DNA from: a virus | Direction: 5' to 3' (one strand) | Length of the DNA: 28,213 nucleotides | IMG/VR virus record: IMGVR_UViG_3300001339_000001 | Location: 1 to 28,213 of that record | Shown here: in pieces, positions 1 to 28,213 of the stretch | How the letters are laid out: every line of letters begins with the position of its first letter | How positions within the stretch are numbered: the stretch's first letter is position 1 | Notes under the pieces: generated by a model | What the model saw: the letters and a program-made list of their open reading frames with translations, nothing else | Told to the model about the DNA's origin: nothing | The model's database searches: none | Translations under genes and position numbers: made by a program

Positions 1-357
1 CCGAAATTTTTAGACCCGTTGCTTCGTCCCTACTTTCCGAAATACACAGAAAACCACATAAACCACTTTTACGCTTTTGCTTACTATTTACGCATCCTCT
101 ACAAAGAACCGCTTTGGATAATGTATCAAAGATACAATGGTGGGAATTTAGTTTTAAAAGAGTGTCATAAAGCTAAGAGTGTGTGGTGGGAAGATTGTAA
201 AACACAATGTAAGCGTAAGGATGTGTGCGTGTGGGTTAGTGGTTTGACTTGTAGGCAATACAAAAACGCTTGTGATATAAATTACAACTATTCTAAGAAA
301 GTATACCAGAACGGGCAATACTACCGTATTGGTAAAGATAAGGTAAGATTTTGGTGA
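1..357 (+). CDS. Lysozyme/lytic transglycosylase-like protein, 5'-partial
   Basis: The reading frame is open from base 1, so the gene begins outside the window and only the last 118 codons are visible. Near the middle is a YNGG motif (QRYNGGN), and near the end is N-Y-S-K-K-V-Y. In SLT-type transglycosylases and phage lysozymes, a Y-N-G/A-G motif followed by an N-Y-x-x-K-V segment forms part of the sugar-binding fold. That is the only basis for the call. Between the two motifs lie six cysteines in about 37 residues, which suggests disulfides and work outside the cytoplasm. It precedes the portal gene by 21 bases in the late block, so it could be a virion-associated cell-wall enzyme or the endolysin. 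The catalytic glutamate would lie upstream of the window and cannot be checked. Confidence 0.5.
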   Translation, partial: PKFLDPLLRPYFPKYTENHINHFYAFAYYLRILYKEPLWIMYQRYNGGNLVLKECHKAKSVWWEDCKTQCKRKDVCVWVSGLTCRQYKNACDINYNYSKKVYQNGQYYRIGKDKVRFW

Positions 358-365
358 GGTTGGGT

Positions 366-378
366 TATATTTATTTCT
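366..378 (+). promoter_or_regulatory. Shine-Dalgarno-less leader of portal gene, shared with 13634-13646
   Basis: The 13 bases TATATTTATTTCT abut the portal ATG. The 333-aa gene at 13647 has the same stretch in the same place with one change (TATATTTATCTCT). Neither start has a convincing AGGAGG core, unlike most genes here. The shared stretch could be a -10-like element giving near-leaderless mRNA, or a translation signal; neither is shown. Confidence 0.35.
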
Positions 379-2160
379 ATGATTGTTTTAAACGACTACA
401 CAAACACTCCGTTTACTGTTGAAGAAAGTGAATTAGAAAACTTTGTAGTTAGTATATACAATGAACTTAAAAACCTAAACGAACCAAGACATACAAAGGT
501 TAGGGATTATATCAGGGAACTTAATGGTAATTCGGTAATCCCAGAACCAGACCTTGATTGGCAAAGCAATATTAAGTCAAGTTTGTTTTTTCAAAAACTT
601 GCTTTTGCTTATTACTACTTTAGGTCTTTGGTGGATAGGGCAAGTAAAAACTTATTGACTTTTTACGCATCGGACCCGCATAGTAAGATGCCTTCTATTC
701 TCAAAAAGTGCTACGATCTTGCAATTTATAAGTCTGATTTCTTTCAAGAGGTAGGACTTACACTGTTTTACGGATTACTTTCTGGACACCTTGCTTTGCT
801 TATAGACACAGATCTTGAGATAGACCAGTTTGGTGAGGTTGAAAAGAAACTGGTAGTAAAAGCTTTACATCCGCTTGATTTTTATATTTCAAACGATGGT
901 TCTTTCTATGCATATGATGTATATGTTCCACTTGAAAAAGCTTATAGACTGCAAAAGTTTTGGATGATACAACCTGAAAAACTTGAACCTTACAACATTT
1001 CTACATCAAAAGAAATGGTAGAACATTTGGTAAAAAGTTCTCGCAGAAGGGCTTTCGTAAAACTTACTTACATATACGGGCGGTATGTTAATAATGATGT
1101 TGTATCTGTTCCGATTAAGATAACTCTTTTAAATGACACTAAGCTTGTGGATGTAGAACCTATTCAACACGCTGATAATCTTATGCCAATTGTTCATACA
1201 TACTTTTACGCACCTGATTTTCAAATAAGCTTTGCGGATTTGTTGTGGGATTATTACAAAGAAGATACAAGACTTTTGCGGTCTTTCATTGATAGAGTTT
1301 TACTAAGCACAGCTACAGCTTTTGAGATAAATACTACGGTTATTCAACTGGATGGTGAAGAAGAGCTTGAAATTGCACCTTATATGGTATTTAAAACAAA
1401 TTCTCCAGACCAAGCAGTTAGAACATTTCAACTTGCTTCAATAGATCCTAATGCACTACCTTTTAGGCAAATGATACTTATGGAGGCACAAAATATTACA
1501 GCAGTATCAGAAATACTTGAGGGCAAACCAACTTCAAAAGGAAGACCAACAGCCAAGGAGATTTTGATAAAGTCTCAACTTAATATGCAGTATGTGAATA
1601 CTCTTATCAACAGAGTTGAAGAAGAGTTCATAGCGAAAGCGGTTCGTAAGATGCTTGCGGTGTTTATTCAAATGTTTGTAGATGAAATACCAGCAATGCT
1701 AACTCCAGAGGAAATTCAGGAGTTTAACGCGTTTGTTAATAAAGCGATTATAGAAGACAAACCGAAATACTATTACCTTGTCAAAAACATTTACAAAGGT
1801 ATTACAATCAGAGTAGAAGGTTTAAGTGGTGTGATAAGACAAAAAGAGGAACTTGAAAGCTTGTTATCTATACTTGAATTGTTTAGTGAGCTTGGTGCTT
1901 TACCTTTCCTCAATGTGCCTATTATAGTTAAAAGAATAGCGGATATTATGCAATTACCTTCTGAGCTTGTGCGGATACCAACACCTGAAGAAATGCAAGC
2001 AATGGCTCAAGCACAGAAAATCAAAGAGGAAAATATCAAACAATTTATCAAACAAATTCTTTCTGATGAAGAAATGTTGCTTAAAATAGCACCCAAATCA
2101 AAAGACCTCTTGACTTATCTAAACCTTGCAATGGGAGGTGATACTAATGCAATGGAATGA
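379..2160 (+). CDS. Portal protein (head-tail connector)
   Basis: The 593-residue length fits podovirus portals, which form the 12-subunit ring at one capsid vertex through which DNA enters and leaves. The N-terminal half has the mixed helical layout of portals, with paired helices at about residues 60-140 and an LHPLDFY segment near 165. After a long helix (DTRLLRSFIDRVLLSTA, about 300) come the phrases AQNITAVSEILEG and GRPTAKEI near residues 380-395. These resemble the 'A-T-E-I' stem region typical of podovirus portals. The C-terminus is helical and charged. It starts without a clear ribosome site (see the shared leader). It overlaps the next gene by 14 bases. Its position at the front of the virion genes, far from the terminase at 6818, is unusual. 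The call rests on family resemblance, not a search. Confidence 0.8.
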   Translation: MIVLNDYTNTPFTVEESELENFVVSIYNELKNLNEPRHTKVRDYIRELNGNSVIPEPDLDWQSNIKSSLFFQKLAFAYYYFRSLVDRASKNLLTFYASDPHSKMPSILKKCYDLAIYKSDFFQEVGLTLFYGLLSGHLALLIDTDLEIDQFGEVEKKLVVKALHPLDFYISNDGSFYAYDVYVPLEKAYRLQKFWMIQPEKLEPYNISTSKEMVEHLVKSSRRRAFVKLTYIYGRYVNNDVVSVPIKITLLNDTKLVDVEPIQHADNLMPIVHTYFYAPDFQISFADLLWDYYKEDTRLLRSFIDRVLLSTATAFEINTTVIQLDGEEELEIAPYMVFKTNSPDQAVRTFQLASIDPNALPFRQMILMEAQNITAVSEILEGKPTSKGRPTAKEILIKSQLNMQYVNTLINRVEEEFIAKAVRKMLAVFIQMFVDEIPAMLTPEEIQEFNAFVNKAIIEDKPKYYYLVKNIYKGITIRVEGLSGVIRQKEELESLLSILELFSELGALPFLNVPIIVKRIADIMQLPSELVRIPTPEEMQAMAQAQKIKEENIKQFIKQILSDEEMLLKIAPKSKDLLTYLNLAMGGDTNAME

Positions 2161-2467
2161 TTACTTTTTGATATGGTTTAACGTAGCAAACTTTTTGTTG
2201 GTGGTTATTTTGTTAGTTGTGGTTGTAGTGCTTGTTAAAAAGTTGATTATACTTCAAAAAAGATTTGAAGTTTTGCAAACAAAACTTGAAGTTTTGCGAG
2301 AAACTCTTCAGGAAGTAGCAGAACGTATTTATAAGATTGATGATAAGATTGATATAATCAAAGAGATTGAACAACTCGTAGAACGCATTCAAGTTAAGCG
2401 TGAAGAAGACAAAGACAAAATTAAGCAGTTTTTGATTAGAAAGTTTAGTCATGATATGGCAGGATGA
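2147..2467 (+). CDS. Small membrane protein with coiled coil (holin/spanin-like candidate)
   Basis: A 106-residue protein. The ATG at 2147 is chosen over an upstream TTG because GGAGGTG lies at 2134-2140 with suitable spacing. Residues about 7-30 are a strong hydrophobic segment (FLLVVILLVVVVVLV). The rest is a charged heptad-patterned helix (VLQTKLEVLRETLQEV and onward), predicted to be coiled coil, with a Lys/Arg-rich end. One N-terminal membrane helix plus a cytoplasmic or periplasmic coiled coil is common among phage holins, spanins and small virion membrane proteins. It overlaps the portal gene 5' and the next gene 3'. A similar architecture recurs at 18618-18818. Function is inferred from shape only. 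Confidence 0.65.
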   Translation: MQWNDYFLIWFNVANFLLVVILLVVVVVLVKKLIILQKRFEVLQTKLEVLRETLQEVAERIYKIDDKIDIIKEIEQLVERIQVKREEDKDKIKQFLIRKFSHDMAG

Positions 2468-2879
2468 TGCTATAACTTTTCAAGAGGCAATGGAGAAGGA
2501 AACGAAATTCATAAAGTTTGTCTTTTTAGAAGGAGTGTATATAGGCAAAAAACTAGACAACGAACTGTTTTGCGACTTTCATCCAACGATTGAAACAGCT
2601 AAACTTCTGAAACAAGCAATAAAAATCTATAAACCAATTATTGTGCCAGACCCATATAAACCTACAAGAGAAGGTTTGTTGACAAATACAGGACAATACA
2701 TTTACTTCCGACAGTCTATTGTGTATTACGATGGTATCATTAGACCAGTCTTCTTTAGCAAGATGTATTCGTCTGATGTGTTTGATGTGCAACCTTTCTC
2801 ACTACTTGCAAGAGTTTGGAATAGAGAATTAGATTTAAAAACAGCGCAGAAGATTTATTTGGAGGCGATGGCACGATGA
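2451..2879 (+). CDS. Hypothetical protein, 142 aa
   Basis: I do not recognise a family. The protein is mixed alpha/beta and soluble, with a DFHPTIETAKLL segment near residue 43 and a Pro-rich stretch (IIVPDPYKPTREG) near 65-77 followed by aromatic beta-like segments. The ATG at 2451 has no strong ribosome site and overlaps the upstream gene by 17 bases, so translation is probably coupled. The gene ends in ATGA shared with the ATP-grasp gene at 2876. Its place in the portal-to-terminase cluster suggests a virion or assembly role. Confidence 0.7.
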   Translation: MIWQDDAITFQEAMEKETKFIKFVFLEGVYIGKKLDNELFCDFHPTIETAKLLKQAIKIYKPIIVPDPYKPTREGLLTNTGQYIYFRQSIVYYDGIIRPVFFSKMYSSDVFDVQPFSLLARVWNRELDLKTAQKIYLEAMAR

Positions 2880-4087
2880 GAGTGCTTGTCTTTGGAACAG
2901 GTATTGAGTTTAGCCATGTGCTTGGTTTAGCTACGGCAGGGCATGAAGTGTATTACTACACAGATTATATCTCTCCATACCCAAGCTTTGATGACTTCGC
3001 AACTGGTTACGGTTTTGAGAACATTCAAAAAGTGCATAATCCTTTTGCTTACATAGACAAAGTAGATAAAGTAATTACTTTTGATGTGTATGGTGGAGAT
3101 TTATTTACATTCCTTGCAAATAAAGGATACAAGACTTTCGGTGGTGGTATAGCTACGGAGCTTGAACTAAACAGAAAATTTCTCAAACTTATACTAAAAT
3201 CTGCAGACATTCCAACTCCACAATACAAAATTGTGAGAGGTTTTAAGAACGTCAAATCACCTTGTGTAGTAAAGCTTTCTATCTTTCGTGGTTCTGCAGA
3301 AACTTTCTTCATCAATAACGAAACAGAAAAACGCAACTACGAAGTCAAACTGCGCAGAGAATTTGGAGAATTTCTTGACAAAATAGAGTTTGTTGTGGAA
3401 GAACGGCTTGAACTTGATGATAGATATGTTGAGATTGGAGTAGATGCGGTGTATGACTATGAACAAGGTGGATTTCTCTTTCCAATGCTTTGTGGAATTG
3501 AGTATAAGAAAGGTGTGTATGTAGGTAAAGTTTGCAACAGCTTGTCAGAGGTGCCAAAACCTATGCAAGAGACACTGGTAAAACTTGACCCTATTTTGAA
3601 GAAACTTAAATACAAAGGTTTCCTAAGCACGGAGGAATTTATCAATACACGAGGCACAGACCACTATTTCCTTGATATTACTGTCAGATCTCCATATCCT
3701 CTTGGACTTGGTTATAGGTATGCAATGACAAATTTTGCGGATGTGGTATTGAACGGTGCAAGACCTGTTTTCAGGGATAAGTTTTATATAGCTGTGCCTT
3801 TGAGGATTGAAGATGCGAAAGATTTCTTTATTTATGTTGATACTCCAGACCCAGAAAAAGACGCAAGATATAATTTTGAAGCTTTGATGAAAATCAATGG
3901 AGAATACTATATTCCCAAAGGTGAAGCAATACAAGGTTGTGTATGCGAATGTTTTTCTACGCTTGATGAAACGAAAATTATGAGGACTATAGAACAGTTG
4001 CTTAAAAAAGTCTCTGCTATATCATTATCTGATGATTTGTCTAATTTACCCAATGCTTTACAGGAGGCGAAAAAGTTATGGAGATAA
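2876..4087 (+). CDS. ATP-grasp ligase, PurD-like fold
   Basis: A 403-residue protein with an apparent ATP-grasp layout. ATP-grasp enzymes join a carboxylate to an amine or thiol through an acyl-phosphate. The N-terminus (RVLVFGTGIEFSHVLGLA) looks like the pre-ATP-grasp Rossmann-like domain of glycinamide ribonucleotide synthetase. The central part has ELNRKFLKLILKSADIPTPQY (about 95-120) and PCVVKLS with a candidate ATP-contacting Lys. It also has FVVEERLEL...YVEIGVD, and near the end the pair STEEF and YFLDITVRSPYP, in the place of the usual E-x-N metal-binding strand and Arg. The D-x-T in that strand differs from the canonical E-x-N. No purine pathway genes are nearby. The gene sits among virion genes, so a substrate such as a virion protein, cell-wall peptide or small metabolite is possible. 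An AGGAGGCGAAAAAG ribosome site for the next gene lies inside its end. Confidence 0.7.
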   Translation: MRVLVFGTGIEFSHVLGLATAGHEVYYYTDYISPYPSFDDFATGYGFENIQKVHNPFAYIDKVDKVITFDVYGGDLFTFLANKGYKTFGGGIATELELNRKFLKLILKSADIPTPQYKIVRGFKNVKSPCVVKLSIFRGSAETFFINNETEKRNYEVKLRREFGEFLDKIEFVVEERLELDDRYVEIGVDAVYDYEQGGFLFPMLCGIEYKKGVYVGKVCNSLSEVPKPMQETLVKLDPILKKLKYKGFLSTEEFINTRGTDHYFLDITVRSPYPLGLGYRYAMTNFADVVLNGARPVFRDKFYIAVPLRIEDAKDFFIYVDTPDPEKDARYNFEALMKINGEYYIPKGEAIQGCVCECFSTLDETKIMRTIEQLLKKVSAISLSDDLSNLPNALQEAKKLWR

Positions 4088-4455
4088 TGAAATACACACG
4101 GCTTGAGGAGTTGCTGAAAGAGTATGAGAAAATACAATCTTTCAACCAGAGAAGTCTTGATATTATGTCTATTGAGGTTCAGTTTCAAGGCTACAGAAAA
4201 CTTCTTGAAGAAATTGAACGAGAGAAGCGTAATCTTGAAAAGCTTGAAAGACAAGCGGATGTGCTTGGTATTAAAAACCCAGTAAGAACAAAAAACGAAA
4301 TAGCGATGGTAAAGACGAAACTACTTGAACTTGAAAAGTCTATCTACGATGCTTTTAAGTCTTTTAGGACAAAAGAAGACGCTTCTCCAACTACTGCTAT
4401 ACAAATAAACATTATAACTTCTTCTCCAAATAACCCAATATCAGAGGAAGAGTAA
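4078..4455 (+). CDS. Coiled-coil protein, possible small terminase or assembly factor
   Basis: A 125-residue protein. The first 110 residues are almost entirely helical and charged with heptad spacing. The end is a short beta-like tail (TTAIQINIIT) and a flexible acidic terminus. The start at 4078 is supported by AGGAGG at 4062-4067; an in-frame ATG at 4087 is a weaker option. Phage small terminases are often 120-180 residue helical oligomers with a C-terminal beta strand, and this protein lies in the same block as the large terminase. However, no helix-turn-helix is obvious and the two genes are 2.4 kb apart, so the role is inference only. It overlaps its neighbours by 10 and 1 bases. Confidence 0.65.
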   Translation: MEIMKYTRLEELLKEYEKIQSFNQRSLDIMSIEVQFQGYRKLLEEIEREKRNLEKLERQADVLGIKNPVRTKNEIAMVKTKLLELEKSIYDAFKSFRTKEDASPTTAIQINIITSSPNNPISEEE

Positions 4456-5159
4456 TGAGTGAGGTAAAACCTACACTTGTTTCCTATAGTGCTGTAGAAG
4501 AAACAGTTCCTTTAAACTCTTGGTTAAGTAATTTTCCGTCAGGTAAATGGATAGATGCACAAAGTAGAAGCTGGTATTGGATTATGGTTAATGCTGTTAG
4601 TGTTCCCAGTGCTTATGAATATAGAGTGAAATTTGATGTTTTTGCAGAGAATATGACTTTGGTTTTTCCGTTTGTAGTTAAAACTTCAGACAAAAGCGTT
4701 AAAAAAGTTTTCATAGGTGATGTTGAGTATAAAGTAAGAAGTAAGGAAAATTACGGAGATAGGTTTATGGTGTCTGGTCAAGAGTTTAGCTTTAAAGTAG
4801 CAACAAGATACAAACTTACAAAACAAACTGTTCCAATTCTTATGCTTGGATACAAACAGGCGGTGTTTAAAAGTGTGGAATTTTTGACCAGCAAATACAT
4901 TAGGTTTGGATTTATTTCTTCTAAATTCAACACAATCAAAGCAATAGAAACAAATTGTGTAGCAACACGAAATATGCAAGCTTTGTATATTACTTCAAAC
5001 TTAGCAACTTGTAACTATGTTTCAACACATAATGCTTCAAGCACATTTAACAGCATTAATTCTTTTTCTGTTCCAGTTATAGCCAACTGTAGAGACACCT
5101 CTTGGGCAAGATTTGGAGGTATATGGCAATCATGCGAAACATGGATGCCATTGATTTAA
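4455..5159 (+). CDS. Beta-rich putative tail or virion surface protein, 234 aa
   Basis: No recognised family. The sequence is dominated by alternating hydrophobic/polar beta-strand patterns, with many Ser, Thr, Asn and aromatic residues, as in phage tail and fibre proteins. Residues 40-110 look like a beta-sandwich. Residues about 150-225 are Asn/Ser/Thr-rich with four cysteines, two near the C-terminus (CRDTSW and QSCETW). The start is a TAATG overlap with the upstream stop, so it is translationally coupled. It overlaps the next gene by about 30 bases in another frame. Position between portal and terminase supports a structural role. Confidence 0.65.
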   Translation: MSEVKPTLVSYSAVEETVPLNSWLSNFPSGKWIDAQSRSWYWIMVNAVSVPSAYEYRVKFDVFAENMTLVFPFVVKTSDKSVKKVFIGDVEYKVRSKENYGDRFMVSGQEFSFKVATRYKLTKQTVPILMLGYKQAVFKSVEFLTSKYIRFGFISSKFNTIKAIETNCVATRNMQALYITSNLATCNYVSTHNASSTFNSINSFSVPVIANCRDTSWARFGGIWQSCETWMPLI

Positions 5160-6277
5160 CTAAACTACCGATAGTGAATATTAAAGGTGATGCAGTGTAT
5201 TTGTCTGAAGAAGGATTTATTGTGTTTCCTCAGATTACGAGACAAAGGAGCCTTGAGATAACTACACTATCAAACAATTTTGTAGAAGGTTTTGTTTTGA
5301 ACGACAAAGTGTTTTTGGTTTTGAGTAGAAGCGATTTATATGATGTTTTTTACGAAAACACAATTAGAACTTTTACTAAGTTTGCAGGTGTGGTAGTATT
5401 TGGTGATGTTATCTTTTGTTTTGTAAATAACAACCGATGCTTAGTCATTAACACAGCAACAAACGAGACAAAAACTATAACAATTTTAGAACCTTCAAAC
5501 ATTGTTTATGTCTATCAGCTTTCGGCTTATCTGTTTGCAGTTATTACAACTCCTCCGACTACTTTGTATATCTATAGCATGGATGATGCAGGAAATATTG
5601 CAACAGCAAACGACGAAGATGTGATAATTCTTCCAGCTTATACTTACGGCGTGTTTGCAAATCCTAAAGTTAATCCAAGACTTGTTAAGAAAGACAATCT
5701 ACTTTATCTCATTGGTGATGATGCTACGGTTTTGCTTAGTCTTCAAATCTCAGATATGATTTACCTGAGAACTGAAGAGACAGCTTTGCAGAAAGTTAGC
5801 CTGTTTCCAGAATTTGAGGAACAAGGCGTGGAGTTTGTAAGAGAAACGCAGAACTTCTTTCTCTTCAGAAACGGTCTCTTTAATAACCTTGTGTGGATTA
5901 GCAAAGGGGACAAACGGATTTATTTCTCCACAAACTGCTTGTATTTGTCCCAGCAACATGTGATATATGACAAGAACCTTTACACCCTGCAAGATACAAT
6001 AGACCCAGAACAACCAAATATCCCACTTCAGAAAGAATTTACGGTGAAATTCAAAAAGAACGGACTAAACGGCATAAGCTTAGAAGTGCTTGAAACTACA
6101 GATTATGAGTTAGGACATATAGTAGTGCTTAGCAGGTTTCTTGACTTTCAAAACTTTTTCAACTACTTTGTTCATGCAACACGAACACATTACAGACTTG
6201 CTGTGCGTGGAGAAGAGTTTGTAGTTTCTTTATACACAGACCAAGCTTGTAGGATAAGGAGTTTTTATGCATGGTGA
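5132..6277 (+). CDS. Beta-rich putative tail protein (propeller/nozzle-like), about 381 aa
   Basis: The sequence reads as repeated short beta strands separated by turns (for example FAGVVVFGDVIFCFVNNNRC, then NIVYVYQLSAYLFAVITT, then NLLYLIGDDATVLLSL). This suits a beta-propeller such as those in podovirus tail nozzle proteins. I cannot assign a family. The start is uncertain: GGAGGT at 5115-5120 is only 2 bases from an ATG at 5123 and 11 bases from the ATG at 5132; both are in frame. The gene ends in GCATGGTGA, which overlaps the next small gene. With the adaptor at 10060 it could form the tail tube, but these genes are not adjacent. Confidence 0.65.
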   Translation: MRNMDAIDLTKLPIVNIKGDAVYLSEEGFIVFPQITRQRSLEITTLSNNFVEGFVLNDKVFLVLSRSDLYDVFYENTIRTFTKFAGVVVFGDVIFCFVNNNRCLVINTATNETKTITILEPSNIVYVYQLSAYLFAVITTPPTTLYIYSMDDAGNIATANDEDVIILPAYTYGVFANPKVNPRLVKKDNLLYLIGDDATVLLSLQISDMIYLRTEETALQKVSLFPEFEEQGVEFVRETQNFFLFRNGLFNNLVWISKGDKRIYFSTNCLYLSQQHVIYDKNLYTLQDTIDPEQPNIPLQKEFTVKFKKNGLNGISLEVLETTDYELGHIVVLSRFLDFQNFFNYFVHATRTHYRLAVRGEEFVVSLYTDQACRIRSFYAW

Positions 6278-6456
6278 GGATTATTAAAGCTGGGAGAAGT
6301 TTTAGAGTGGAGAAAGGAGTTGTGATATATGTAGGTAAAGATTTGTCTGTGAAAGCAGAGTTGGTAGAACAGCCGAAGATTGTATCCATTGATGCAGACC
6401 TATATTCATGTGCTATATTTATATCTGAGGAGGAGAAAGTATGGCGACGGAAATAA
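6271..6456 (+). CDS. Small hypothetical protein, 61 aa
   Basis: Unrecognised. It is short, with beta-like N-terminal strands (VRIIKAGRSFRVEKGVVIYVG) and a charged end. AAGGAG lies 9 bases upstream of the ATG, and the gene is wedged between two coding genes with overlaps of 7 and 16 bases. That packing and the ribosome site are the main reasons to accept it. It may be a minor virion component. Moderate confidence that it is expressed. Confidence 0.5.
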   Translation: MVRIIKAGRSFRVEKGVVIYVGKDLSVKAELVEQPKIVSIDADLYSCAIFISEEEKVWRRK

Positions 6457-6818
6457 CTGTTGCATATGCAATAACTGTTGCGACGAATATAATCCAAAAT
6501 AGTTATGTTGGTTTGATTAGACAAGATGGTTCAGAGTGTCCTATTGGTAGAACGGCATTTGGTGTTGCTGTTATAGATGCAACTTCTGACCCAAATTATA
6601 TTGTGATTTCAAATTTAGATAATATTGTTTTTCCTATAGCATCAACTGATGTAGCACCGACAAGTAATCCAATTGTGCAAGTGGGTTTATACGATGCAAA
6701 TACGGGTGGGAACCTTTTAGCAAAAACTGATGTGGTAGCAAAACCGTATTTGGCTGGAGACCAGTTTAGAATTCCTTCAGGTTGGTTGCTGTTTAAGATA
6801 CAAAAAGTTGTACCTTGA
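6441..6818 (+). CDS. Putative virion decoration/fibre-type protein, 125 aa
   Basis: A GAGGAGGAGAAAGT leader gives a strong ribosome site for the ATG at 6441. The protein is an all-beta candidate. Its second half (VQVGLYDANTGGNLLAKTD, then AGDQFRIPSGWLLFKI) resembles a short domain common in phage tail-fibre and head-fibre proteins, in which a Y-D-A-x-x-G-G-x-L-L strand pair is followed by a G-D-x-F-x-I-P-x-G turn. The C-terminal strand ends at the stop codon, which shares TGATG with the terminase start. Whether it decorates head or tail cannot be told from the sequence. Confidence 0.6.
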   Translation: MATEITVAYAITVATNIIQNSYVGLIRQDGSECPIGRTAFGVAVIDATSDPNYIVISNLDNIVFPIASTDVAPTSNPIVQVGLYDANTGGNLLAKTDVVAKPYLAGDQFRIPSGWLLFKIQKVVP

Positions 6819-8278
6819 TGAAAGATATAATTCTTACACCTAAACAAGAAGAAATAATCAAAGCGTTTTTTGAAGGCGATAAGCTTTGGGTTATGTCTGT
6901 TGGTGGTAAAGGTTCAGCAAAGACTACAGCTACTTTGTTTATCCTGTTGCGTTTAATGTTTGACCAGCAGTATGCACGAAGCAAAATTCTTGTAGCACGG
7001 GAAAGTCTTAGAGACCTCAAAAACACTTTGATTGACGAATTCATCAGACTTTGCACTGAAAAAGGTATCAAACTTGGTATAGACTACGACGAAAACAAAC
7101 AACTTCAGAGAATTTACTCGTATGTAAATCAGTCTGAGATATTCTACCTAAGCTTGTCTGACAAGAATGAACAATACAAGACTGTTCGTTCATACGAGTT
7201 TAATGTGATAATCATTGATGAGTTGGATAGGCTTAGCCAGAAAGCATTTATAGAGGCGTCCGAAAGGCTTAGGTATCCACATCGGTTTATTCGTGGGCTT
7301 GTAAATCTAAACCCTGTCCCAGAAACGCATTGGATTTACAAAGAATTTGTAGAAGAAAGCGGAACTTTTGCACCGTTTGTGCGTATTATTAAATCAAGTG
7401 TATATGACAATTTTATCTACGTGAAAGTGTCAAAAGACTTTTTGTCTAAAGCGGATACATACATCTACGACAATAAAGTTTATTATGTCATCAATAATAG
7501 ACGGTATGAGATAGTTTCGGAGAAAGATGGCGAAGTAATAGCTAAACGGTTCAACCCTCCACACAGCTACCTTGCACAGATGGAACATAGACCTTACTAC
7601 TATAGGCGAGTAATGTTGCTTGGAGAATGGGGCAATGCATACTTTGAAGGAAATGGTATCTATACTGAATACTTTTCTGAAGAAAACATCTACTCTGATT
7701 GGAACCCTAACTCAACCATGCCTTTTTACTACAATTTCTATGCAGGAATTGACTTTGGTTTTAGGCATCCTGCGTATGTTTTACTTGTTGAAGATGAACT
7801 TGGTAGATTGATTGTGATGGATGAATTGCTTGGCGAAAATGAGCCTTTGATTGTGTTTATAGAGAACGTGGCAAAGAGATTAAGAAGCAACTTTGGTATT
7901 ACGATTCATGATGTAGAGTGGTGGGGTGATGTTGCTGGAAACCAACGAGAACAGTGGGATGGGATAACTTTGCTTAAGAAAATCCAAGATGAGTTTAGAA
8001 TAAGTATCAAAACTATGCGAATTCCACAACTTCAAAGCATTGAAGCAATACGAGATATGCTTATCACAGACATTCAAGGCAAAAAGTGGTTGCGTGTATA
8101 TCAGAACTGCCACATAACTATGAACGGTTTGCTTGGTGAGTTTCAGGTGGATGAAAAAGGTAAGTTGGTAAAAGACGGCTACTACGAACATATTCATGAT
8201 GCTTTGCGATATGTTTGTTATCCACTTTACAGAAAGACAAAAACCTCAAAACTTGTAATAAAAACACCAAAATATTGA
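6818..8278 (+). CDS. terL: Terminase large subunit (packaging ATPase/nuclease)
   Basis: A 486-residue motor that pumps DNA into the capsid and cuts it. The ATPase domain shows Walker A GGKGSAKT at residues 29-36 and Walker B VIIIDELD, with D134 and the catalytic E135. The RNase H-like nuclease domain has AGIDFGFRHP with D312, WWGD with D371, and HIHDALRY with D461, the expected three acidic metal ligands. The length matches the family. The ATG at 6818 is preferred to a TTG one codon earlier because it overlaps the upstream stop (TGATG). Its own stop lies inside the -35 box of the promoter ahead of the scaffold-capsid pair. The terminase sits in the middle of the virion block, not at its front. 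Confidence 0.93.
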   Translation: MKDIILTPKQEEIIKAFFEGDKLWVMSVGGKGSAKTTATLFILLRLMFDQQYARSKILVARESLRDLKNTLIDEFIRLCTEKGIKLGIDYDENKQLQRIYSYVNQSEIFYLSLSDKNEQYKTVRSYEFNVIIIDELDRLSQKAFIEASERLRYPHRFIRGLVNLNPVPETHWIYKEFVEESGTFAPFVRIIKSSVYDNFIYVKVSKDFLSKADTYIYDNKVYYVINNRRYEIVSEKDGEVIAKRFNPPHSYLAQMEHRPYYYRRVMLLGEWGNAYFEGNGIYTEYFSEENIYSDWNPNSTMPFYYNFYAGIDFGFRHPAYVLLVEDELGRLIVMDELLGENEPLIVFIENVAKRLRSNFGITIHDVEWWGDVAGNQREQWDGITLLKKIQDEFRISIKTMRIPQLQSIEAIRDMLITDIQGKKWLRVYQNCHITMNGLLGEFQVDEKGKLVKDGYYEHIHDALRYVCYPLYRKTKTSKLVIKTPKY

Positions 8279-8302
8279 CAAAACTTCAACACTTACTATA
8301 TT
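8275..8302 (+). promoter_or_regulatory. Sigma70-type promoter ahead of scaffold and capsid genes
   Basis: TTGACA at 8275-8280 is followed after 16 bases by TATATT at 8297-8302 (or TATTAT at 8299-8304 with 18). The -35 matches the consensus perfectly and the -10 closely. It overlaps the terminase stop and precedes the scaffold start by about 20 bases, placing an extra promoter exactly where the most abundant virion protein is encoded. Prediction only. Confidence 0.6.
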
Positions 8303-8323
8303 ATCTGACTAATGGAGGTAAAG

Positions 8324-8938
8324 ATGAGTGATAGACTTGAGGATTTGATTAAAGAAGTAGAAGCTTTGCTTGGAAAAAGTGAAGAAGAGAAACCTGAGCA
8401 AACGAACCAATCAGAACAGAATGTAGCTTATCAGCAAACAAACTATGAAGCAGAAGAGCAAAATGAAGAGGATTATCAGCAAGCGTATCAGAAGTTGTAT
8501 TGGGAGAACTGGAAGAACTTAGGAAGAAGTGTGTTTATTGGTAGATATTCAAGTGTGCCTAACATTGCTAAATATTTGCCGTTTATAGAACAGCGTGCGG
8601 AGTTGAAGTTTCAAACTGATGTTGCACAAAGCAAGGTAAAAGATAGCTACGACAAGTATCTGGAAGAAGCATTTAGAGAAGTTCGTGAGGAGCTTGGAGC
8701 TATAAGCAAGGATTATGTTGATATAAGCAAGACTTTTGTTCTTCAGGAAAATATGTCCAAGCAGATGGTGGAGAAGCCTTACACTATCAAAGATTACAGG
8801 AACGATTACAAAAAGATGCTTGAATATGCGACTTATAGAGATGTGGCAGAGATTGTTTATAAAGATGGCTCCGAGAGAGGGCGGTATGGCGAGCCTAAAC
8901 TTAGACTTGGCGAAAGAATTGATGAAATTAATATTTAA
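8324..8938 (+). CDS. Putative capsid scaffolding protein
   Basis: A 204-residue protein. The ATG at 8324 is chosen because GGAGGT at 8314-8319 overlaps the alternative ATG at 8312 and suits 8324. The first 70 residues are acidic and Gln/Asn-rich (low complexity, disordered), followed by charged helical segments and a basic C-terminal part. A highly charged, mostly helical protein encoded directly before the major capsid gene is the usual place and look of a phage scaffold, which guides shell assembly and then leaves. No sequence family is recognised, so the call rests on context and composition. Confidence 0.6.
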   Translation: MSDRLEDLIKEVEALLGKSEEEKPEQTNQSEQNVAYQQTNYEAEEQNEEDYQQAYQKLYWENWKNLGRSVFIGRYSSVPNIAKYLPFIEQRAELKFQTDVAQSKVKDSYDKYLEEAFREVREELGAISKDYVDISKTFVLQENMSKQMVEKPYTIKDYRNDYKKMLEYATYRDVAEIVYKDGSERGRYGEPKLRLGERIDEINI

Positions 8939-8949
8939 TTAATATTTAA
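8928..8949 (+). repeat. Perfect 11-bp tandem repeat ahead of capsid gene
   Basis: TTAATATTTAA occurs twice head to tail, across the scaffold stop codon and the 29-base gap before the capsid ATG. The second copy extends into the palindrome TTAAATATTTAA up to the ribosome site. It would leave the capsid ribosome site unstructured. A protein-binding role is possible but not supported further. Confidence 0.6.
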
Positions 8950-8967
8950 ATAAAGGAGGTGTGAAGC

Positions 8968-10053
8968 ATGGCGATATTTTGGCAACCAACTTTGACACCT
9001 ATGAGCCAGCTTGGTTTTTCTGATGATGAGTTTTTTTCTTACACTACTGAAGTAGGAACTTACAAGCTTAGTAGAGCGTCTATAAGCAAAGAGATAATGA
9101 AGAGAGCTATGCCTGAGCTAACATTCAGAAAGTTCGTGTCAAAATGGACTGACTTCAGGGCGGGAACAGACAGATACTTTGAGATGTGGAAAAAAACCAC
9201 AGCTCCATTTAGCCAATACTGGCAACCTGTAGGAGAATTTGACCCTCTACCTACCGTGCAACCTGCTTACAAGCGGTATTCGGTAAGCGTAGAAGAAAGA
9301 GGTGCTCAGATACCCTGGACTGAAAGGGCACAAATCTTCTCTGCGATAGACATAGAAAGCGAAATAAGGAAGCATCTTGAAGAAGTAGTGGTAGGTTCCA
9401 TAGAAAGAGACTTGATAAAAAATGCGTTCATGTATCTTGATGTGCTCGGTCTTTATACCTCAAGCGGACTTGAAGTGCATGTAGGAGTATCTGTTAATCA
9501 AACAAAGACGTTTGCAGAAGAAAGCGGTTTTCCAATCACGGTTAACCAATATACCATATCAGCAGGTACAACCTTTCAACCGCTAACTCTAAGTGCTATA
9601 AGACAATTCGTAATGGAGCTGGCGAGGTTGAATTGTCCAAGCTACGATGGAAGAGGCTTTGGTAGATATGTAATAATCATGAACGCACAAGCAAAAAACA
9701 GAATATACTCTGACCCAGAGTTTCAAACTATCTTCTCCAGACTGCAAGATACGAGAGCCTTCAAAGAAGGTTATATTGGTAGCTACTACGGACAAGAGAT
9801 AGTAGAAGACAACGGCAGATGGATAGAGTTTGTGTTTGGTGAAGTTAATCCAAGCTTGCTTGACAAGTCCATCTGTATCTTTCTTGGAAAAGATGCAATA
9901 AGAGAAGCAATTGTGAAACCTGAAGAGTTTATGCATCAAAAAGGAGACTTCAACAGGTTCCGTGCAATAGGAGTGAATACTTACAGAGGCGAACAGCCTA
10001 CTTGGTTCGCAGTTGAAGGGCAATCAGTTGGAGGCATATTGATAGCTGGTTAA
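8968..10053 (+). CDS. Major capsid protein (HK97-like fold)
   Basis: A 361-residue protein placed right after the scaffold candidate, with the strongest ribosome site of the late block (AAAGGAGGTG, 8 bases before ATG). It resembles bacterial virus capsid proteins of the N4 gp56-like group. There is an N-terminal arm, an extended strand region (QPAYKRYSVSVEERGAQIPWTE, about residues 99-120), and a long spine helix (ESEIRKHLEEVVVGSIERDLIKNAFMYL). An axial-like domain has SAIRQFVMELARLNCP and YVIIMNAQAKNRI, and C-terminal strands follow. It would form the icosahedral shell. Two stop codons in a row (TAATAA) end it, and codon use appears more selective than in neighbours, fitting high expression. 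The fold call is by resemblance. Confidence 0.85.
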   Translation: MAIFWQPTLTPMSQLGFSDDEFFSYTTEVGTYKLSRASISKEIMKRAMPELTFRKFVSKWTDFRAGTDRYFEMWKKTTAPFSQYWQPVGEFDPLPTVQPAYKRYSVSVEERGAQIPWTERAQIFSAIDIESEIRKHLEEVVVGSIERDLIKNAFMYLDVLGLYTSSGLEVHVGVSVNQTKTFAEESGFPITVNQYTISAGTTFQPLTLSAIRQFVMELARLNCPSYDGRGFGRYVIIMNAQAKNRIYSDPEFQTIFSRLQDTRAFKEGYIGSYYGQEIVEDNGRWIEFVFGEVNPSLLDKSICIFLGKDAIREAIVKPEEFMHQKGDFNRFRAIGVNTYRGEQPTWFAVEGQSVGGILIAG

Positions 10054-10059
10054 TAAATC

Positions 10060-10695
10060 ATGACAAATGAGGAGCTGGTCAGATTTGTAATTGAAGACCG
10101 AAAAGTTCCGTATAACGACCAGCTCCTCACTCTTGCTCATCAGTATTTCAAGCTTGTGATAGAGGACCTTGAAAAACGGAACAACTTTAATTATATGCGA
10201 CGAACATCTCTTTTTACCCTTCTCAAAGATAACTACTCAGTTGATTTTACTGAAGACATCAAGCAATTTAACGAGATTGTAGATAAGAAACGCAGAGCTA
10301 AGCTTATAGGTGATGAAGATGTAAAAATGCTTTTTGCGTATGCAACAGATGTGCGAGGCATACCGACAAGATATTTGTATATCCCAAACACAAATTCCGT
10401 TGGTGGAACACTTTACTTTGACTGTCCAGCATCAGACAATATTGACTATATAGCAGATTACTATGTTTATACCTACAGAAACAATCTTACGGAACCAAGT
10501 CAGTCTCATCCACTAATTTTTGAAAATAAAACTTTGTTAATTCATGCACTTAGTTTCTGGATTGAAAGATACTTTACTGCAGATATTAGTCTTGAGGCAC
10601 AAGCGAAAACATTGCAAGAAGCATTAGAAAGGAGTGTTCAATCAAAACAGCGGTTTAAGAAGGCGAGATTAAAATTTTATTTCAGGAGGTATTGA
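10060..10695 (+). CDS. Head-tail adaptor (tail tube A / gp4-like)
   Basis: A 211-residue protein whose helical core, central beta insert (GIPTRYLYIPNTNSVGGTLYFDCPASD) and following segment (NIDYIADYYVYT...HPLIFENKTLLIHALSFWIERYF) resemble podovirus adaptors. Adaptors bind under the portal and link it to the tail nozzle. The C-terminal helix is basic. The start codon lies 6 bases after the capsid stop and has no Shine-Dalgarno core, so translation is probably coupled to the capsid gene. Codons 3-24 contain both arms of a 13-bp inverted repeat, which could damp expression of this low-copy protein relative to capsid. Confidence 0.7.
   Translation: MTNEELVRFVIEDRKVPYNDQLLTLAHQYFKLVIEDLEKRNNFNYMRRTSLFTLLKDNYSVDFTEDIKQFNEIVDKKRRAKLIGDEDVKMLFAYATDVRGIPTRYLYIPNTNSVGGTLYFDCPASDNIDYIADYYVYTYRNNLTEPSQSHPLIFENKTLLIHALSFWIERYFTADISLEAQAKTLQEALERSVQSKQRFKKARLKFYFRRY
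10068..10129 (+). repeat. 13-bp perfect inverted repeat at start of adaptor gene
   Basis: TGAGGAGCTGGTC at 10068-10080 is the exact reverse complement of GACCAGCTCCTCA at 10117-10129, with a 36-base loop. It is GC-rich in an AT-rich genome and starts 6 bases after the adaptor start codon. In mRNA it would form a stable stem just downstream of the capsid gene. No U-tract follows, so it is not a standard terminator. Confidence 0.85.
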
Positions 10696-10697
10696 GA

Positions 10698-11540
10698 ATG
10701 CCTCTTAAGAAAATTGGTAGGAATATAGGTAGAATTATTAAACCAGTTCTTCCAATAGCTGGCGCATTGCTTGGTGGGTGGGTTGGTGGAAAAGTTGGTG
10801 GTATTTTAGGAGGTGCTTTAGGTAAAAATATTGGAAGAGTTGTAGGTGGTATTGCTGGTGGTTTGCTTGGTGGAGGTGGAAAAGTATTTGGTCTCCAAGA
10901 CCAATATTCTACTCAAATTATGATACCTCCTTATGCACAAAAAGGAGCACAGATTTTAGAAGGATTACTTGGACAATCTTCTCAATTTGCACAAACTATA
11001 GCAAATATCAAGCGTCCTTATTTGGAACAGGCAAAAGTGTTTTTTGAGAATTTGCAAACTGAAATACCAAATTTGTTTAGTAGAACGAAAAGTGAAGTTT
11101 CAAATCTTTATGAAGACTTGCTTTCACGGACAAGAGATATAATTACATCGGAACAAGCAAAGCAAAACACAAAACTTGGTGCTTTAGGTTTGCTAAATAC
11201 TCAAGCACAACAATGGACTATGGCAGATATTTTAAATAGAACAACTTTCCCGATATTGCAAGAGAAAACTAAAGCTTTAGCAGGTCTTACCACAGCTGAA
11301 GCAGATACTATGTTAAAGTATCTTTTTATGAAACCTGATTTCTATACAAGATTTGCTGATGAAATGGTAGCAACAGACCCGTTCTTACTTGAACAACAAC
11401 ACAAAATGGATATAGCAAAAGCAATGATGGGCATTCCTACGATTGTGCAACCTATTTATCAAAGAGGTTTGCTGAGAGACTTAATACCTATTGCTGGACT
11501 TGCTGGAATTGAATTGCTGAAGTATAGATTACTTAAATAG
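10698..11540 (+). CDS. Glycine-zipper internal/ejection protein, 280 aa
   Basis: The ATG at 10698 is chosen over TTG at 10692 because AGGAGGT at 10684-10690 is 7 bases away. Residues 1-12 are basic. Residues about 17-60 are a Gly/Ala/Val/Leu-rich stretch with repeated G-x-x-x-G spacing (LLGGWVGGKVGGILGGALG), typical of membrane-inserting glycine zippers. The rest is helical and amphipathic, ending in a hydrophobic segment (LIPIAGLAGIELL). Following the adaptor and preceding three more long helical proteins, it fits a podovirus internal protein that is ejected with DNA and helps cross the cell envelope. No specific family is recognised. Confidence 0.6.
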   Translation: MPLKKIGRNIGRIIKPVLPIAGALLGGWVGGKVGGILGGALGKNIGRVVGGIAGGLLGGGGKVFGLQDQYSTQIMIPPYAQKGAQILEGLLGQSSQFAQTIANIKRPYLEQAKVFFENLQTEIPNLFSRTKSEVSNLYEDLLSRTRDIITSEQAKQNTKLGALGLLNTQAQQWTMADILNRTTFPILQEKTKALAGLTTAEADTMLKYLFMKPDFYTRFADEMVATDPFLLEQQHKMDIAKAMMGIPTIVQPIYQRGLLRDLIPIAGLAGIELLKYRLLK

Positions 11541-11550
11541 GAGGTAAGTG

Positions 11551-13629
11551 ATGGCGAATATAGTAGTTCTACCTCGTATTGAAATTGACAATCCGTTTAG
11601 TGAGTTAGCTGAGATATTGAAAAACGAAACGATACCTATGATTGGACAACTTACTATGAATAAAGAACAAATAGCTATTCTTTCTGATACAAAACTAACA
11701 GACCATATACCTATTCTCAGACAATTTGCACCAGAGTTACTTACACAAGACGACAAAATTGACTGGAACAAGGTTGAAGAGTATTTACAGTCTGATGATT
11801 TATTTAAACAAGAAGTAGCAAATTATTTGATTAACGCAAGAAAAAGTAGAGAAGAGTTTGTTAATTTACCAATCGGTGTTAAGCTTGAAAAGTTAGGTTT
11901 TTATAGTGCAAAATCAAATCCTCAAATTTTAAAGAAAAACTTCATGGCACGAATAATCTCAGAAAAGTATCAAGAAATGATAAAAAACTCCAATCTGTCA
12001 GAAGATGCCAAATTGTTTCTCCTTGCTCATACACCAGAACTTGCAGAAAAAGTTGTGCAAAACCCAGCTTATTTTACTGCTTTTCTAAAGATACTTGACA
12101 AACACAGTAAGCAACAAAACATTGTACAACAAGAGAATAAAACCGAAACTGAACAAGACAATAAAGCTAGTAGTTGGCAGTTGAGTTTAGATGGGCAACA
12201 GAAGAAATTTGGTATTAAACTGGAAGAACCACGGCTTGTTATTCCACAAATTAGCTTTCCGCAGGTTTCTAAGACAGTAAAGCAAAAGAGAGTGAAACAA
12301 GAAGCTGGTATTAAGCAAGGTAGTGTAGATAAAATACGTTCTTTACCAAGCAGAACTGAGCAAGTTAAACCTCTATCAGAAGAAACTGATCAAACTAAAA
12401 ACAAAACAACCGAGAACCAGCAACTCCAAATGCAAACATCAGATGAAATATTCCTTCCATCAGAGGTTCTATATGCCCCTGATGTTAAAAACATGTTATC
12501 AAGAGAGGAATTAAAGTCTATAGGAAAACACGCCTTAATAGATTTAGCATTACTCGCTTTATTAAGAGACCCACGAGCTCTTTTTAGAACAGGAAAAGGA
12601 GTAATAGGAAAAACGGCTGAAAAAATAGCGAGAAAAAATGTCAAAATAGATAGAGAAATAGAAAGAAAAGTTTTGGAAGCTATGAAACCAAATCCAAATA
12701 CACCAACCACATTATCAAAAGAAAAGTCCGATTTCCATAAAAAACTTCAAAAAGCGAAATTAAGAGGAATGCAAAACACAACAAACCCTCCAGACCCACA
12801 AGAAGTATTTGAAATTTCAGGATACAAACAAAACAGAAAAGTATTTGAAATATCACATATACCCTTTAAAGAAACTCCAAATCCGCAAAAAGTTTTTGAG
12901 GTTTTAGGATATAAGCAAGGTGGAAAAGTATTTGAAATACCATATATACCTTCTAAAGAAACTCGTTGGGCGTTTGGTAAAGCAACTCCACCAAAACTTC
13001 ATCCCGAAGTGCAATATGAAAAATTAAGACAAAAAATGCTACCAGTTTTAGCACAAAAAGAAACTCGTTGGGAATTTGCTAATGCTAAACCTCCGGCTGT
13101 TGTTTTTAGAGAAGGAAGAATGACTGACTACATACCTCCTCAGTTTGAACGGGTTTCTGCTGTAAAACTTAAAGAACAAGCAAGACAAAAGAAACTGCCT
13201 GCAATTAAAGAAGATACAGCAATAATGCTTAAACCTAAAGAAACTCCCTACAAAGAAGCTGTCGCACAACAAGGTTTCAAGACTTCACAAATACTGGAAG
13301 AATTTTTGAAGAAGACACAACCCACACAACCCAAAGTAGAAACTAAAGAAGCTGTTCTTAAACCTATCAAAAAACTTGAAAACCTTGTTAAAGAAATACC
13401 AGAGGAAGCGAAAAATGACCCAGAAATTAGGCGAAGGTTTGTAGAAATTGTAAGAGATTTGAAGAAAATTTCAAAAGAAGCACCATTTAGAGATGTGTCT
13501 GATGATTTAAGGGTGTTAGATGCAAAAGCAGATGAACTTAAAGTTTTGCTTAGAAAAAAGTATGGCGAAACTAAAACTGCAACAAATGAAGTAGTATCAA
13601 ATACCAAAAGGAAGAAATCTAACAAATAA
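11551..13629 (+). CDS. Putative internal/ejection protein with repeats, 692 aa
   Basis: GGAGG at 11540-11544 supports the ATG at 11551. Residues 1-200 are helical and folded-looking. Residues 200-330 are Lys/Gln/Glu-rich and probably disordered. Residues about 325-350 hold a hydrophobic segment (HALIDLALLALL). Residues about 414-520 contain repeats: two copies of a VFEI-x-GYKQ-x-x-KVFEI-x-x-IP-x-KET unit, then two KETRWxF-x-x-A-x-PP units. The C-terminal 100 residues are charged helix with a basic tail. Large size, low complexity and place in the ejection gene run suggest a flexible internal virion protein that passes through the tail. I do not recognise a family. Confidence 0.6.
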   Translation: MANIVVLPRIEIDNPFSELAEILKNETIPMIGQLTMNKEQIAILSDTKLTDHIPILRQFAPELLTQDDKIDWNKVEEYLQSDDLFKQEVANYLINARKSREEFVNLPIGVKLEKLGFYSAKSNPQILKKNFMARIISEKYQEMIKNSNLSEDAKLFLLAHTPELAEKVVQNPAYFTAFLKILDKHSKQQNIVQQENKTETEQDNKASSWQLSLDGQQKKFGIKLEEPRLVIPQISFPQVSKTVKQKRVKQEAGIKQGSVDKIRSLPSRTEQVKPLSEETDQTKNKTTENQQLQMQTSDEIFLPSEVLYAPDVKNMLSREELKSIGKHALIDLALLALLRDPRALFRTGKGVIGKTAEKIARKNVKIDREIERKVLEAMKPNPNTPTTLSKEKSDFHKKLQKAKLRGMQNTTNPPDPQEVFEISGYKQNRKVFEISHIPFKETPNPQKVFEVLGYKQGGKVFEIPYIPSKETRWAFGKATPPKLHPEVQYEKLRQKMLPVLAQKETRWEFANAKPPAVVFREGRMTDYIPPQFERVSAVKLKEQARQKKLPAIKEDTAIMLKPKETPYKEAVAQQGFKTSQILEEFLKKTQPTQPKVETKEAVLKPIKKLENLVKEIPEEAKNDPEIRRRFVEIVRDLKKISKEAPFRDVSDDLRVLDAKADELKVLLRKKYGETKTATNEVVSNTKRKKSNK
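12793..13080 (+). repeat. Degenerate peptide/DNA repeats in ejection protein
   Basis: The 16 bases AAAGAAACTCGTTGGG occur at 12955-12970 and 13057-13072, and the shorter AAAGAAACTCC at 12868-12878 and 13237-13247. All encode KET[PR]. Upstream, two roughly 29-residue units share the V-F-E-[IV] and G-Y-K-Q motifs. The pattern points to internal duplication in a Pro/Lys-rich region. Confidence 0.75.
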
Positions 13630-13633
13630 GGTA

Positions 13634-13646
13634 TATATTTATCTCT
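13634..13646 (+). promoter_or_regulatory. Shine-Dalgarno-less leader, shared with portal gene
   Basis: TATATTTATCTCT directly abuts the ATG at 13647 and matches the portal leader at 12 of 13 positions with the same offset. No -35-like hexamer lies 15-19 bases upstream, so a translation-level signal or a phage-specific promoter are the options. Confidence 0.35.
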
Positions 13647-14648
13647 ATGCTACCAGCGTTGGTTAAAGGATTAATAACTAAAAAAACCGTAATACCTACA
13701 ACAGTTGGTGGAGGTTTTCTTGGTCTTTACCTTCTCGGAAGAAATACAGATGATACTAAAAGTAGCAAGAATATAGAACTTAAAAACCAATCTAAACAAT
13801 CTCTTCAACCACAATCTACTACACAATCTAAACTTCACAAAACAGTAGCCAAACCTACCACATTACAACCTCAGACTATACAACAAACCCAAAACCAAAC
13901 TTCAAACACTTCAACTCCAACAGTAGGTGTATTTTTACCTGAACTCTTAAAACTATACCAACTTTCAAACACACTTGCTCAGCAATACGAAGAAGAAGCA
14001 AAAACTTATTACCTAGTCTTTCAGGAGTATTCAGAAAGGCTTGACAAACTCTTGCAGTATCTTTCCATGAGTTTGGCAAAAACTCCACTTGGTATGATGA
14101 GTGGTTTTGACTTACCTGACATAATAGACAATCTTCTTAAGTATTACCCGTGGGAGTATGCTAAGCAAGTTTTCCCAAAGGTTTTGATGGGTTACTATAT
14201 TCTCAAAGCAAACGGGCACGAAGACTTGTCCAGATATACAATTGAAGATTTAATTACAGCGTCGGAAAATCCAGCACTTGCTGAAGCTACAAATCAAAAC
14301 TGGTATAATTTGCTTTTAAACATTGCAGAAAATTACAAACTTGTTATGCAATCGGCACTTGATCAGATAGGTAAGTTGAAAGACTTGTATGCATATAGAC
14401 TTAATGTTCTAAATACACAAGCAAGTTTTATTAAAAACATCATTGATGTTATACTGAAAGAAGAAAAACAGAATTTTGAGAAGTTTATCAAAACGTGGGA
14501 TATGCGGATTAAAGAACTTAGAGCAAAAACAGACGCATCATACAAATCAGGCAGACTTGCTTTAGAGAAAGAAAAACTTAATTTGAAGAGACAACAAATG
14601 GAACAAAAACTTCAACAAATTCCTATTCAAATTGAAAGCAGAAAATAA
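13647..14648 (+). CDS. Putative internal/ejection protein with N-terminal membrane segment, 333 aa
   Basis: Residues about 12-32 form a Gly-rich hydrophobic segment (TVIPTTVGGGFLGLYLLG). Residues 35-90 are a Gln/Thr/Ser/Asn linker of low complexity. Residues 95-250 are a helical domain (LPELLKLYQLSNTLAQQYEEEAK and onward). Residues 265-333 are a long charged coiled coil. A membrane-active head plus helical rod resembles inner-core proteins of podoviruses that line up for ejection. It has no Shine-Dalgarno core and follows the previous stop by 17 bases. Family not recognised; role is from architecture and position. Confidence 0.6.
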   Translation: MLPALVKGLITKKTVIPTTVGGGFLGLYLLGRNTDDTKSSKNIELKNQSKQSLQPQSTTQSKLHKTVAKPTTLQPQTIQQTQNQTSNTSTPTVGVFLPELLKLYQLSNTLAQQYEEEAKTYYLVFQEYSERLDKLLQYLSMSLAKTPLGMMSGFDLPDIIDNLLKYYPWEYAKQVFPKVLMGYYILKANGHEDLSRYTIEDLITASENPALAEATNQNWYNLLLNIAENYKLVMQSALDQIGKLKDLYAYRLNVLNTQASFIKNIIDVILKEEKQNFEKFIKTWDMRIKELRAKTDASYKSGRLALEKEKLNLKRQQMEQKLQQIPIQIESRK

Positions 14649-14650
14649 TC

Positions 14651-17600
14651 ATGAGCTGGGAGAAGTTAGCTAAACAAATTAGTATAACTCTTGAAAAAAG
14701 CATCTCAGATTTGTTTGACGCAACACACCAACTAACTCGTGGTATAATACCTTCAGCTAAACAAATTAATGATTTCACGAAAAAACATCTTGGTTTTAAG
14801 GCTTTTGCCTACGCACCATCAAGTTTTGATACACCACAAGAATTAGCAAAGCAAACAAAGCAAATGATAGACTTTGGATTTTCAAGCTATGCTATAGATT
14901 TTGTCAAAGAACTCAAAGAACAAGGTGATGTTAATACTTTACAAGAAGTAGCTGACTTTTTATCCAAGAAAATTCAAAACGCTATAGCAAAAAGAAAATT
15001 TGAACAGGTTGTATATCTGTCTGCGGTAGCAGAACAGCTTGACCCAAATTTCCGAGAAAATCTGAAAAAGTATCTATCTGCTACCAAGCAAAACAGCGAG
15101 TTGTTATATGAAGCAATAGAAAAAGCAAGAAACAAAATAAACGAAGTGGAACACGTAACTACGATTTTGAACCTTACTGCACTTGGTCTTGGAGTTAGTA
15201 GCATTTTAGCAAGACCTTTCTTAACTCCGATGCTTAGACTTGCTATTGATACTTTTACTGCTGGAACCCTTGCTGGAAGCGTTGTTGGTGAAATGAAAAA
15301 AGCAGAGATACAAGGTAGAAATCCTCTTACTGCACTCCTTGACTTACCAAACTTTGCTGTAGCTTATGACTTGGTTAGGTCTGTTAGAACCGCACCCACA
15401 TCTCTAAAAGAAACTACCGCAAAACTCATTCTTAATAAACCAACAGAACAACTCATACCAGAAGTCATAGCTGATATAACACCTTCTTTCAAAACAAAAC
15501 TACAAATTACAAGAGACCTTGAAGAAGTGAAAACTGCTTTGACTTTTATAGATAAATCTTTGAGTGTCGGAGAAAATATTAAAGACAACATACTACAAGC
15601 ATTTTACAAACATGCTGGCACCAAGTCTGCTGTTGCTTTTCATAGAATGGTGTCTGCATACTTGCATGACACAAAACTTGCCTCTGAGTTTTCTGCTGTT
15701 GCAAGATATATCTACAACAAAGAAAATGTCAAGGAGGTTTTAAAACGCTACATAAGAGAGGACGGTTCCATCAAAGTCAATGCTGGTGAAGTAGAAAGAG
15801 TTTTGCTTGAATTGTCTAAACAAGACCACGAAATTTACAACTACTTAGCACTGCAAAGAATAATAAGCTTGATGCACGCTATTAACAGAGCACTTGATGA
15901 TGGTGCGGAAGTGATACATGTTAGAAGAACAGGAGGCAGAGAGTTAATTTTCTCGTTTAATCCTCTTGAAACAAAAGTTGATGAGATTATAAAACCGATT
16001 TTTGATGAGTTGGACAAAGAAAACACTCTCACGCTGACTTGGTTGAACAAGAAAGAAAATGTTCCTGCGTATATGATACTCAAACCAGCATATCATCCAA
16101 GCTATGACAACTTTATAATTCTCAGGGCAGAACCACTTGTCGTTGCTACAAAAGAAGGTAAGACTATTGACGAGTTGCTACCTGAACTGAAGAGGTTCTT
16201 TTCCGATGATGAAATTGAGCAGTTGCGAAAGATTGTCGGAGACAGAAAAATACTCTTGCTTGAAGATGAGTATTTTAGTGTGCCTTACCATAACATCTCT
16301 TCAAGCAAAGAGTTTATAAACAGTGCTTTGAGAGTAAGACTTAAACAGAACTTGAAGATTGATGATGACAATGTAGAGTTTCTGTATGGTAAATTTACTA
16401 TCTATCCAAATGCTACACTATTTCCGCACAAGCTTGAAAAGATAGCCGAAAATCTTGAAGAGTTGAAAGGTGTTTTAGAAAACGAGTTGAGGGCTAAAAT
16501 CACAAGAGTGATTGAAACAGCTGGCGAACTTGATGATAAGACTGTTCAAAAAATCATGCAAGCTTTGTTGGGAGCTGAGGATGTAGAAATAGAACTGACT
16601 AAAATTGCCAGACAGATAGAAGAATTAGCATTCAAACAAGCACCTGAAATACACAGAGAAGGTAAAGGTTTTGCAATACTCTTCAAAAACTACGATAGTT
16701 TAGTAGATTACGCATCGTCAAAGGTGTGGAGTAGGTTGTATCCAAACTTAGCTGGTATCAAAAGCTTACGAATTTTGAGAGAGTTCATAGAGAGGAACCC
16801 AAACAAAACTGATATGCAAAAGCTTGTGCTTGATTTCATCAAAACACTTGAAGGCAAGACAGGAAACGAACTGATAGACGCTTTGAAAACTTTTAACCGC
16901 TATCTTGGTTCTGTCTATACAATGTTTAATATACCTATCACTGTTGCAAACTACGGACAATACCTTGCTATAGCTTCTACACTGTTCCCAAGCTTGAACT
17001 TGTTTTCAAAAGCATCGCTAAAACACTTGATGGAAGAAATAAGAATAGCATATAGAGAAGCTGGTGTAAGACACGGACTTTACAAATATCATGCACTTAA
17101 CCCATTTGTGCCGTTGGTTGAAGGTCTTATTCGTTCATCTATCAAAGCAACAATTGATGATGAGGTTGGGTTTAAAGCTGTAATAGATGATTTAGCAAGA
17201 TTTATTACAAAGTTCAATCAAAAAGATGTTGAAATTGTAGCTAAAGAATTGTATGACTTCTACAAACTGAACAAAGAGTTGCTTGTAGATGATTTGGAAC
17301 GAATGATAATCGGTGGAGACTTACGAACACTAAACACTTTGTTTGTAAGACTTGGTCCTGTTAGTACAAATACACTTGAAGCAATAATTTCATGGTATCG
17401 TTTTATTTTCTCTCCTCTCTCGCTCGGCTTACAAGCTACTTACAAATTCTTTACAGACTTAAGCAGAGGAGATGTTAGAGCACTTGGTAAAGGTCTTGTA
17501 TTCTCTTCGCTACTTGCTTTTACAGTTGGAACTCAAGCAGTGCCTTACTTTACTCCTGCTGAAGTTGGTTATAGCTTAGCAAAAGATGTAGCAAACATCA

Positions 17601-18625
17601 TAGCAAAAACGCTTGGTGTAGAAACTCCAGAGATACTTGATGAGAAGAATTTAGGTTATGCTATAAGCAAGAGAATATTAGGTTCATTTGGTATAGAAGT
17701 GCTTGACCCACAATCAAAATACTACCTTTTTGAAGCATCTGGAAGAGAAGTAGCTAAATATCTTGCGGGACAAGACTTGATTGGAGATAATAGGGCTTGG
17801 AATATTGTAGCAAGAGGTTTGAATATCTTACGTATGCTAACAAATGTAAGCGAGGCTGGACTTGTTTCACCCGGTGCAATGTCTTACGATTTAACACTGT
17901 TCTCTCTAATAATTGAACTTGGTAAAAACCTTATCAAAGAGTTGTGGTCTGTAGAACGTGGAGATAAGACTTACGGTGATGTGCTTATGAGGGTGCTACC
18001 AAATCTCATCCCAGCAGGTCGCAGAATGCTTGCCTTGATTGAAGGCAAACCGCTTGTAAAAAGCAATTACGGAGAGGTAAGAGAGTTTTATGGTGTAGGT
18101 AAAGAACTGTCTGAAAAAGACTTCTATACCACAATTGGACTTGCTTGGTATCTTGGATACTTGGCAACATTTTACGATGGTGTATTTACAAACTTTTTCT
18201 TTGACAGTTTAGCCAACTGGTTTGATATAGAACCTGAAAAGTTCAAGAGACCAAAAGAAACTGAATACTACAAGGTTATCAATCTAAGAGACATTAAACA
18301 ACTACAAGACGCCAACCAGTTGAAGTATATGATTGCTATGTTCAAACATTTAGACGATGAAGGTAAGAGGTTTATGCTTGATAGAATGCATAGGCTTGTT
18401 GAAAACAGTTTAACTAATAGGTCTAAGAACTTGGAAACGATTCTAAAGCATTTTGAAAAAGATTTTGAAAAGAAGGAAGAGATACTGAAAAATTACGTTG
18501 AGTTTTACAATTTCGCAAGACAGTATCTCACTCCAGAAAGCCGAGCATATCTTGACCAAAGAGTAAAGTTGCTTATAGATATATACAGAATAGCTAAGCA
18601 ACAGCGAGGAGGTGAAGATGAATGA
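14651..18625 (+). CDS. Large internal virion (ejection) protein, 1324 aa
   Basis: The longest late protein, as expected for the large inner-core protein of podoviruses (the T7 gp16 position), which is ejected and helps build a channel across the envelope. It is mostly helical. Hydrophobic stretches occur near residues 170-213, 755-785 and 913-970, the last (WYRFIFSPLSLGLQATYKFF and a following Ala/Leu/Val stretch) resembling a recurrent segment in large podovirus internal proteins. The C-terminal 100 residues are charged helix. No transglycosylase motif was found in it, so the cell-wall activity may be the separate lysozyme-like gene at the left edge. It starts 2 bases after the previous stop without a ribosome site and overlaps the holin-like gene by 8 bases. 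Confidence 0.7.
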   Translation: MSWEKLAKQISITLEKSISDLFDATHQLTRGIIPSAKQINDFTKKHLGFKAFAYAPSSFDTPQELAKQTKQMIDFGFSSYAIDFVKELKEQGDVNTLQEVADFLSKKIQNAIAKRKFEQVVYLSAVAEQLDPNFRENLKKYLSATKQNSELLYEAIEKARNKINEVEHVTTILNLTALGLGVSSILARPFLTPMLRLAIDTFTAGTLAGSVVGEMKKAEIQGRNPLTALLDLPNFAVAYDLVRSVRTAPTSLKETTAKLILNKPTEQLIPEVIADITPSFKTKLQITRDLEEVKTALTFIDKSLSVGENIKDNILQAFYKHAGTKSAVAFHRMVSAYLHDTKLASEFSAVARYIYNKENVKEVLKRYIREDGSIKVNAGEVERVLLELSKQDHEIYNYLALQRIISLMHAINRALDDGAEVIHVRRTGGRELIFSFNPLETKVDEIIKPIFDELDKENTLTLTWLNKKENVPAYMILKPAYHPSYDNFIILRAEPLVVATKEGKTIDELLPELKRFFSDDEIEQLRKIVGDRKILLLEDEYFSVPYHNISSSKEFINSALRVRLKQNLKIDDDNVEFLYGKFTIYPNATLFPHKLEKIAENLEELKGVLENELRAKITRVIETAGELDDKTVQKIMQALLGAEDVEIELTKIARQIEELAFKQAPEIHREGKGFAILFKNYDSLVDYASSKVWSRLYPNLAGIKSLRILREFIERNPNKTDMQKLVLDFIKTLEGKTGNELIDALKTFNRYLGSVYTMFNIPITVANYGQYLAIASTLFPSLNLFSKASLKHLMEEIRIAYREAGVRHGLYKYHALNPFVPLVEGLIRSSIKATIDDEVGFKAVIDDLARFITKFNQKDVEIVAKELYDFYKLNKELLVDDLERMIIGGDLRTLNTLFVRLGPVSTNTLEAIISWYRFIFSPLSLGLQATYKFFTDLSRGDVRALGKGLVFSSLLAFTVGTQAVPYFTPAEVGYSLAKDVANIIAKTLGVETPEILDEKNLGYAISKRILGSFGIEVLDPQSKYYLFEASGREVAKYLAGQDLIGDNRAWNIVARGLNILRMLTNVSEAGLVSPGAMSYDLTLFSLIIELGKNLIKELWSVERGDKTYGDVLMRVLPNLIPAGRRMLALIEGKPLVKSNYGEVREFYGVGKELSEKDFYTTIGLAWYLGYLATFYDGVFTNFFFDSLANWFDIEPEKFKRPKETEYYKVINLRDIKQLQDANQLKYMIAMFKHLDDEGKRFMLDRMHRLVENSLTNRSKNLETILKHFEKDFEKKEEILKNYVEFYNFARQYLTPESRAYLDQRVKLLIDIYRIAKQQRGGEDE

Positions 18626-18818
18626 GGTGTTGTCAATATTTAACTCAATGTTTAATGTAGTTAGTTTTGTGCTTGTAGTATTGCTTATACCATTGGTGAA
18701 GTTTTTGTTTGATTTGCGGTTGAAAATTGAACGAATTGAAGTTATGCTAGACATAATTTTGAAAGACATAGATAAACTAAAAAAGGAGATTTGGGATGGA
18801 GAAAAGGATAAGGATTAA
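18618..18818 (+). CDS. Holin-like small membrane protein, 66 aa
   Basis: GAGGAGGTGA at 18606-18615 gives the ATG at 18618 a strong ribosome site. Residues about 12-32 are a hydrophobic helix (VVSFVLVVLLIPLVKFLF). The remainder is a charged amphipathic helix ending in an acidic/Lys-rich tail. Size, single membrane helix and late position fit a class III-type holin, but small virion membrane proteins look alike. The architecture parallels the 106-aa protein at 2147. Confidence 0.6.
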   Translation: MNEVLSIFNSMFNVVSFVLVVLLIPLVKFLFDLRLKIERIEVMLDIILKDIDKLKKEIWDGEKDKD

Positions 18819-19047
18819 AGTTGATAATGTTGTGATTGAAATGCCAGAAAGTGTAGCTTTACAAAATCCGTATTACAGGATACTGCTACAACAAGGTAGC
18901 ATGGAAATGCTTCAGCCAGAAGTTCAAACGCCTTCTTCTGATACGGAGAAAGAAGAGAAGCAGGATTCTGTGGGTATTTCCAAACAAACTTTACCTCATA
19001 AAATCCAGCAGAGAGGTAGGAGGAAAAAGGAGGTTGAAGAGAAATAA
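18796..19047 (+). CDS. Hypothetical small late protein, 83 aa
   Basis: AAGGAG upstream of the ATG at 18796 and a 23-base overlap with the holin-like gene favour a real gene. Residues 1-40 look folded (RIRIKVDNVVIEMPESVAL). Residues 45-83 are disordered and highly charged, ending in Lys/Arg/Glu. It is the last plus-strand gene, and 233 bases of it are antisense to the minus-strand nuclease gene. One of the two may be under weak selection. Function unknown. Confidence 0.5.
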   Translation: MEKRIRIKVDNVVIEMPESVALQNPYYRILLQQGSMEMLQPEVQTPSSDTEKEEKQDSVGISKQTLPHKIQQRGRRKKEVEEK

Positions 19048-19186
19048 CAATAAAATCTGGAAAACCTATAAAGACTGTGCTGTAAAGTTTGATTGACTTA
19101 GCAAAAACTTTGCTTTTGAGAAGCCTATAGATGTCTTTTTCTCTCTTTGCTTTGAACTTAAACTCTACTTGATAAACTTTTCTCAA
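18815..19186 (-). CDS. VRR-NUC-like / resolvase-type PD-(D/E)XK nuclease, 123 aa
   Basis: The protein shows the signature of small PD-(D/E)XK nucleases: GFPDFI at residues 41-46 (metal-binding D44), FYEVK at 62-66 (E-x-K), and SPYQKKAFELL at 79-89 (the Q-x-x-x-F helix), followed by a LVVAVS strand. VRR-NUC nucleases cut branched or flap DNA and often accompany phage replication genes. The start is a TTG at 19186, with AGGAG five bases upstream in the GGAGGTTAGGAGAC leader; no ATG fits. It overlaps the HTH gene by 29 bases, as expected in an operon. Its last two thirds, including the E-x-K, are antisense to the plus-strand 83-aa gene. Confidence 0.7.
   Translation of the reverse strand: MRKVYQVEFKFKAKREKDIYRLLKSKVFAKSIKLYSTVFIGFPDFIVISLQPPFSSYLSAGFYEVKFVWKYPQNPASLLSPYQKKAFELLAEAFPCYLVVAVSCNTDFVKLHFLAFQSQHYQL
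19100..19117 (+). terminator. Weak possible terminator hairpin in convergent region
   Basis: AGCAAA and TTTGCT form a 6-bp stem with a 3-base loop followed by TTT, 53 bases after the last plus-strand stop. The stem is AT-rich and would melt at high temperature, and it lies inside the nuclease gene, so it is a poor terminator for a hyperthermophile. Confidence 0.2.
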
Positions 19187-19484
19187 GTCTCCTAACCTCC
19201 CTTTGTTTTAAACCAAGCACTTTTGCAATAATTTTGTAAGGCACACCAAGTTCTCTTGCCTTACGAATATATTCAATTTTTTGTTCATCAGATACAGTCC
19301 TAAGTTTTTTCCTGAGTGCCTGAGTTTTACCACCTGACCTTTCAAGCTTTTCTTTCCAAAGAATAGGTGCAATATTACAAGGATAGTCTCCTACAATATC
19401 CGCAATTTCGTTGATTGTCAGGTAAAGTTCAGCGTAAAGCTTTTTTACAAGTTCTTCAAGACTTTTCCCACGTATCTCCCACAT
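19158..19484 (-). CDS. Helix-turn-helix DNA-binding protein, 108 aa
   Basis: The ATG at 19484 is preferred to a TTG at 19502 because GAGGTGGAG lies about 10 bases upstream. Residues about 14-45 (LYAELYLTINEIADIVGDYP and onward) and 65-100 (RKARELGVPYKIIAKVLGLKQREVRRLEKSL) both read as helix-turn-helix modules. The second is like sigma-factor or homeodomain-type recognition helices. It lies between the polymerase gene (29-base overlap) and the small nuclease gene. A late-gene activator, repressor or DNA-end recognition factor are all possible; the motif alone does not choose between them. Confidence 0.6.
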   Translation of the reverse strand: MWEIRGKSLEELVKKLYAELYLTINEIADIVGDYPCNIAPILWKEKLERSGGKTQALRKKLRTVSDEQKIEYIRKARELGVPYKIIAKVLGLKQREVRRLEKSLSSRV

Positions 19485-22400
19485 TTGGCTGCTCCACCTC
19501 AAGTTTTATTTTAGCAACCCTATTACCAAACTCTTCTGCTTTTTCAAGACACCAATCCCACGCTTCTTCCATCTTCTCTTTAATCAGCTTAGCTAAGTCT
19601 TGTGCTTCTTTACTGTCTGCTTCCACCACTATCTCATCATGCACAAGATTAACTATCTTAAGGTCTGGTTTTGCTTCCTTGAGTAATACTATAGCTTTCT
19701 TGAACAGTTCCGCACCACTGCCTTGTATTTGATAATTGAGTAAGTCTTGTGGTTTCCACGCACGATATGTTCTGTTAAGCCATGTTTCGTTATCCACATA
19801 CTCGTTGTATTTAAAACGTTCATATGCTACTTGATGCTGTTCTGCGATTTTTGTATAATACTTCTTCCACTTTCTGACTATTTCATATGCTTGTTCCTCT
19901 GTCATATTAATACCATTCGTTATACAATATTCTGCGAAACCTTTTGGTGCAATACCATAAATAAGTCCAAAATTCGCAGATTTTCCAATTTGCCTTTCCT
20001 CCTTGCCTACCTCTTCTATGTTCTTTTCAAACAGTATTGATGCGGTAAGTTTGTGAAGGTCTATGCCTTGCTTAAATGCCTCAATAAATTCAGATTCATT
20101 CCAGATTACCCCTGCAAGTCTTAACTCTATCTGAGGAAAATCTGCAGTAATAAGCCTTTTGTCTTCTGTATCAAAGCCTATGAATTGTCTAAGTCTGCGT
20201 GGTATCTGTTGGAGATTTATATCGGAGCAAGACATTCTGCCTGAGGGCGCCGTTGTAGTAAAGAAGTTGCCATAAACTCTACCACCACTTCTTTTAGCTA
20301 TATCATAGAGGTCTTTTGCGAAAGCAAGAGATTTCTCCACTTGTCTTGCTTCAAGCACCCTTTTAGCCATTTCGTTGCCTTGCAAGGCTAAATCCATCAA
20401 CACATCTTTTGAAGAACTATCTACTCTAAAGAATTTCGCAGTTTGTTTTGGAGAGTTGTAATTGAACGGTATCTCTTTTTGCATCTGATTGCGAAGTTGA
20501 GTTAGTCTGTGTATTTCTTCTTCTAAAGCTTTCAATTTCACTGGCATACCATTTTGCGATGTTTCTACTACAATCTTTTGTGCTTGTTGGTCAAGCTGAT
20601 AAACAAGACTGTTAAGTGTGCTTGATGTTAGCTGTTCATAAAGCAAGTGTGGTATGTATGCATCAAGTGAAGCATAAAGAAGTTGTTCGTTGCTAAATGA
20701 ATGAAATATGTTGTTTTTAAAAGTCTCACGGATTTTTGTCTTGTCCATCGGATATTCTATACCAAGCAAATCTCGTGCCACATCATCAAGCCTAAAACCT
20801 TCACCCTTGGTTCCGTTTTGCTTAAACCTTTCATGATGCTGAACTTTTATTGCAAGCTGAACATCCACAATCTTTTTGTCTCTAAGTTGTTCGTATGTGT
20901 AGCCAAGAGCCCTTAAGTCAAAATCAAGACCCCAACCTCTTATTTCTGAGAACTTTAGAAGCCACTCTTTGAACCTTGTTGGTTTTTCTTTGAGAAGGTT
21001 AAGGCAATAAACTTTACGTTCGAAGTGTGGTTGATAGATGCTTGCAAGGACTGGTCTATCTCCGTCTGTTTCCAAATCAAAGTAAATTGGTTCGTTGAAT
21101 TTTGTTGGTATTTCATCAACGCTATCGCAAAGTACTGGTTCTACTAAAGCTTTTGGTTGAGGTTTAAGAATTGGTTTTGGTATATTCATCCTCTTAGGTA
21201 GAGATAGTCCATCCTCTCCTGTAAAGTGTTTTTCTAACTCATCTTCTTCCTCGTTGTCTTCATTTTCTTTATTTTCGTAATCAAACTCTTCTACTGGTGG
21301 TAAATTATCGTTTGGTGGTGTATTATCGTCATCATCTCCACTTGGTAAGTCTTCATCTGGTGGTGTATTATCACCGCCATTGTTATCTATAAAATCTTTC
21401 AAATCCTCAAACTTAAAACTTTCTACAAAAAGATTGTGCAACCTGCGTAGTCCTGCTTCACCATGTATAGAAAGCATAAGTTCTGTAAAAACTTCAAGAA
21501 TGCTTTTGTAGAATTCTGGATGGTGTTCTTTGATATAGGTTAGTCTTTCGTATTCACGAGTAACCATACCTTCAAACCAAGCTGGATTACGTCCTTCTAC
21601 AAAAATTGAACCAAGATAAACAAAAGCTTTTTTGTTTTCATAATACTTCATAAACAACAACTTCAAATACGGTTCAATATCTGTTGTTGGGACTTGCACA
21701 CCTGCAATATCAATAAGTTTTTTTATTGTCAATCCTCTAATTGTAGTTTTCTTTATCGGATTATTAGATGCATTGTAAAGCCCATCCGCAAGATCTCTCA
21801 GATAATCAATGATTTTGTTTAGCTTACTCTCTTCTTTTGGAAGAAGAGTATCATAAAACTTTGCAAACACATTACGAATATACTGCTCAAGTATAACAAA
21901 AACATTAGCTTTTTCCTCATCAGACAAACCAAGAAACTCTAAAAACACATGAATTGACGCATAAATAAGCTTCAAGTGATTGTCAAGAGACTTCACAATT
22001 CCGCGCAAAACTTTTGACCTTTTTTTGTCAAATTCATTTCTAAGGATTTCAACATCTTTATAATACTGAGCTAAAGCTTCTATATCTACATGATTTTCTA
22101 TGAAATCAATGAGTTTAAAAATGTAACCGTGGTTGTATTTGAGAATCGGTAATATCTCGTTTGTGTAAAATTCTACCAAAGCAGTGTTTTTTTGCTTTGG
22201 TAACTCATCAACATCAAGCACTATGCTTCTACGATAGAGACCTTCTCTGTTTTTACAAAGAACCTCTACAGCTAATGCGTTCTTTTCGCCACTAAACACA
22301 ACAGGAACCTGAATTGGGCTAAATCTCTCGTATGCAGTATCTTTTGAAGCCTCGTTTGCTATTGCATATATCATGTTCGCTATTTCTTCCTCTTTGTCTT

Positions 22401-24279
22401 TTCTCATCCTAAATTCATCAAGTGGAAGAGGCATGCCAATATTTCCAAATTCTCTGAGAATCTTTGCCGTTGTGGTTTCAGTAATTTGTATAACCTGTGG
22501 TGTGCCATACAGTGCGGATGCAATACGAAGTCTTGTAGTTTTACCTGTTGTAGTAAAACCACGTAAAAAGATTAGCACATTTGGTTCTGAGCTGGCTACA
22601 AACTTATCTCTGAAATACTCTTTCGTGATGTGTGAAATGAAGTGTCCGAGTAGTATAAGCATAATTGGATCTTTTGCTTTTACAACTCTGCGATACGCGT
22701 TTTTCCACGCTTCAAAGGAACCATTGACAATTGGTATGTAGTAGTTAAGTCTGTTTGTTCTATCCGACCACATGTAGAAATTCAAGTCTTCTGCCCTAAA
22801 TGAGTCCATGTTTGCTACTACCATATCCCACTTTCTCTTCAAATCGTTATATTTGTAGCCCGCCTTGTCTATTTCTCTCACTCCTCTTGCAAGTTGGAAA
22901 AGCGTAAGATAGTTCGTGAGAAGTTTCTTGAAAAGCTGTTGATTGTAGAAAGTCAAAACTATAAACTCGCTAAAATCTGTATTTGCTGAAGCAGTAAGGA
23001 CATAAGGAATAAACTCGTATTTATCTCTGTAGAAAATTTTGATGTATTTTTCCTTGCGGTTTGGTTTATTGTAAAGCACCACGTCTTCTATTTTGAAGAG
23101 TTCGCAAACAGGCTCGTTTGTGTCTTCTTTTACCCAAAGGTTTCGTTTTTCATCTACTTTGAAACCTTCCAGCCGTGTCTCAAGATAAAAGAGGTCTTTA
23201 AACCAGTTGGAGATTAGTTTTCTCTCTCCATATTCATCAAATATCCACCTTGCATATTGACAGTTCTTGCATTTTTCATCTGCGTCCACTACACGTCTAT
23301 GCACAAAAGAACAAGAGAAATAAGGCAAGGTTTCTCTATCTTTAAGCATCCATTTCAGAGTATTGCGAAATTGTTGTTCCGGTGCAATTACTACTTTACC
23401 TTTCCAAAATTTTGATTTTTGAAGAAACTCCTGTTTGTATTCCTCTTTTTGCGTAAGAACATACAAAAACGCATACTTCCAAGACAAAATAAACCACTCG
23501 TTGTATGTATGCGTTTCCCACTTTTCTTCTAAACTTCTTATTACAGGACACGCATTCCAAAGTGTAAGTGCCAATCCTTCCGATATTTGAGAAATTGGTA
23601 TTCTGCTATATTCTCTTCGTTTAACAGGAAGCCCGTTTATCAATATATCAGTATCGTAGTATTTGTTCATTTCTTCAAGAAGTTCTTTTTTCGTATAAGG
23701 TTCCCGTAATTCGTAAATTTCGTTGCTGTATCTTGTTGCAATACTGTATGTGTGGTCTATCTTATCTGCGTGTTTGCGAAGATTTGACTTAAGATCTTCA
23801 ACGTAGCTGTGTATCATGTAAAGAATTTCTTTATCATCACATTCTATAAAATCCTGCGTTATGTAGAAGATATGCCAACCTTTAATAGTTCTAAGAATGT
23901 GTGTTGGTTGTATAGGTAACAATTCTCTGTTATTGACAATCTCAAGTATTTGGTCAAGCTTTAATGGTTCGTCTATGTCAATTCGTATAGCTACCTTTGT
24001 CCGCTTAAAAAAGTCTTGTGCATTTCTTTTTTCAGCAAAAAGTGAAAGATAATACCTGTTGCGTTCTCTTGCGAGTTTGCAATATTCTTCAAACTCTTCT
24101 ACCCACTTTTCCTTGTTTGTTTCATTCCATCTGAGAAAAGCGTCCTTTATCTCCTTGAGTTCTATACCTTCAGGTGTTTGTGTTAGAACAAGCACATAAT
24201 CTGGAAAAGTATAACCATACTCATCCTCAACTATCAAACCTATCTTGACAAGCAGTTCAAAAAATGATATACTCCTCAT
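19456..24279 (-). CDS. polA: Primase-helicase-exonuclease-DNA polymerase A polyprotein (Pyrovirus type)
   Basis: A 1607-residue replication polypeptide. Residues about 75-185 show AEP primase motifs: D101-x-D103, G-W-H136 and I-D175. Four cysteines follow at 244, 323, 337 and 340. A DUF927/SF3-like ATPase has Walker A G574 to T581 (K580) and Walker B LDEF (D621). Residues about 963-1030 are an acidic linker with a repeated D-N-T-P-P-x-D/E motif. The C-terminal ~587 residues match the PyroPhage 3173 polymerase, by recall. They contain the 3'-5' exonuclease (YFDLETD, D1068/E1070; YASLDAY) and the polymerase motifs A (TADFPQIELR, D1380), B (K1433 in RQIGKSANFGLIYG) and C (VHDEIVVE, D1548). The exonuclease site looks intact, so proofreading is expected. 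The ATG shares ATGA with the upstream nuclease stop and follows GGAGGAGGAACAGCT. Confidence 0.95.
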   Translation of the reverse strand: MRSISFFELLVKIGLIVEDEYGYTFPDYVLVLTQTPEGIELKEIKDAFLRWNETNKEKWVEEFEEYCKLARERNRYYLSLFAEKRNAQDFFKRTKVAIRIDIDEPLKLDQILEIVNNRELLPIQPTHILRTIKGWHIFYITQDFIECDDKEILYMIHSYVEDLKSNLRKHADKIDHTYSIATRYSNEIYELREPYTKKELLEEMNKYYDTDILINGLPVKRREYSRIPISQISEGLALTLWNACPVIRSLEEKWETHTYNEWFILSWKYAFLYVLTQKEEYKQEFLQKSKFWKGKVVIAPEQQFRNTLKWMLKDRETLPYFSCSFVHRRVVDADEKCKNCQYARWIFDEYGERKLISNWFKDLFYLETRLEGFKVDEKRNLWVKEDTNEPVCELFKIEDVVLYNKPNRKEKYIKIFYRDKYEFIPYVLTASANTDFSEFIVLTFYNQQLFKKLLTNYLTLFQLARGVREIDKAGYKYNDLKRKWDMVVANMDSFRAEDLNFYMWSDRTNRLNYYIPIVNGSFEAWKNAYRRVVKAKDPIMLILLGHFISHITKEYFRDKFVASSEPNVLIFLRGFTTTGKTTRLRIASALYGTPQVIQITETTTAKILREFGNIGMPLPLDEFRMRKDKEEEIANMIYAIANEASKDTAYERFSPIQVPVVFSGEKNALAVEVLCKNREGLYRRSIVLDVDELPKQKNTALVEFYTNEILPILKYNHGYIFKLIDFIENHVDIEALAQYYKDVEILRNEFDKKRSKVLRGIVKSLDNHLKLIYASIHVFLEFLGLSDEEKANVFVILEQYIRNVFAKFYDTLLPKEESKLNKIIDYLRDLADGLYNASNNPIKKTTIRGLTIKKLIDIAGVQVPTTDIEPYLKLLFMKYYENKKAFVYLGSIFVEGRNPAWFEGMVTREYERLTYIKEHHPEFYKSILEVFTELMLSIHGEAGLRRLHNLFVESFKFEDLKDFIDNNGGDNTPPDEDLPSGDDDDNTPPNDNLPPVEEFDYENKENEDNEEEDELEKHFTGEDGLSLPKRMNIPKPILKPQPKALVEPVLCDSVDEIPTKFNEPIYFDLETDGDRPVLASIYQPHFERKVYCLNLLKEKPTRFKEWLLKFSEIRGWGLDFDLRALGYTYEQLRDKKIVDVQLAIKVQHHERFKQNGTKGEGFRLDDVARDLLGIEYPMDKTKIRETFKNNIFHSFSNEQLLYASLDAYIPHLLYEQLTSSTLNSLVYQLDQQAQKIVVETSQNGMPVKLKALEEEIHRLTQLRNQMQKEIPFNYNSPKQTAKFFRVDSSSKDVLMDLALQGNEMAKRVLEARQVEKSLAFAKDLYDIAKRSGGRVYGNFFTTTAPSGRMSCSDINLQQIPRRLRQFIGFDTEDKRLITADFPQIELRLAGVIWNESEFIEAFKQGIDLHKLTASILFEKNIEEVGKEERQIGKSANFGLIYGIAPKGFAEYCITNGINMTEEQAYEIVRKWKKYYTKIAEQHQVAYERFKYNEYVDNETWLNRTYRAWKPQDLLNYQIQGSGAELFKKAIVLLKEAKPDLKIVNLVHDEIVVEADSKEAQDLAKLIKEKMEEAWDWCLEKAEEFGNRVAKIKLEVEQPNVGDTWEKS
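21300..21385 (-). repeat. Repeated acidic Pro linker between helicase and polymerase
   Basis: The plus-strand 15-mer TGGTGGTGTATTATC occurs twice about 45 bases apart, encoding two copies of a D-N-T-P-P-[DN]-[ED]-x-L-P unit. It sits in a region that is nearly all Asp, Glu, Pro, Gly and Asn, so it probably marks a flexible hinge between the two halves of the polyprotein. Confidence 0.7.
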
Positions 24280-24983
24280 AGCTGTTCCTCCTCCTTCTCC
24301 TTTTTTATTATACCACGAAAATATTCACAATGCTTCTTGTAATGACAAAACTGACAGTAGCCAGTCAAAAGTCCTGTTGGTGGAAACTCTTGAACCTCAA
24401 GCAGTCTTGCTACAGATTTTACAATAGCCAAAACCTCTCGCTTTGGTATAAGCTGTATCTGAAACGTCTCAACTTTGTCTGGAAAAACATAGTGTATGTG
24501 ATAAGTGTCTGCATCATCCGTGAGAGAGTAGACTGAAAGCTGAAAAACATGTTTGAAGTCTGGAAGCGGTCTGTCGTGTCTCGTAGTCTTAAGTTCTATC
24601 ATCTTGCGTCTTTGTGTTAAAATGTCAATGTATCCAATAATAATTACATCATCTATCTCAAGTTGAAACTCTTTTTCCGTTGCAAGCACGCCTTCTTCCG
24701 CTATCCTCTCAAGCGTGCTTTCGTAGGTATTGTAGAATTGAATAGCTTGTTTAAGCACATCTGGTGTATGCCCGTCTTGTTCAAAAAACTCTTGTGTAAC
24801 TATACCGATTGCTTCTTCTTTTGTGTGTCCTTGAAGTCTCAATTCAACCATTCTGTGAAATATAGAACCCGTTTTCATAGCTGGTGTTTCCTCCTTCATT
24901 TGAAGTCTTAATTGCAATGCATACGGACACCTTGAAAAGAGAAGTATCTGCGATGCTGAAACAGTTATCGGTCTTGGTTCCAC
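24276..24983 (-). CDS. Cas4/AddB-type Fe-S PD-(D/E)XK exonuclease, 235 aa
   Basis: A RecB-family nuclease with an iron-sulfur cluster. The cysteines C19 (SRCP), C210, C213 and C219 (YCQFCHYKKHC) match the one-plus-three arrangement of Cas4 and the AddB nuclease domain. Catalytic residues visible are H43 in GSIFH, D120 in GYIDIL, E130-x-K132 in IELKTTR, and the QLSVYSL helix (Q-x-x-x-Y). Such enzymes resect DNA ends for recombination or process replication ends. GTG at 24983 is the start, with AGGAGG 8 bases upstream; only 3 bases separate it from the helicase stop. There are no cas genes here, so a replication or recombination role is the natural reading. The end carries a -10-like element for the polymerase gene. 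Confidence 0.85.
   Translation of the reverse strand: MEPRPITVSASQILLFSRCPYALQLRLQMKEETPAMKTGSIFHRMVELRLQGHTKEEAIGIVTQEFFEQDGHTPDVLKQAIQFYNTYESTLERIAEEGVLATEKEFQLEIDDVIIIGYIDILTQRRKMIELKTTRHDRPLPDFKHVFQLSVYSLTDDADTYHIHYVFPDKVETFQIQLIPKREVLAIVKSVARLLEVQEFPPTGLLTGYCQFCHYKKHCEYFRGIIKKEKEEEQL
24307..24312 (-). promoter_or_regulatory. Extended -10 element ahead of polA
   Basis: On the minus strand GTGGTATAATA contains TG-G-TATAAT, an extended -10 box, 27 bases upstream of the polA ATG with the ribosome site in between. The same 11-mer forms the -10 region of the perfect promoter at 27218. No good -35 hexamer is at 16-18 bases, as expected for extended -10 promoters. Confidence 0.4.
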
Positions 24984-24986
24984 ATT

Positions 24987-26168
24987 TCAAGCCTCCTGCG
25001 TCCTTCTTAAATATTCTACTACATTTCGTTTGCTTTTCAAGATACGTAGCACTGCTTTGTCAATTCCGTTTTGAACCAAGTAATAGACAACCACTTTTTT
25101 GTCTTGTCCTGTCCGATAAACCCTACCTATCGCTTGTTCAAGGTCTGTATATTTTAGAGGCAACGATGCAAAAATAATATTTTTGTAATTCCGCTGTAGG
25201 TTTGCACCCTCTCCCATTGCATATGTGGAAACAATTGGTTTATCCTGCTTTGTTATAACTTGCATCCGATACTCCGTAGGTGTTTGACCAGTAATGCAAT
25301 ACACCTTGTTCTCAAACCTCTCCTTAACTTTATTCACAAACTCTACAAACAAGCTAAAAACAATCGTATTTGGATTTTCAGACAAAAAGTCAATCACAAA
25401 CTCAAACTTTTCTTTTGTCAAAGCTGAAGCACGATACTCTTTTATGAAATTTGCAAGTTCATAGTTGCTAAGTTCGTATTCTAATTCAACTGGTTGTAAT
25501 TCAACAGTAATTTCTTGCAACGGTGGTAGTTCCAACACATCCTCCCTTCTTACAACGTGAGCATATTTTTCAAACCATTGCTTTAGTTCCTGCTTAAATT
25601 CAGGTCTCAACAAACCTCGCGGTTTAAAATACTCATCAAGTTCGAAATAAGCATTTATAAATTGGCTGTAGCTTTTGTATTTTTGGAACATTTCATCCCA
25701 TGGATTTATCACTTTAAGCTGAGCATAGATTTTATGAAACATGTCTATTGGAGTTCCTGACAAAAGCAAAACTTCTTTGATTTTTCTTTCTATGCGTAAT
25801 TGTATTGCTTTACGCGTCCATTGTGTTTTGGTATAACTCAAACGATGAGCCTCATCAAAAACTACTAAATCAAATTTGCTAAAATCGTTTATCTTATCTC
25901 TGAACCACTCATAAGTAACAATCTCAATGTTTATGTTGAAGTATCTGTTATCATGTAACCAAGACTGATGTGCTGATTTCGGTGCCACTACTAAAACTCT
26001 ATTAAAACCATGATATTTACATATGGCTAAAGCACCAGCAGTTTTGCCACAACCCACTTCCCACGCAAGATACTTTTTCCGTGGGAACAGGTTGACAGCC
26101 TGTTCTTGGTGTTTAAAAAGTTTGATTTCCGACATGGTTTGTGATATATTATATTTTACTTCTACCAT
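24987..26168 (-). CDS. SNF2/DEAH-type superfamily 2 helicase, 393 aa
   Basis: An ATP-driven DNA translocase or helicase. The N-terminal RecA-like lobe has a Q-like HQEQAV at 20-25, motif I VGCGKT at 38-43, motif Ia VVAPKSAHQSW, motif II DEAH at 105-108 and motif III LLSGTP. The C-terminal lobe has VFSLFVEFVNKV, TYAMGEGANLQ (motif V) and QAIGRVYRTGQDK (motif VI), typical of SNF2-like proteins. The length is minimal with no extra domains. Start ATG at 26168 follows AAGGAGGTGTTGCC. With the adjacent Fe-S nuclease it could form an end-processing or branch-migration pair, as in other phage replication cassettes. Confidence 0.9.
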   Translation of the reverse strand: MVEVKYNISQTMSEIKLFKHQEQAVNLFPRKKYLAWEVGCGKTAGALAICKYHGFNRVLVVAPKSAHQSWLHDNRYFNINIEIVTYEWFRDKINDFSKFDLVVFDEAHRLSYTKTQWTRKAIQLRIERKIKEVLLLSGTPIDMFHKIYAQLKVINPWDEMFQKYKSYSQFINAYFELDEYFKPRGLLRPEFKQELKQWFEKYAHVVRREDVLELPPLQEITVELQPVELEYELSNYELANFIKEYRASALTKEKFEFVIDFLSENPNTIVFSLFVEFVNKVKERFENKVYCITGQTPTEYRMQVITKQDKPIVSTYAMGEGANLQRNYKNIIFASLPLKYTDLEQAIGRVYRTGQDKKVVVYYLVQNGIDKAVLRILKSKRNVVEYLRRTQEA

Positions 26169-26189
26169 GGCAACACCTCCTTAAGGGTT

Positions 26190-26212
26190 CCCAGCACCGC
26201 AAGGGTGCTGGG
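26190..26212 (-). promoter_or_regulatory. GC-rich hairpin between ssDNA-binding candidate and helicase genes
   Basis: CCCAGCACC at 26190-26198 pairs perfectly with GGTGCTGGG at 26204-26212 around a 5-base loop. It fills the 50-base gap within the minus-strand operon and is followed on that strand by AACCCTTAAGG with no U-tract. It may be an attenuator, RNA-processing site or mRNA stabiliser; a complete terminator is unlikely. Confidence 0.6.
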
Positions 26213-26218
26213 TTTAAA

Positions 26219-26917
26219 TCAAAGTTCAAGAGGTGTATCGTCTAAATCGCTGTCAGTTGTGTTTTTGAAAAGTGAGTTATTGTATTGTGTTCTAAACCGC
26301 TCAAATTCGGACAGGTACTCATAAGCCACTTTAAGAACATCATCAGAAACAATCTCAACAGACTTCACAGACACTACTTTTGGTTCAGACCATATTTTCA
26401 TACCACTTTTTTGCTTTACCAACTTCACATCTAACTGATGCCCAGTCAAAGTTAAGATGTTTTCTTCCCTCATGAAATTAATCAGCACTTTCAACGCCGA
26501 CCTCTTTGCCTCCCACACTGCCCTTAGTAATTCTTTTGAAACTATTACAATAGGAAGAACCCACGAGTTAATCACAGAGAATTCAGCTTCATCCAGTCTC
26601 TTCAATGCTTCAGCAAGCAGGTTTCCTGTAAATACTCCATTCATGCTATACAATACCAGAGCCTTAGACCGTTCCCTTGGTGTATAAATTTGCGATTTGA
26701 GAACTAAATTTCCGTTTGAATTAAATACCGTAGTTTGCATATACACCTTCACAACAAATAATGAAATCTGGTTTCCAAGTTCTTGTCCCTCTAACACCCA
26801 TACAGTTTTATCGTGGTCTATTTTTAACTGCGGTGTTGGGTAGCTTAAAACTTGAGTAGAGCTTTGCTTTACTTCCTCTTGCAAAATTTGTTTCCAAGCG
26901 CTTCTGATGTCTTGCAT
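26219..26917 (-). CDS. Putative single-stranded DNA-binding-like protein, 232 aa
   Basis: Unrecognised by family. Residues about 30-100 are beta-rich (KTVWVLEGQELGNQISLFVVKVYMQTT, then GNLVLKSQIYT), compatible with an OB-like fold. The middle is alpha/beta, and the last 12 residues are acidic and end in hydrophobics (DSDLDDTPLEL), which recalls the acidic tail of SSB proteins that recruits partners. It lies directly upstream of helicase, nuclease and polymerase genes, where a phage SSB would be expected. The start is ATG after AAGGAGGTGTAGCC. The tail and context are suggestive only. Confidence 0.55.
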   Translation of the reverse strand: MQDIRSAWKQILQEEVKQSSTQVLSYPTPQLKIDHDKTVWVLEGQELGNQISLFVVKVYMQTTVFNSNGNLVLKSQIYTPRERSKALVLYSMNGVFTGNLLAEALKRLDEAEFSVINSWVLPIVIVSKELLRAVWEAKRSALKVLINFMREENILTLTGHQLDVKLVKQKSGMKIWSEPKVVSVKSVEIVSDDVLKVAYEYLSEFERFRTQYNNSLFKNTTDSDLDDTPLEL

Positions 26918-26932
26918 GGCTACACCTCCTTT

Positions 26933-27175
26933 TTAGATTTCATTTCTAACTAGATATTTTGCTATCAACTCAGCAAACTCTTGCACAACAACAATGTCTT
27001 TCTTAAGTTGCTTGTAGTCATACACAAACTCAAGTAGCTCATAAACAAAATCTCGTGTCTCATCTGGCTTAAAACCTATCTGTAGTTTTTGTTCTAACTC
27101 CTGCCTAATACGATAAACTTCAACAGTAGAAGAAGCTTCAAGTAGCTTAGTAATATAGCTTGGGTTCCTCCTCAT
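26933..27175 (-). CDS. Small hypothetical early protein, 80 aa
   Basis: Unrecognised, predicted all-helical and charged (for example VEVYRIRQELEQKL and LEFVYDYKQLKKDI). The ATG at 27175 has a strong AGGAGGTGTTGCC leader that overlaps the stop of the upstream gene. It is the first gene after the consensus promoter at 27218-27246, so it may be expressed from that promoter along with the replication genes. Small helical early proteins of this kind are often regulators or host-takeover factors, but nothing here shows which. Confidence 0.65.
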   Translation of the reverse strand: MRRNPSYITKLLEASSTVEVYRIRQELEQKLQIGFKPDETRDFVYELLEFVYDYKQLKKDIVVVQEFAELIAKYLVRNEI

Positions 27176-27187
27176 GGCAACACCTCC

Positions 27188-27874
27188 TCATTGGTTTTGG
27201 TGTATTTGGTGTATTATATTATACCACAAATTTTGAAACTTGTCAAGTAGTTTCTGATGAGTAGCAATCCATACACCACGCCTGAGTTCTATTGGTAAAG
27301 AAGCGTACCAATCTCGCAGTTCTGGGTAGTGTCTGAAATTAAGAAATACTCTGACCGCCTCACCAAGCTTATACCTCTTATATTCGTATTCTCTAATAGT
27401 CCATGCCCTAATTTCATCAGGTTTGTTTTTCAACTCCTGCAAAACAGACAGAATAACTTCACTACTGAAAAAACCCTGTTTATAAAGTTCCGCTATTCTA
27501 CCAAATAAGTAGAATGTCAAATTAACAGCTGGTTCTTTAAGTTCTTTTTTCTGTAGTTCGTGTAGTTCAATAGTCTCAAGTTTTTTGTTCACCCAGTAAT
27601 GCAGCCACCTCTTGAATTGTTTCGGAAAGTCTAACCATTTCTTATGTAATTCCACATCGTCAGTATAAATGACTTTCCAAATAGCACCTTTCAATTCTTC
27701 TCTTACCGTCTCTTCAGGAACGTTTATTATGTCTTCTTCTTTCATAGCTAAGACCCTTTTTATGGCTTCTCTCGTTGCATCCTGAAGCTGGTTTCCAAAC
27801 TCTCTGATGTGTTCTTCTTTAATATAAGTGGCTATCTCGTAATACTTTTCTGTAATGCCTCTAAACTTCCTCAT
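27188..27874 (-). CDS. Hypothetical early protein, 228 aa
   Basis: No family recognised. It is helical and rich in Trp, Tyr, Lys and Glu, with aromatic-charged segments (FPKQFKRWLHYWVNKKLE near residues 83-100, and FLNFRHYPELRDWYASLP near 180). It starts at an ATG with AGGAGGTGAAGCC, overlapping the 98-aa gene stop by 4 bases. Its last 20 codons hold the consensus promoter for the downstream genes. A DNA-associated role is possible but not shown. Confidence 0.65.
   Translation of the reverse strand: MRKFRGITEKYYEIATYIKEEHIREFGNQLQDATREAIKRVLAMKEEDIINVPEETVREELKGAIWKVIYTDDVELHKKWLDFPKQFKRWLHYWVNKKLETIELHELQKKELKEPAVNLTFYLFGRIAELYKQGFFSSEVILSVLQELKNKPDEIRAWTIREYEYKRYKLGEAVRVFLNFRHYPELRDWYASLPIELRRGVWIATHQKLLDKFQNLWYNIIHQIHQNQ
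27197..27214 (-). promoter_or_regulatory. Tandem 9-bp operator-like repeat at transcription start
   Basis: On the minus strand ATACACCAA occurs twice in direct tandem, from just after the -10 box across the expected start site. A repressor bound here would block transcription. No binding protein is identified; the HTH protein at 19158-19484 is one candidate. Confidence 0.5.
27218..27246 (-). promoter_or_regulatory. Perfect-consensus sigma70 promoter for replication genes
   Basis: On the minus strand TTGACA (27241-27246) and TATAAT (27218-27223) are separated by exactly 17 bases, with TG one base before the -10 box as well. It lies inside the 3' end of the 228-aa gene and directs transcription toward the 80-aa, SSB-like, helicase, nuclease and polymerase genes. 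Confidence 0.8.
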
Positions 27875-28167
27875 GGCTTCACCTCCTGCAGTAGTTTTTC
27901 GTTAAGTTTCTTAAATACTGCGTATTGCTGAGTTATTGGTGTGAAAAAGAAAAAATCTCGTAAATCTTCATCTTTTGTGGTCAAATAAACCCGCTTTCTG
28001 CCTCGTTTCTGTTGTTTCAATCTTCTAACTTCATCAAGAGTTAGAGGTTCTGGTTGTTCTCGAAGAATTTCTCTTAGCAAAGCTTTCACCACCGCCGAGT
28101 GAGGCAGTGGTGAGATTTCAAAAAAGAGTGGGATTGACTTCTGAAGTTTGGTTCTCAGGTTTCGCAT
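27871..28167 (-). CDS. Hypothetical early protein with basic helix, 98 aa
   Basis: Unrecognised. A helical N-terminal half is followed by a basic, DNA-binding-like segment (LDEVRRLKQQKRGRKRVYLTT, residues about 44-64) and an aromatic Phe-rich turn (DLRDFFFFTP). The ATG at 28167 is preceded by GGGGGTG. It is the first complete minus-strand gene in the window, and more early genes probably lie to the right. A stable hairpin lies within its coding sequence. The basic segment suggests nucleic-acid binding, as inference. Confidence 0.6.
   Translation of the reverse strand: MRNLRTKLQKSIPLFFEISPLPHSAVVKALLREILREQPEPLTLDEVRRLKQQKRGRKRVYLTTKDEDLRDFFFFTPITQQYAVFKKLNEKLLQEVKP
28086..28113 (-). repeat. 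11-bp hairpin in early gene
   Basis: In the minus-strand mRNA, UCACCACUGCC pairs with GGCGGUGGUGA, with one U-G wobble and a 6-base loop. It is GC-rich, inside the 98-aa coding sequence, and has no U-tract after it. It could be an RNA-processing, antitermination or regulatory element, or reflect chance in coding DNA. Confidence 0.5.
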
Positions 28168-28213
28168 AACTTACACCCCCTTAGTTTTCAGAAAAATTTC
28201 ATAAACAATCAAG
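28168..28213 (-). other. Right edge, upstream of first early gene
   Basis: 46 bases up to the window end. On the minus strand they hold the GGGGGTG ribosome site and an AT-rich stretch starting CTTGATTG, where TTGATT could be a -35 box, but no matching -10 box is seen. The stretch is too short to interpret. Confidence 0.3.

Follow-up and report, generated by a model that had tools for sequence, protein, structure and literature searches.

The virus record analysed here (the window, 28,213 bases) contains a single open reading frame of 1607 amino acids, which raises the question of whether one viral protein carries the primase, helicase, proofreading exonuclease, and polymerase needed for replication. 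The frame starts with ATG, contains no internal stop, and lies on the minus strand. An earlier description made without database searches (the sequence-only reading), which gave no strand, had listed AEP-like motifs, four cysteines, a Walker A/B ATPase, an acidic linker, an exonuclease, and a family A polymerase in one frame, and each of these elements could be located in it (Table 1).

Table 1. Coordinates in the window of the open reading frame, its predicted parts, and neighboring genes.
Feature	Position	Strand	Evidence
Primase-helicase-exonuclease-polymerase ORF, whole chain, 1607 aa	19456..24279	-	ORF call; intact in L002/G007 and G001
AEP catalytic domain (predicted), residues 1-230	23590..24279	-	AF2 pLDDT mostly 85-97; S-2L PrimPol Z 10.9
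AEP motif I, D101-I-D103 (G001: E at second position)	23971..23979	-	alignment; end of strand E91-102
AEP motif II, K133-G-W-H136, unchanged across 7 relatives	23872..23883	-	alignment
Candidate AEP motif III, D172-K-I-D175	23755..23766	-	alignment; strand E173-176
Candidate AEP motif IV, R183 then hydrophobic (Y/I/F), invariant	23731..23733	-	alignment; motif definition PMC5862659
Helical module, residues 231-366, with invariant C244, C323, C337, C340	23182..23589	-	alignment, AF2 model
Beta-rich stretch, residues 367-449	22933..23181	-	low-confidence model
DUF927 ATPase/helicase domain (predicted), residues 450-700	22180..22932	-	Pfam 2.8e-10; weak AAA+/MCM fold matches
Walker A GFTTTGKTT, residues 574-582	22534..22560	-	motif inspection
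Walker B PLPLDE, residues 617-622	22414..22431	-	motif inspection
Helical region, residues 701-962, probable winged helix ~814-897	21394..22179	-	low-confidence model; MCM4 match
Acidic, proline-rich, fast-evolving linker, residues 963-1045	21145..21393	-	24/60 acidic; dN/dS 0.38
3'-5' proofreading exonuclease, residues 1046-1225	20605..21144	-	Pfam DNA_pol_A_exo1 3.2e-6; motifs
Family A DNA polymerase, residues 1226-1607 and stop	19456..20604	-	Pfam DNA_pol_A 1.6e-57; motifs A/B/C; Prex, Pol I relatives in PDB
Neighbor, Cas4/RecB-like PD-(D/E)XK nuclease, 235 aa	24276..24983	-	PDDEXK_1 8.7e-16; 4-nt overlap with replicase start
Neighbor, SNF2/DEAD-type (SF2) helicase, upstream	24987..26168	-	profile searches

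A frame of this length could in principle arise from an assembly or frameshift artefact that fuses two adjacent genes, the error that the earlier description had itself named as grounds for abandoning its interpretation, and relatives in which the two genes lie side by side do exist in nature. However, the full-length frame recurs intact in a 40,321-bp viral contig (L002/G007; 1608 aa, 86% identical) and in a 41,208-bp record taken as TGBSV/GBS41 (G001; 1564 aa, 41% identity), so that chance and assembly error are ruled out by independent fused copies. The published 1606-aa ORF (PMC7689252) is fused as well, and activity is reported for a full-length variant that was amplified by PCR and includes the DUF927 domain (PMC10423840). 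We therefore rejected an artefact, the probability of which we consider practically nil. Codon comparison with L002 (Nei-Gojobori) points to purifying selection along the chain, with the exception of the linker: dN/dS was 0.03-0.06 per segment from residue 231 onward and 0.38 in the linker. For residues 1-230 synonymous sites were saturated, with a dN of just 0.155.

The chain had been assigned to the Pyrovirus/3173 polymerases, and correctly so: it corresponds to the published PolA polyprotein, which Palmer 2020 (PMC7689252) describes as a 1606-aa OS3173 polyprotein with a DUF927 domain and 'primase and/or helicase' motifs, adjoined by nuclease and helicase genes. Pfam recognized DUF927, the exonuclease, and the polymerase in the chain, which shares with OS3173 Pol the length (1606-1608 aa), the DUF927-exo-PolA fusion in one ORF, and the position next to genes for a Cas4-like nuclease and for an SF2 helicase. 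In that paper, the fused form is reported for TOSV and TGBSV, and separate genes for AJCSV and ACSV. Polymerase activity is known for a full-length variant, OCT 1608-14 Pol (KC440900), and truncated 3173 exo/pol is active alone (PMC10423840). The BFVD entry A0A5Q0TXA6 is 85% identical to residues 1-365. The fusion and the DUF927 helicase are already known, and the chain is an additional member of this published family; the virus is a 'Pyrovirus' of the TOSV group, probably with a Thermocrinis host.

Residues 1-449 gave no Pfam match above the curated cut-off, and no primase was found by sequence searches of the N-terminal half (Pfam, PHROGs, and PDB; phmmer/hmmsearch). AlphaFold2 produced a confident model of residues 1-366 (pLDDT 86.4, pTM 0.63); that of residues 1-965 was poor (pLDDT 48). 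With the 1-366 model, Foldseek ranked S-2L PrimPol first (E 2e-3, probability 1.00), followed by LigD polymerase and CRISPR-associated PrimPol. In VIA-align, the PrimPol of cyanophage S-2L was likewise the top PDB match (Z 10.9, 160 residues, 3.4 A), and other archaeo-eukaryotic primases (AEPs) reached Z scores of 7.6 (CAPP), 6.7 (RepB'), and 6.2 (PriS). Among the PDB matches listed, 49 of 50 were presumed to be AEPs on the basis of entry titles and general knowledge, the exception being HP0184. As modelled, the N-terminal domain has the AEP fold, in agreement with the sequence-only reading, which had proposed structure prediction of this region as the means of refuting it.

The motifs expected of this fold are present as R99-I-D101-I-D103 and KGWH at 133-136. 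In the model, D101 and D103 close the strand 91-102, H136 lies in 134-146, and D172 and D175 are placed at 173-176. An alignment of seven N-terminal halves, with relatives about 25% identical, showed D101-x-D/E103 and KGWH136 in all seven rows, with R99, D101, K133-G-W-H136, T182-R183, C244, W254-E255, H257, C323, C337, and C340 invariant. R183, followed by Y, I, or F, is consistent with motif IV (Rh) as defined for PrimPol-PV1 enzymes (PMC5862659). As far as the alignment tells, motif III is the weak point of the AEP assignment: position 175 is K in L010 and position 172 is E in L030, so that neither Asp is invariant, and at least one acidic residue is kept at these two positions in each relative.

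In the helical module that follows, the invariant cysteines are spaced by 79, 14, and 3 residues. The 4Fe-4S ligands of yeast PriL (C336, C417, C434, and C474) are spaced by 81, 17, and 40 residues (PMC2852410), and the first pair is thus about 80 residues apart in both. The resemblance to PriL iron-sulphur ligands is suggestive only, and the PriL-like Fe-S module is putative; zinc binding or a helix bundle of the pRN1/NrS-1 type is possible as well. PriL structures were absent among the fold matches of the 1-366 model, all of which were taken by the AEP domain (residues 4-209), so their absence does not count against a PriL-like module. Neither the AEP fold nor a four-cysteine or PriL-like module is proposed in the accessible text of Palmer et al. 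(PMC7689252). These two features, along with the motif conservation and the comparison of tails and linker given below, go beyond that text, and an earlier AEP assignment, for example in Schoenfeld 2013 on this polymerase family, is possible.

The helicase part was recognized by the DUF927 profile at 40.8 bits against a cut-off of 22.6, and the same profile matched 6/6 aligned relatives as well as L030. A Walker A/B ATPase was rightly noted earlier; its label as SF3 is not established, as DUF927 was the sole profile match and the weak matches of the low-confidence model (pLDDT 48) were to AAA+/MCM folds. In this model, residues 563-691 resemble AAA+ folds and residues 814-897 a winged helix. 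MCM4 was the top row with Z 6.2, but at an rmsd of 19 over both domains; its winged-helix match alone gave Z 5.8 over 70 residues at 2.8 A. A DUF927 protein of S. aureus is cited as a bona fide helicase (Kazlauskas et al., PMC5862659), and DUF927 is found as a partner helicase in the PrimQH and All3500 families (PMC5862659, PMC3973330). Searches of the virus record with PF13155, PF01807, and PF03796 gave no match, and DnaB_C, Toprim_2, and DnaG zinc-ribbon domains were found in none of nine related records, some of them fragmentary, while the controls scored. As several of these records are fragments, the absence of DnaG- and DnaB-type genes is supporting, not conclusive, evidence that the chain would provide its own primase and helicase.

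Toward the carboxyl terminus, all three exonuclease motifs (DLE at 1068-1070, D1121, and Y..D at 1202-1206) and polymerase motifs A, B, and C (DFPQIELR at 1380, RQIGKSANFG at 1429, and VHDE at 1546) were found, as in a family A polymerase with proofreading. Residues 963-1022 of the linker contain 24 D/E versus 2 K/R. In relatives in which the chain is split, the primase-helicases have short acidic C-terminal tails with a terminal Phe (...EIGEVDF, ...EIEEVDF, and ...EPDIDF), resembling the acidic tail by which the T7 gp4 helicase contacts and holds its family A polymerase (PMC12593628). By analogy, the fused linker may be a helicase tail for polymerase docking that has been made permanent. Internal starts near the linker, from which the polymerase could be expressed separately, were considered and rejected as not conserved: the ATG at residue 1031 is preceded by an SD-like sequence, but no spacer separates the two, and in L002 this ATG lacks an SD-like sequence.

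Scanning for DFPQIELR, a motif of the polymerase, yielded three split relatives (L005, L007, and L010). Each carries a primase-helicase gene (953-960 aa) and a separate, adjacent polymerase gene (546-548 aa), in the order primase-helicase then polA that is kept throughout; in L007 and L010, a gene of 92-95 aa lies between them. A contig from a Thermocrinis MAG (L030) encodes a primase-helicase of 1126 aa with the AEP motifs and the four cysteines. The next ORF is incomplete and had no polymerase match, and the known sequence of L030 has no polA. A survey of 80 more polymerase loci gave no further fusion with the N-terminal module, and of the remaining polymerase ORFs, those heading the list ordered by length of the N-terminal extension did not exceed 939 aa. 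L030 was also the sole match when 136 Aquificota genomes were searched with the N-terminal alignment; another Aquificota DUF927 protein (L039) appeared by eye to be a different, Toprim-type protein and was set aside. Scanning viral contigs for the conserved motifs (L032-L037) yielded no new relatives. Searches by tblastn gave no match either, whether cultured phages were searched with the N-terminal half from the window (969 aa) and from relatives, or plasmids with that from a single relative. In a tree, the N-terminal halves of the fused chains form a fully supported group. L030 forms a long branch, because of which the tree leaves the direction, fusion or fission, undecided.

We consider it likely that the chain is a 'Pyrovirus' replicase that combines four replication activities, primer-making, fork-unwinding, and proofreading among them. 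The N-terminal AEP domain, helped by the four-cysteine helical module, would make primers on the exposed strand, while the AAA+-type DUF927 helicase with its winged helix would open the fork. The flexible acidic linker would tether the proofreading family A polymerase, which could then extend the primers and copy the strand opened by the motor. Priming, unwinding, hand-over of primers within the chain, and hexamerisation are all inferred, and the 'near-complete replisome core' of the sequence-only reading is a reasonable summary at that level. More tentatively, and with somewhat less than even confidence, the chain may remain an uncut family A replicase in which the AEP and a PriL-like Fe-S module prime, primers pass to PolA in the same molecule, and a DUF927 ring carries several polymerases.

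Alternatively, the AEP fold could be degenerate, or the domain could serve as a PrimPol-like accessory in damage bypass or repriming, with replication left to a primase and helicase of the host. Hosts could supply both, which counts against a one-chain replicase; moreover, AEP roles are many, motif III varies among the relatives, and S-2L PrimPol, which heads the fold matches, combines primase and polymerase. We nevertheless judge this improbable: across relatives at 25% identity, motifs I, II, and IV show either no change or conservative change, every viral relative carries the domain in fusion with or next to a helicase and a polymerase, and searches of the related records gave no further primase.

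Whether the chain acts whole is a separate matter. The enzyme was published as a polyprotein, and 3173 exo/pol is functional in truncated form, so the N-terminal half may be active on its own. Cleavage in the linker, which is acidic, proline-rich, and weakly constrained, would release a primase-helicase (~110 kDa) and an exo/polymerase (~65 kDa) as separate proteins, as happens with Prex, which is cut into three separate enzymes in the plastid (apicoplast) (PMC9631997). The split relatives, in which each half works as a gene of its own, and the activity of the truncated enzyme fit this as well. However, neither a protease nor a conserved cleavage site was seen, the poorly placed ATG at 1031 offers no second route to a separate polymerase, three divergent records keep the fusion, and the accessible part of PMC7689252 contains no cleavage data. 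We regard a cleaved polyprotein as rather unlikely.

A replicase with four activities in one chain has a close parallel in GP55 of lactococcal phage 1706 (PMC12205980, 2025), for which helicase, AEP primase, 3'-5' exonuclease, and polymerase activities were all demonstrated by assay; here, the same four are predicted from sequence and model. GP55 thus demonstrates that all four can be carried out by one chain, there with a family B polymerase. It differs in its family B polymerase, in its order (helicase-AEP-alpha-helical domain-PolB), and in having no PriL or helix-bundle domain. The order primase-helicase-exo-polymerase is shared with apicomplexan Prex instead. The primase-helicase of Prex is of the T7 gp4/Twinkle (DnaG/DnaB) type, whereas DnaG-type (TOPRIM) primase and DnaB-type helicase families were not found in the virus record. 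The earlier comparison with Prex is thus valid as regards the order of activities and the kinship of the polymerase (PDB 5dku, E 8.7e-36), and not as regards the domains that precede it. T7 gp4 and gp5 similarly couple a primase-helicase to a family A polymerase, but as two proteins, with a TOPRIM primase and a RecA-type helicase. The PolpTN2/PrimPol-PV1 supergroup (PMC5862659, PMC3973330) shares an AEP with a DxD motif and Rh motif IV, and PolpTN2 has a four-cysteine PriL-like part that the module found here may resemble. These proteins lack an attached proofreading family A polymerase, and motif II has His here versus Gln in PolpTN2.

If the uncut reading is true, the chain would be a heat-stable family A counterpart of GP55, and the 3173/Prex polymerase lineage would have been fused twice, independently and in the same order, to unrelated primase-helicases; the relative of this polymerase in malaria parasites is attached to an apparently unrelated primase-helicase in that order. 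The polymerase part is a commercial heat-stable enzyme for RT-PCR and LAMP, sold without the N-terminal half. Should the N-terminal half prove functional as AEP primase and helicase, a single protein from a hot spring could carry out primer-free DNA synthesis from start to end, which may be of use in isothermal amplification. With its genes known in both fused and split form, this family offers a testable case of how replisome parts join and separate.

The small intervening gene of L007 and L010, the relatives in which the primase-helicase and the polymerase are encoded separately, returned no match in a Pfam search, and its product is possibly an accessory or coupling factor. The incomplete ORF that follows the gene for the L030 protein, on a Thermocrinis MAG contig, was without a Pfam match; this locus possibly represents an uncharacterised Aquificota mobile element. 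Within the window, the 693-aa product of the repeat-containing gene also had no match in a Pfam search.

Features of the window and of related loci, with coordinates
Feature	Location	Strand	Remarks
RBS and start block AGGAGGTG....GCCATG	window 26166-26189, 26915-26938, 27173-27196, 27872-27895	-	ahead of four genes
Small gene, 92-95 aa	L007 4021-4299; L010 2943-3230		between split primase-helicase and polymerase genes
PAPS reductase domain gene	L010 4862-5902		directly after polA
Imperfect direct repeats, 87-nt and 55-nt	window 12788-13094		within gene 11548-13629
1126-aa AEP-four-cysteine-DUF927 protein	L030 2958-6338		C-terminal end DDDIWRDLIDRF

The same RBS and start block stands ahead of these four minus-strand genes, an unusual uniformity of translation start. 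By eye, the Cas4-like nuclease encoded upstream of the replicase (window 24276-24983) carries cysteines near both termini, in SRCPYAL at the start and GYCQFCHYKKHC at the end, which could be ligands of an Fe-S cluster.

Gene orientation changes from plus to minus at ~18.6-19.5 kb of the window, where the cumulative GC skew also reaches its maximum, a pattern that fits the proposal of bidirectional replication in the 'Pyrovirus' group.

Follow-up and report, generated by a model that had tools for sequence, protein, structure and literature searches.

How DNA synthesis is primed is the question raised by the replication genes of the virus record IMGVR_UViG_3300001339_000001 (28,213 bases, analysed as a whole and hereafter called the window). 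A separate primase gene had been reported as not visible there and, consistent with this, a PHROGs search with 18 other ORFs of the window called none of them a primase. Toprim_2 (PF13155) and the DnaG zinc-ribbon (PF01807) were each found in none of six records, several of which may be fragments. The earlier note had proposed that an archaeo-eukaryotic primase (AEP) domain is hidden at positions 23730–24060, corresponding to approximately residues 74–183 of a 1607-amino-acid ORF. Our analysis indicates that the front part of this giant replication polyprotein from a hot-spring phage is very probably an archaeo-eukaryotic-type primase; it is highly likely that residues ~75–230 make up a divergent AEP domain which primes together with the DUF927 helicase and family A DNA polymerase (PolA) parts of the same protein.

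A member of the same family, the 1,606-residue Pyrovirus polyprotein of Thermocrinis Octopus Spring virus (OS3173 Pol), combines DUF927, an exonuclease and PolA, and its amino-terminal motifs were said to suggest "primase and/or helicase function" (PMC7689252). In its available text, that account names DUF927 and COG5519, without an AEP domain or active-site residues, and a 2023 review, likewise in its available text, mentions nothing but DUF927 helicase domains at the N-terminus (PMC10423840). A search of titles, abstracts and text passages in the open literature returned no statement of an AEP domain in Pyrovirus. The AEP assignment and the active-site residues described here are an addition to the published suggestion.

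Results

Architecture of the polyprotein and its relatives

The polyprotein is encoded at 19456–24279 on the minus strand (ORF list, translation and Pfam), as are all window features below unless stated otherwise. Its domains run in the order AEP-like domain, helical/cysteine region, DUF927 helicase, acidic linker, 3'–5' exonuclease and PolA. The DUF927 helicase domain (residues 450–649, 22333–22932) matched PF06048 above the cut-off (E = 2.8e-10) and carries GxxxxGKT at residues 574–581; G579, K580, T581, D621, E622, R683 and R684 are unchanged in all four aligned sequences. The exonuclease domain (residues 1063–1219, 20623–21093) matched PF01612 (E = 3.2e-06), and the PolA domain (residues 1248–1605, 19465–20538) matched PF00476 (E = 1.6e-57), with motifs A, B and C all found. 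Pfam gave no credible match N-terminal to residue 450 of the polyprotein. The upstream neighbours are a PD-(D/E)XK nuclease of the same replication block (24276–24983, PF12705, E = 8.7e-16) and an SF2 helicase (24987–26168, Helicase_C and SNF2 matches).

Relatives were retrieved from viral contigs via a PolA motif and then with an alignment query. Five distinct viral records were aligned: the window; 3300005853_000017 (L002, with copies L003, L005, L008 and L012); 3300025462_000002 (L006 and L011); 3300034737_000034 (L007 and L009); and 3300035661_000134 (L010 and L034). Contig L004, which holds the end of PolA only, was left out of the record count. The polyprotein is fused in two of the five records, the window and L002, whose N-terminus is 80% identical to that of the window; the PolA part of copy L003 is 90% identical. 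In the other three (L006, L007 and L010), a primase-helicase of 953–960 residues and a PolA of 546–548 residues are encoded by neighbouring, separate ORFs behind the nuclease ORF. A split into primase-helicase and PolA has likewise been reported (PMC7689252). In the five-row alignment, identity between the fused and unfused clades is 25–26%. The gene boundary of the unfused phages falls at the position of the acidic Pro/Asn-rich linker region of the window protein (residues 961–1050, 21130–21399, from sequence).

The unfused primase-helicases (L006:3977–6844, L007:1139–4021 and L010:6010–8871) end in an acidic tail with a final Asp-Phe (DIDF, EVDF and EVDF, respectively), and the fused proteins have their acidic linker where this tail stands. 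Such an Asp-Phe acidic tail resembles the protein-binding tail of bacterial SSB. The gap between the primase-helicase and PolA ORFs measures 258 bases in L007 (4022–4279), 261 in L010 and 10 in L006, and the ORF after PolA in L010 (10790–11830) has near its start an SGGKDS motif that, by eye, resembles PAPS-reductase or DndC-type enzymes. The replication block also encodes a protein of 224–232 residues in the window (26219–26917), L006 (9502–10176) and L010 (1860–2555), the homology of the three being judged by size and place only. The L006 and L010 proteins have acidic tails closing with VEF, and the window copy gave no family match better than E = 0.01; by position and tail, this protein is a candidate SSB. 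Elsewhere, the window encodes a 1324-residue ORF on the plus strand (14651–18625) that had no PHROGs match at E up to 0.001, and L004 has a 1321-residue ORF.

AEP motif residues are conserved at low overall identity

The motifs, their conservation, and the gene and domain order can be read directly from the window and its relatives. The residues singled out previously, D101-x-D103, G-W-H136 and I-D175, are all present at these numbers in the minus-strand translation. AEP motif I is defined as hhhDhD/E (PMC5862659), and the segment I100-D101-I102-D103 agrees with it apart from R99. Of the hhDhD pattern claimed for the window protein, hDhD is thus matched; the strict form is not, because R99, two residues before D101, is not hydrophobic and breaks the run. 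Both aspartates of D101-I102-D103 (23971–23979; D101, 23977–23979; D103, 23971–23973) are kept in all five records. So is motif II (sxH, here G134-W135-H136), which lies within K133-G134-W135-H136 (23872–23883; H136, 23872–23874).

For motif III (hD/E), we considered two aspartates. D172 (23764–23766) is kept in 5/5 records, with Ile before it in three and Ala in two. D175 (23755–23757), the choice of the earlier note, is Asp in four and Lys in L010. Since D172 is invariant and D175 is not, motif III is probably D172, and D175 was set aside on conservation. A point for D175 is its place inside a predicted strand (residues 173–176) of the AlphaFold model, D172 lying just before this strand. The alignment of homologues thus bore out the expected conservation of D101, D103 and H136, and that of D175 in 4/5 records only.

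The spacings had been described as close to those of the pRN1 ORF904 prim-pol, which has the same types of motif (we used its D111, E113, H145 and D171). This is true for motifs I–II (35 residues here vs 34) but not for motifs II–III, which are 39 (D175) or 36 (D172) residues apart vs 26 in ORF904; nor was there significant profile similarity to pRN1. Shuffling the first 420 residues 5000 times produced the spaced pattern hDhD..sxH..hD in 25 cases, and shuffling the whole protein 1000 times produced it in 35. The motif pattern alone is therefore weak evidence, being only mildly unusual, and these shuffles lend something to the view that the likeness to AEPs arose by chance, another RRM-like or ferredoxin-like domain having acquired fortuitous DxD and GWH motifs. 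Conservation over the five records is stronger evidence than the pattern: K95, R99, D101, D103, K133-G134-W135-H136, D172, C323, C337 and C340 are unchanged in every row, and invariant motif residues speak against a chance resemblance. In a comparison of the window with L002, the core shows dN = 0.12 with saturated dS, indicating purifying selection; dN/dS is 0.05 in the DUF927 part, and the stretch 192–232 is the least conserved (22/41 identical).

The same residues bear on a second alternative, that the domain derives from an AEP, has stopped priming and instead serves the DUF927 helicase by binding DNA or the origin, with host DnaG or RNA polymerase making the primers. Such a descendant would fit with the ability of phages to use host primases, with a sequence so divergent that Pfam misses it, and with the loss of D175 in L010. 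However, an inactive enzyme should have lost some of its catalytic residues, and D101, D103, D172 and H136 are all kept in 5/5 records at ~26% identity, so we regard this alternative as unlikely.

Profile searches place the domain in no named AEP family

A profile search had been put forward as a check on the AEP reading, and neither Pfam nor unbiased hhalign comparisons gave a significant match to an AEP or PrimPol family. Pfam at E up to 10 with five members returned no AEP family and no PF09250 match, and we rejected membership in Prim-Pol proper (PF09250, pRN1-like) on the absence of a profile match in 5/5 members. Searches with the N-terminus against PDB sequences found no AEP (the weak rows were unrelated proteins), nor did NCBIfam with four primase-helicase proteins; PHROGs with the N-terminus also gave no AEP, the sole primase families falling on the DUF927 region. 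No hit was obtained by tblastn with residues 1–660 or the 960-residue L007 protein in 50,697 phage and 72,556 plasmid records, and genome scans for relatives found none. By hhalign, similarity to nine NrS-1-like and five pRN1-like sequences did not reach significance (P = 0.2–0.3 for the pRN1 set), and pairwise alignments with pRN1 and pORA1 scored no higher than those with shuffled sequences.

Viral contigs were scanned for stretches that could encode TxKGWHxF, and 24 came up. Motif I, sought as hDxD/E no more than 60 residues upstream, accompanied the peptide in frames of the four relatives and of two further contigs, L038 and L042, whose proteins Pfam identifies as Prim-Pol (E = 1.5e-25 and 8.3e-24, respectively), each with PriCT_1; among the frames outside the family, Pfam covered these two. 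As the scan selects for the motif, it shows that the combination marks AEPs, not that the proteins are close family relations. For the same reason, we rejected as independent AEP evidence a profile score of P = 1.9e-4 obtained with a set that included L038 and L042: both had been picked by KGWH, and the score depends on motif II, falling from 33.0 to 11.4 when KGWH was masked. Without the two proteins the set gave P = 0.23; none of 200 column shuffles reached a score of 33.

The fold predicted for the window protein resembles the AEP catalytic unit

AlphaFold, run from the five sequences, gave a window model with a mean pLDDT of 56.6 on this shallow alignment (52–79 in the ten-residue blocks from 91 to 170). 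The AEP-like catalytic core (residues 95–191, 23707–23997, from the AlphaFold model and VIA-align) is predicted to comprise a strand (95–102), a helix (108–116), two strands (127–131 and 134–141), a helix (150–166) and a strand (173–176); motif I falls on the first of these strands, and KGWH on the one in the hairpin. This beta-alpha-beta-beta-alpha-beta arrangement is the element order of the AEP catalytic unit. Foldseek alone found nothing significant in the PDB, no row lying under E = 0.12, the value of its first row, RepB' primase. We then aligned Foldseek's 1000 best PDB chains with VIA-align, and the best six of the 998 rows aligned were all AEPs: S-2L PrimPol (Z = 6.5, rmsd 3.4, 111 residues aligned), four CAPP Prim-Pol entries (Z = 5.5–5.8) and LigD polymerase (Z = 5.1). 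The first non-AEP had Z = 4.9; all scores lie under 8, below the level where a match speaks for itself, and families missing from these matches, such as PriS, were not counted as negatives. The viral-structure database BFVD returned the protein's own family at the top (E = 2.0e-60). Next came a protein with no name (E = 1.6e-06) and a phage DUF927 protein (E = 1.8e-06); several entries labelled primase, Prim_Pol or replication protein scored less well.

The L007 model (mean pLDDT 52.3) shares its early elements with the window model. It aligned best with an unrelated protein (Z = 5.0), and CAPP came 34th (Z = 3.5). The check on the predicted fold is thus favourable in the window model, with its AEP-like element order and six leading AEPs, and not in that of L007. 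This last result, and the alignment of ribosomal S6 and ACT-type folds to the window model at Z of approximately 4.0–4.9, again suit a chance resemblance. Against it stand the AEP rows at the top of the window model's list, the neighbouring DUF927 helicase and the two Prim-Pol proteins that the motif scan picked out, and we judge it quite unlikely.

C-terminal to the core, a predicted helical bundle (residues 234–311, 23347–23580; AlphaFold blocks with pLDDT 67–89) is possibly a PriCT/PriL-like accessory module; region 240–342 of the L007 model aligned weakly with yeast primase p58C (Z = 4.0). The cysteines C323, C337 and C340 (23260–23313), kept in 5/5 records, may form a putative zinc site between primase and helicase. 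The spacing of this triad differs between the fused and unfused clades.

Collectively, motifs I and II kept in 5/5 records at ~26% identity, the order of core elements, the AEP alignments and the DUF927 helicase next to the domain support the AEP reading. On motifs, predicted fold and context, the profile tests having failed, we place the domain in the AEP superfamily and in no named AEP family. The fold is supported by prediction; from the whole we infer primase activity.

Discussion

Priming could also reside in the PolA part itself, as in staphylococcal CCPol-MP, with the N-terminal domain merely assisting. A-family polymerases capable of de novo priming exist, some beside DUF927 helicases (PMC7581432, PMC10061031). 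CCPol is described, in the available text, as being without exonuclease domains (PMC7581432), whereas here an exonuclease and the polymerase are fused, and priming by PolA would leave the conserved AEP motifs unexplained; we consider it very unlikely.

We return to a priming AEP domain, for which we infer the following residue roles, primer chemistry and hand-over. D101, D103 and D172 would be the metal ligands of the primase domain and H136 would bind the incoming nucleotide. The domain would work with the helical, cysteine-containing region and the DUF927 helicase: the helicase would open the DNA, the primase would synthesize a short primer on the strand so exposed, and PolA, tethered by the flexible acidic linker, would extend and proofread it. 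In the unfused phages, the primase-helicase and PolA would act as two proteins from neighbouring genes.

Comparable layouts have been described. The PrimQH and All3500 families of mobile elements have an AEP followed by a DUF927 helicase, as here (PMC5862659), and the window protein differs in adding exonuclease-PolA at its C-terminus. GP55 of lactococcal phage 1706 joins helicase, AEP-type primase, 3'–5' exonuclease and polymerase in one protein, a coexistence that its authors call unprecedented (PMC12205980); its polymerase is of family B and its domain order is different, whereas the window protein has a family A polymerase and DUF927. PREX of apicomplexan plastids combines primase, helicase, 3'–5' exonuclease and PolA in one polypeptide (PMC8113025, PMC6523293), and its PolA is reported to be related to viral PolA (PMC7689252). 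AEP-DUF927 fusions and PREX-type primase-helicase-PolA proteins are thus already known. The primase-helicase of PREX is of the DnaG/T7 gp4 type, and its front half would therefore be unrelated to that of the window protein. We lean towards the view that the window encodes a complete AEP-DUF927-exonuclease-PolA replisome in one 1607-residue protein, and that the layout of apicoplast PREX was invented independently around related polymerases.

The C-terminal part of this family already serves as a proofreading polymerase that is thermostable and has reverse-transcriptase activity (PMC10423840). Should the N-terminal part prove to be an active, thermostable primase coupled to the helicase, the full-length polyprotein could both start and copy DNA with no primers supplied. 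The named residues, D101, D103, H136 and D172 vs D175, make the primase reading directly testable, and the fused and unfused clades are a natural experiment on the effect of fusion. One protein may carry four replication activities, those of a primase, a helicase, a proofreading exonuclease and a DNA polymerase, and an active primase would explain how these phages prime replication.
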